A model generated the notes under the pieces. That model was not told the DNA's origin. It saw only the letters and a list, made by a program, of their open reading frames with translations, and ran no database searches. Below, in pieces: positions 1-64,000 of a stretch of 64,000 nucleotides of DNA; the first letter of the stretch is position 1; every line of letters begins with the position of its first letter. The stretch comes from Auriscalpium vulgare (lineage: Eukaryota > Basidiomycota > Agaricomycetes > Russulales > Auriscalpiaceae). Both the position numbers and the translations under genes were made by a program. Location of the stretch: positions 2,232,001 through 2,296,000 of the forward strand of contig JAHBBC010000003.1 in assembly GCA_019915015.1 (NCBI GenBank), written 5' to 3'.

Positions 1-668
1 TTCGGGGTTACTGTGAAGTTGATTCCCGGAAAGTGCGAAGAGAGTAGCTGCTGGTAGGGCCCCGTGGCGCCGAGCGCGTCGACGAAGACATCGGACAGCT
101 CGATGCCTGCTGCAATGACTTCGCGGATGAGCAGAATGGTGGCATCTTGGGATTGCTTGTTGAGATTGACGGGTGGCCGGCGAAGCATGCCGCTGGAGAT
201 GTCCTGCGGGCTGGGCGAGGGCGCAGTCTGAATCGCGCGTTAAACTCCATGGACGACAGGCATACCTGAGGACACGGACAGACCAGGCAAGATTAGCAGG
301 GTCGCTGCTCAGTGAGTTGAGCAACGAGGAACGCGTGCCCGCGGCCAAGGTCTTTGAGTCTGACGCGAACAAGTCGGCTGCTGGGCCATATTTGGAGGCG
401 AGCGGCACGCACCTGCGAACCCAAGCCCATTCAACTCTTCCTCGTAGCTGACAGGACAGTACGCGACCCCGTAGACAAGTGGGCCCAGGACGGGTCCACG
501 ACCTGCTTCATCGACGCCGAGGATGTAAGGGCCCTTCGCTGTAGGCGTGGGCGAATGGTAGGTGTAGGATGCAACGAGCGGGGCAGTCGGGTCGGGAATG
601 GAAGGGACAGTGCACGCATCTGCCGTTTCTACGTCATGTTCTGGTGATTCTGCGCGTGCTTTTGGCAT
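1..668 (-). CDS. RNH201: Ribonuclease H2 catalytic subunit A, 3' end outside window
   Basis: This is the catalytic subunit of nuclear RNase H2, which cuts RNA in RNA:DNA hybrids and single ribonucleotides in DNA. The N-terminal half is here and the gene runs off the left edge. Start: the first ATG on the minus strand is at 668, and the open frame above it has only a GTG. Exon 1 carries the metal-binding [15 protein letters not shown] motif. A roughly 50-bp intron follows, then exon 2 begins DSKTL, the conserved second block. A second intron of about 65 bp leads to an exon with [14 protein letters not shown] (third catalytic Asp) and [10 protein letters not shown], which reaches base 1. The order and spacing of the motifs match eukaryotic RNase H2A. 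It is divergent from the SMN-like gene, with 153 bp between the two ATGs. The identity is firm; the C-terminal part cannot be judged. Confidence 0.93.
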
Positions 669-821
669 TTTGAAGCGGTTGGGAGCAGTCGAAGTGTTTG
701 AAGAGTCGTTGACGGTCGGTGGACGGAGCGCGTTCGCGTTGTTGGTGTTTGTTTGTGCTGCCGGCTGCCGCACGGCTGCTCGACGACCTACAACTTGAAG
801 GCTACATCCTCCTCACACCCT

Positions 822-1800
822 ATGTCTCGTACTATTGTGTCCTACGACGACATCGTCGATCCCATCCAGGCCCCCTCAATAGGACCTCAGCCCCCGCAAC
901 CTACTCAACCGCCGCCCAAAAAGCGCAAGCGCAACAACCAGAACCAATCTCGGGCGCAGCAACATTGGGACGATCCAGGCCAACCCTCACAACACATGTC
1001 ATATGGCAACAGCTCGTTGGTGACGTCTGTGGTCCGAGGAGATGACGGACTCGAGGAGGGTGAGGAAGAGGAGGAAGAAAGCCGCGTCCTGACGCAAGAG
1101 GAGATGTGGGATGATTCCGCCCTCGTCGATGCTTGGGAGTCTGCCAACGCAGAGTATGAGGCGCGTGTCCAGTCCATCCCTTGATGATTGTCTGGCTTGC
1201 TAAAACCTCGCTAACAGGCATACCATGGCAAAGGTAAGGCATGGAAGAATGAGCCGGTCAAGAAGTCCCCTCTGTACGTTCCTTACTCACTTTCTCTCTG
1301 CGAACCTAGCTAACCTTTAGAAGATGGTACAATGTTCCTCCTTCCCCTTCCAAAGTGAAGAAATCGCCACAACAAAATGCTGCTCCTTCAACGAGTGACA
1401 GCCATGTCGCCCCCAGTGGCGACGACGATAATTCTCACCCGCTCAACTTCAATACCTTTGTTCCGAACCATGACCCCACTCTTGCGAACTCTTCTGCGGC
1501 CGCCTACCAGCTCGCTGAATCCTCTGGCGAGCGATTGAGCCAGGACGAAGCGTTCAATCGCGCTCTCAGTGCCATGTACTGGACGGGCTACTGGACTGCG
1601 GTATATCACGTACGTCGTCACGGCCATTACAGTCTTCATGCGCTGAAGTCGTTTGTCTCCGACAGAGCCACCGTAAGCCTGGCGAGGGTAAGACGGCACC
1701 TCAACAAAACGAGGAGGAAGATGGTGAGTATGTCGAAGGCGGAGGGGAAGACGTAGATGACATGGAGGAGGACGGCCTGGTTTCCACTCAGCGAGGATGA
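822..1800 (+). CDS. Survival motor neuron (SMN)-like protein
   Basis: Exons 822-1166, 1218-1273, 1321-1609 and 1666-1800 give an in-frame 274-residue protein. SMN assembles Sm rings on spliceosomal snRNAs. Visible marks: an N-terminal basic patch (PPPKKRKRNN), a Glu-rich run, then WDDSALVDAWESANAEY followed by YHGKG, which is the Gemin2-binding block of SMN/Yab8 proteins. Near the C-terminus ALSAMYWTGYWTAVYH resembles the Tyr-Gly oligomerisation box, but only part of the Y-x-x-G periodicity is kept. After that box comes an acidic tail of about 45 residues, which most SMN proteins lack. There is no Tudor domain, as in other fungal SMN proteins. The first intron's donor (GTCCAG) is weak, so that junction could shift by a few bases. 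Family assignment is by motif reading only. Confidence 0.8.
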
Positions 1801-2055
1801 GCTAGGTCAATCAGAGAGGATTCTTGCTGTATCTGTATCTAGGTTGAGCGCAATATGACAGGCAATTTGTGGGATCGACTTGATCAGAGAGTCGAACCGC
1901 GGTCCTCAGAACGTCTCCACTATACAAAGCAACTTTGAAGGGAACACCCTTCATCTCCCAACACATTCAAAAAATGGTATACACAGACAGAAGTAGTACA
2001 AGACCAAACATAGACGCTCTGACCGTTCGACTTATAACCCTGCGAAATCGAGCAC
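1801..2055. other. Convergent 3' intergenic region
   Basis: This is the spacer between the SMN-like gene and the minus-strand Pro/Met-rich gene. I see no gene or structured RNA in it. It presumably holds both polyadenylation regions. Confidence 0.5.
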
Positions 2056-2893
2056 CTAAAGCCTCCTTCTCACATCCGGCGAGATACCCATCCCATCCAT
2101 ACTCATCCCCCTCGTCATCATCGGCGACTGCCTGTCACCCCCATAGAACTGCCCCGGTGGCACCCCGCCGTGACCGAATTGCACCCCAGGATACCCGCCG
2201 CCCGGCATGCCAGGGCGCATGGCCTGTTGCATGCCCGGCGATATGCCCATCCCGTTCATCGGGTATTGATTGCCCATGCTCTGCGGTGGGCGGCTGCGGT
2301 GCGCCTGCAGGGGTGTGCTGGGCAGCTGCTGCTGCGAAGAGGACGGGTGCGGGGGTGGCTCGGGCTTGTCTTCTTTCTGATAGTCGAGCAGGGGCGAGGG
2401 GTCGAAGTAGAGTTCAGAGCCCTCGTCGACGTGGAATCTGGGATGCCCTGAATAAGTTGTGTTTCCCAGAGTGTAGGCGATCGAGGCAGACGCACTGCTG
2501 TGTCCCGACATCCCATGCCGGCCCTCGTTCTGCGCGCGCAGTCAGAAGCATCGAGTTCCAATGTGATGCATTCTCCTACACAAACCAACAGAATATCTAG
2601 TCAGCTCCTTTCTCCACTGGTTGAGTACGCACGATGGCGAGGGCCAGGGCACTCTGGGGCTCGTTCGTGGGCTGTCGTATGTCCGTACGGATGCCCTTCT
2701 CTCGAGCCACAGCCTCGACCTGGGCAGTTAGAGCCGGTCCAATTCGTTGTGTGTTGTGTCGTGGGACATGGACTTTGATGCTCGGAGTGGGTGCGCTGGG
2801 AGACATGGGCGTTTGTGGCAAGTTGAAGACGCGCGCCTCGAGGAGTCCGAGCGCTAGGCTTGTCGGTCGGACACGCGACACCTCTTCATCCAT
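2056..2893 (-). CDS. Unrecognised protein with Pro/Met/Gly-rich C-terminus
   Basis: I do not recognise this gene. Two exons are clear: 2634-2893 (about 86 residues) and 2056-2529, joined by a 103-bp intron with donor GTGCGT and acceptor GCGCAG. The N-terminal part reads as a compact helical region (VRPTSLALGLLEARVFNLPQ, then ALTAQVEAVAREKGIRTD). The second exon is low-complexity and rich in Pro, Met, Gly and Gln, with a repeated motif (NGMGISPGMQQ, DGMGISPDVRRRL), as seen in transcription or chromatin cofactors. The ATG at 2893 is the conservative start. An open in-frame segment upstream (DEILRTTALLA, joined across a 58-bp possible intron) looks like real coding sequence, so the true N-terminus may lie nearer 3000. 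That would crowd the start of the coiled-coil gene at 3112. Function is not assigned. Confidence 0.55.
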
Positions 2894-3111
2894 TGCCAAC
2901 AAGGCTGCATTGACGCGTCTAGTTTGCTACTTCTTCCTGCAGGTTGATACCGTGGTACGAAGTATCTCGTCGACCGGATGGTGAGTGTTCTTTGTGCTCA
3001 GGTGCGCTGTCTTGCTCACGATCACGGCGTCCACACTTGCAGTAGTTACGGTCTATTTGTCTCATCTACAGGATAGCATCTTGGATACTGAATCGTATCA
3101 CCACGTCACCC

Positions 3112-5190
3112 ATGTCCACCAAATCTTTGACTCCCAATCGCACCGCGCGAACCTCTACGGCGCCCCTGCAACCCACCCTCTCCACCGAATCGCGCGCGCT
3201 CATCGACGAGCTCACGCAGAAGCACCGCACCGCGGAGCACACTGTTGCGTCCCTCAAGAAGCTGTTTGACGGGAGGCTCGCGGAGCGTGATGAGCTGCTC
3301 AAGCACGAGCGGGCGGCGTGGGCGGCGGAGCGCAAGGACTGGGAGGACGGGTGCGACTCGCTGCAGGCGTGCCACCGCATCGTGCACCTGCGCACGCTGC
3401 TACTGCTCGAAGACGAGCGGCTCTCCGCCGTACAGGAGCGCAAGGCCGCGCGCACGGAGCGCCTCGCGCGCCTGCAGCGCGACTTCAACCTCACACTATT
3501 CCAGGCGCGCGAAACGGAGCTCGATGCGCGCGTGGACGAGTTGGAGGAGCGCTTGGAGGACGCGAAGAATGGGAGCGAGGATCTTATCCAAGAGGTGAGG
3601 GCGAAGCTGGCGGGCACCTTGGATGAGTTGGAAGAAAAGGCAGAGCTGCTGCGGGAGGCGGAGAAGGTGAGGGACGAAGCGCAGGTGCGTTCACGCAGAT
3701 CGCGATTGATGCATAATGCCACCTTTATGCTCATTGTACATATTATACTAGAAAGAAACTTCTGGTCTACGCGAGGGCCAAGCCGTGCTAGAGGCGAAAG
3801 TCGCTTCCGCGAACACCAAGGTCGAACGGACTACTTTACTTTTGGAGGACACCCAAACAGCGCGTTCGGATCTGGAGCGCAAGTACGGCGAGCTGCAACA
3901 GACCAATGCAAACCTGAAGCTTCAAAATGAGAAGTGGCGGAGTCTGGAGGACAAGGGCGGTGCAGAGGTGGAAAGTTTGACGGCCAAGCGCATTGAGCTC
4001 GAGGCGCGCATCAAGGAGCTCGAGGGTAAGGTGCGCGAGGCGGAAAAGCAAGGGCAGGCACAGACGAGGGCTACCGAGAAGGAACGAAAGAAGGTGGAGA
4101 AACTCTCGAAGGCGTTGGTTGAATTCTCGGTGCTTCTTTCTATCATGGTTTTCTGGGCAAGGTCCTAATATATGACCCCAGCAGCGAGCCGAGGAGGAGA
4201 AACAATCATCGCAGCGCCTCGCAGAAGAGAACGAGGAGGTGAAGCATGCCAATGATGAGGCTGTCGAAGTACATGCTGAACTTAGTCGTGAGATCGAACA
4301 GCTACGTAGGAAAGCCGTGAGTGCCCCTGTGTTCTGGACGCGTCATAGAGGCTCATGTGCTTATAGGCAGATGCTGAGAAGGCAGAAGCCAATATACAGA
4401 AACAGGTCGACCAGTTGACGGCTGAGCTCCGCGAAGTCAGTAGAACGTGATCTCTCAGCATGCCCCGAAAGCTGACCATTATTGCTAGCTGAAGACAATG
4501 CGACCTGTGAACGAGGTAAATGTCGTTGAAATTGAAGAAGCAACCGCTGTGGACACCAACAATCGGCGGAAGCCCCGCGCGAGGATGCCACGCGCTGGTG
4601 AGGCGAGCCCTCTCTTTGTCTTACTGTCGCTGACCTGCCGCAGAAAGCAGCGATGTGCAGGAAATCGCGCCACCTTCAAGCAAGGCGAAGGGCAAGGCGA
4701 AGGCGAAAGAGGATGTTGTCGACAACCCACCACCTAAGCAGGGGAAAAGAAAGGCGGAGGCCAGCCAAGAAGATGGCACTTCGAATGCAAAGCGGAGGAA
4801 GGCATCCAAAGACAGCATCGAGCAGGACACTCGCTCGCAAAAACCACCTGCCAAAGGTCGCGGCGATGTGAAAGGGAAGAAGAAACAAGCCGGGCAGGCG
4901 CAAGACAAGCAACCAGACCCCGTCCCGAGCTCCGATGAGGAGGTCGCCGTGCCCAAGAAAATGAAGATGCGGAAGCTTAACAATCCATTTCAGTCTACGC
5001 TACCTTCTGCGCTGGACTGGGCGAAGTTTGGACAGGTAAGTGTGCGCTTTTGCTGTCCCTGCGACTGCGCTAAGAGGGTTTGCAGGGCGACGGGTCTCTT
5101 GGGATACCCACGGATCTGTCGCCGGTGAAAGCGGTTCCTCAGCGTTCGTTCTCGGGCAAAGGGCCCTCGATTTCTTTCCGGGGGCGTTGA
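3112..5190 (+). CDS. Coiled-coil protein with basic nuclear-type tail
   Basis: A multi-exon gene. Exon 1 is 3112-3684, exon 2 is 3776-4129, the next exon starts at 4182, and further short exons run to the TGA at 5188-5190. The first two thirds are nearly continuous heptad-rich coiled coil (for example LDARVDELEERLEDAKNG and IELEARIKELEGKVREAE). The last third is Lys/Ala/Ser-rich with several nuclear-localisation-type clusters (KQGKRKAE, NAKRRKAS, KKMKMRKLNNPFQ) and ends SGKGPSISFRGR. The short tail FQSTLPSALDWAKFGQ after the basic stretch looks like a docking peptide. The layout suggests a nuclear structural or chromosome-associated protein, but no named family was recognised, so the function is open. 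Introns are 50-90 bp. Confidence 0.75.
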
Positions 5191-5622
5191 GTACATAGAT
5201 TCACTGCCATCCTTGCGTGGTCCTGGGCTTGCATTGACCCAAAGAACCTTGCAATTACGCGACGTGGCAAGTCGTCCAGTCTTCGTGTCCAGACATACTA
5301 CAGTACCTCCATAGTATGTAGCAAGCTCACCTTGTAGAATTAGAAGAAAATCTTGTCTCCCCACTCTCATCCGCAAACGATCGACAAATTATCAAGCAAG
5401 AGTTAGTGTGTATTCGTCAAGGGATGTCGCCACATCATGAAACTCCAATTCTACGTGAATTGTGCGTGAATGGAGCGATTAAGGAGGCCGTATCCATCTC
5501 ATTCGCCGCATGCGTTGACACCACATATGAGAGCTGTGGCCCGACTGAACGTCGGCGGAGGGACCCTGCGATGTCGCGGCGAATGTAACGGTGAAGAGCA
5601 AAAAACGCGCGGCAAGCAGGTT

Positions 5623-5628
5623 TATATA
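5623..5628 (+). promoter_or_regulatory. TATA box of the alpha-amylase gene
   Basis: TATATA lies about 86 bp upstream of the amylase ATG at 5714, a spacing that suits a fungal core promoter. The rest of 5191-5713 shows no gene. Confidence 0.45.
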
Positions 5629-5713
5629 CCCACGCGAAGTCGCGGAGTTCGAAAGCAGGCCATGTTCACGCGCACGCGTCCAAGTCGCAAGCGTGTTCCC
5701 GCGCCCAACCATC

Positions 5714-8321
5714 ATGACCGCGACTTCTGCTTCCCAGAGGCCGCAGCTGCATAAGAGAATCAGCTCAGGGGTAAGCTTTTATATGTTACGGAGCATATGG
5801 ACCCAACCCATTCCCCACAGGTCCTCTCCAAGCTCGTTTCATGGCTGAAGCCCGGTGGAGGCTCAGCGCGGGCCGACACAGGATCACTCTCCTGGATGTC
5901 TCTGGGCCCATCAACAAACTCAGCAAACCCCACGATGGTTGGTATCTCAGCTCTCAAGCTACTTCGCTGACTGACTTATTTTTAGTTGCAGTTCTTTACT
6001 TGGGATAGCCTACACCCGCACGTGAGCTGGTGGAAGCATTTCGAGGCTGAGGTCCCCAACCTTGCAGACATGGGCATCACCCAGGTATGGCTGCCTCCTC
6101 CAAACAAAGCCACACATAGGGTAAGCTACGCGTGTATGCTATCGAATTGTCAAACATTTGACAGCTTGATTGACGCCATCAGAATGGTCAAGGCTACGAC
6201 GCCTATGACTTGGTACGTGCTTCGGTTCCGACGCCAATTTCACAGAATAGTGGCTAACGTTTGCAGTGGGATCTTGGAGAGTTTGAACAGAAAGGTACTA
6301 GGGACACAAGGTGGGGTTCCAAGGACGAGCTGTTAAGCGCGATCGCTACGGCGAAGTCGCATGGAATAGAAGTACTCATCGACGCCGTCCTGAATGTGAG
6401 TCGCTAAGCGCTCACCGTGGACACTCAAAACAAATCGTGTCCTCTAGCACAAGATGGGCGGTGACCGCGTCGAAACTTTCCGCGCTGTGCCCGTTGATCC
6501 AGAGAATCGCACCAAGGATTTAGGGCCTGAAAAAGAGGTTCAGGTAAACTTACCTCGTCCACGCCCTCAGCACGCCGGTGACCCATGTTCATAGGGTTGG
6601 ACTGCGTTTGACTTCACCGGAAGATTTGGAAAAGTGAGTCCGATGTCCTTGTATGCTCGCGCCACTGATTGTTTCGCAGTACAGTGGGCTGCGTTGGAGT
6701 CATGACCACTTCACTGGTATGTGTACTTCATGCGTGATGGGCAGCAGCTCACTTATTAGTGCAGGACTTGATTGGGACCACCAGACACGACAGCATGGCG
6801 TATATCGTATCGTCAGCAAACGGCGCAAAGGCTGGTCACGTAACGTGGACAAAGAACTCGGGAACTACGACTACTTGCTCGGAGTGGATGTCAGTTTGGG
6901 CGATTCCGATGCAGGCGTCGCAGCTAATTCTCTTTCAAGATTGATCATAGTCATCCCGAAGTCCGGAACGACATGCTTACGTGGGGTTCATGGGTCCTAG
7001 AGGTGTGTAGTTCCTTTCTTCAGACATGCGGTACTTTTATGCATCAAAGCAAACGGGAGGTTCAGGGTTTCGCTTAGACGCTATCAAACACATAGACAGG
7101 AAGTTCCTCCTTGAATGGGTAGGTTGTACCTGTGAGCTGCGTCTTTCCAACTCATAATCCGCAGATCACTACTATCCGGCAACAACCAGGACGATCCCAG
7201 GCATTTATGGTCGCCGAATATTGGTCTGCAAAGTGAGTGCCATGAAAAGCGAGAGAGCGAGAACTCATTGTTTGCAGCGTGAAGTTGGTACTCTTATACC
7301 TTCGGGCATTCAATGGCCAGGTAAGCAGCTCACTTCGAAGACCTTCCACTGCCGTCATCCGTTCACTCTAGACCTCCTTCTTTGACGTGCCTTTGCATTT
7401 CAACCTGCACAACGCGAGCAAACCCAACTTCCGTTTTGACCTTAGAACAATAATCGACGGCAGCGTTCTGAAATACCGGCCTTATGATGCCGTCACCTTT
7501 GTCGATAACCACGAGTAAGTGACGATACATCACCAGGCCTCCTTTCACTCACGCTGTCACACAGTACGGTAGATATATCGGGCTCTTCTGACTGCGCATT
7601 CCGATGCTGAACCGCCTTTGACAGCAAATCGGCCAATCCCTTGAGAGCTGGGTAGGCACGTTGTGCTCCTTCTTATTGCCCCCGCTTATAAACCCCATTC
7701 AGGTCAATGCCAGTTTCAAGCTTCAAGCATATGCCCTCATTCTGCTCCGGGGAGAAGGCCACCCGTAAGCACCTTGCATCTGTATTCGCTGGCAGCTCTA
7801 AAGCGATGTATGTCAGATGCGTCTTTTACGGGGACCTCTACCCGAATAGGGAGTGCTATGACGAGGAGATAGCCCGAAGGCTCCGCCGATTACTCCGTGT
7901 GCGCAAGGAGTCGGCATATGGTGCACTGGAAGATTATCTTGAGCGCGAACACTGTATCGGATTCGTGCGCAGGGGGGATGCTTCGCACAGCGGTTGCGTT
8001 GTTGTACTCTCAAGGAAAAGTGATGGCGTTTCGTGAGCATATTCCTGTGGGTAAAACTCGCTGATAGAGATTGATCTGGATATCGGCACCGCAGCGGTCA
8101 GGCGCCTTACACCATCCGGATGAATGTGGGGAAGGTTAGGCCGTCCCGCGCTTCTCTCGTTCGCGAATACTTACCCCGCGTATGCACGACTCCCGTAGAA
8201 TCATGTGAATGCCTTGTATCGTGGCATCTATGAGCCCTCGGAGCCGGTGACAACATCCGCAGAAGGGTGGGGGGCGTTCTCGTGTCCGCCGGGTTCTCTG
8301 CAAGTGTGGGTCCCCGAATAG
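5714..8321 (+). CDS. Cytosolic-type GH13 alpha-amylase (bacterial-like, GH13_5)
   Basis: Twenty exons splice in frame to 536 residues, the usual length for this family: 5714-5770, 5821-5937, 5986-6120, 6183-6212, 6267-6395, 6448-6543, 6595-6633, 6680-6716, 6765-6889, 6940-7002, 7050-7118, 7165-7232, 7278-7320, 7372-7514, 7565-7568, 7625-7651, 7703-7764, 7817-8027, 8102-8134, 8199-8321. GH13 signatures appear in order: GQGYDAYDLWDLGEF, region I LIDAVLNHK, region II GFRLDAIKHID (nucleophile Asp), region III MVAEYW (acid/base Glu) and region IV FVDNHDTQ (third Asp). The C-terminal beta domain ends in CPPGSLQVWVPE. There is no signal peptide, so it probably acts on alpha-glucan inside the cell, like Histoplasma AMY1-type enzymes. 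Exon 15 is only 4 nt. The donor at 8028 (GTTTCG) is unusual. It converges on the sugar transporter. Confidence 0.93.
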
Positions 8322-8474
8322 ATGTTTATACCGGTAGAACGCTTGTGAATCGAAGATATGCCTATGTATGTTCGAACAACAAGACACAAAACATACAACA
8401 CGATTAAGTATATACACCCGGAAATCTACAAGTACAAGGGAAACCCCAATGTCAATGGTACGCCTTATTCTTAC

Positions 8475-10977
8475 TTACGCTACTCGCCGCACGTCGCTCG
8501 AGTCCCCCCACCGATCCATCTCCGAAGTAGACCGTGTCCGGCGCAACTCGTAAAATTCGCCCAGATGAAGCTCGAACTTGGTGTCCGGTTTCTCTGGAGG
8601 GACGAAGACGTCGTCCTGCGAACTCCCGAAAGTTGGCCGCGCCATGGAGACTGTTGCAGCTTGGCCACCTCGTTGGGCGAGATCGGCTGGTTTCTCGTCG
8701 CCGTCGAACAAGATGGCAGTCTCTTCCAGTGTTCGCCCTGTTATCTAGCCCGTTAGTGGTGTCCTCCAGATGAGAGACGCCAGACTTGCCTTTAGTCTCG
8801 ACGATAAATGAGATAATAAAGATCAACTCGAAGCCTAGCCAACCGCAGTACACCAGATACTATGTGTAGGCGTGAGTACGGCTATCAGCATACAGTCGAG
8901 GAAAACACGTACATATTTCCATCCAATGGCATCAAGAGCCCAAGGGTTCACGAATTGGTTGAAAGCCAAAGTGAGCTGTACAGTCAAGTTCTGCCAAGGA
9001 CGCTTAGCATCGAGATCAACTAGATAAAAGCTTGAAGACTTACCATGACAGCGAAACCCTTCGCGCGAATCGCGAACGGTAAAATCTCCAGGGTATATGC
9101 GACAAGCATAGGCGTATATGCGACATCATAGAAGAAGAAAAATATGAAAATGAATGGAATTGTGGCTCGGGCAGCAGCAGTGATATGGGCGGTGTCGAAT
9201 AGGGCGGTGGTCAGCGTCCAAATAGAGAAAGCTAGACGCCAAACAGTGAGCGGATGTTGCCATGGGCGCTCGGAGAAACTCGTACGAACCGATGAGCATT
9301 CCGGACGTAGATATGATGAAGAGCGTCCTGCGACCGAGCCTGTCGACAAGCAACGCGCCGATGAGGGCAGCAGCAAGGTTCCAGATCTACGTAACATTTC
9401 AGATCAACTGGCGACATTTCTGATGATAAGGCATATTCACCTGGAGACCGCCGTTGATAGCGGCCTTGGCGGAGGTACCATTGATGCCAACGCCTTCCAG
9501 CACGAGGTTGATATAGTACGATACCAACCCGTTGCCGCTGAAAAACGACCGGGACGTTAGATTGACGAGTAGGTCATACTACTGGATAGAGACATACCTC
9601 CACTGGGAGAACACAGCAATCCCCACGATGATCCTCATGCGCTTCCTGTTCCCCGGTGTTGCGATGAGGGACAAGAAGGAAGAACTGTCATGGAACTCCT
9701 TCTCCATCTTCAGTGCATGTCGAATCTGGGCCATTTCAAAGACGACCAAGGGGTCGCGCTCGTCATAACCGTTCGCATGGAATCGGGCTAGGATACGGGA
9801 AGCTCGTCCCTCCTAGATGTGCGAAGGACTTGAGAAACCAAGACGGCTTAATGGCATCAGCTGACCTACCCTGCCTGTTGAAATGAGCCAACGTGGACTT
9901 TCGGGGATAAACCTGCTCAACACTGTGAGAAGACGACAGCGTCACAAATGAGTGCCGGCATACCAGATGAGGGAGATTTGGAGAATTGGTCCGAGACCCT
10001 GAATCATGGAGGGAACACGCCATGACCAGACTGAATTCGGAGCACTATTGAAGGCGCCAAACACCGCCCAGGCAGCTTGAGAAAGAAGTCCGGTTAGCTC
10101 GCGTGTGACCATGGCATAGAGATGATTGTCGTACAAACGATACTGCCCAAGTACCAAGATGAGTTATAGACTGAAGTAATTTTAGCTCGCTAGCGACCAT
10201 CAGTCGAAGGACTTGATTGAGCAGGGCAAACATTGTACACACATGAGTGGGGTACGCCAGCTCCGTGATGAGCAACGGTGCGGCGTTGGCTCCAAACGTC
10301 AGACCACAGCCGACTGCAAGGACAAATGCCATCAGCAAGAGCGGTAGGACTCGGAGTCACAGATGAATGAAGGACAAAACGCACTAAGGCCTCGTGCGCC
10401 GATGAACTGGGCAATGTGCGATGCTGTTGCTTGGGTGGCGACACCAGCCAACATGAGGACAGCTCCGATGAAAAGAGTCATCCTGCGGCCAAACAAATCC
10501 GAGCAATACGGAGTGAATGGGAGTCCCTACAATCCGAGTGTGAGTGCGGCGACACGGCGGGGGCGATAAGGGGACTGACCACTAAACCGCCGATCATCTG
10601 TGCAGCGTTGATGAGGCCTGCGGGATATGAGTCAAACGACGATGTCGAACCCTGCTGGAGCTCACCTAATGCCTTGCCGTGGGGATGGTGGAATTGAGAT
10701 TGCCAAGCCGGCAAAATTTGCAGTCCTAACGGCGATAGTGAGATCGACGCGAGCGGGTACGAGGTGCACGCTCACCGTTCACCAAAGAAGAATCGAAGCC
10801 ATTCATCATCGACGTCAGCAACGGCAGCAACAAGTAAATGTTGAGCAGAAGGATGCCTATCGCGGGGACGATCGGTCAGTCAGGTTGGTGGGGCGAGGAG
10901 GCAGGGTACGCACCATGATTTCTCCACCAAGGTCCTCGGTGGATGAAGTCGGCGATGGTCCACTCATTGGGGGCCAT
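8475..10977 (-). CDS. MFS sugar transporter (lactose-permease/hexose type)
   Basis: A proton-coupled sugar carrier of the plasma membrane, built from many short exons. The first exon begins MAPNEWTIADFIHRG. The next encodes helix 1 and NGFDSSLVNG, followed by the loop motif SDLFGRR, then FIPESPRWLISTGR, DRLGRRTLFIIS, and the helix-10/11 signature VAYTLEILPFAIRAKG. The C-terminal FALFDG-like acidic segment (ILFDGDEKPADL) and a hydrophilic tail end at the stop at 8475. These are the standard sugar-porter marks in correct order, so the gene looks intact. The substrate is not readable from sequence; the subfamily handles lactose, galactosides and hexoses. Its 3' end faces the amylase 3' end 153 bp away, suggesting a starch/sugar utilisation pair though not one promoter. 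Confidence 0.9.
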
Positions 10978-11080
10978 TGCTTCAAGACCAGCTTAAAGTC
11001 CACAGAGGATAGGAAGGAGGGAGGGAGGAAGGGAGGGGGCAAGGAATTCGGTGAGTTCTGACGAAACACCGGGTCAAATG

Positions 11081-11088
11081 TTTATATA
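11081..11088 (-). promoter_or_regulatory. TATA box of the sugar transporter
   Basis: Read on the minus strand this is TATATAAA, about 105 bp upstream of the transporter ATG at 10977. It is a good core-promoter match. Confidence 0.45.
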
Positions 11089-14000
11089 GAGGTGGCCGAT
11101 TCTTCAGATTCGAGGGCACCGACCGTTCGGGAATGGCACATTGCGGGGTAACCTGGTCCGCCAGGAACGGCCCCGCTTACGCTCGTGGGGAATCTGAGCC
11201 TCGAGCGGAGAAAGACCGGAAAGTGTAAGTCTGCGGATTAACCTCGTCTTCTTCTGATAGTCGTGTGCAGCGATGCCATGTTGGTGCCAGACCTGCTGGG
11301 ACGAGCTCTGCAGAGCGCGGGCATGGATAGCAGACAGTGTGCAGCCTGCGCCAGGGCTGTTGTCGAGTAAGCGAAGGGCAGGGTCGTGCCAGTGGTAGCA
11401 ACGCGCTGGTGGGCGGCCCCGCCCTGGCGGCAGGACGCGCGTGGCGTCGGGCGCACATGACAGCGCATCAACGCCCCAGAGCGAAATTTGATTTACCCAC
11501 CACGCCCTCGCAGGCCCTCGCGTGGGCGTCGACCGCGATCGCTGGATATTCAGACTCTGGGCCGCCGCGACCGCACTCGAGGCTTCCCGTTTACCCAGGG
11601 CGGTGAGCTCTCTGTACCACATTGCACCACGCCGTCGCTGCTCGTCCAGCGGGGGAAGAGTCCGGAAGACCCCCAAGACATAATCCCAAGACATACTCCT
11701 GCCCTTGACGACGCAAGCGCTATCATCTGCTGCTGCATCCGATCTCCGCAAGAGCATCCGAAAGTGGTGGGCGCCGATTACGTATCAACGAACAGATGGC
11801 GGAAGCCTCCTCGAGCACGATATCTCCTTCAGCCTCTGTAGGCTGTCTGTCTCTAACTTTCCTCCTGCGGAGGAAGACATATTCGACCCCAAACTCGCGG
11901 AGGGGCCACGCTTGGCCGGCCAAGTCGGTCACCCAGTCGGGGCACAGACGCACATGATCGTCGGGCAATTTTGCGCAAGCTCCGCTGCGGAACCAAGCGG
12001 CCAATCAGAATAATTTCATTTTCCAACTGCTCAGCTTTTTTTCCGCAACCACGTCGCAAGCCGATCGCTGAAGGATCCTGGCGACGGTTCCACCTGATTG
12101 TAACCATAGGCTCAACCACTTGCAAGAACCCAACTATTGAGGCCTGACAGCCTCCTTTGCTCGGATGGATCCAGACTACGTCCAGCTTGGCGGACAGGAA
12201 TGTATATTCCCGCCATATCATCTGTTGGTATCCGATTCATCTCACCGATCGCCCGCTCACACGAGGATCGCAATGCTCGACGTCTGTCAGTCCAAGGGGG
12301 GATCATCTGGACCAATTCTCTTACTGGTTCCAAGCCGTCGTATGCTGCACGAGGCTGTACGTCTCCCCGCGTTCCTGTACGTCTCTCCTGTACGTCCCCC
12401 GCGTCGACGACCGTTAACATTAGTCTTATTGAGATCTCGCCTCGGAGCTCCGCGCCCTCGGTGCCTGCGCTTGTTGCCCAAATTGCCGTGAGAGCCGCCA
12501 CCGAGCCGCCCGACATCTGTTTCCACTCTGTTTCCTCTGGCGCTCCGTATGCCTATCCCCTCCCACACACAGAGACGGAGACCGAACGCAATTTTGTTCC
12601 CGGCAGATAGCGTTCAATAGGTTTCTTGCCGCCCTTCTTGCTGGGACTCCGTGAGGTGCATCTTCCGATATCCGCTCGATCTATTCGGGTCCTTACGATG
12701 CGTTAATCTTACCGCGACGGAGTTCGTATCGTTCAGGCGTGCCTTCCATATGAATTGCTCTGACAGCAGACCTCAGCAGACACACTTAGACACATCTCTA
12801 CGAAGGCCACTCCGTGATATCCGGCGTACCTGTGTTGCCGCAGCCCTCGCTTCACCTAGCCGATCAGCGCAGATGACCGATGGACTCTGTGTGTCTTGCA
12901 CGGCCTCCGCTCTGGCGGCGTCCTGCCCTGCCGCGGGCGCCCCATTGCCTCTTGCGGCCGATATGTGAGTATGTTGGTTGCTCGCGCAAGTACAGCAAGC
13001 TCAAGGTTCAGTGGTGCTGTGCATTGTTATGCCGTTCTCATTGATGCATGAAATCTGTTGCAAAGGCGAAAGTTCACGCCACGTCTGATCGGGCGCGCCA
13101 CCTTGCCATCCCGGAGTCTCTTTGTGAGAATGTGAGGTCATTCATACTTTGGAGCTCCTGTAAACTATAATACTTATAGCGCTTACAGCGCGCCACAGCG
13201 GCGCTTCAGATTCTATCAGAACTCCGAGTATACCTTTCTTCGACTCTTACGCCCAAGTCATTCTGGCTATGATGCACCACTTCACACGAATGAACATCCC
13301 AGTTGTATCAGTTGACTCGCGTCCGCTGGAATCCTATCCATCGGCGCCCTGGCATAGCGCTGCAGCTTCAGAGGCGTCATTCTCTATCTTGCCGCCCGTT
13401 CAGTCTTCTCAGGTGGCCAGTAAGAGGCACTTGCGTTCCGTCTGGAAAGGAGGTCCTCACCCTCGGCGAGCACCGTGATACATGTAGGGAGAACACAAAT
13501 ACTGCGGGAGTGGATCGATTAGGTGCAGAGTCGGGCTTCGGCAGAACAGAGGACTGCGTGTTGCATGGCACGTCATTGTGACAGCAGCCTCGGCATTAGC
13601 GTGAGAGATACAGGGCAGCCATAGAATCCAATAATCGGAGACAGGATCGACCGAGTGAAACTGATAGGAACGAGGGCACGGGTGTATCGCGGGTACCGGA
13701 AGGCGCCAGCTCCGACAACGCTGAGATTTCGCTTAGCCGACGTCGTACACTATATTTGACCCCGGTTACCGACCTCGATCAGGTCTCGGGCCTCAGGGTT
13801 ACTCCATCCGCAATATAGGGATGGAGAAGAGGGGGCAATGGAGGGAAACCACGCCACAGGCGTTGGGGGATTTAGTGCTGCAGAACGTGCGGGGACCAGA
13901 CGCTGTGATGCGAGCCTTGGTGTCGGTGAGAATGATGAAAGCGAGTAGTGTGCCCCAAGAGGATAGAGAGTATTCTCTATGAAGCTGAATGGCCCGAAGT

Positions 14001-14790
14001 CTTGCAAAGGGGTCATGAGACGGACTAGTTTCCGTTGGCGACATGGGTCGTTCCGCCACTAAAGAGACAAACATCATAGCAAGAATTCTAGAGTACCTTC
14101 TGTTGCTAACATTCTTCCGAGCTGCCCGATATCAGTTCCCGAACTTTGGTACGAGGATCCGGATTCGTCGTGGACAAGCACATGAGACCTTCAGCTTGAG
14201 GAACACGCGATAACCGGCACTGTCAAATTCACCGAGTACAGAAAGGACGCACCATGTCATTGAGACGATTATCGAGACGGAGGCTACCACGATATAGATG
14301 TAGGCCACACGATATCTTCAACGCCACGCCTGTCAGTGTCCCAGACCGTGAAGAGGCCGGTGAACAGCTCACCATCTTGGAGCTCCAGCAAAAGAAGCAA
14401 TCAGGAGCACCACAGGAGCCCGCTTGCCACGGCTCCCGAGCAGAGCAACATCACCTGTCAGACGAGTCGGAGTGTGATAGTCAAGGTGTTATTGGATGGA
14501 CTTATCTATCATCTAGTTCGCTGGGTCTCGAAGAAAGTCGATCCAGTGGCATCGGCAGCAATCATGCTGCTCTCTAGGTGAGTCGTACTGGCGTGGCCTA
14601 CCGTAGGAAACGAGAGCTAGTGGTAAGCTAGTGCCAGTTACTTGCGCGGAGTGACTCGGAAGTCTGCCGCACTGGGAGTGGCCGGATGCGCCAAGTCGTC
14701 GGCTCGTTTCGGAGTACACGCGCTCCGAGTCAGCTCGCTCAGACTCGCTTTCAAGGCTCTCACCGGCCCCATCGTCGCCGCAGCCTCGCG
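11089..14790. other. Gene-poor stretch, no supported gene
   Basis: About 3.7 kb without a gene I can defend. Open frames here are short or have no family motif, splice pattern or plausible composition. One part (13750-14640, minus strand) has hydrophobic fragments such as AYIYIVVASVSIIVS and KRAPVVLLIASFAGA broken by stops. They may be the remains of a multi-helix membrane protein gene, but I could not align them to any family or to the neighbouring transporter. No terminal repeats were found. Confidence 0.4.
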
Positions 14791-16665
14791 ATGGACCAAA
14801 GCGCACTCCTCCCAGCGCCCCTTGTCGACAGCAAGAATCCCTGCTACTCCCCCACCGAAAGCGCACCCGTCTTCCTCACGAACGCAGCGTCTGCCCTTGC
14901 CGATCTCCCCCGCACGCGCGACCAATATCTCATCTCCTTTCTCGCACGACTTCTCTACCCCCCAAGCAACAAGAAATCAGGAAGATTCCTCTGCTGGCCT
15001 GTCACGAACCCAGATGCCTCGCTCGCCGACGACCTGCTCTCGCTCTCTCCGTCCTCATCTGTAACCGCAGGCACCGGTTCGCCCGGTCGGCCCCGCCCTG
15101 CAACATACTCCACTCAAGCGTCGCCGTCCTTCCAGATCCCTGCAAAGCGCAGTGCCTCTCTTCTCAACAACAACGGCGACACGCGTGCTCTTGGCTCTTC
15201 TCTGTCTGTCGGTGTGGGTCTAGGAAAGCGCAAATATGCGTCCATCTCATCGGACGAGTCGATCACGTTCACCGACCTCCAGGCTTCGGCGAAGCGCAAG
15301 CAGTCGTCTCCCACCGTCAACATGTCGTCGTTTATCGTAACCAAAGCAGACCCCATCGCAGACTTCAATAGTCACACGCACTCCTCTGATCTCTTTGAAG
15401 CCGACTCTCCTCGGGTGCTCGACCTCGCACTTGCTACCTGCTCCAGTCCGATATTTGCATACACTAAGCCGCCATCGGAAGGTCAGCTAGCCTTGTTCTC
15501 ATCATATATCTTCCAATTCTGGATCTTGAAAGCAGCTATTGCGAACACACCGCAAGACCTCTTCGATGTGCTCAAACACGAAGTTTTTGGCCCCGCACTT
15601 ATCAGGAAGCTACAAAACGCGGGGGCACCAACCATGCAAGACATTCAAAGCATGGTGGATTTTGTATGCGTACAAGGTGAGCAGCTGATTACTGTCACCT
15701 CAGCAGCGCATATACCGCTTCTATCCAGGTTGTTTGACCGAGCGCATACTCCGCGCGGTCAGCAGTTCTTCGTTGACTCGTCTAGATATGCCTCACCTCC
15801 CTGGAGAACTTGGCTGCCTCACACGCACGCGACTTGAGTCTATGCTTGCAGGTAGCTCATACCCAGGGGCGTAAGTTCACACTGTCACTACTGACAATTC
15901 GCAGTACTAGGCGTCTCAGGAAATTTCACCTCACTCCATTCATTGTCGCTCGATGGGACACGCCTTTCGAATAGCGATCTCGTATACATTCATCACTTGC
16001 CGTCCCTCGCCGAGCTGAACCTGAACAACACCGGCATCGGCGACGAAGCGTAAGTCTCAGCCCTGCAGACTCGACTGCATTTGCATTGACCACGTCCGTC
16101 TCAGCGCTTTCCACCTCGTGGCACTACGCGAATCTTTGACCATGCTCGTTCTGAGCAACAACCCGATGATCACAGACGACGCGGCCCCTGCTCTCGCGCT
16201 TCTCAATGAGCTTGGTCTTCTGCATCTCTCGGGAACGGGTCTCACCATGGCCGGCCTCCGACGCCTCGCCGACGCCTTCTCTTCTTCTGCCGAGGCTGGG
16301 AACTTCCAGATCGCCATACCTGCCGACTGCGAAGACTACATGGACAGTAGGTTTTTCTCTGGCGCGCTCGTCATATTGAATAGACCACATGTACTCACCT
16401 TCTAGACCTCCACACCTGCTACCTCCTGTCGCCCGCGGCACCGCTCATCACGGCTGTTGCGGCCTGCGCGTCTCTCTCGGTATCGGCTCTCAAGCGGAAC
16501 CTGCAAGCTCACGCCGCATACAACCCGGACATCAGCGTGACAGGTAGCAAGGCGGAGATGTGCGCTCGTTTGGAGAGTTTGCTGACGCTAAGGGCTGGGG
16601 ACCTCGCTGTTCGCAACATGCTGTGGAACGGAAGAGAGGCTGCTCTCAATGAAACTGGCGAATGA
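14791..16665 (+). CDS. Leucine-rich-repeat (RNI-like) protein
   Basis: The start is the ATG of [18 protein letters not shown] long first exon encodes a Ser/Pro-rich region and a helical domain ([22 protein letters not shown], then [12 protein letters not shown]). The next exon ([16 protein letters not shown]) joins through donor GTACAA after the Cys codon. Two further exons carry leucine-rich repeats: [48 protein letters not shown] and [16 protein letters not shown], each with the LxxLxLxxN/T pattern of the RNI superfamily. The C-terminal exon ([18 protein letters not shown]) resembles a SAP-like helix pair. The overall plan suggests a protein-binding scaffold; a specific pathway is not visible. 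The stop is TGA at 16663-16665. Confidence 0.8.
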
Positions 16666-16850
16666 GTCTTTGTTTGTTCTGGACTGATGCGCGGGCTGCA
16701 TTTTATGTTTCTTTCGATGCTTTGACTTGTTACTTGTTCTCGTATCATGTCCCATGCAGGTCGCCTCTCGAGTCCCCGATAGCCATCCATTAGATCCGGT
16801 ATATTGTAGCAGTCTCCTGTGGTATAAAAGATCGCCGTGGAAATGTTGGT

Positions 16851-18413
16851 CTACATGATGATGCACTCTTTTTTCCTCCTCTTCTCCGCCGAGGAAAGCT
16901 CCCGCAGGCGCTGCTCACGAATGCGATTCTCTTCCTGCTGGTAAAGCTCGTGTTGGCGCCGCGCTTCCTGCCGCTGAGCATGCGCGTGCTGGGCATACGC
17001 GTCTTCCTGCTGCTGCAGCTGCCGGGCAAGCGCTTGGCTGAGGCAGGCATGGTCAGCAGTGCTATCATTGTACAGGAATGTGAAGCACGCACTCAGATAG
17101 CTCTTCCGGTGTCACATCGGGCGGAGGAACCCAGCCTGCCCAGTCGCCGCCGGCTGGGGCGCTCAGCCGGAAGGCGCTGTCCACGAAGGAGGCGCCGCCT
17201 TGGTCCACGTCCTCCAGCCGCTCCCACACGACGCTAGGCTCATTCAAAAACACTTGGTCTGACGCGAGCGTGTAGAGCACACCGGACGGGTGCTTGTATA
17301 ATACAGCCAGGTGGGAGTTGCGGAAGAGCGCGAGGAGGGTTGGGGCGTCGGTGGTGCGCGAAGACGGGGGAGGCGGGAGCGAGAGAGATGCGAGGGTGAA
17401 GAGGCCGTGGTAGGTTAGCTGGGACCGTGTTGAGTCGAGGAATGATCGAACGGCCATGGCTAGAGACGGGGGACTTCAATAAGAATACCGGTGCGGAAAG
17501 AGTGGACGGACCGTCTTCTACTTTCCCCTGGTCGCCCTCATTCATCAGCGGCGAAGAAGGCTGGCCGCTGGACCCCGCAGCCGCAGCACCGTCAGCGCCC
17601 ACGAGCCTCCCGCGCGTCAGAACGTCCGCCTCGACGATGAGGTTCACGGCGGCATCGTAGTCGGCGACGCGAGACACCGCGGCGTGCTCCGGCGACGCAG
17701 GGTCGACGAGCCAGCCGTGCACAAGCGGGATGCCCGCGCTCGCGAAGAGCTCGAGTTCGCCGCCTGTCGTTGCCGGGCGGAAGGATGTTGGCCCGGTGAA
17801 GAGGGGGTTCAGGTCCATGCCCTCTGCGGCCTGTCAGCCGCGAGGCGGGAGGAGGAGACTAGAAGGGAAGACTGACTGGTGGTGAGAGGCATCATGGACA
17901 GCGCGGCAGAGATGTCCACGTCCGGGGAATTGAGGAGGAGATACTCGGCCAGCAGCTGCGCGAGGAACTCGTAGGATACGCTGCGTCGGTTCTCCGGTAG
18001 GATGTGGATGTCATCGCGGAGGATGAGGATGTTGCCTGGTGAATAAAGACGCAATGAGTGACAACACACATGAATCGGGCGCATGCTCACATATTGCGAT
18101 GAACGAGCAGGGCCTGGGACAGTTCAAACAGTCCAATGAGATTAATTGGATAAACGGAGACGGCGATAGACGCGACGCACCCGTTGTAGTTCTGCGTGAT
18201 GACCTTGTAGCGCTTCGGTTGGGCATGCTCGCCCGACGTGAAGGCAATCTCCTTGAGGTACCACACCTCCTCGTGCGACGCATGGAGGGCGTTGCGCTCC
18301 TCCTGAGCAGCAGCAGTTGTTGCGGCCTGTGCGCGGGGAGCGGTGCTTGGTCCAGCTTCTGGCTGCGGCGCGTCGACGGGAGTGCTGGACGAGGATTCGG
18401 CGAGGGATTCCAT
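16851..18413 (-). CDS. MINDY-family deubiquitinase with MIU and CaaX box
   Basis: Lys48-chain-selective cysteine deubiquitinase (FAM63/DUF544 family), roughly 420 residues. The N-terminus (ATG at 18413) is disordered, then WYLKEIAFTS and KRYKVITQNYNG. A 67-bp intron splits the Gly codon just before the catalytic Cys, and the next short exon gives PCSFIAI, continuing CNILILRDD. The gene goes on with PENRRSVSYEFLAQLLAEYLL, GMDLNPLFTGPTSF and FASAGIPLVHGWLVDP. The catalytic-His block is FRNSHLAVLYKH, followed by SDQVFLNEPSVVWERL and FVDSAFR. After the catalytic core, DQALARQLQQQEDAYAQ matches the ubiquitin-interacting MIU helix. The C-terminus is Glu/Arg-rich and ends CIIM, a CaaX-type prenylation signal. 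Family identity is firm; membrane anchoring is inferred from the tail. Confidence 0.9.
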
Positions 18414-18741
18414 CCGTGCGCGCGGTAAGGTCGTAAGAGGGGACGTCGGTACATCAGCAGGCCAGGCTCAGGCTGCGCGTATCCTAAGCGCTGGCAGTGA
18501 GCATATGGAGACAAGGCACGCCCCGGCGCGTGTAGCTCTACTTCCAACTCTTTTACGCCGCCCAGAGTCTGCAGCAACTGCACACACTAGTCAACCAGTG
18601 AAATGAGCTGTCTGTTATTTCTGCCGACACCGCTTTCTCTAGTTGCTTCGACCCCGTGACGAGCCGCTCGTGCTCAAATCTGCTCGACGGCCACATCTCT
18701 CAAGCTCTACTTAGCCTCATCTTCCGGTGCAACAGGTCTCT

Positions 18742-20962
18742 ATGGCAGAGGACGACGCGACCGCGCGCGCGACGCCCAATATCTCCTACCTCGTCAAGCA
18801 CTTCCCCGACCATGTCGCGGACACCAGGGCCCACCTCGCCGGCACCATCGGCGAACCGCCACTCAACACATCCTTCTTCCCACCCGCCAGCTACTGGCTG
18901 GCCTCCGAGAAGGCGCTCTTCTTCCACGGCCTTTCAGTTTACTCGCGATTGCGGCCAGACCTCATTGCGGCGCACATCGGCACCAAGTCCGCAACGGATG
19001 TAGCCATCTATCTCGCGCTGCTACGCGCCGGGGCGTCCGCCCTCCCGCCCGCGGAGCACATCGCGCGCGACCAGATTGCGCTAGCCTACGAGGTGTCGGC
19101 GGAGCTTGTGGCGTTTGAGGAGGGGCAGTCGGAGAGGTTCAGCGCGGCGGAGCCGGTGTTTGACGCGGAGACAGCGGCGCTGGCGCGTCAGGAGGCGGAG
19201 CGCGACTTTCGTAGGGCATTGCGCGCGAAGAGGGGAGAGGGGAAGGGGAAGGAGCGCGACGTAGATGGGCAGAGGATGCGAAGGGAGAAATTTGAGGGCT
19301 GGAGAGCGGAACAGTGGGCGCAGTGGGGGAGGGAGGACGCGTTGGCGAAGCTAAGTGCTGATCAGCTCACCGCGCTGGATCGCATCTTGAGGGAAGCGGA
19401 AGCGGAAGAAGAGTTGAATGTGCCCCTCGTGGCGGCCGGTGAGCTGACTGACGACGCTGGCCAGGATGTTTCTTCTGGTCCTACCCCCAAGTCTGCTGTC
19501 CAAACGGAGGGACCTCCGACCGCTCTCAATCCAGCCGATAGCTCTCAGTCGTCTCCGCCCTTTCGTTATGCATCTCTCATCGTACCGACCGTCCCTGAGG
19601 ACGCTCTTGCCCGTCGGCGGCTTCAAAAGCGTCTCTCCATGCGCAAGAAGCGCGCAGAAGCAGCGGGCACGGTCGCATCCTTAGAGCCGCAACGTCTCAA
19701 ACCTGGCCGGAAAGCAAAATGCGCTGGGAAGCCGCAGGATGCTAGTTGCGACGACGGCTTGTTGCAGACACCCGGGGCGGGACCGTCTACGCTACCTGAC
19801 GTGGAGGATGGGGAGGTCAAGGCCGGCCGTCCTAAGCGCAAGAAGAAAAGCGGCCTTTCCCGCGTGGCGAAGGCCAGGCGGGATCTAGACACAGCTGGGA
19901 TCACTGCGACGTATCTGCGTGACAATCAGCTCGGTCTGTTTAATATGTCTGCTCTAGGGAGGCTCATGCGGTACGTTGCGCAGCTATGATTGCTTATCAC
20001 AGCGGCTTGACAGCGGTACATACAGGACACATGCAGACGCCGGCCACCGAGAAGACGTCGGCACTCACATCTCAGGAGAAACAATCTCGCTGTTACATGA
20101 TCTCGTAGTGAACTTTGTCGGGGAAGTGATTAATCGCACGATAACTGTGCGAGAGCTCGATTTCACGCTCAAGTCGCATACCAAGGTATGGAAGTTGGGC
20201 GGGAGGAAGGTCAGTGTGCCTGCTCGGGCGGTGTTTATGTGCGGGTACTGACGGCATGCTTGCCAGGTACTACCGGCGAGTGTCCACCGAGCCCTTGAGC
20301 TGATGAGTTTCGTGTTCTCTGACGTGCCAGAAGAAGCAGAAGAGGTAGACCCCGCCGGAGCAGACTCGACTCGCAACAACGTGGACGCTGGAGAAGTGCT
20401 CGACGACGACGACGGCGAATACCAGCATGAGGAAGAGATGAATGCAGACGCAGATATAGAAGAGGAACCCGATCTCAGCCCTGGCCCTCAGACGATGTAC
20501 GCGCCATTCATCTATGCACCTGACATCGTCCGTGCATCGCATCCGTCTGGCGTCGGGTCGAGGCACGAGCCAAATTCACCTGGACACGATCGCAGGTCAG
20601 GGGCCGAGGATGATGAGTTTGTGTACGAGATGTCGTCTGAAACGGATGAGGACATGTTAGACGAGGAGCTGGCGGCGGAAGAGCGTTTGGACATCGAGGA
20701 CATGCGGCTGGCGGCGGCATATGAGCTGGGTGTGTGGAGAGAGCTGGGGGAGTTGAACGGGGACAAGGAAGTGTCACGGTCGAGGAAGCGGGAGAAGACG
20801 GTGGATAGTGCGGAGAGCGGGGAAGAGTTTGGCCAGTGGGCGAGGAAGCGGAAGCAGCGAAGACTCGAAAAGAGGCAGCATTCGCTCGGCATCGGCTTGA
20901 ACGAGGCCCCCGACGGACTGAGGGTGAAGAGCGCGATGATCATCGAAGATTCTGACGAGTAG
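18742..20962 (+). CDS. SANT-domain protein, RRN5-like (RNA polymerase I UAF subunit)
   Basis: Three exons, about 700 residues. The first exon contains a SANT/Myb-like block, YWLASEKALFFHGLSVYSRL followed by RPDLIAAHIGTKSATDVAIYL, the arrangement seen in fungal Rrn5, a subunit of the upstream activating factor for rRNA gene transcription. Introns follow the CGG and AAG codons near 19970 and 20213. After the first intron a conserved segment, ISGETISLLHDLVVNFVGEV, reads like a histone-fold helix pair, again consistent with UAF proteins that contact histone-like partners. The C-terminal third is strongly acidic with basic clusters (RKRKQRRLEKRQ). The last residues before the stop are IIEDSDE. The RRN5 call is by pattern only; another SANT chromatin factor is possible. 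Confidence 0.65.
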
Positions 20963-20980
20963 CTAGCTAAGCTGTGCTTT

Positions 20981-21025
20981 AGATATACTGGCAGTAGATA
21001 TACTGGCAGTAGATATACTGGCAGT
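20981..21025. repeat. 15-bp unit repeated three times in tandem
   Basis: The unit AGATATACTGGCAGT occurs three times with no change, beginning 19 bp after the stop of the RRN5-like gene, so it lies in its 3' untranslated or terminator region. Confidence 0.9.
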
Positions 21026-21354
21026 AATGGCACTTTCGGGTGTTGCCGGCCATGGACCTCTCGGGCGCGGTGCTCCAGCTGCGCTCGCCACCAGCGTCCA
21101 CACAGCCATGCTCGTCATGTCCGTCTGTTGAACACACTCCCAATGCTTGACATCAGACTCTTTCGCATTGCGCGTCTCTCCCCTCATCGCCACGTGCATC
21201 TCTCTGTCCTTTAGAACAAGCCTCGCTCGCTTCCCCAGTTGTTTCCTCTTGCTCGCCTGCATCCACACCTTGTAGCACCCATCGCATCCTAACTTTATTC
21301 TTTCATCTCTTCTAAACTGTGTACTCTATCCCTGTTGCGCAAGCTCTTCCCAAC

Positions 21355-24300
21355 ATGGCTGCACAAACGCGGCCGGAGCCCATGAATGCCTCCCCTCACC
21401 ACCCCAAGGTCAAGGCGACCCTTACCCTCTCCACCCCGTTCTACATCGCTGGTGGCGCCATCACGGGAAAACTGCAGCTAGAAGCTAGGGCTGATAGGGG
21501 GTTGGGCATAGGTCTCATCATGGTCGAGCTCGTGGCCATCGAAGGTACGCCCTTACCCAGGGCTCACCGCAGCTGTACCCTCACCACGCGTTTAGAATTG
21601 ACATCGCGAGACCACTCCGCGACGTCCAGGTTCTTGCACACTCGCCGCCTATACCAAGGGCCGGGATTACCGCCTTCGAACGCCGTCCACCCGCATCCAA
21701 TCGCCGGTGACCCGCTCCTCCCCACCAACTACTACCCTGCACGCCGTGGTATCACCACCTTCCTCTTCCGCTTGCCCATCCCGGCCCATTCACCATCGGC
21801 TATTGACTTCGGCTCTGGGCTCGCGAAGATCAAGTACGAAGTGCGAGCCACTGTCGGTGTCTCATGGAAGGGTGAGAACCGGCTGGTCACGGACAAGAAG
21901 GAGGTCGATGTTGTGGAGAACTACGCCGAGGACTTTGATCGAATCGAGCCTGAAGGCGTCATTGTGGGAGAGCACGGGAAGATCTGGGTGCAAGCGAAGG
22001 TCGTGGGAGGGCTACTGGTGGCTGGTGAAGGGGCTTGTGTGGAGCTGCAGGTTAAGAATCACTCCTCAAAGAAGGTGCGTCTTCTGCAAGGAGATGGGAC
22101 GTCTGACTAGACTCTGACGAATATGCCACTCCTTAGAGCACTGGCCTGTCGATAGCATTGACCAGACACCTCCATCTTCCGAGTGTTTCGTCCTCTCACA
22201 AGCCACCTCTGCAGATTTCCGACACTTTGACCTCAGTCAACTTCCGTGGACCAGAGTATGTTGCTAATCCAGGGATGGAGGGACTTGCGCAGCTCGTCTT
22301 CGACGTTCCGCCAAACGCGCGGACAATCAGTGCTGGCGTGAGACACGGTGACGAAGATGCTGTACAGCCGAAGGAGGCTCTATTCGGCGTTCGCTGCATG
22401 GTGGGCATAAAAATGACCATGCCCATTGGGAGGTACGTACATAGTTCATCGCGAGTGACTAACTTCCTGATTTTGGGACGAGCAGCAAGGATATTCACCT
22501 CGATCTCCCTGTGACTATATTCCATCCTGCGACGCTGCCCCCGCCTCCTGCCCATCCTCTTCCGTTGCCAACAGGACCCTATGATCTGTACCCTGAGATA
22601 CCCATGTCTCCGCACGCCATGGCATCGACATCTCCTGCTCCGTATATGGACCCTTCTCAAGTTCATCTATACCCAGTCGCTTCGCCTCCGCCCCAAACAT
22701 ATGGCCAGAATTGGTACCCTCAAGCATCACACACACCCCTGGCCCTTCCATACATGTCTCCCCCGCCCGACCAATATTACTATTACCCTCAGCATCATGT
22801 GATCGCGCCGCACTTTGCTATTCCACGCCCATCTAGCGCAGAGCCGGTCCACTCTCAGCCACTGTATAATCACCCCGGTCTTCCGCCCTCTGATGCCCAG
22901 CACCCCTTGCTTCCACTTCACTCTGCGCCAGCCATCGTGCTTCCACCGGCAGAAGCTGAAGAAGGCAAGGGCGAGCGTGCCTCGCGCATCACACAGCACC
23001 TCCGCATGACCTCCCGCACTCGCTCTGTATCGCCACAGTCGCACCGCTATCCCATGGGCACCGTGCATGACCTTCGACCTCCAGAGCCCGCGGAGCTGCG
23101 CAATGTCGCCCCTGAGGCCGACGTGCATCTGCACTCGCCGCGCCCCATGCCTTCTCCTACACTGACCCAAACTCGGGACCCATTCACTTACGTGGCGACG
23201 GCGAAGAGCGAACGCGTGGAGCAGCTTGAGCGCATGGCCGTCGAGGTACTGGAGCATGACCAAAACCTCTCCGGCGAGCTGGAGATTGACAAGACGTTAC
23301 CTGCACCGCCCGTGCCGTCAGGGAAGGACAACGCAGCAGTTAACCGCCGCCGTCTGGACTCGCTCTTCCCTCCTGCGGAGTCGCAGGCCACTGGGTTAGG
23401 ATATAGCGGTCCTGCCCCGAAGACTCCGACATTATCGGCTGTCTCGCTCCTCAAGCCTCCTGCAGGCGCTCTCCTTCCGTCAAGTGCAGCGGAGAGTGGT
23501 TTAGATGCCCTAGAGCGGCGCTTGCTCGCGGAAGTTGGCACCCGAAAGCTCGATGAGGACCGTGGCCGACCAGACGTCCGTTCCGTGCTGCCAATGCCCA
23601 TCACTATACCAAGGGCGAACGCGGAGGACCACGACGCCATCAACGATTCTGCTATATCCAGCCTTTCTCTTAACCAGGAGATGCAGCAGGCACAGGACGC
23701 CGCGACAGCTCGACAAACTGCAGCAGCTGATGTTGATCCAGGCGACGCGGCAGGCGTACACGACGGCCGCGAGTTAGACGGCGATCCGGACAGCGAGTTC
23801 GTGGACCGTATCTCGGACGAGCGCACGCAGAAGCAGGGGCGCAGCCACTCTGGCGACAGCGCGCACGGGACCCGCAAGGGTCAATCGCGCAGCAACATGT
23901 CGACTGGGAAGAGCAAGAGTAAGGGGAAGAAAAGTAAACATAAAGACAAGGATGTGCGGGACGAGGAGGCCGTGAGGCTGAGGAAGGCGGCGAAGGGCCG
24001 TGTCGCGGAATGGCTCGGGAGGATCGAGCCGACGGTTCCACCAGCCACCCCGTCGCCTGTGGATAGTCCGAGGGCAGCGTCGCCGGCGTCCGGTCTCCCT
24101 GTTACTGGATCGCCCGATGTATCGCAGGCGCCCGCTGCAGTCGGCGTGGTTGATACAGCCATGCAAGACCCGAGTCAAGAAGCACAGGCTTCTGCTCCTG
24201 TGGCGTTGATCAGCCCTGCAAAGGGCGAGCAACGGGCCGAGTCCCCTCCTCCTGCAAGCGTCGATATCGTTGCCCCGAATCCGCGGTCTTCTGGGTTCAT

Positions 24301-25012
24301 CCCACTTGCGACGCTGCGCCTTCGTCAGGACGCCCCTTCGAAGGTTGAACAGACAGTGGCTTCGGCCTCTGGATCTGGTGCGGTTGCAGCGAACCTCTCG
24401 CCACGCGCGCGCTTCGAAGCTGCTCTGAAGGCTGCCCCACCTCCCGCCTTGCGACGTGAGGTTCTGGAGCCCAAGAAGCTGGTCGCCGCCGCCGGCCAGC
24501 TGCGCTTCCCCCGCGAGGCGCAGCTGCAAGTAGACTCCCCAGCCAAATATGACGTGCGCTCTGCGCGCGGTGGGCGCGGTGGAAAGGTCACGTCTATAAC
24601 TGCGCTCTGGGCCAACGACTCTCCTAAGGTTCCTGCACCTGACAAGGCGGGCAGCTTCAAGGACGCTGCGCCTTCGAAGCCGAAGCCGTTGGCGAGCGTG
24701 CCGAAGGCCAAGGCGACTGCCGGCCCGCTGTCTACACCGTCTCCGCTCGGCGCCGCAAAGGCAACGTCGTCCCCGGCCGCACTTTCGTCCTCGCTGGCTA
24801 CCCCAATGCTCTCGTCAACGGCATCGCTGTCGCGTCCGACGACGGCACCCAAAGCCGTTGTTCAGCGGCTGCCCGTTGTCACCGAGGCGCCGCCGGCCAG
24901 CACACCTGCCTCCCCCGCGCCGACCCTGATGAAAGGGATCGCGGCTGACTTTGCGTTCGGGCAAGCGCGACTGAGGGATCTGATACGCAAATATCAAGGT
25001 CACGCGACGTAG
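21355..25012 (+). CDS. Alpha-arrestin-like protein with long disordered tail
   Basis: Four exons, about 1,150 residues. Start MAAQTRPEPMNASPHHPKVK. The first 400 residues form an arrestin-like beta sandwich: ATLTLSTPFYIAGGAITGKL, ITTFLFRLPIPAHSPSAIDF, KIKYEVRATVGVSWKGENRL, then the C-lobe with IHLDLPVTIFHPATLPPPP. Alpha-arrestins recruit the ubiquitin ligase Rsp5 to plasma membrane transporters. The rest is disordered, Pro- and Ser-rich, with many PPxP runs (APPVPSGKD, PPPAHPLPLP), a Lys-rich cluster (GKSKSKGKKSKHKDKD) and a conserved-looking end, FAFGQARLRDLIRKYQGHAT. I did not find an unmistakable PPxY motif, so Rsp5 recruitment is not shown. The specific arrestin subfamily is not assigned. 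Confidence 0.75.
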
Positions 25013-25473
25013 CTCGAGGACTTCTGCATGGCCAGCAATCGCCAGGAACAAATAAATGTATGGATGATATCGATGGAGATGTATCTTTATTCGGATTTGT
25101 ACGGTAATACCTCTACATGTTTTAGCCTCTCTCTTTCCTTTTGTTCACTGCACGTATTGGCTCTCGGACTCATGACCTTGAATCTCGCGCTCACGACACT
25201 GCATTTAACGACAATCATGACGATGTTTTCCGCCAAGTGTTTGACTTTGACACGTATGTCTGTCAGCCGAGGACTGTCATTGAGATATCGGGAGGGAGGG
25301 AGTTTGACTCTGGACGGTACGTCCGCAGCGTGCAGGTATTTTGCGTTCTAGCTAGGTACTAACATTCGTGAAAGCGGGACGAAAGCGTGGCGGACATGGA
25401 TATACTACAACAGACAGCAACCAATGGTACAACCGAACACCAATGCGTGGTAGAGCTCAAACCAAAGCCTCGC
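25013..25473. other. Convergent 3' intergenic region
   Basis: 461 bp between the arrestin-like stop and the P450 stop. No gene or repeat seen. Confidence 0.5.
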
Positions 25474-27547
25474 TCAAAGGGTGGACAGAATGAGTTCTGC
25501 CTCCTTCGTGCGCGGCTTGATGACACACTGGAACTTCTCCGGGGTCCTGCAGAACGCTCAGCAGCTGTGCAGAACGGATGTCGAGAACGAAGACGCACCC
25601 CATGATGCCGCCGGACATGGTGCCCGCGGGCGGGACCTCGTTGCCGTTGGCGTCGACGACGCGCTTGATGCTGAACGCGGCGAGGGTGTTCGCGATGATG
25701 ATCCAGGTGAAAGAGTGCGCCATCCAGCGGCCGGGGCACACGCGGCGTCCGAAGCCGAAGGCGTAGTCGACCGCGCTGACTATCCGCGGGTCCGCATTGG
25801 GGTCGAGGAAGCGGCCGGGGTCGAACTTGAACGGGTCGGGGAAGAGCTTCTCGTCGTGCAGGATAGCCCTGCGAAGATGTCAGTGTGGGCGTCGGGGGCA
25901 TGGCAGGAAGTGAGGCTGCGTACCATGCGTTGCCAAGCACGATAGAATCCTTGGGGATGAAGTAGCCGTTGTAGACATCGTCAGCCATGAGGCGATGGGG
26001 AATCGCTGGTGGCGCAGTTCGTTAGACGAATGTATCGCCAAAAATGCAGCTGGAGAAGCGTACCGAAGGGCGCGACCTGTTGCCAGCGGAAGACCTCCTT
26101 GCTGAGGGCACCGAGGTACGGCAGCTTCGCTTCGTCCTCGTAGGTTGGCAGCCTGTCAGGGCCGATGACGCGGTCAATCTCCTCCTGCGCCAGCCTCTGC
26201 GCCTCGGGGTTCATCAACATCCCGAGGAAGAACGTCAGGATGACGGAAACGGTCTACGTGCACACATGAGTAATGGGATAGCACCAGAATATACAATGAA
26301 ATTTACCGTGTCGGCGCCAGCTGCATGGCAAACAATTAGGCGTAAGAAGTGGAACGATGCAGACAGCGTGGAGGCCGGACGTACCAGTATACATGGTGGC
26401 GCCCAGGCTCTTGATCAACTCTTCCTGGTAAGCGCGGTCGTCCTTCTCGTTGATGTCCCGCAGCGCGATTGAAGAGAACGACGGCGCCGCAGTGCCGTCA
26501 GCCATCGACGACTTCACGAACTCGAAGGGGACCGTGCCGAATCGGTCAGCGATGGCCTTCCATTCCTTAGCCTTGCGCTTGAAGTCCGCACCGGGGAACC
26601 AGTCAGGCACGTGCTTCACTGCAGGGGCGATAGGGATCAGAATGGCTCTAGCAAGGGCGCCGGCATGGAGTACGTCAGACTCACATGCAGGGATGATATC
26701 GACGAGGAAGGAGCCGGGATTGCCCGCCTTGTCGATGATGCGGAGACACTCCTCGGCACGCTGCAGGTAGATGTCGTCGTGCGAACGGATATCGAGGCCG
26801 TAGGCTATGTCTAGAATCACGCTACCCGCGAGCCTATTGACGCGTGTTCGAGGTCATTATGTCTGCGGCCACATGTCCGTCACTCACAGCTGCATGTGGT
26901 TGTGGAATTGATCCGGGGTGTCCGCCAAGCGCTTGAGGAAGTCGTGTACGGCCTTCGTCTTCTTTGGCCGGAATTGAGGCACAGCCGAGGGCTGGAAGTG
27001 CTTGTGGAAGAGCTTGCGCGAGTTCTTCCACCACTCGTTGTACGGCGTAAACCCAAGCGACCAGTCGAAGCCCATGCTGAGACGACATGAGGATGCCGTA
27101 CGCAAAAGGCAAGCGAAACACAACGTACAGTTCACACATCATTGGCATACGCGGCCTGGTGATGGCATTGAGAACCCCAGAAAATTTGCCAGCGGCAAGG
27201 TGACACACCTGTCTGAGTAGATGGAAGACCGCTTGTCCATGAGGTCGTCGGCCACCTCCTTGGTGTTCAGGACGACGAGGTGGAATCCGAAGACCTGGAG
27301 ATGAATGATGTCCGAGCCTGGACGGAGGGTCAGACGAAGGGCCAGGGCCATTCATATGCGCCCGTTACGCACCCAGCTCCTTGCTCATCTCGCGGAAACG
27401 CTTGTAGATGTATATCTTCGGGATGTCGAGCAGGTTCCCGATGATTGGATAGCCCTTGGGACCGGGAGGGTAGGGCAACCCCGCAGGATTGCGCCTGCGG
27501 TTCTGCAAGTGGAAGTGCACAGCCAGCAAAGCGCCGGCCAGCACAAT
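25474..27547 (-). pseudogene. Cytochrome P450, main body, cut from its start by a transposon
   Basis: A class-E microsomal P450 of basidiomycete type, in about a dozen exons, with all signature motifs intact: the Pro hinge GLPYPPGPKGYPIIGN, I-helix AGADT, ExxR (EVFR), and the haem loop YAFGFGRRVCPGRW with the cysteine ligand. It ends KEAELILSTL at the stop at 25474-25476. The AGADT motif is a 14-nt exon (26307-26320). The beginning of the gene is missing at this place: the frame enters the Harbinger terminal repeat at 27548, and the original start codon and first residues lie 3.4 kb away at 30936-30971. Without that exon there is no ATG before the membrane anchor, so the allele is probably dead although every downstream motif is preserved. 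The insertion is therefore likely recent. Confidence 0.9.
27545..27547. repeat. Target site duplication (left copy, AAT)
   Basis: AAT directly outside the left terminal repeat; the same three bases follow the right repeat at 30936-30938. A 3-bp duplication is the mark of PIF/Harbinger insertion. Confidence 0.8.
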
Positions 27548-27615
27548 AGGGGAGCTCAGAGTAGACCGTTTTCGTTTCCGTTTCGTTTTCAAACGCCTTT
27601 CGTTTTCGATTCGGC
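27548..27615. repeat. Left terminal inverted repeat, 68 bp
   Basis: Starts AGGGGAGCTCAGAG and continues with several CGTTTTC/CGTTTCC units before GATTCGGC. It is the exact reverse complement of 30868-30935. The repeated CGTTT-type units are candidate transposase binding sites. Confidence 0.95.
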
Positions 27616-27746
27616 CCGCGGCATAAGTGACCCGATGTGTGACAATCGTGTGACTTTAGGTGACGCTCGCGTTGTGCGGCGTCTTCGTGTCTCACACACT
27701 CATTCCCTCGCGATACCTCCTTAATCTACACTCTCCTACTCTCTTA

Positions 27747-29343
27747 ATGCCCCGGAAACGCGGCCGCTCGGACTCCGACCAGCCTGAGACAGCTCCGGGC
27801 AAGAAATCCCGTGAGGAGAACATCAGCTGGGGCACAAATAAGAAGCCAAATGAGCTGCTCCTGCAGCTCATCACGGAGCTCGAACAGCCGCAAAATCGCA
27901 AGGTTATGTTTGGTAACAAGCGTGGTGAGGTATGCAGGTGGCCCACGCATCATCTGGGCTTTGTTACTGACATCTTTCCAGAAGAAAAGCGGAGAAAGTA
28001 AGGTCGCAGCGGGTCAGCGGCTTGCTCGCATCCTCTGGAAGGATGCTCCGGACTCGGATTTCGTCAGTCTGGGAGCAAAGGTGCTCGGGAAAATAAATCA
28101 GTATGTCCATACCCTTATTGGATGCCTCATACGTGCTCACAGGCTTGTGTAGGCTACGCATCACCTATCACTCCAAGGTTCGGCGCATTAAGTGCACGGG
28201 TGGAGGTGTCCTCACTGGGAATGAGGCCATCGTCGACACAGGTGATGCCGACGATGGTCCAGATGAGTATTTGGTCTGCTACATAGGGCCAGATGGCCCA
28301 TCCGAGGATACCGATGCACGCCACAAGAATATCTGGCGTAAGTTCATTTTGTGATCTCCGATGAGCACGCTGGAGGCTAACACATCCTGTGCAGAGGAGA
28401 TCGAGGCCGAGTTCGCTGTCTTCCCCCGAATTCACGCGATCCTTGCCACCCGCCCAAATGAAAACCCGATCATCATCACGACTGGGGTTGGTCCGGACGG
28501 TCACCGCACAGTGCACTATCAGCCTCCCGACGACGCGCCACCTGTGCGGCAACCGCGCGAAGAGGACATAGACCCCGTCCTACGCGTTCACGATGGCCCG
28601 GCGCCTCTCGCGCAAGACTCTTCTGCGACCGCACCCGGCCCGGGATCGCCACCGCAGACGCCACACACTCCCAAAGAGAACCGCGTGCCGCCCTCGTCGC
28701 AAGCAAGTGCGAAGAAGACTCCCGCACACCTGTCGGAAGAGAAGCTGGAGAGCTTGAAGGGTCGCTTCAAGCCCACGTCACGCACCGGCATTCAAGACAT
28801 ACTGAAGGAGTCCATCGAGTAAGTAATACTAGTTGTTGGTAATGCACGTGGACTAATTCATGTGGCAGGCGTAGCTTTGCGGTGTCAAAGGAAGAGAACA
28901 TCCGCAAAGCTGTCGACAGGCTGCGCGATGACATGAATAGTCTTCGCCAAGACGCTCGCGATCGCCACGACCGCCTCTTTCGTGAGCTGCAGATTGGCTT
29001 GTGGACGAACGATGAGTATCGCCGCAAGTCGGAAGCACTTGACGATGACCTTCAGCTGCAGCTTCAAGATCTCCGTGAAAATATATCGCGCCTTCAGAAT
29101 CCTCCTCTGGTTGTCGCCGCCGCTACGCCCGCTCGTTCCATCTCACGCACGGGCTCTATGTCAACCGCTGCATCGACGCCTTCATCTCTGCCGCGCGCAT
29201 CGACACCTCCGGATGATGAGCCCGAGAGCGAGATGACAAGCCAGAGAGAAAATAGTCCTCCCTGGGATGAGAGCCAGTTGGACAGAGATCTTGGACGAGG
29301 ATCATCTGTGGTTCCAGACGAGTTGGAGCGAGGCTTAGTCTGA
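27747..29343 (+). CDS. Harbinger accessory protein (ORF1)
   Basis: Spliced gene inside the transposon. The protein starts MPRKRGRSDSDQPETAPGKK, a basic, nuclear-type N-terminus, then SWGTNKKPNELLLQLITELE, and a central KVMFGNKRGE-KSGESKVAAGQRL segment with LARILWKDAPDSDF, similar in pattern to the Myb/SANT-like DNA-binding proteins encoded by PIF/Harbinger elements. A second region, LRITYHSKVRRIKCTGGG, is followed by acidic and Pro-rich linker (PPDDAPPVRQPREED), then a long coiled coil (KAVDRLRDDMNSLRQDARDR) and a Ser/Thr/Pro-rich tail. Introns are about 50-70 bp. The DNA-binding assignment comes from position in the element and weak pattern; no canonical Trp-repeat SANT domain is fully visible. 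Its stop faces the transposase stop. Confidence 0.75.
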
Positions 29344-29458
29344 TCATTTTGCTTTTGTCCTTTCTAACTGCAGCCTCTCATTTAATGCTACACAGTCCTT
29401 TCTTCTTTCTGATTATATCTCTCTTACTCTTTACAATCTCAGATTTAATCTTGTTCAT
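29344..29458. other. Spacer between the two convergent transposon genes
   Basis: AT-rich, pyrimidine-rich spacer (many CT runs) between the stops of the accessory gene and the transposase. Nothing else seen. Confidence 0.5.
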
Positions 29459-30782
29459 TTATACAAGTCCTGCTCGTTGAGCGGCTACTATTTCTGCCAC
29501 AAGGCCACGTCTCCTAGCCTCGCAATCATCATCCTCTGTGATATCATCATCTATAGGATCATCTGGCTCCCCCCTATCGTCCTCTTCCTGAGCACGTGAG
29601 TGCCAAGTCGCAAAGCTTGTCCCACTCGCCCATCCTTCGATGTCGAGCACTGCGTTGTGCAAGATGATGCAACATGAAATCCACCGACACGCTCGTATAT
29701 GGTCCCGATTGTAACGGATATTGAGCCGTAAGCCACGAAGGGATTGCCATCGGCCCTTGAGTGCACCCATGGTGTGTTCAGAGCGAACGCGTAGGCGAGC
29801 TACGTGTTTGTCGAATAAGGCATTTGAGCGGTCTAACGACGCTGGTTTCTTGTGAACTGGGATGGTCCGCGAGCTGACAGGGTACGCAGAGTCACCCCAT
29901 GCAAACTCGTCACCTCTGAAGAACCAGTCGGTATGCTTGACAGCTGCAGTATGCTCAAATGCAGATGCATCATGAGCAGAACCGGTCATGCCAAGCGAAT
30001 AGTCAACGATTCGTAGATTCGACGGTGTATTGCCAATCTGTGTACAGATATGTCAGTCAGGAGCTATTAGAAGATATCCAGCATACCTGGACGTTGAACC
30101 CATAGTTGCACTTCCTTGTGTAGTACGCGTCACCGTCGAGGCCGGGGCGACTGTACAGGACAACAATTGTCCCGTCGTACATCACCCATCCCTCCCTCCA
30201 GGTGGATCCCGTGAAACCAAGCTGCTCATCAATCCACCTTTTCTCGACCTCTTTCTCCTCCTCTGTTAGCGGCCGTACAAACATCCCATGCAAGGACATC
30301 AGCGCCTCCTGACATCTCTCCGTGTATAGCTCCACAGCGCCCTCTGAACAGCCCGCTGCACGGCTGATATCCTCGAGAGATGCGCCATTGCCATAGCGAC
30401 CCATACGGTACAGGGTCACCGCTAATTGCGTTCGGATATCCTCCTGCGGGGTGTTCGAGTTGTTCTGGAATACGGGATGACCCTCGATGAGGCCAAGGAT
30501 AGTGTCGAAGACGTGGGGAGAGACACGGAGCATGTTGATAAAGCGGTGGTGATGGGCAGGATCCTGTGCATACTCCCATGCAAGCTGGAGATTGCCGGCT
30601 TTAACGACGGGAGGACGGGGGTTGATGTAGCGGGAGGATAGGATGGTGTGAAGGATTGAGCTATCGCGTTGGAGCTGCTCCATCATAGCTGTGGCTGAAG
30701 ATGGAGGCATGAGTGCCATCTGGATAGCCATATATGTGATGTATGCGTCGATAATCTCATCGTGGTAGGTAGCACGGGCCAT
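29459..30782 (-). CDS. PIF/Harbinger DDE transposase
   Basis: Exons 30087-30782 and 29459-30037, 49-bp intron, 424 residues with no internal stop. DDE_Tnp_4-type domain: first catalytic Asp in WVMYDGTIVVLYSRPG (the D-G-T block), second Asp in GMTGSAHDASAF, and Glu in RLRVRSEHTMGALKGRW, the ExxxGxLKxRW motif that marks Harbinger transposases. The N-terminus has a helical region (RFINMLRVSPHVFDTILGL) and a helix-turn-helix-like segment (ASLEDISRAAGCSEGAVELY) that probably binds the terminal repeats. The acidic C-terminus (DDDITEDDDCEARRR) is typical. The gene starts 85 bp inside the right repeat. It cuts and pastes the element with a 3-bp target duplication. Confidence 0.93.
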
Positions 30783-30867
30783 GGCTGGTGGAAGAGCTCG
30801 AAAGCAATGGCGGCGGTGTCGCGCAGCGGCGTAGATTGAGTGACATTATGTAATATCACGCCGGGGC

Positions 30868-30935
30868 GCCGAATCGAAAACGAAAGGCGTTTGAAAACGA
30901 AACGGAAACGAAAACGGTCTACTCTGAGCTCCCCT
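30868..30935. repeat. Right terminal inverted repeat, 68 bp
   Basis: Exact reverse complement of 27548-27615; begins GCCGAATCG inside and ends GAGCTCCCCT at the insertion site. Confidence 0.95.
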
Positions 30936-30971
30936 AATGCCGCCTGCCACTTCTGTGAGGGAGGGAGCCAT
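30936..30971 (-). pseudogene. Detached first 12 codons of the P450 gene
   Basis: Read on the minus strand from ATG at 30971, this gives MAPSLTEVAGGI, where the last codon (ATT) is the target duplication. The P450 body on the other side of the transposon begins with the same ATT and goes straight on with VLAGALLAVHFHLQ, a normal membrane-anchor helix. Frame and phase agree exactly, so the two pieces were one exon before insertion. The gene's own promoter is on the 31-kb side. Confidence 0.85.
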
Positions 30972-32210
30972 GGTGAAGGGAAACGAATTCAGAAGAGACA
31001 TCCTCGGTCCTATATACCTGATGGCGAGCCGCTGCCTGTCAGCCAGGCATGGTGTCAGCAAGCGGGATTAAGTGGACTTACTCTACGAGTCTTTGACGTG
31101 GGCCACGGAGGCGAGCTAGCGAGCCGAACTACCTTGGAGGGCGATGGAGGCGGCGAGCGTCGGGCGCCGTGGCCTGTGTGCGAGTCCGAGCTGTGTCCGG
31201 GAAGCGAACAGCTATCTGAGCTTGGCCTGGCGCAGGTTTACTTATATCCTCCTGGAGCTTGGAAGCTAGGCGCAGAGGAACAGGTATCGGATTTGCACTG
31301 TCAGTGTGTGGTCATCCACCTGCAACCTGCAGCGTGGCTGCTGGCATGATTTGAAGGCACAAGTTGGGCGCAAGGGGCTGGCGGTTGGACGATCATCAGA
31401 TAGATGGCTTCTGGCAGGGCGGGCCCACGCGGCGGGAAAGAAGTATTGCGACCGGGCGGCATGAGGCGGCATGCCGATGTCTAGATAGTGCTGGAATGAT
31501 GCCGATGATGTCTTGACGTGCAACGAAGACGGCGGCGGCACGACAGAGCGTGCACGCCTGTGCAAGCAAATACGAGATGGAGGCGCAGGCGAGGAAGGAG
31601 GGGAGGAGAGACGTGGAGAGGTCGCGGCGCGCACGCAGTGCACGACACCGTGACTACCCTGCAGTCCAGGGATAATTGGGGTCTGATATGCACGGCCAAG
31701 CGGATGGAAGTCCTGCGGCGCTGTACGCCACGAGAAGAACCGTGAACAAGCGAAGGCATGTAATAGGAAAGACTGGACCGTGAGGATGGGCATGTAGTAA
31801 GTAATGTAGCCCCGGCCTGGGGAGGACAGATGAACCTGCGAGTTGCGCGCTCAGATCAACAACTCGAAGGTATGTGACACGCCGAACGCGGTTGCTCTTA
31901 TGAGCTCTAGGTTGTCGAGCTGGAGCGCCGGAGTCAGGCCGGCGTTGAAGACGGCTGGTGCTGCGACGCGAGCTCAACCTAGGCGTCGTGCGCACGGCTG
32001 GAATGGACTGGGCTCTCCGCTGCGGTGTCTGCATGTCAAGATGGCGAGTGCCTGTGCGCATCAACCCCGGGGAATGGCCGACGGCGAATAGGCCAGGAAT
32101 TACTGCAAAAGGCGTGCAAATAATACCGTGCTTCTCCCCCACATGGTCTTTCCCACGGCGGGGTCTCGCAATACAAGACAACTCGGCCCCTGCCCTTCCT
32201 CCTACCCACC
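30972..32210. other. Intergenic region upstream of both oxygenase genes
   Basis: About 1.2 kb between the P450 start and the FAD monooxygenase start, which diverge. Several short open frames but none with a motif. It presumably holds both promoters. Confidence 0.5.
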
Positions 32211-34078
32211 ATGGCCATCCCCCAGCCCCTCCAGAATGGCTCCTCCGCAAAGAAGGCCTCCGCAGCCATCTCTTTCCTCGTCATCGGAGGCGGCATCGCG
32301 GGCCTCTCCGCCGCCGTCGCGCTCCGTCGCGTCGGCCATCGCGTCTTGGTCGTCGAGCGAGACCCCAACTTCGAAGACGTGCGTCCTACATGTTCTCCCA
32401 CTCGTCCAGCTCTTCACGCCCCCACCAGGCCTCCTCCTCCCGCGGCATTCGAATGCCCCCCAACATGACCAAGATCTTCAACCACTGGGGCATGCAGGAC
32501 AAGCTCCGCAAGCACGGCATCGTTTCAGAACGGGTCGTAATGTCGCGCCGTAAGCACTGAACCATCTTGCCACACAGCTCTCGTTGCCCATATTCCATGT
32601 CCGCTCTTAGTTGAGAACGCTTGGACTCTCGGGGCGCATAGATGGCATGCGGAGATGCTGCAGGAGGCGGGCGGCGATTTTGTCTTCCTATATGTGCGTC
32701 TGTCCGCTTTGCTTGGCGTTTCTCCTCTTACCTGCATCCGTCGAGCAGCACAGCGCCTTACGACAGATGCTTTTGGAGACTGCCGAGGAGCTGGGTGCCA
32801 GAGTTCGGACCAGTTCCGAAGTCGTCTCTATCAGCGACGATTGCCGTTCCGCGCGCCTGCACTCCGGGGAGATCCTTCGCGCCGATGTTATCATTGGCGC
32901 GGACGGCAGCCGCGGCATAACCCGGCGAATATTGCTCGACGGCGAGCAGGATATGCCCATCTCCACCAACCTCATGATGCTCAAGTACGTCTCCTACCGT
33001 CTGGTATGCACGCGCGTGCTCATTGAGTGACAAGCGCCGTCGTACCGGGGGACACTATACGGTCAGATCCAGAGCTGTTGCCTTTTTTGAAGCAGGAGCT
33101 GGTGAGCATTCCCAAGCCTGGAGGCTCGCGGTCCTCCGGAAAATTAACCCTGGATTATGAGCTCACACAATGGGTGTGGTTCGGCCATCGACACGCGTCG
33201 CTCTTCTTCCCTATTGTAGGTGTTTCATATGGTAATGCGCGTTCTTTTCCGTCACTCATGTCCGCTCAAAGAGTCCGAAAGGCGACTGCGCGTTCTACTA
33301 TTACGGACCAGACGATGCGACGACGGAGGACTGGAATGACGTCCTCCCACCCAACGAAGTAACCAAATACTTTGAGATCGCCGAGCCGAGGTGAGTAGTG
33401 GCGTCGTGACATTGTTTGCGAGGTCCTGGGCGCTGATCGACGTCTTCAGGCTAAAAAAGCTTGCCACCTTGACCCGGGCATCGCGGGTTCAAGTCACAGA
33501 GCGTCCTATCCTGGATGACTGGGTGCATGACAGTGGTCGGCTAGTAGCTATTGGGGAAGCCGCTCATCCATTTCCTGTGAGACTCCTGTTTCCATTCGCT
33601 GCGTTACGCAACTCATCACTGGCTGTCCCCTTTATAGCCAGGTGCGATCCAGGCGTCGAGCATGAGCCTAGAAGACGCCTCCGTCTTGGCAAAGCTGTTC
33701 TCCCACCTCCGGGAAGAGGAACAAATACCAAGCTTCCTATATGCCTTCCAGAACCTGCGCCACGACCGGTGTAGCAAGAACCGCGTTCTAGACATGGCCA
33801 ATATCAGCTTCATGACGATGCCAAACGGAGACGGCGCGGAGAAGCGCGACAAGTCGATGCGCGCGAAGCACGACAGTGGGCGTGACGTGCTGGGGGGCGA
33901 CGATGACGACGGGAACGTCGCGCAGTGGGATGATAACCGCGAGCTGTTTGGGTATGATGCGGAGGACGAAGCGGACAATTGGTGGGTGCAATGGGGTCTG
34001 CTGCGCGAGCGCGCCAAGGCCGCCAATGTTGGCGGCTTGGACATTTTCTCCTTGGACGTGCAGGTCCACAAGGCGTGA
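32211..34078 (+). CDS. FAD-dependent monooxygenase (salicylate hydroxylase type)
   Basis: Group A flavoprotein monooxygenase, about 9 exons. The N-terminal Rossmann fold has the GxGxxG dinucleotide motif in FLVIGGGIAGLSAAVALRR ending in the ribose-binding Glu of VVERDP. Later comes DVIIGADGSRGITRR (the DG motif, binding FAD and NADPH) and IGEAAHPFPPGAIQA, the GD(E)AAH motif that contacts FAD; here the Asp is replaced by Glu, which is common in this family. The catalytic region ends SMSLEDASVLAKLF. The C-terminal tail is acidic and ends QVHKA. It hydroxylates an aromatic or polyketide-like substrate with NAD(P)H and oxygen; the substrate is not readable. Its promoter is divergent from the P450 gene, suggesting a small oxidative gene pair. 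Confidence 0.88.
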
Positions 34079-34479
34079 GACCCTTCACAGCAACCCGCCC
34101 GGCGTTGGTGGGTGCATGCATATATTTGGTGTGCTCTGCATTTTATACCATTAGTTTGGATGACATACCCTCATTACCACACGAAGACTGTCTCATGTAC
34201 GAAACTGACTTGTATCACTTCACTCGTGTAGTACCGGACAAGTATCACCCTCACGTACCCTCTTTAACCCTTAGACGCATGCAGACATTTCTGTCCTTGA
34301 TACTCTACTTGTACACATCCGTACGAGCGCGTTCTGAATGTGAGGAAGTTTGAATTCCATAGGGACTCTACTCGGGTTTTTCCATCGACAAGCAAGGTGC
34401 AGGCCTTGAAGCGGGGACTAGCCCTGGCATAAATATTCCGGAACGTGGAGATGTACAGAATGCAACATTATCAGGTGCG
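34079..34479. other. Convergent 3' intergenic region
   Basis: About 400 bp between the monooxygenase and CK2 beta stops; no gene or repeat seen. Confidence 0.5.
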
Positions 34480-35746
34480 TTAAGGTGGGTTCTCCTGAGC
34501 TTCCAGCCTGCTCACTTGCCTGCAAGAGAAAAAGTTGAGATCAATACAATGAATGTCCGGTGCAGTGATCCAAGCAAAGACGAACTTGTCACGAACGGCT
34601 TCCTGCCACCGCTGCAGCTTCGACACCTCGTTCACTTGAAACCCGAAGATCCGTGGGCGATAGCGGTCCGCACGCATCGCAGCGGACGCCGTGCTGATGC
34701 CCTCGCCCAGCCCCTCTCCAGACCCGTCCGCCAACTCCTCGCGCTGGCGCAGGCGCCGCCGCGCCGCGGCCTCCTCCGCACCGCCCATCGCGGGGCGCCC
34801 GATCTCCGTGGGCCCGCTCTTCGGTGGAATGAGGCTCGGGTACACGAGGAAGAGGAGGTGCGGGAAGGAGGTGCCGAAGTACGCGCCGTCGATCGACCCG
34901 TGGCGCGACGACTTGGGCGAGTAGATGTCCTCGCAGCGCCCGCAGTAGAGCTTGACGGACTTCTCGTAGGGCACGTCGGTGAGCCCGGAGGGGAGGAGCG
35001 GTTGGGACTGGCACAGCACGCGGGGACATCGTCCGAAGTCGGCCTTCTTGAACTTCTCGAGCTGCGGGCGATGTGAGGAGGGGTGCGGCGGGCGCGGGGG
35101 CAACGCACCATCTTGGAGAGACCGCGGGCTGTTACTATCCAGCGTGCGTGAATCAGGCCGTAGAGCAATCGCGCTTGCACGTCCAAGGACCCGCGCAGCT
35201 CGTCTTGGAAGTCATCGTCTGGCCGGATTGTGAGAGGTGGCACACTGTTAAGGGCGGATGCCTTACCGAGGTTGTCTGTGATCAGATCCAGCGCATGGGG
35301 ATAATTCTGCACTTCGGTATTGAGGCCAGTCAAATTGAACCGGTCGAGAATATAGTCTTCCTCGACTTCGCAAAAGTATTCGTTGCCCTTCGACGAGAGG
35401 AACCATGAGATCCACTGGAGTCAAAGGCATCAGTATTTGCGCGACAATACGAAGGCTGCGCAACGCGTACTGAGCTACGAGCGAGAGGGAATAAGCAGGA
35501 CGATCGCAGGCGAAAGATGGGCTTGGGCTCACTTGGAGTAGTCCGAATCGGAGCCCGTCGAGGCTTCTTCCACTGCGCAATAGAGTCAGAGGTGATGAAC
35601 AACGTTTGCTGGAGGATGTGTTACTCACTGCCGCGCGATGGTGAGGGTTGCAGGGCAGATGGCTGACAGGGCGACGACGCGAGCCTCGAGGCAGCGGCAG
35701 CGGATTCCGGCAACCAGTGCTGTCCTCGTCCTCGTCCACCCACCAT
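34480..35746 (-). CDS. CKB1: Casein kinase II regulatory (beta) subunit
   Basis: CK2 beta is the dimeric regulatory subunit of the tetrameric, constitutively active kinase CK2. N-terminus from ATG at 35746 ([14 protein letters not shown]) is variable. Then the diagnostic block [20 protein letters not shown] is followed by [49 protein letters not shown], and the zinc-ribbon with [20 protein letters not shown], then [20 protein letters not shown] and [20 protein letters not shown]. The tail [20 protein letters not shown] is the usual end; about 30 further residues are divergent. All four zinc-binding cysteines are present. It shares a 52-bp gap with the GUP1 start on the other strand, so both genes must use one bidirectional promoter. 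Confidence 0.95.
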
Positions 35747-35798
35747 GGCCTCCGCCACATTGTGCTGAAATTCCACTGAGTCTGAGTCACGCCGGGTG

Positions 35799-38016
35799 AT
35801 GTCCCAAGGCGACGCCGTCATTCAGATGCCCAGCGACGACACCCGTCGCGCAGCCTTTGCCCTCGAGCAGGACGCCCCGCCCAAAGGACGCGGAGGCATC
35901 ACCCGCCTCACCGTCGACGTTCCAGCCGCACACCATCCTTCCGACACACCAAAGCCGGCGCGGTGGAGGACCCCCGAGTTTCTGCTATATTATGTGGTAT
36001 TTGCCTTTGCCGTGCCGTGGATGATCTACGTGCCCGTGTCGCTGAGCTCTGGTATGTGTTCCGCGTGTGCGACTGCTGGAGCGGAGGTTGACGAGAGCAG
36101 AATCACATCCGAACTATAATCTCTATCGCCACAGGTTGGCACCGGGATGGTTATTTGGCCGCCAAGTGGTAAGATTCCCCGTCTCCCGCGTTCCGTCAGC
36201 TCACACTGTTGCAGGACAACAGCGATGCCCAATACCGGTCCTTTCGCAGCGGCCTTTCGGCCCTGGGTGCTCTAATTGCGATGTTCTTCGCCCTCAGATA
36301 CGTCTACCTGCGCCCCATCCTCCGCGTGTCCCGCCCGTCCGACAACCTCCATCGGCTGCCTTTCTACCTGGCGTTCTCGCTCCTCATGCTTGCGGTGCTG
36401 CACGGCACGAGCGCGCTCAAGGTTCTGCTCATCCTCACGGCCAACTATGCTTTGGCGCGTGCGAGTGCTGGAAAGGCATGGGCAATCACGGCGACATGGA
36501 TCTTCAACGGCGCTGTTTTGTTCGCGAACGAGCGGTATTCGGGCTACACGTTCGGCGGCGTGCATCCTGCGCTGGGGAGTCTGGTGGGTTCCGCTGTGCA
36601 GTGCGATGTGATTTACGCTGAATCCGTTGCTGCTAGGATAGTTGGCGCGGCGTGTACCCTCGCTGGCACGTCAGCTTCAACATTACCATGCTGCGCTTGG
36701 TTTCCTTCAATGTGGACTATCATTGGGCGTGCAGACGGAATGGGTCACTCGATGTGGGCTTGTCTCCCTTGGTTGTTCCGAGATGGGAGTTGCTGACTGC
36801 GGGCAAGTCGGGTGCGGAGCTGTCGGACAAGCAGCGGACGACGACTTTCCACCCAGTCGAGGTGTACACATACAGGAATTACCTGGTGTATACCCTTTAC
36901 GCCCCGCTATACATCGCCGGCCCAATCATGACATTCAATGACTTCATGTGGCAGGTAAAGTTCAATCTTCCACCTTCTTTGCTTGACTGTGAGTGACAGT
37001 AACTGGATCCTCAGCTCGCGCGGCCGAGGGCGATCGCGGCGCGGAACACCGTCGGGTATGCCGGCCGTTTCTTGGCGACACTGCTCACAATGGAGTTCAT
37101 TCTCCATTTCATGTACGTCGTCGCCATCAAGGATGCACATGCCTGGAGTGGGACGAGCCCAGCCGAGCTGAGCATGATCGGCTTCTGGAACCTCATCATT
37201 GTATGGCTCAAGGTCTGTTGCAATTGTTCGCGTCCGATGGATGATGCATCGCTGACCCGTTGCCCCTGTCAGCTTTTGCTCCCATGGCGCTTCTTTCGAT
37301 TGTGGGCCCTGATGGACGGTATTGATCCGCCGGAGAACATGGTGAGATGCATGGCGAATAATTACTCAACGCTCGGGTTTTGGCGCAGCTGGCATCGGTC
37401 GTACAATCTATGGGTCGTCCGGTCAGTCATCACTTTGCCTGTTTGAAAGCAACGCACGCTCATGTGCGCGCAGCTACATCTACATACCATTGGGGGGCAC
37501 CAAGCACCTCGCTGTGTCGAGTCTTCTGGTATTCACGTTCGTCGCCCTCTGGCACGACCTGTCATTCCGCCTGCTCGCGTGGGGCTGGCTTGTCACGCTA
37601 TTTATATTGCCTGAAATCGCTGCGCGGAAGCTGCTTCCACCGTCGAAGGTGCGTTACAGTTGCCGACCGCGATATCTCAATCTTAATGGTTTGCATCGCA
37701 GTTCGGCGGCCACGTGTGGTACAGGCATGTCTGCGCGGCGGGCGCAGTGGTCAACGTGCTCATGATGATGGCGGCAAACCTGGTCGGCTTTGCTGTGGGG
37801 ACCGACGGAATGCGCTACATGGCCCATGAGATCGCGGGGAGCTGGGGAGGCCTGCGGTTCCTGTTGACAGCGTGCGCATGTCTTTATGTTGGTGTGCAGG
37901 TGATGTTTGAATATCGGTGAGTGGCTTTTGTCTTGTGGTTCTATGGGTGGTTACCATATGATGACGTGCGCATTAGGGAGGAGGAACTCCGCAGAGGAAT
38001 CAATCGGAGGTGTTAG
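35799..38016 (+). CDS. GUP1: MBOAT O-acyltransferase, GUP1 type
   Basis: GUP1 remodels lipid on GPI anchors in the ER and was first found through glycerol uptake. The protein begins [14 protein letters not shown] with a soluble region, then about 10 membrane helices in several exons: [38 protein letters not shown], and others. The MBOAT core has [40 protein letters not shown] and the catalytic-His motif [19 protein letters not shown]. The C-terminus ([17 protein letters not shown]) ends with a short basic tail. The start is the ATG at 35799; the in-frame codon just upstream is GTG. The last intron splits the codon before EEELRRG. It is divergent from CK2 beta with a 52-bp gap. Confidence 0.93.
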
Positions 38017-38360
38017 AAGCGTCGATGGCGCAGATAGTCTAGCGCGGATAGCTCGTTGTCGTATACCCTGCTACATCTAATGAACGAGCCGAAGCATGCC
38101 TCGGTGAACAAAAAGCAGTGGCCAAGCTCTGCGCTGCGGTTCTTCTGAGCCAAAAATAAACATTGCGTGTGCTGCATTGCGTATGTGAAGTAGCAAGCAA
38201 CAAGATACCGCCAGCAAAAGCTACCGGAGCGTCACAACCGTGGACAAGCAATCTACGAGGACCACACCACAACAGAGATGAGCGCTACTAGCGCACAGAT
38301 TTCTTTTCAGCAGCCGTCAGTTTAAAAACAAAACCCGCACAGCGCCAACACGTACCTCGT
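38017..38360. other. Convergent 3' intergenic region
   Basis: 344 bp between GUP1 and the uL30 gene; no gene or repeat seen. Confidence 0.5.
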
Positions 38361-38780
38361 CTAGCTCCTCTGTGGTATCGAGGACCGCACAACGACGAAG
38401 CCCCTCGGCGCTTTGCGCTCCCACTTCTGCTCCGTCTTCGTGCGGACGGCGCTCGCTGGCACGTTCTCGACCTCGACCAGTTCCTTCAAGGCGAGGATCT
38501 TGCCCGCTGTCTCCGGGTTGTGGAGGTGGTACACGGTCTGCATGCGGCGGTGGATGCCGAGCGCGACGAGGGTGCCCTTCTTGCGCTCGCCGAGCGAGAT
38601 GGCGGAGCGGCGGAGGGTGATGCGGTAGTGGGTGTTTGGCTCGGATGGTGAGTCGGAAGACGTGGACGTGGATGCCTGAGGTGAAGGGGCTGGAGTAGAC
38701 AGACTGCGCGTTGCTGCTTGCTGGACAATAGCGCGGAGCGCTGAGGGCGTTCGTCGGGGTACGACGAGGAGAGACGCCAT
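38361..38780 (-). CDS. MRPL33: Mitochondrial large-subunit ribosomal protein uL30m
   Basis: A single-exon gene of 139 residues. The first 40 residues are Arg/Ser/Ala-rich without acidic residues, a typical mitochondrial presequence (RAIVQQAATRSLSTPAPSP). The ribosomal L30 fold follows: HYRITLRRSAISLGERKKGT, LVALGIHRRMQTVYHLHNPE, and TAGKILALKELVEVENV. It is part of the mitoribosome large subunit. Confidence 0.9.
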   Translation of the reverse strand: MASLLVVPRRTPSALRAIVQQAATRSLSTPAPSPQASTSTSSDSPSEPNTHYRITLRRSAISLGERKKGTLVALGIHRRMQTVYHLHNPETAGKILALKELVEVENVPASAVRTKTEQKWERKAPRGFVVVRSSIPQRS

Positions 38781-38928
38781 GGTCGTTGTGTACTAGGAGC
38801 TTGCCAGTGAAGCTACTAGTGAAGAGCTAAAGTTAAATTGACAAGCTGACACCGCGGCGTGCACACAGGGCACGTGACCTAAATATTATTTGAACAAATA
38901 TATTGAGATTTACAAAATAAATCAAGAG
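38781..38928. other. Short spacer upstream of uL30m
   Basis: AT-rich sequence holding the uL30m promoter and the 3' end of the BRCT gene. No gene seen. Confidence 0.5.
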
Positions 38929-41900
38929 TTAGCTGCCTCCCCCCGCGCTGATCCTTGTCCTAGTATTCCGCCCCATCGTCTCGCGTGCTGTGGGCAGAAC
39001 CCGCTGCTCGACCACCGATTGCTTACCTTCCCCGATCAAGCTCATTAGCCTCTGCCTACCCGCCTGCTGCGCTGGATCCTCATAGATAATCATTCCGCTC
39101 TCTTCTGTAAGTTGCTGCCCTTTGAGGAAGCCGATGTCTTCGCTGTACGTGTAGGACGCGTCGTATAAATCTGCCTTACTTCCTGTCACGCCACTGTGTT
39201 CGACATCAGCATTAGCAGAGTCTTTGCGTGATTGAGGCTGTTGGCAATGCTAATCACTACTGCGTTTATCGACGGGAACCAGATCTACACACCTTAGATC
39301 GCGGCCTTGCCCGCTTGCCAGGCCGTTTGTGGCTCACAACTTCCGAGTCGTCCATCGATGTCCTTTTGCCCAAAAGGTTGCTGATGCTCTCTTGTAACGC
39401 CCGTGCCCCTGCGTCCGATACAACGGGTCGGAGAGGTGATGACATTGTTGCTTCTCTCTGTAGTCCAGACGATGGCATCTTCAGGGGCGAAGGTGTGCTT
39501 GATGAGGGCACCCTCGACGGAGCTTCGTCCTCTTCCTCTGTATCGCTACCTTCGGCTGGTTGGGATCGAGAGACGGGATCGCTGGGAAGGATGACGCTAG
39601 CCTGTGCAGAGAGCGGGAAGGACGGAGATCGGCGACCAGTCGAGGATCGACTGAGCGCCGGCATAGATGCAGAAGCGCGAGGCGGCAAGGCTTTGGACGC
39701 GCCCTCCAAAAGTCCGTGCACAGGCGGCCCAAAGAGAGACTCCTCGACCGGTGGCACTAGCACGGTAGCGGCGCGCACGACACCCTGCTTCTTGACGGAA
39801 AGAGACGATTCTGCTCGCCGCTGTGGGGAGCCAGGAGCTGGATCTGCACATCATCAGCCGCCGGAGATGAGTACGACACACCCGAACGCACCGTTCGTGA
39901 CGTCAATCTCTGGCCCGGCAGACTCGTTATTCTCCATAGATCTTCGCGATTCATCTTCGGGAACAGCACCGGTGGCCACGAGCGCAGAAAGCCATCGTAC
40001 ATTCACAACAGGGACACCCCATTCGCGCGCTTTGTCAAACTTGGCACCCTTCTCCGACTCGCAGAGCAGATGCGTAGACCTCCGGTTGAATATGGGTGCG
40101 TAGGACATCCCTGCATGATATTAGTCAAATTCCAGAAACGACTTCGATAGCGTACCGAGAGTGCTCGATAGTCGCTTGAGCCACATCGCTTCCAGCTGGT
40201 TGAGGCCGGAGTGACTCAAGACGATTTGGTCGACGCCATTGACGGGGATCCCGACAGGAACGAATGACGGATGCTCGTCGGGTAAGCATATTCGGTCACA
40301 ATCCAAACAGGCTTCAAGCCAGCATTCCGTCCGATATCTGCCACGTAAGGCGTCGTCCGGTTCTGCCATATAAAGTCTGCTCCCACTGAAACGCAATCGA
40401 CAACTGAGTGAAGCGCTCCGGACAAAGCATAAAATACATACCTGAAAAGCCGGACGATGACAAAATCGACAAACTCTTCTTCGTCTGAAACCTCCACACA
40501 TATCCCACCCCTCTTGTCGATTGCCTCTTGCACGGTTGGCGACCGCGCCTCTCCACGGACGCGGAAGCGCAGTCCGTCAAAAATACGCGGCTCGTTACTC
40601 GACTCTCCCAGTTGTTTGTCATCGACACGCGGTAGGGGCAGCACTCGCGCTCCTTTGAACATAGTCGAGTTTGTTCTGAAAGGTTGTTTGGACGGACCAG
40701 GAGCCAGAGCGTCGGTGGTCTGCGGGGCAAATGATTTGGTGCGAGTGAACGTAGATAGTCCACTATGAGACGTGCCAGCCAGCCGCTCTGTAGGACGCAC
40801 TTGTGCGGACGGTAGTGCCTTTCCCTTCCCCTTGTCAAGCTTCGCGGGCGGACTTGAGGGGCCAGGTCCTTCTAAGTCCTTAAGACCAGCGGAGGCAGTT
40901 CTGACGAGCTCCCTCCCTACTCGAGTAAAACCTCGTGAACCAAGCAAGCTTTCCCACACCTGCAGCGCTGCAGCGGGGTGCCGCCGTGCGCTGGCCACTT
41001 CCTCTTCGTCGAGCAGAGGATTGTCTCCTTCGATGGGATTGGGGTTAGGCTGGGAGATACCTGGGGCCGAACTGGCGGAAGCTGTGTCCATAGCAGCGAG
41101 GATGGATGGAGGAGCGGGGGGAGGGGTTGGTAACTGTTTCCGCGCGGGGCGTGGGTGGGTGACCAAATACTCCTTCTCGTCAAACCTACCTGCAATGAAA
41201 AAAAGTAAATCAGCATATAACACCCTGATTGACGGTTTTCGTACCCCCAAATTCCAGACAGTCCCAAAACCACTCCTCCCAGACCAAACGAATGTTCGCC
41301 TCCCGTTGAGTGTTGAATTTCCGAGCATACTTCATTTTGTCCGTCTCCTCGTTCCCTGAGCACAGGATGTGCGTTACACGCACGGGGCGGCCAAGATCCT
41401 TCTCGTACTTGCCGCCTTCCTGAGTTAGTACACGATTGATTTCTGTGCGCAGTGTCACATTTTCGATGCCAGAGATCGACAGAACCACGTCGGAAAAGAT
41501 GGGTAGGCGATGTTGAGCTAGGCTCTGCAGAGAAGGTGAGGGCGACGAGATTGCAAGTCGCGAAGAGATGCGTACCTCTTCGAAGTCAAAGTCATCCCCT
41601 TTCTGCCAAATCTCAAAGTTGTCCAGTATCCATGAGGGTTTCAGGATGGGTATGTTCCTCTCCAAAGCACACTGCACGAGCTGTCAGTCAAACAGTAAGG
41701 ACGTGTGCCGAGACTTACCAAATACTTCGGCGAACCATGTTCATTCGCAATGAGATGCGTCACAGTATCTATGAAATCGGAGGTAGTGTTCGCGCCTAGT
41801 TGCAAGGCCTTTACGAACAATTCGGACTAGATGTTGCGACAAGCCAGTCAGTCGACAGCAATGACGGGCTACTAGTTTGACACCCGGATGCCACACACGA

Positions 41901-42209
41901 GGGATTTCCATCTTCAATGAATGAGACGCACCTTATCGATGCCAGTCGCGCACAGCAGCACACCCTTGAAAGGTCGAGGACATGGGTCGATGAAGCTCGT
42001 CTCAAACTCTTCGCGATAAGGAAAGGAGTCTGGCGGAGGAGATGGGGTGCGGCGTCGATGCGACGAGGCAGCAGCCTTGGTGCTGGGCTGAACCGGGCGT
42101 AATTTGACCCCGGGTACCTGCAGGAGCATATAGTCTGTGTAGCGAGTCGTTGAACTTCGTCGCGCACCTTGTGAGACTTGTTTCCCCTCCTGGGGCCTCT
42201 AGAAGCCAT
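38929..42209 (-). CDS. TopBP1/Rad4(Cut5)/Dpb11-like BRCT protein
   Basis: A scaffold protein needed to start DNA replication and to activate the ATR checkpoint. Start ATG at 42209 (MASRGPRRGNKSHK, intron, VPGVKLRPVQPSTK). BRCT repeats: CPRPFKGVLLCATGID with HLIANEHGSPKY and LKPSWILDNFEIW; FSDVVLSISGIENVTLRTEI with THILCSGNEETDK and VWEEWFWDCLEFGG; then a long disordered linker (DNPLLDEEEVASARRHP) and a third repeat, FDGLRFRVRGEARSPTV with IWQNRTTPYVAD; and a fourth with HSGLNQLEAMWLKRLSSTLG and THLLCESEKGAKFDKAREWG then PVVNVRWLSALVATG. The linker plus paired BRCTs is the Rad4/Dpb11 plan. The tail is Ser/Arg rich. An ACGCGT (MluI cell-cycle box) lies at 42212-42217 just before the ATG. Exons about eight; borders approximate. 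Confidence 0.85.
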
Positions 42210-42462
42210 TGACGCGTTGTAAACTCTTTCAATGACTTGGGGTGTAGATATATGCCAGCGGCGTGGTTGTAGGAGAAGAGCTGCGTCAGGCGGGTTGAAG
42301 GCGGAGGAGGACACCGGGCGCGCTCAGGCTGTGGTCTTGTCCGACTGTCACGTGCATAGTTTAGGGCCGGTCGCATCGCGGCAGGACCCCGGCCGACACG
42401 CTAGCCACCGCTGCGGCTTACCAGCGACAACCTTGACAACCTTGAGCACACCGTCACAAAAA

Positions 42463-43973
42463 ATGTCTGACCTCTATCGATCAGCAATGCAGGCAAGGCT
42501 TGCAAAGCTTCCCCAGCTGCCAATGGAAAGCGAGGAGGAGGAAGAGGATGGTGATGGACTCGGCGCCTTGCCTTCGACTATGGCGCCCCCTCGGTATGTT
42601 TGCCCTTTGCCTGCCTAGCATGCAGTATCGTTATCCGCTCCAGCCAAAGACCACGAAGGACTGCAAACCCCGGTTTCTCCGCTATCTCAGCGGAGGGTTA
42701 CTTCGAACAGGCCATCCAAGTGGACGTGCCTGCATCACGCCTCGATGTACGTGTATACTACACGGCGCCGAAGCCCCGCAAGGGTTTGGGGTCTGTGATG
42801 GTATGCCACCACGGTGCAGGCTTCTCTGGTCTCAGCTTTGCGTGCTTTGCAAAGGAGGTGACAGAGCTGACCGGGGGTGAGTGCGGTATATTATCACTAG
42901 ACGCCCGAAGGCACGGTGAGCATCTTGGTACATCTGCTTCGCGCGTGCATGCCAAACAATGCCCAAAGGGAAGACAATGCCCACTGGTGACTCTGCAGAC
43001 GAAGATCTGTCTCTTGATGTGCTTGTGCGCGATCTGTTTAATTCGTTGGAAACTATCTATCCGGACCCCGCCGCCGCTCCCAGCTTCCTTGTGAGCACAC
43101 AGTCAACTCCCCAGGACATCGCGAGCTGAAAGACTTCCTAAACATAAGCTAGTGGGCCACAGTATGGGTGGTGCTGTCGTTGTTCGCGCTTGTCCTCTCT
43201 TGCTAGAGCGCAAGTACAAAGTAGGAGGTGTTTCTGTGCTGGACGTTGTCGAAGGTATCTATCAGCTCCGACAAATCGGGCGACCCACGCTGATTTCCTA
43301 TCAGGCACTGCCATCGAGGCCCTGCCCCACATGCCAATGATCCTGAACTCCCGGCCCGCTGGTTTCGATACTGTGGAAGAGGCGATCGAGTGGCAGTAAG
43401 TTCCATCCGACTTGTGGAGCTTCACTGGGTGACCATTGTTCCGATCCTAGCTTGACTGCGAACCAAATCCGAAACCCGACCTCAGCGCGAATATCTGTAC
43501 CATCGCTGGTCGTACCCGCACCTCCTTATTCGAGTGCCCTTCGCTCAAAGGCCCTTGTCTGGCGTACGCCGCTTCACTCCACGGGCCCGTACTGGGAAGG
43601 TTCGTATGCACTTGTCTGTCGTACTCGTGACGCACAGGATTGATCGCGTATCAATTGGCAGGCTGGTTCAGGGGACTATCCTCGGCTTTCCTCACCGCTC
43701 GGACCGCTCGTTTACTTGTCTTGGCGGGCACGGACCGCCTCGACAAGGAGCTTATGATCGGCCAGATGCAGGGCAAGTTCCAGATGGAGGTCGTTGCCGG
43801 CGTTGGCCACATGTTGCACGAGGTACGTCTGCGCTCCCGCTTTCTACCCTGAACGAGATCTAAGGCACTGCCTTCTACAGGACGATCCGTCAAAGCTCGC
43901 GGAGACCATAGTCGAATTTTGGAGGAGGAATGAACGAGTGGTCATTGGAGTCAAGAAAGTCGGCGATTTGTAG
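42463..43973 (+). CDS. PPE1: Protein phosphatase methylesterase 1
   Basis: Alpha/beta hydrolase that removes the methyl ester from the C-terminal Leu of PP2A catalytic subunits. Start [20 protein letters not shown]. The body reads [40 protein letters not shown] (oxyanion HHGAG), then [26 protein letters not shown], the nucleophile elbow [40 protein letters not shown] and [20 protein letters not shown]. After [20 protein letters not shown] the catalytic Asp region [20 protein letters not shown] and catalytic His [10 protein letters not shown] follow. All three catalytic residues are present. Several exons with about 50-bp introns. Its stop is 58 bp from the RIX7 stop. Confidence 0.92.
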
Positions 43974-44031
43974 TAATGAATCATATTAGAAAGAGGGGAG
44001 CGCCTTAGCACGTAGAATATGTATCTATACC

Positions 44032-46710
<2,679 letters not shown>

Positions 46711-47704
46711 GTGGACGCTGCAACTCAAGAGGTGGTGAGCTTCAAGTTCGAGTCTCCTGCCAGTGGGCGTCGCGGTCCGGGATCCGGTTCCGGTTCCGGC
46801 TCCGGCTCCGGCCGGATCCCCTTGTAGCCGGCTCCAGCATAACTCTGAGTCTTTGTCACTGTCTGTCGTTGAGGTTACGTGCACATTATAGGCGCGTTCC
46901 AGCCCCTATCCTGCTGAACACCAATGAAGCCCTCGAAAATCATGAAAAGATTTGCAAGGACAGACGTCGACGATGACGCGTTCTGCGGGTGCCTTCCCCC
47001 GCGTGACCGCGGAACAGGACCTCGTCCAGGTAAATCGTCGTGCTAGTTTCAATAAGCTACTTGACTGCTGATGGGGTATCCGGCCACGTTTGACACAGAC
47101 AGCATAACCCTGGGCGTAGCTACACGTGAGCAAAGGCGTCTAGCCTCCACGTGCACAGACCGATGCCCGTATGCATTTCCAGGAGACCAGCAGCACGGTG
47201 GCAAGATCTGGGAGATACGGCTTGCTGACGGCACGGGCGGGTGTTTGTTCGGCCGAATCAGAAAACTCTAAGAGCAAGCGGGGATGCGCACTGGATGCGC
47301 GCAGAATAATGACTGGGGAGATCTGTGCACATGGCATGGATCGGGGACGCCGAGGGGGGAGATACTAGCCGGGGACGGAGACCGTTCCTCTCCGGGCATT
47401 CAGGAGATCCCGCAGGCGCGCCGAGGGAGCGGTGGCAGACAACACGCTCGCTCGTCACTCTGCTCACGACAGCCAGCTCCCGCTTTTCCCATCTTCTTGC
47501 GCTAGTTCGCTTGTTCGAAGATCTACCCCCAGATCTCGCACGACAGCCACACATGATGCTTCGTCCTATAACTGCCTCCTGCTTGGCCTTGGCCCAGTCC
47601 CCTCACTCTTTTCACCGCCAGTCATCCATCGCAAACTGCTTCTCGGCCGAGTGCCTCCCTCTGCGGGCACACGTCCTCTCAGCAGACATAGTCTCGCCCT
47701 TGGC
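46711..47704. other. Intergenic region with GC-rich hexanucleotide repeats
   Basis: About 1 kb between RIX7 and the SDR gene. A short GGTTCC/GGCTCC tract lies at about 46778-46812. No gene is supported. Confidence 0.5.
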
Positions 47705-49040
47705 ATGCCCCGCGTTCTCGTAAGCACCTCCCCGTCCCGACCGACCCTCTGCTCACAGCTCCCAAGGTCACAGGTGCCGCGGGCTTTCTAGGGGCTCACG
47801 TCGTCGAGCAGTTGCTCGCGGCCGGCTACCAAGTCCGTGGGTACGCTGTCCTACGCTGCCCCGCTGCCTCCCTTCCCCTCCACATTCTGATCCCCGCCTT
47901 TCAGGACAGCCCGCTCGGCAAGCGCACCGACGCTACGGACCGCCTACGCTTCATTTGGCACCAAATTTGAGGTGGCCGTGGTCGAAGACTTGGGTGCTTC
48001 TGATCTCAAAGACGCCTTCCGCGGTTTGCATGCTTTCTCCTGTATCATTTTCATGAACTTAATCACATCCTGCAGGTATAGACGCTTTGATCCACGTTGC
48101 ATCACCACTTCCGGGCTCACAAGCTGTTGATTTCGTACTTAAGGTCAGACGGTGTGCATAATAAGTAGCCGTGCGTGCTTACTCACCCCGCTCAAAGAAC
48201 GCTGTCTCCAGGGTGCTCAGGATCTTGGAGAACGCGTCGTCTGCCGGTATCAGCAAGGTAGTAATCACGAACAGTATCGTAAGTTTGGCCAGTCCAGAGA
48301 AGCTTTGGTCAGACACTGTCAGCCTTGGTGAACGCGGTAATCTGCTTCTTGGCTCCCCCCCTAGCCTTCGTTGTTCTGATACGGTCTTCTTCTAGACTAT
48401 AGCTCCCTTACGTTCGATGACGCCATGAAACCCGCCATGCCACACTTCGTTGTCTACTGCGCATCGAAGACCTTAGCCGAGCGCGCCATATGGCGCTACG
48501 CCCAGGACCATCCCGAACTTGACATCACCACAGGTGAGTGCCACATGCATGCCCCTTTCGGTCCTTCCACTCACCGAGCGCCTAGTCCACCCTCCTTCAC
48601 TCTTCGGACCCGCTGGACGAGGTCAAGTCCTGGAATCTCCCGCCACTGGAACGAACAGATTCATTTACCAGCTTATATCCGGACCCCGCGGCCGTCCTCT
48701 TCAACACGGTGCCATGCTTCCTTTTTACCTACACATTGTTGACTGCGCCCGCGCGCACGTTCTCGCCCTCAACGTACCGCCTTCTCGCGAGCCCAAACGC
48801 GTCGTCGTCTGCGCCGGTCGCTTCTCCTGGAAACAGGCCGTTGAGCACCTTACACAGGTACGGCCCCAGCTCGTCTCTCGGCTGCCCGACATCAAAGACG
48901 ACGAGCCACCAGCACGCCCTAGCGCAGCCATTGACGCGAGCAGTGCAGCTCGCCTGTTGGGCATAACGCAGTATATCTCCTGGGAAGAAACTTTGGTGCA
49001 GACGGTGGACGATCTCCTGAGGAGAGAGGGTGCGGGTTGA
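47705..49040 (+). CDS. Extended SDR oxidoreductase (dihydroflavonol-reductase/GRE2 type)
   Basis: An NADPH-dependent ketone or aldehyde reductase of the extended short-chain dehydrogenase family. The first exon is only MPRVL; the next starts VTGAAGFLGAHVVEQLLAAG, carrying the TGxxGxxG cofactor motif. It continues TARSASAPTLRTAYASFGTK, VAVVEDLGASDLKDAFRGID, ALIHVASPLPGSQ, then ISKVVITNSIVSLASPEKLW (the catalytic Ser in the VITNS block) and the active-site YCASKTLAERAIWRYAQDHP (YxxxK). The C-terminal substrate domain holds FIYQLISGPRG and DCARAHVLALNVPPSREPKR. About seven exons with 50-70-bp introns. The substrate is unknown. Confidence 0.88.
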
Positions 49041-51646
49041 GCGTATGGGGGACTTGGGTGCAGCGGTTCTTTTATGTCCAATATGCTTTACACTTGCTTT
49101 CAATCATTCGCTATGTCTATGCTATGTCTTTCATGCTCGCTGTGTAGATCCATGACCTTCTGCTGTCCTGAACTGATTGCTTGCACGCCTTTTCCATCCT
49201 TGCAATCATTACTTGACATATGCTACTTGGATCACCATGAGGTCAGCACTGCGATCTCTGTCGCGACGCTTAGACTTGTGCAGGTAGATCAGGCGTTGGT
49301 CAGCTCTTCGCTGTGTCAGATCCAAATCTCATATGTACTTCTGTGGGGAAGAGAAAACAATTTTCATGGATCAGAACTAGACAAAGGTCAGTGATTCGCT
49401 TGGGCCTGCATGCGCATTGTTTTAGCGTTTACACCATCCAAGGTCCAACCGGTCCGACTGCCTGTGATGCGAGCGTAGGCCGTTGAAACGTTGACTACTT
49501 AAATCGTCCGCCTAATGTCACATGTCAGCATGTGAACCGACCGGACCGCCACCAACGGGACGATCCGGCAGAGGTACAGTGCACTCTGCTAGAACAGTGC
49601 TAGGACTTGCTAACGGGTGCTTCGAGGTGTTTCACATGTCAGATACAGCCGGAAGCATTCCCATAAAAATGGCATACTTACTCATTGTGCGTCTCCTCCC
49701 GTGGTTGGACTCACTTGCGAGGCTAGGCTACTAGTGGATAGGCTTTGCGCCGAGTACGCCACTGAATTGAATCTCGCAACAGCCGCAGCCATCCGGCAAC
49801 ACCGGATACTTGTGTTCCGAGCCTGTGGAGAGGGAAAAAAAATCATGGGACTTGGTGATGCATTCGAGCTTACTATTACACTAACGCTGGCAGGTCGAAC
49901 GGCGACAACATTTCTAGAAACCGTGGCTCGCGTACTGGTGCATCAAATTCCCATCGTCGATGTGGACCCTACTTTTTGCGGCACCCAGTACTTAACCGGT
50001 ATTGAGTTAGTCGGACATGAACGCGTCAGACTTGACGCGTCAAATTTTTCACGTCACGTGCAGTATTAGATATGTGCCGTGCACGGTGCAGTGCTAAATA
50101 TGTGCCTCAGGAGTCAAAACCCCCTGTAGGCGGTGTAACTGTAAGTAGTAGTAAGAACTGTGGGTAGCCTCGAGCCTTGCATGTAAATCCTGCATCGCCT
50201 TATGAGCAAGCATTACATCCGGTACATGTCAGTGTCGCATGGTACTCGTGGTAAGTCTGGCCCATATGTGCAAAAGTCATTCGCGAGTGCATTCGCGTCC
50301 TTGAGGAGAGATGGCGGCAATCGGCCCTGACCACGCTCAACAAGTTGTACATGGTCTGACATGCCCAGATGCCGGGCCCCGCAGTAGCCCGTGGCCTGTC
50401 GAAGAATTGACAGTAAATATGCTCGTCATAGCCTCCGTTCGGCCCCCGGATCGCATTGTCGTTCACTGGCAGGTCATCGTTCCCCGATTGCATTTGATGA
50501 CCATCTCAAGTAATTAGTCTGCAGCATCTCGCATCACCCTTGTCCTTGTGTACATGCGGTGGCCCGTGGGTGCTCAGGACCAACTTATGGTTGGCCAAGG
50601 AAATTCCTCCACATTCCTGGGACCCTACGGAAGCAGACGAGCAGTGTCTGCCGATCAAATCTGAACAAGCTCAGTAGAATGGTGCGTCCGTACCTGAACT
50701 CATTGCCCAAAAGTAGTCGCTGTGATTACACATTAAGTCCGTCCAAGAACGCGAGCCTCGGTCGAAATCCTGCTTGTGCCCAGCGCCGTCGCAAACGGGG
50801 CCCGGCTGAGATCTGAGATGATGATTGGTGTTGACAGCCTTCTCGCGTAGCTTCTGGAAGAGGGCCTCCCTTTAGCGACTGTTTCAGGAAACTTGGCCCT
50901 AGGCCTTGAGTCGACGCGTGTGCACAGTATATATGATTTGAGTCTTGAGAAGGCGCCGCGATCGGAAGCACCTGTATGGAAATTGGGTACTGAAACCCCT
51001 TCCTTACTTACCTGGTGCATGCGAGAGCAGCGGGAGGGGACGTCCTCAACACCGATTTTCTTTGTTGAGCCTGGGTGTAAGTCAGGCGGGGGGACGTGCG
51101 CTCATCGGCAGTGAATGAGAGACCGGTATGACCGCATTCTGGTTACAAGATGATCAAACACTGTGCGGTTACAGGCAGCTAGCAGTTCGGTTGCTCTGAC
51201 AGGGTGTGTTTTCAAGTTCATCAGGGAGAGATACGGGGCCCGTAGTACGTGGCCGTGACTTGCACTGCCTGCCTACGTCAGGCTCTGAGTATTGTTCACG
51301 TTCAGGGCCGCACCCGTCGAGATTGATAGACCGTCACTTGTGGAGGCATGTCTGCTTGAGGAGCACCTCCTACACCACAGGCAACGACGCTCAGCCAATG
51401 AATGAACATTTGAACAGCTCATCGCCTCACGATGCCCGAAGATTCGAAGCCGCGGGCAAGAAAAGAGCAGACGTTGGTGAAGTGAGGAAGGTATTGGTCA
51501 GAAGGAGTACTTGCAGTTGTTGTCTTGTGGATGGCCCCAGTGTGCAGCCTGCCTTAACTCAACGGGTGGGAACTTTGCGAGGCGCGACTTTGCCATGCGG
51601 CCAAGTTGAAAACCTCCAGCTAACCTGATACCCTTCTTCCTGCTCT
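49041..51646. other. Gene-poor stretch, no supported gene
   Basis: 2.6 kb between the SDR and DUF262 genes. Open frames are short, without motifs. It contains a palindromic pair of ACGCGTCA/TGACGCGT (50021-50040) and, just after, two imperfect copies of a GTGCAGT...ATATGTGCC motif. No terminal repeats or transposase fragments were recognised. Confidence 0.45.
50021..50040. repeat. Perfect 8-bp inverted repeat with two ACGCGT boxes
   Basis: ACGCGTCA then GACT then TGACGCGT. ACGCGT is the core of the MBF/MluI cell-cycle box; a pair facing each other could be a regulatory site, but no gene lies close by. Confidence 0.3.
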
Positions 51647-53190
51647 ATGCCTAGATATCGCGATTTATCGGACAGTGATTGCGTCGACGATTACATAGCA
51701 GATGCCAATGACTTCGCCATCCGCAACCCGCTCGAAATCCCGAAGGCGGTCGTCTACACAGCAGAGGAGCTACACCGTGCGTGTCTCAGCAGGACATTGT
51801 TGCTCGTGCACTAACTGTTGCCCCTCAGTCATGATGCATGAAGCCGAGATAGATCTGGAGCCAGCATATCAACGCGGTGAGTTTACCATGATTTAGAAGT
51901 CTGCTCGACCATCTCGGCATGCCAACATGCATTCAAGATGTCGTGTGGACAACATCCAAGCAAGAGGCCCTCATAAACTCCCTTTTCCACAAATACTATA
52001 TCCCACCGGTTGTCTTTGCCGTTACCGTCGACGATGGCGAAGAAGTCCGGCTATGCGTCGACGGCAAGCAACGCCTAACGAGCATTCAAAAGTTCATAGA
52101 CGGCATTGTACGTCATATTCATTTCCCTGTCTCGTGCCAAATCCTTATATTGTGTCACTGTTGCCTTAGATTGCATGTCCGTGTTCACTTCTCTTACCAT
52201 GACGTCCTCCGCATAACTTACCCCCACCGTAGACAAGGACCCCCGCACGAAAAGAAAATGGTATTACACAGTATCTCCCGGGAACAAGGAAGCTGGCCGC
52301 CTGGAGATTCCTTCGTCAGCCAAGAAAATGTTCTCGCAACTTCCAATCACATGTGGTGAGCCGTTTCGCATGGATCTCGAGTGTTCGATAAACAATGGTG
52401 CTCCCAGTGGAATACAGCACTCTGGATGAAGTTGCACAGCGCGACGTATTTCAGCGCGTGCAGCTGGGCATGTCTTTGACAACGGCAGGTACGGCATTCT
52501 GTGACCTCAGTTCGTGAGGCGTCGCCTCACGATCTCCATGCAAGAAAGACTTCAGGCCGTCTCGTCTCCTAGGGCTGTCTGGCTCACGGATCTCGACAAG
52601 CAATACATGTCGGTTGACAACGGGCTCGCAGACTGTATCGATCTCGACACCGCTCGCGGGCGAAATTTCCAAAATCTTGCTCAGATCGCATACTGCTGCG
52701 ATGGGCTGCCAGAGGAGCTCGTCCCGACCACTGGGAAGGTGGAGACCTGGCTGCGCGACATGAGCAGCCCGACACCAAAGGCCAGGAAGCGAATGGTCGA
52801 TGTGCTCACAGATTTTTGGCGTATCGCTACGAACACCAACTTGAACCATAGCATTAAGAGTTTCAAGTCGAAGTTCTCTCCCGTGGAATTTGTCTACGTC
52901 GGTGCGTAACAATGCTCAGGGGCAGGGTTGACTGTGCTCAACCCGCAATATTGTGTATAGGCGTCTTGATCTTTGTCACGGCAGACGACTTTACCATCGA
53001 CGAACAGGCCGACGCTATCTTCACCTTGAGGAAAGAACTGCGTCGAAAACATCAGGACCTCCGACTCAACTCCCGCGTTGGCCAGGACTGCTGGAGTATC
53101 ATTGATCAACTTAGCCACACAGCAGACTCTGAGTGGCGGCCACAATCCACGAGGTCTACTCGCGGTAGGAGGCTTCGCCGCAGACGGTGA
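51647..53190 (+). CDS. DUF262 (GmrSD/ParB-like) fungal protein
   Basis: A multi-exon gene encoding about 430 residues. The N-terminus MPRYRDLSDSDCVDDYIADA is followed by the DUF262 core: LEIPKAVVYTAEEL, EIDLEPAYQRDVVWTTSKQE, ALINSLFHKYYIPPVVFAV, then the family signature RLCVDGKQRLTSIQKFIDGI and VHKDPRTKRKWYYTV. It goes on with LEIPSSAKKMFSQLPITC, VEYSTLDEVAQRDVFQRVQL, GMSLTTAERLQAVSSPRAVW. DGKQR is the ParB-like signature seen in the GmrS half of GmrSD restriction proteins; fungi carry a stand-alone version of unknown job. The second half (about 52560-53160) is helical without recognised motif. No nuclease HNH domain (GmrD) follows, so restriction activity is not expected. Confidence 0.8.
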
Positions 53191-53375
53191 GACGTTGCAC
53201 CCGCGGGTTTGTGCTATGCACATATCTTGATCATTTTCTTGTCTTCATTCCTCATTTACTGCGCATCGCTCGCCACGTTCCAAAAGCTCGCCACATGTAT
53301 GAAAAGTTGATCTATCATCGTGGACAGTATTTTCTCACTCATACCATATAATGAAGGTGTTTTTCGTCTAGCGAA

Positions 53376-53586
53376 CGCGTCGGTGAGAATGCTTGAGCCC
53401 GCGCGGTCAATGTAAGTTGGGCATTCGAAAGTCTTCCATGAATCTATGCCAGGAACTCAACACGCTAGCCGACAGTCAGTGGGGCGCGTCGGTGAGAATG
53501 CTTGAGCCCGCGCGGTCAATGTAAGTTGGGCATTCGAAAGTCTTCCATGAATCTATGCCAGGAACTCAACACGCTAGCCGACAGTC
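53376..53586. repeat. 102-bp direct duplication, two perfect copies
   Basis: 53376-53477 and 53485-53586 are identical over 102 bases, with a 7-bp spacer (AGTGGGG). The unit starts CGCGTCGGTGAGAATG and ends CGACAGTC. It contains a GTAAGT donor-like string. No coding frame links to a gene on either side, so it is an intergenic tandem duplication between the DUF262 gene and the TBC gene. Confidence 0.95.
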
Positions 53587-53761
53587 TGCTGCGCGAGCTG
53601 CTTCTTCAACATCACCACTGGTGGTGCTGATGCTCGTCTACTTTCCAAATTCAGTGCAGCTGTATTCCTCTGATGTGTAAGAAATTAATGATATCATGAC
53701 GAAACAATTATGAACGCGTTTCGTAAGACAAGATGTGTAAGGCCAAGACTAACCCACTGCG

Positions 53762-56700
53762 CTATATTAACTCGATGGCTTGCTGTAGCTCTGCGACGTG
53801 GTGGTGCCGTTTCTTGGTTAGATCCGGATGCAAGACAGACGAACGGAGGTCCAACTCCAACTGCGACGGTGATCAGCAACAACGGCCGGCTGAATCATCA
53901 CGATTACACACCTGCAATAGCTTTTCAGGCTCCCACATCCGGGTGGGTAAGCTCTCCAAAGCGACGTAGACTGCTGGGATGGATTCACAAAGAAGAAGCT
54001 CCTGCTCGTTATCGCGAAGGATGCCGAGGGCAATCCTGAACAACACGTCTAGTCCTTCAACGAGGAAAACGTCCCAGACCCTGAACAGCGTCTGCAAGTC
54101 GCACAACGCGTCAGCAAGGGTGATGGTCCGAGCAGACTCGGTGCGTACCTCAACGGGCAGGCAATCCGTAAACAGGGATAAGAACCACGAGAAGCAGATC
54201 GCGGGTAGGTCGATGCCGAGCTCGATGAGGTGGAAGAATAATTTCGGCTGGAATTCTTTCACTAGGTCGAGGAGTACTAGCGGACACGCTCGAGAGGGTA
54301 GGAGCGTAGACGAGAAAAAGCCCTCTGGAAGGATGCGCTCGATGATGGCTGAAAGGACCCAGAATGCCTCCTCTTCGTCTGCATGGACTAGGAGGAGTGT
54401 TGATGCCACCAAGTTCATGCCCTGGCAATAGCCCACGGAAGGATTGCGCCTAGAGAAGAGGATGAGCAATGAAACAGTCTCGTTGAGATAACCGACATAC
54501 CGACTATATGCTGTTAAGACACGCCGCAGCTTCTGTACGCCTACACCATCGCCTCCGAAAAACATGTTCAAGGGCATAGTCCTTCCAACATCTTTGTCAA
54601 TCTCCCTAAGAACGCTATCGTCTACATCTTGCTGAGCTAGGAGGTCGATGAAGAGTCCCGGTTCGCGAATGTCCAGGCCACCACTGCATTCTAGCCAAAC
54701 CTTAGAGCGGAATACGAGAGGAATCCCATTGCGAACGAGTCGGTCCAACTCCCGACGCTCGTCTCGATTATTGAGACCAAGCTGCGCGAACCCGATGAGT
54801 CCTTCGCTATGAGAAAGCTCATCGTCCGCAATGGGTGTGTCCAGTCCACGGAAGGCGGTCACGCCAGCGGCAGCGGTCATCGAAGTGATCAACGAGGAGG
54901 ATTTCGCGATGGTTGCACTTGCCTGAGCCTTCCGCCGTTGCCTAACGAACACATCCCAGTCCTTCCTCTGCACAGCCTGGCGATCATCGTGGATGTCCTT
55001 GAGCTGCTCTAATAGCCGTGTGACGACATTCGCACAGACATGCCGAGGGGTGTCCCCATCCACAATCAGGATCGCCGAGCTTGATTTCTGCTTCATAACA
55101 GGAGGTGCGGTCGACACTGCCACTCCAGAACGGCGTCGGCTGGCGCTCCTGCGAGATGACGAAGGTGATGCGCCACGAGAGTCCTGGGGAGAAGAAGAAT
55201 CGGACATTGGTCTGCTTCGGGAAGATTGATTATCATCGCCTGTGACATTCCTGCGCTCAATAATCTCGCCGTCGCACTCGCAGACGTCCCTGTTGATGTC
55301 GATCGGACTCTCAGGCTCGTCGTCGTCAGACCATCCGTCTTCCTTTCTATCTGCGATCTTGACACCAGTAAGGCAAGCAGGCGCCGCGTTCCGACACTCC
55401 TTAGCGCGCAATAGCAGGAGCAAGTCGTACCGCGAAACGTCGTACATGAAACCGAAACGGTCAGTGAGAGGCTCCTGCTGGCGGTCGTCATGGTAGGTGG
55501 ATAGCTGCAACGCGGCATTTGGGAGGGGAATTGACGGGCGGAAGTCGCGTGAGGTCAGAGGGGTATAAGCACGGGAAAGATATTCTGTGGGTGGCTTCGC
55601 AGTGACTGGGATGATCGACTCTAGGGGTACAGACCGCGCTTTGCGCGTTGCGATGTGAGAAAGATTGGGGCTATTCTGGATGGTCTGAGATGGCAAGTCA
55701 GGAGAGTTGCTTGGTGCTTTGTGATTTGCCTCGGCACGCAGTGTCGGTTTTCTCTGCTGCTGAGGCAAAAATGAACCAAATAGCGGCGACGCCAACGATG
55801 CCCCTGCAGCCGCGAAGGGTCCGCCGCGAGCCATGGACTTCCTCGAAGGTTCTTCTTGACCACTGAGGGTACGGTTGAGGGTCACGGCCAGATCAGCACC
55901 GCTGCCCTTCGCAATGGTTGCCTTCGGCTTCCCAGGCTCGCCAGGATCAGGCCGGTCGTGTTTCTTCTTCGCCTTCGCTGGCGTTCGAATTTCGATACCA
56001 ACGTCCCGAGCGTGTCGTACAAGCTCCAGGGCCAGCGAGCCAATGATGGGACTTGTCTCCAAACCATGATCAACAAGCACGCTGTTCGGATCGGAAGTCA
56101 TGACGCGGGTCGCATTGACGATGGCCTGTAGCGATGACCCTTGGGGTGTCTCTCCCGGCATGGGTGGTGAGAGAGTGGATGGTGCTGGCGAGTTTGTGAC
56201 CGAAGCTTGTAGTTCTGTCGTCAGGCTCGGCGGCGCCGCGGTTGGCAAGGTAAAGGTAGTCTGCATAGGCGAACTCAAAGCGGAGTGAGTTTTCATCAGA
56301 CTTGGCTCGTTGGACGGCGTTGCGATGTCGGAGACAGACAGATGTCGTCTTCGTTTGGATGAGCTAGTCGGATTGAGGATTGAAAACCCAAGAGTGCCAA
56401 AGACGCTCCGCGCTTTGGGCCGACCCCCTTTGGAAGGAGACGCGTCTGATGTAAGAGGGCCGACTTGGTCCTCTGCGCCATTCGTCGACAATGGATCTGG
56501 GTGAGGTTCCGACGGAAGCTCATCCATCGAGGGGAATGAGGGCCTAACAGTTTTCCGACCTTTGCCCCACCAGGTACCCATCCAATCACCGACAGATGAG
56601 CGGTCCGATATCGCGCTTCCTTGAGTCTCCACGCTGAGCACACTTCCACTGCGTCCACCGGCAGAATGCGTGCTGAGGCCGTCAGACAGGACGGCATCCG

Positions 56701-57695
56701 TCGCCGTAGTCAAGGACCCAGAATGCTCGGAGGCTGCAGAAAGCGTATCCTCTGGAGGAGTGATTGTGATCTTGGAGGCTGTCGGAGTAGAGGTGTCTTG
56801 AGAGTGTACTATCGGCGCGATTGAAACTTCGTCATCCATAGCCTCAGAGAGGGTGTCTGACAACGACTGGTTTTCCGTCAAATCAAATTCGCATGTATGT
56901 CAATATGCGCACCATGTGGCTCTGCTTGCGCTCAATCCGATGAACGCCTTCGTCATCGTCCGTGAATAGCGACTGTAGTACTCTTTTCGCTACTTCGCGC
57001 TCTGACGACTGAAGTTCCTTCATGAGCTCCTGAGCCCGCTGCTGCCGCGCCTGTTCCTTCTCCCGCAGAAGGCGAATATTCTCTTCCATTTCCAGTCGGA
57101 CGCGCGTCATGTTGTGCAGCGCGGAGGATAGCACGCGCACGGTGGGGTGATATGGATGGGTAGACACAGTCGCTGGTGTATCCGACGGCGCAAAGGAGGA
57201 GATCACGGATTGGATGGCTTCGTCCGAGTATTCGTGCCATCGCGTGGCCAGAACCTGGGAGGTCGTCTCCGCACTGAGTTCAGTGTTCTCGGCGACGTCG
57301 TGGATGATGGTGTCCGAAGAGAGATGATCCTTCGAAGACCCGACCACGAATGATGGCGCAGGGGCACTGGGACTGGTCCACAGCGTAGAGAGTGTGTTTC
57401 GCGTCGGGGATGCATCGCGACGGTATCCACGACCACGGTCTGTGTATGCATACCCTCGAACGCTGCCATCCCAGCTCGTGCCTTCACGCCGTGCGCTTGC
57501 CTCCGATAGCAGGTCCAGCTGCGCCTTGGCATCGAAATAATTGGGCTTCTGTGAATAGGACCTCTCTGAGGAACTCGGTGCTTCACCTTGCTTCGGCAGA
57601 GTACGCGCGCGTCGACCACGCGACGGAAGCTCCTCGTCCAGCAGCGGGTGGGAGTGCACAGGCGTCGCAGCATGCACTATGGCAGGCGACGCCAT
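53762..57695 (-). CDS. TBC-domain RabGAP with long N-terminal region
   Basis: Exons 56913-57695, 53912-56866 and 53762-53860 splice to 1,278 residues. Start MASPAIVHAATPVHSHP. The N-terminal 800 residues are disordered and Ser/Pro-rich with coiled coil at the end of exon 1 (MEENIRLLREKEQARQQRAQ). The TBC catalytic domain lies in exon 2: FAQLGLNNRDERRELDRLVR, NGIPLVFRSKVWLECSGGLD, then the Arg-finger/Gln region with MNLVASTLLLVHADEEEAFW and VLSAIIERILPEGFFSSTLL, and CFSWFLSLFTDCLPVE, LRVWDVFLVEGLDVLFRIAL. The IxxDxxR Arg-finger block (REIDKDVGRTMPLNMFFGGD) and YCQGM (VGYCQGMNLV) are both present, so it should act as a GAP for a Rab GTPase. Its start is 121 bp from the COA6 start, divergent. 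Confidence 0.9.
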
Positions 57696-57816
57696 AGATG
57701 TGAAAGTGTGAGAGCCAGGGCGAGAGGCGAGGCAGGCGGTGAGGTCAGAGGCAGGATAGCGGCTGTTTCCCACGTGCCGCGACGGCTGCTCAACTCTCTG
57801 ACACTCAACCACGACC

Positions 57817-58153
57817 ATGGGCTGGTTTGGCAGCACGAAGGAACCTCCGGCTGCTGCATCTCGACAGGACCGCGCAAGGTGCTGGGAAGCGAGAGACGCG
57901 TATTTCGCGTGTCTCGACGCGTCAGGAGTAGTTGTCGCTGGCAGCGAAGGGAGCGGGTGCGCAGGCCAAAACAAGGCGTATCAAGAGAATTGCGCAAGAA
58001 GCTGGGTGTGTTTGATGACATTGACCCGTTCGCAATGCTGAACGCGCGCAGATTGATTACTTCAACAAGCGGAGAGTGCTCGCTGAGCAGCAAAAGCCTA
58101 TCCTCGCCCAGGCGGCCATGCAGGCAGAGGAAGCAAAGAGACGGTCATCATAG
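57817..58153 (+). CDS. COA6: Cytochrome c oxidase assembly factor COA6
   Basis: Two exons, 57817-58005 and 58052-58153, give 96 residues. COA6 works in the mitochondrial intermembrane space, delivering copper to the Cox2 site. The CHCH fold is exact: CWEARDAYFAC is a Cx9C motif, and CAGQNKAYQENC is Cx10C, the combination typical for COA6. The N-terminus MGWFGSTKEPPAAASRQD has no presequence, as expected for oxidative folding by the Mia40 relay. The second exon reads IDYFNKRRVLAEQQKPILAQ, the C-terminal helix. It shares a divergent promoter with the TBC gene. Confidence 0.95.
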
Positions 58154-59653
58154 GTCAGTACCCTGGATCTGTACTTCCCTTCCGTTGATTCCATGTCGTC
58201 TCCATACTCACAGGCTAGACGAGATGGACTGTCATCTATGCTCCTCCGACAAACGTCGACCCTCACCTCCACAAGGGCCCTGGCGACGCTGATCGAATAT
58301 TCGCCACCTTGCCCCTTTCGAATCATTTTCTACCACCTCTCATCATGCATGTATACTCGAAGCATCGCCTCGTTCGACAGTTTTCTCAGATTGGCAGCAA
58401 GAAGTCCCTTGCGCGCGTCGGCGCCTCCGATCTCAGGATGTTGCTCTATATTGCTCCGTTTGATTTCGGCCCCCAGCGAGATCTGGACCTCGGACTCATG
58501 TTCGTTTCGACACCTTATCATGCAAGCCACCCTGACGTGTACTTTCATACATAGGGTCATCATGGACGTCGTTTCTCGAGTGGGGTGCTGTCGTCTGGCG
58601 CACGCAAAGTGGATCCGCCGCATTGGTTCATCCTCTGGTCGCCATGAAAAGCGAATGCTTCAGCCTTCCAAGACAGGCTGATCCGTGGCTACTGCTCTAT
58701 CTGTCATTTACCGGCTGAAAACTATGTCTGACCAGATTTCATGATCGTTCATCGCCTTCGAAGCAATACTTCGCCCATCATCTCAAAAGTCTTGCTTTGC
58801 GAAATTACAACCAGACTTAGCAACAATGCTCATAACACTGATTTTCCGAGAGTCAAGGGTTGCGGGAAGGCTCATTTCGTGAGGCCTTCTGGGTAAGCTT
58901 CCCGCAGTGCTGCAGTCAGTCTCCCGTCCAAGAGACCGTTGCGTTCGACTTCTGTGCCTCGATGCAGAGCCCCTTCGCTCACCCACCGTCCAGCATCACC
59001 CAGACCTATCACATCGAAGGTCTCGATCTGTTGACGGGCGTCGTTACCCAGATCCTCTCGCATCATGACAGAGTTCTCGACGTCCTCGCTCCTAACTCCG
59101 TGATCTGCGCATTGGCCAGACGTGCATGATTCCGTCCCGGATTTTAAATCAAGGCAGAGCCAGGGCCATCCTGAACTCGGGAGGGACAGTTCCATATGGC
59201 GTTGCTAAATGGTTATTTTTTTTCCGTGCCGACCTCCGTTGTTCGGCTTCCGTTGGGCAATGCATTTCCCATCGGCCTTTTCCGATGACTGCAGCCCTGG
59301 CTGACACCCTGCAGGAGCCTGCAGGTGACCCTTGTTCCCTTTTTGTGCTCAGCCGCCGGTGACATTTCTCATTATCTTAGCATCTAACCATTCTATGCAG
59401 GCTACTCTGACGCCAAGTTTCTGCCAACGCAAGATCCTGGCGTATCGGTGCCACCAAGCACTGAAGATCTGATAGACAACCGCCAACGGAGGTAGCTGCT
59501 GCATGCCATTTCATCCTGTGTGATGGACCACATCGCTTCAGGGTTGATCGAAAGATCATGGGCGAGACAAAGCGCTAGCCGACGATGCCGTGACCTCCAG
59601 GTCTGTCTATTGTTCCATCCTCGCCACCGCCCTCACGCCTGACGGCGTCTATC
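58154..59653. other. Gene-poor stretch, no supported gene
   Basis: 1.5 kb between COA6 and the small unknown gene. Open frames here overlap on both strands and none shows a motif or intron pattern. Weakly conserved composition could hide a small gene or a non-coding RNA, but nothing can be shown. Confidence 0.4.
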
Positions 59654-59660
59654 TATATAA
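59654..59660 (+). promoter_or_regulatory. TATA box of the small unknown gene
   Basis: TATATAA, about 210 bp upstream of the ATG at 59868, which leaves room for a 5' UTR of roughly 180 bp, followed by a pyrimidine-rich leader. Confidence 0.4.
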
Positions 59661-59867
59661 ACAACAAGGGCCGTCATGACTTCCCACCACACTCCTTGTT
59701 CTTTTGTCCTTGTTCTGCGGCCGCGAGGTACAAGTACCGCGTACGTTCCTCACTCTTTCGTTCACTCCCTCCCTCTCCTGGAGTTCCCTTTGTATCTTTC
59801 GCTTCGTCTTTCTCGCCGCTGGCCTGCTCCAATTTCCTGGACTTCGATTGTATTCCTCACCAATACG

Positions 59868-60566
59868 ATGTCCAACGACTACTCTAAACTTTTCTCGTCG
59901 GGTCTGCGTGCCATGGCCCAGCGCCGGCAGCGCCTGTCCTCCCTGATCATCTCTACCATCTCCCAATCCTCCGCTCAAAGGGACGACGTCACATCCCCAG
60001 TCATTGCTGCTGCACGCGCAGTCCTGCCTTCGAAATTCCACAGAAAGGGCAGCGGGGTACACGGCGTCACGACCAGCGGCAAAGAGTTCGCGCCGGAGGC
60101 CAAGTCGAGCAATGGACCCAAATTCGTTGCCGACGATGTCTTCAACACGCGCATTTGGGACGGGAGTTCGTCATCGTCTTCCGTGTCGGATGAGTGAGTG
60201 CCAAGTCACCTTGCATCTATTCCAGACACTAATTAGCTTCTGCTTTTCAGGGATGACGAGGTCGTCGATCCGTTCGGGGTTGGACGGAAGTCTGTCCTAC
60301 TCGAACAGGTGTCACCTTTGGAGAAGCCGTTCCGACTTGCTCTGTCTCCTTCAGCGGACATGAGCTTCCTCGACTTCGCTATGACTCCGGTCGAGCCATC
60401 ACCGAGTCCGTGGACGAGTGAGCGGCGAGGCTCTGCCCGGATGTCCCTAGCATCTAGGGCACTGCGACCCCGGCCGCATGCTATGCAGGAGGAAGATGAT
60501 GTCCTGGAGGAGGACTTGTCGGAAGCATGGCAGCAGTTCCGGGTGGAGTGGATATCGCTTGACTGA
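59868..60566 (+). CDS. Small unrecognised basidiomycete protein
   Basis: Two exons (59868 to about 60193, then 60250 to 60566) give about 213 residues starting MSNDYSKLFSSGLRAMAQRR. It has a basic N-terminus, a Ser-rich middle (IWDGSSSSSSVSDE) and an acidic C-terminus with SRALRPRPHAMQEEDD and DLSEAWQQFRVEWISLD. The conserved-looking cores are VVDPFGVGRKSVLLEQVSPL and PFRLALSPSADMSFLDF. No known family or targeting signal was recognised. A TATA box and a clear two-exon structure support it as a real gene. Confidence 0.6.
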
Positions 60567-61040
60567 TGGTGACTTGTATAGAAGATCACTAGAGGTGCGT
60601 ATTCGTGGACGCCTGTGCTGCGAAAAACCCTGACGCCTTCCTTCCTAGATGTTTCACGTTGATTATTTATTAGCATCTTTGCATCACTTCTGTTTCACAC
60701 TGCTCGCATTGCCCCTTGCTCCCCGTATAACTATTCCCATGTCCATCTCCCTCATCACGTTGGACCCATCTATCACGCAGCCACCAAACATATCGTCTGG
60801 TGGCAACATATGTACAGTACTCCTAATGCCTCGGACTCTACGTACGCCATGTCTGTACTCTATGTACATATTTATTGGGTTTTTATCGGTCACAGCGGAC
60901 ATTTGTACAAAGCCGGAACGCCGACGTTCGCTTAGGCGCGTCGGAGGTAAAGCGAGGAGCGGCCCCCACCGCAAGACCGCTGGGGAGTGTCCAGTGAAAC
61001 CCCCAACAAAAAGGCTCTGCGTCCACTGTCAGCGACGGCC
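60567..61040. other. Intergenic region
   Basis: 474 bp between the small unknown gene and the AONS-like gene; no gene seen. It holds the promoter of the enzyme gene. Confidence 0.5.
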
Positions 61041-62493
61041 ATGTCGTCTGCACTCGCCGCCAAGCTCTCCGCCGCGCTCGCCTCACGCGACGAGCGATGG
61101 ATCCGCCGCCGCCTCCCCGAGCCCACGAGCGCTTCCGCACCGCCGCACACCGACTTCTCCTCGAACGACTACCTCTCCCTGTCCACATCACCGGTGCTGC
61201 GCGCGCACGTCCTCAAGGCGCTCGCGGACTCCCCAGATATCCTCGGATCAGGTGGATCGCGCCTGCTGGTGAACGGCACCGCCCATGCAGAGCTTGAGCG
61301 CCGCCTTGCTGCGTTCTTCGCGGCGCCGGCGGCCTTGATCTTCAACTCGGGTTTTGATGCCAATGCCGGGCTCTTCGCGTGCATCCCGCAGCCTGGAGAC
61401 GTCGTCCTGTATGACGAGTTCATCCACGCGTCGGTGCACGATGGCATGCGCGGAGGGCGCGCAGCCCTCACGCTCGCGTACGCGCACAACGACGTTGGTG
61501 CACTGCGCCGCGCCATCGAACGTCTCGTGCACGACCGCCCGGCCATTCAAGCAGGGAAGAGCAGCGTCTTCATTGCCGTCGAGACGTTGTACAGCATGGA
61601 CGGGACAATTGCGCCGCTCGCGGAGATTGTCGCGCTCCTCGAAGAGCTTCTCCCAGCGGGGAACGGCCACCTAGTCGTCGACGAAGCACACGCAACCGGG
61701 ATCTACGGGCCCCAAGGGCGTGGTATGGTTGCGCTGCTTGGCCTCGAAGGCAAGGTGTTTGCGAGGCTGCATACTTTTGGCAAGGCGCTTGCGGCTTCTG
61801 GTGGTACGTTCTGCGCAGTTTACGTCTGCTCTCGCAGAAGTTGACATCTTGACAGCGGTGCTGCTCGTCGACACTGTGACACGGGACTACCTGCTCAACT
61901 ACGCTCGGCCCCTGATATACACAACCTCGCTGAGCAATGCGAATATCATTGCGGCGAGCTGCTCCTTTGACATGCTTGAAAATGGGACTGCTGAGAAGGT
62001 ACGCTGCGTTTACACCATATCTACCTACAGTGTCCTAACAGGATACACCCAGTCTGCCGCGCACCTCATCGACATCTCGTCCTACTTCCTCCAACTCGTC
62101 CGCTACGAGCTCGCCTCAATACCGCAGTCGATCCTGTCCCTCCCCGTGCACCTCGAACACCCCCGATCCACCACCCCCACGCCCTCCTCCCCCACTGCTC
62201 TCCCTACACCCATTATTCCCCTGCTGACACCTTACCCACGCCCACTCTCAGCATATCTGCTTGATCGCGGCATGAACGCACGTCCCATCACCTGGCCCAC
62301 AGTGCCCAAGGGCAAGGACCGCGTGCGCGTCTGCCTGCATGCCGGGACGACTCGAGAGGAAGTCGAGCTATTGGTGCGGACCGCAATCGCATGGGCGAGG
62401 GAGCTCATGGCGGAGCAAGAGGCGTTGATCAGGAAAGAGAGAAGGAAGGACAGGTCGCGGGCTATCAGCGGCTTCCTAGAATCGAAATTATAG
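61041..62493 (+). CDS. 8-amino-7-oxononanoate synthase (BioF-type PLP enzyme) with peroxisomal SKL tail
   Basis: A pyridoxal-phosphate enzyme of the alpha-oxoamine synthase family, which joins pimeloyl-CoA and L-alanine in biotin synthesis. Start ATG at 61041 (MSSALAAKLSAALASRDERW); the upstream in-frame GTG is not used. Family marks: DFSSNDYLSL, LGSGGSRLLVNGTAHAELER, LAAFFAAPAALIFNSGFDAN, VVLYDEFIHASVHDGMRGG, ETLYSMDGTIAPLAEIVAL, and HLVVDEAHATGIYGPQGRG followed by the lysine-bearing LHTFGKALAASGA (Lys binds PLP). Introns are 50 bp at about 61805 and 61999. The enzyme ends GFLESKL: SKL is the PTS1 signal for peroxisomes, where fungal BioF is known to act. The substrate is inferred from family; another oxoamine synthase is possible. 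Confidence 0.85.
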
Positions 62494-63097
62494 CATACTA
62501 CACCAAAATGAAAGCAACAAAATGGCCCGGATCCGGACACATGCGCACAGAAGCGATAGCAAACTACGTGTGCATATGGCGCGACTAAAACGGGGTGATC
62601 GATGGGTGCGCAGCTCAACGAGGGTTGGAAAAAGATATTGACATTGTCTATCAGTTTGCGAGTGCGAGTGCGACCGCCGACGATAGCGAGACATACACTT
62701 CAAGCCGACGGCGCGTACCGGCAGTCGCTCCTCCCACTGATGCGCTAGCTTCGCCGAAATACTTAGTTGTTCTCGTCAAACGCGCAGGCGAGGAATGTTG
62801 GGCGCGACTGCACTTTGGCAAGGTGGTGAAGTGGGTACGTTTCGCGCTATATATGTTTGGTGTTCTTGAACCTTTGTCGCCCTACAGCCAGCGCTAGTTC
62901 AGACAAGCCATCAGAAATGAGGTCGGACTCACCTTGGATCTCCTTACAAAGTCCGTCACCTAGAAGACTGGCGTTTGTTGGGAGATGATGTGGTGCGGTG
63001 ACAAAGGGAGACTGCGGCACGGCAGCGGCTCTCCATCGACATCCACGACAAGTTTGCGTATCCCAATCCCCGGCCAGCGAAGCAGCAGAAGCGTCGG
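62494..63097. other. Convergent 3' intergenic region
   Basis: About 600 bp between the BioF-type gene and the small minus-strand gene; no gene or repeat seen. Confidence 0.5.
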
Positions 63098-63574
63098 TCA
63101 CGCCTCGACCTCGGGACGACGTCTCAACAGCGGCACCGCGCCGTCGATCTCGTCCATCTTCTCCTGCGCCAACAAACCCTCCTTCACCATCGCCTCCAGG
63201 AGCTCCCGCATCCAGACCCTGCACGTATTCACGACTGATTCCGGGTCGTACGCAATGCCCTCCGCCAGCGCAAGGATGCGGTCGCGCTGAGCGCGCGAGG
63301 ACGTGCCGAGCGAGAACTGGGTATGCTGTGCGAGGTCTGCGCGGTCTTGCATGTGCGCAACGGACTCCCAGGTCCAGCGGCCGGGAATGCCTATCAGCTG
63401 GACGATCTGCGAGACGAACATCCCCTTGGTCACTGGCAGGGAGTTGTCCCAGTGCAGGAAGACGTGGCGTCCTGGTCCGCCGTCGTTGGCGTAAGCCTTG
63501 CCGTTGGCTTGGAGGAAGACTTCCTTGGCGGTATCGCTATCGCGGAAGACGGAGAGAACGTTGACGTTGGCCAT
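63098..63574 (-). CDS. Small unrecognised single-exon protein
   Basis: An unbroken 158-codon frame starting MANVNVLSVFRDSDTAKEVF. It reads like a real domain: NGKAYANDGGPGRHVFLHWD, NSLPVTKGMFVSQIVQLIGI, PGRWTWESVAHMQDRADLAQ and VNTCRVWMRELLEAMVKEGL. The Trp-rich central block and two amphipathic helices look folded, and the composition is not that of a chance frame. It could be a small enzyme-like or binding protein, but no family was recognised. Its last residues are RRRPEVEA. Confidence 0.55.
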   Translation of the reverse strand: MANVNVLSVFRDSDTAKEVFLQANGKAYANDGGPGRHVFLHWDNSLPVTKGMFVSQIVQLIGIPGRWTWESVAHMQDRADLAQHTQFSLGTSSRAQRDRILALAEGIAYDPESVVNTCRVWMRELLEAMVKEGLLAQEKMDEIDGAVPLLRRRPEVEA

Positions 63575-64000
63575 CGTCGTAGTGAATGCGGACCTCAGTT
63601 ATGCGGTGACGGTTGGCTTGGTCGGTGCTCCGCCTCCTCCGAGCCCGGGGGCAGGGCCGGGCCGCCCGTCTCTTGGCACTTTTCGCCAGCCGGCCAGTAG
63701 TCAACCGCGTGCTATCGTGTATTCCGTCTTCGCAGCCTCTCCATGAACTCAATGTGTCTGTTCCGTTCCAGATTTGTTTGTACGTCTCCTCGCTTCTCCT
63801 ACCTAGTCTTCAGCACATCAACGCAGACCCCGGAGTGACAGGGAGTCTACATCCAAGAGCAGCATGGATTGGGTACCTGGGGTGGACGCCTGCCATATCA
63901 TAATCGGCTGCTGATGCGTGTCGTGCAGAATCTGCGCACACCTCGCGGTAGTGCAGGCAAAGTGCAGGACAGTTATAGATGGTGAAATGAGGGTAGAGTG
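63575..64000. other. Right edge, promoter region
   Basis: 426 bp upstream of the small minus-strand gene to the window end. No gene seen. Confidence 0.4.

What the first reader, a model, noticed from the sequence alone, without database searches (positions are those of the whole stretch)
27545..30971. Complete, recent PIF/Harbinger transposon splits the first exon of a P450
The sequence shows two perfectly identical 68-bp inverted repeats, an AAT target duplication, an intact DDE transposase and an accessory gene. Outside the element, the twelve-codon fragment on one side and the P450 body on the other join in frame at the duplicated ATT codon. So the ancestral exon can be read across the insertion, the direction and site are exact, and the allele has lost its start codon. 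Identical ends and open frames indicate recent movement, maybe still active.
Basis: partly seen in the sequence, partly recalled or inferred. Interest (0 to 1): 0.85.

Follow-up and report, generated by a model that had tools for sequence, protein, structure and literature searches.

The report
Freshly spread fungal jumping gene
A complete cut-and-paste transposon has recently jumped into the start of a cytochrome P450 gene of a mushroom-forming fungus, and nearly identical copies sit at more than a hundred places in the same genome, several of them exactly next to another copy.

Summary
Window 27548-30935 is a 3388-bp DNA transposon with perfect 68-bp terminal repeats, an AAT duplication, an open DDE_Tnp_4 transposase and a second gene. 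It splits exon 1 of a P450. An unbroken form exists: the Auriscalpium vulgare protein reads straight through the insertion point. It starts 10 residues further upstream, so the cut-off piece is 22 codons, not 12. The duplication is AAT or ATT in 30 of 33 isolated copies, not the TWA of PIF/Harbinger proper; by published criteria this is the Pangu (Repbase Harbinger2) group of the PHIS superfamily. The genome holds 252 terminal 27-mers, about 126 elements. Of 43 full copies compared, 33 show no substitution; one truncated copy is older, with mostly C-to-T type changes. Ten junctions join two copies with 3, 4 or 6 bp between; uniform placing predicts about 0.003 gaps of 10 bp or less. Double insertion is known from Drosophila transposons. 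Verdict: real and recent, a new family of a known kind in a striking burst.

The parts
27545..27547 (.). target site duplication AAT, left copy
   Evidence: the site reads C-ATT-G on the P450 strand
27548..27615 (+). left terminal inverted repeat, 68 bp perfect (about 76 bp at 97% if extended)
27747..29343 (+). accessory gene, about 459 aa, introns predicted at 27930-27981, 28101-28152, 28338-28394 and 28819-28874 (last acceptor uncertain, two scored alike); no Pfam hit above cut-off, four distant relatives
29459..30782 (-). transposase gene, 424 aa, DDE_Tnp_4, intron 30038-30086; triad D203, D281, E319
30868..30935 (-). right terminal inverted repeat, 68 bp perfect
30936..30938 (.). target site duplication AAT, right copy
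25457..27547 (-). P450 body from codon 22 onward; at least eight exons (my splice has eight and missed the small PRMPMMCEL exon visible); no frameshift or stop seen within the exons matched to P0121; 3' end not settled

Best explanation
This is one copy of a new, complete (autonomous-looking) DNA transposon family of the Pangu/Harbinger2 group of the PHIS superfamily, in a fungus that is A. vulgare or close to it (judged from this one P450). Its DDE transposase, probably with the second protein, cuts the element out and pastes it into AWT, with C or T before and G after favoured, duplicating the three bases. One copy landed at codon 22 of a P450 (C-ATT-G) and cut off the start codon and part of the membrane anchor, so this P450 is most likely null. 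The family has just gone through a burst to about 126 copies. New copies land, far above chance, in the duplication right beside a resident copy, giving pairs and one triplet. Shown: anatomy, site, copy number, near-identity of the copies compared, excess of exact neighbours, unbroken protein in a relative. Inferred: activity of both proteins, loss of P450 function, the cause of the neighbour effect.
For: TIRs and TSD; transposase triad conserved: D203 in 29, D281 in 31, E319 in 27 of 31 rows; 124+128 ends genome-wide, control 0; matching TSD in 38 of 43 paired copies; 33 of 43 distinct copies without a substitution and 13 of 43 identical throughout (the scripts had 44 rows because the window copy was in twice); 22 of 22 residues of the 5' piece identical to A. 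vulgare and the body continuing at residue 22; flank matches once in the genome, so no second allele is assembled; ten exact neighbour junctions, about 0.003 gaps of 10 bp or less expected. That PIF/Harbinger relatives need both proteins is from the abstract of PMC2836001.
Against: No movement or transcript was observed. Three of 33 isolated copies have ATC or ATA, outside ANT. The 68-bp TIR exceeds the 11-40 bp reported for Pangu. No reference Pangu sequences were at hand for a tree. Copy numbers and junctions rest on an assembly of identical 3.4-kb repeats; five of 43 paired copies lack matching duplications (one because the contig ends there). A truncated copy (L056) differs at 19 of 2290 bases, so the family is older than the burst.
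Confidence: 0.92

Rival explanations
1. The element belongs to PIF/Harbinger proper and its AWT duplication is a local oddity.
For: DDE_Tnp_4 is shared by the superfamily; two-gene layout.
Against: 30 of 33 isolated matching duplications are AAT or ATT and none is TWA; the second protein gives no Myb/SANT hit in Pfam; TIR starts AG and length is 3388 bp, near the Pangu mean of 3487 bp.
Confidence: 0.06
2. The many identical copies and side-by-side pairs are largely an assembly artefact (unpolished or palindromic reads, duplicate contigs).
For: 139 single-base deletions among the aligned copies, 123 in runs of two or more equal bases against 39% of bases; an inverted 248-bp identical flank at C11; C72 has the same 3055- and 6442-bp spacings as the rearranged pair at the end of C1 (my arithmetic).
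Against: Apart from that C11 pair, the 78 flanks taken from the 43 copies share no match at E 1e-3 (these copies are nearly all from contigs C1-C11); 38 of 43 have their own matching duplication; pairs with 4 or 6 bp between mostly fit two overlapping or touching AWT sites.
Confidence: 0.07
3. The side-by-side pairs come from recombination (circles re-entering by homology, unequal exchange) rather than from repeated insertion.
For: Five of six 3-bp junctions join copies in the same orientation; two pairs have an inner triplet or hexamer unlike the outer duplications (L023, and C16 at 60 kb).
Against: Three of four 4- or 6-bp junctions join copies in opposite orientation, which re-entry of a circle by homology would not give; the bases at C7 and C13:858 kb equal overlapping or adjacent target sites.
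Confidence: 0.25

Closest known systems
Pangu group (Repbase Harbinger2) of the PHIS superfamily: Han et al. 2015, PMC4482050 (parts 1-3 of 4 read); PMC12730594 (passages)
   Same: 3-bp A-N-T duplication, TIR starting AG, two genes of which the second has no recognised domain, DDE transposase, length about 3.4-3.5 kb, reported there from three basidiomycetes among others
   Different: TIR 68 bp against 11-40 bp; about 126 copies in one genome, nearly identical where compared, whereas that survey counted only two Pangu families with both genes intact
PIF/Harbinger proper (Ping, Pong, PIF)
   Same: transposase family, two-protein layout, 3-bp duplication
   Different: TWA duplication and Myb/SANT second protein not met
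Tandem double insertions of transposons in Drosophila (McGurk and Barbash 2018; not held; known here from passages of PMC7214746, and PMC12368964)
   Same: tandem pairs formed during active transposition, ascribed to insertion site preference
   Different: here a PHIS element in a fungus, with both orientations and overlapping target sites readable base by base
Harbinger-Snek burst in sea kraits (PMC8437027, abstract and outline)
   Same: recent, rapid Harbinger-type expansion
   Different: there horizontal transfer was reported; here no donor was found and transfer is only a possibility
Transposon activity in monokaryons of the mushroom Marasmius oreades (PMC9674265, abstract lines and passages)
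   Same: new DNA transposon insertions in a basidiomycete, with rearrangements at paired copies
   Different: hAT and TcMar elements in the passages seen, few new insertions per isolate

Membership tests
PHIS superfamily | DDE transposase of the DDE_Tnp_4 type | tested here: met
   PF13359 E 4.9e-27, residues 203-360; 269 relatives at E <= 0.001, best 62% identity, Agrocybe pediades
Pangu (Harbinger2) | 5'-ANT-3' duplication | tested here: met
   30 of 33 isolated matching duplications AAT/ATT; 2 ATC and 1 ATA deviate
Pangu (Harbinger2) | TIR usually begins AG or GG | tested here: met
   AGGGGAGC
Pangu (Harbinger2) | TIR length 11-40 bp (range reported, not stated as a rule) | tested here: not met
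   68 bp perfect
Pangu (Harbinger2) | two ORFs, second without known motif | tested here: met
   no Pfam hit above cut-off in the 459 aa
Pangu (Harbinger2) | DDE domain inside the Pangu clade | not tested
PIF/Harbinger proper | TWA duplication | tested here: not met
   0 of 33
PIF/Harbinger proper | Myb/SANT second protein | tested here: inconclusive
   no Pfam hit; a very divergent Myb fold cannot be excluded by sequence alone
ISL2EU / Spy | AT duplication / no duplication inside AAATTT | tested here: not met
   3-bp duplications in 38 of 43 paired copies

The most novel reading that the evidence does not exclude
The element steers itself: proteins bound to the ends of a resident copy capture an incoming copy and direct it into the adjoining AWT, so that a burst builds chains of transposons. 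Base preference next to the target is weak: compared with AAT sites of the window, C before the duplication is 2.1-fold and T 1.8-fold enriched, G after it 1.7-fold. The edge of a resident copy (T before AWT) is therefore a good site but only about two- to fourfold better than an average AWT, far short of the excess seen. Pairs may then sometimes move as a unit, leaving inner triplets unlike the outer duplications.
Probability: 0.3. Interest if true: 0.65.

Novelty: new member of a known kind. Interest (0 to 1): 0.45.

Why it matters
Han et al. counted only two Pangu families with both genes intact. A family with about 126 copies, nearly identical where compared and with exact ends, would let one test what the second protein does, how AWT is chosen and why copies land beside copies, and gives a natural insertional null of a basidiomycete P450. 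In the copies read, the whole two-gene element, not a short derivative, made the burst.

Tried and rejected
Second haplotype of the P450 locus as an internal empty site: none, the 748-bp flank matches once. Close paralogues of the P450: none seen; matches elsewhere are 27-57% identical over pieces (best candidates only). Older relics: a search with the A. vulgare relative P0042 gave 150 matches of 40-70% identity, none standing out as a separate closer family; many lie in known copies of this element, the rest were not checked. One older copy was found among the regions read: L056, truncated to 2290 bp, 19 substitutions, 16 of them C-to-T or G-to-A. Short derivatives (MITEs): the 43 pairs of facing ends more than 100 bp apart in the regions read are 3326-4222 bp; ends were not paired for the whole genome. 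My first idea that T before AWT is a disfavoured site was wrong against the background count and was dropped. A tree among Pangu, Nuwa and Harbinger was not made, for lack of reference letters. Papers: the listings (at most 20 listed each) showed no title on this family or on a burst in Auriscalpium; the library holds open-licence PMC papers only. McGurk and Barbash 2018 was asked for by DOI and is not held.

Rows left out of the count of 43 although read: the first copy of L030 (lacks its first 5 bases), the first copy of L028 (cut at base 3056), L033 (252 bp), L046 (full length, 4 mismatches, 40 gap openings, left end changed), L056 (2290 bp), L062 and L064 (at contig ends). Elements not placed: those seen only by the transposase search, among them one on C62 that by my arithmetic lies about 250 bp from a placed copy.

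Full report
What is there. Window 27548-30935 is a 3388-bp element whose two ends are perfect 68-bp inverted repeats between two copies of AAT. It carries, on the plus strand, a gene of about 459 aa with four predicted introns and, on the minus strand, a transposase of 424 aa with one predicted intron (the script chose introns that keep the frame open). The transposase matches DDE_Tnp_4 (E 4.9e-27). Its likely triad D203, D281, E319 is conserved in 29, 31 and 27 of 31 aligned rows; one row is gapped and one has N at 203, three are gapped and one has K at 319. The second protein has no Pfam hit above cut-off and four relatives at E <= 0.001, from Lyophyllum, Suillus and Crassisporium, best 34% identity over 73% (only the 7998 candidates sharing most words were scored).

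The gene that was hit. Left of the element, on the minus strand, lies the body of a cytochrome P450 (PF00067 E 8.5e-16 for its heme-side exon). The nearest protein is P0121 of Auriscalpium vulgare, 513 aa, which begins MSLLNSFPFTMAPSLTEVAGGIVLAGALL. Searched apart, the piece right of the element matches its residues 1-22 without a difference and the body continues at residue 22. So an unbroken form exists, seen at protein level only; the DNA of that locus was not available. In the matched exons the body differs from P0121 by few residues (for example LKY to VKH, KDN to KDD, KGL to KSL) and shows no frame damage; my own splice, used as query, missed one small exon. With the insertion, translation from the second methionine runs 12 codons, then 29 codons of the element, then a stop. 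The open frame on the body side has no methionine between its last stop and the insertion edge. Loss of function is likely but inferred. The locus is single in the assembly.

Which group. Of 43 paired copies read, 38 have matching 3-bp duplications; of the 33 of these that do not touch another copy, 16 are AAT, 14 ATT, 2 ATC, 1 ATA. In the AAT sense the base before is C in 23 and T in 7 of 33, the base after G in 19 of 33; against AAT sites of the window these are 2.1-, 1.8- and 1.7-fold (p 2e-5, 0.1, 0.005). Of 113 AAT-preceded ends in the genome 100 have a pyrimidine before the AAT, against 45% of window sites; a few of these ends face another copy. Han et al. 2015 (PMC4482050, parts 1 to 3 of 4 read) divide PHIS by duplication: TWA for PIF/Harbinger, ANT for Pangu, the latter with AG or GG starts, two ORFs, no known motif in the second and a mean length of about 3487 bp. 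A passage of PMC12730594 equates Pangu with Repbase Harbinger2. The element fits Pangu except for its longer TIR. No tree was made.

The burst. The outer 27-mer of the TIR occurs 124+128 times with up to two mismatches and never for the reversed control: about 126 elements. The places listed, a capped list that runs from C1 into C12, all have no mismatch. Exact AAT-preceded ends number 13+100. Of 43 distinct full copies 13 are identical throughout and 33 show no substitution. Of the ten with substitutions seven also have 5 to 27 indels, one (L039) has its change beside a deletion, and two are otherwise nearly clean: L052 with 4 substitutions and one inserted base, L055 with 2. Among 139 single-base deletions 123 lie in runs of two or more equal bases, against 39% of bases, as residual long-read error would. 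If so, true divergence among these copies is a few changes per hundred kilobases. I give no date, as no rate was measured. Against a wholly new arrival: L056, a copy truncated to 2290 bp, has 19 substitutions, 16 of them C-to-T or G-to-A, and the six of L052 and L055 include five of that kind; so the family is older than the burst and older copies seem to decay by C-to-T change. One copy has an 834-bp internal repeat, one a 62-bp deletion. Among the 120 listed of 269 related proteins the best is 62% identical and the one from A. vulgare 58%; the family may be absent or rare there, but transposon genes are often left out of gene sets, so this is not shown.

Copies beside copies. Ten junctions have two facing ends with 3 bp (six), 4 bp (two) or 6 bp (two) between. 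With 116 elements placed (about half with one end inferred from a length of 3388), ten gaps of 10 bp or less were counted against 0.003 expected for uniform placing. One of these is a rearranged 0-bp join at the end of C1 that is not among the ten junctions; one junction, at C13:1161 kb, is with a 91-bp end fragment and appears in that count as a 94-bp gap. Between 11 and 1000 bp there are 3 (0.26 expected), between 1 and 10 kb 3 (about 2.3), between 10 and 50 kb 6 (about 10.4); one more pair at about 250 bp on C62 was not placed. If only AWT or only Y-AWT-R sites could be hit, I calculate about 0.014 or 0.06 expected from the site counts of the window. So the excess is mainly at the exact edge. 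The 4- and 6-bp junctions read AATT (twice), AATATT and ATTATT. C7 (CAAT, AATATT, ATTA) and C13:858 kb (CAAT, AATT, ATTG) fit two insertions into CAATATTA and CAATTG. Pairs C1:1058 kb and C16:60 kb have outer AAT duplications but inner ATT or ATTATT; the pair on C50 has no matching outer bases; and a few single copies have AAT on one side and ATT on the other (C1:507 kb, C12:1694 kb, C42:64 and 79 kb). Moving as a pair, flipping of the palindromic centre, collapse of a pair by recombination and misassembly all remain open. Double insertion at one target during active transposition is described for Drosophila (passages in PMC7214746, and PMC12368964), so this is not a new kind of event.

Verdict. 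The element is a new family that meets the Pangu duplication rule, in a recent burst, and the P450 disruption is one of its effects. The open and testable point is why new copies land at the edges of old ones.

Noticed in passing
L058 (C11:225400-229350) and L059 (C11:233750-237650): The 248 bases outside the two elements are identical in inverted orientation, so the elements bound an inverted duplication; the L058 copy has 15 substitutions and 27 indels, so an assembly artefact is possible.
   Followed up: partly
C42:63926-67312 and C42:78794-82181 (L077-L080): The inner flanks of two elements 11.5 kb apart are each other's reverse complement over the 15 bases seen, and both elements have AAT on the left and ATT on the right.
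   Followed up: no
L056 (C10:1063300-1067400): A copy truncated to 2290 bp with 19 substitutions, 7 C-to-T and 9 G-to-A, looks like an older relic decayed by cytosine deamination or a RIP-like process.
   Followed up: partly
L054 (C9:973750-977650): Another copy, with the rare duplication ATA, lies 12 bp from a second P450-like match of 30% identity.
   Followed up: partly
L028 (C1:4306500-4313639) and C72:21487-27929: A copy cut at its base 3056 is joined directly to an inverted full copy 163 bp from the end of contig C1; C72 shows the same spacings, so C72 may repeat the end of C1.
   Followed up: partly
L047 (C7:1112100-1116900): One copy carries an 834-bp tandem repeat of its own bases 514-1347, with intact ends.
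   Followed up: partly
L017 (C13 near 1161650): A copy looks as if inserted into an ATT inside another copy at base 3298, leaving a 91-bp right-end fragment beside a further copy; its other side was not found where expected (L069).
   Followed up: partly
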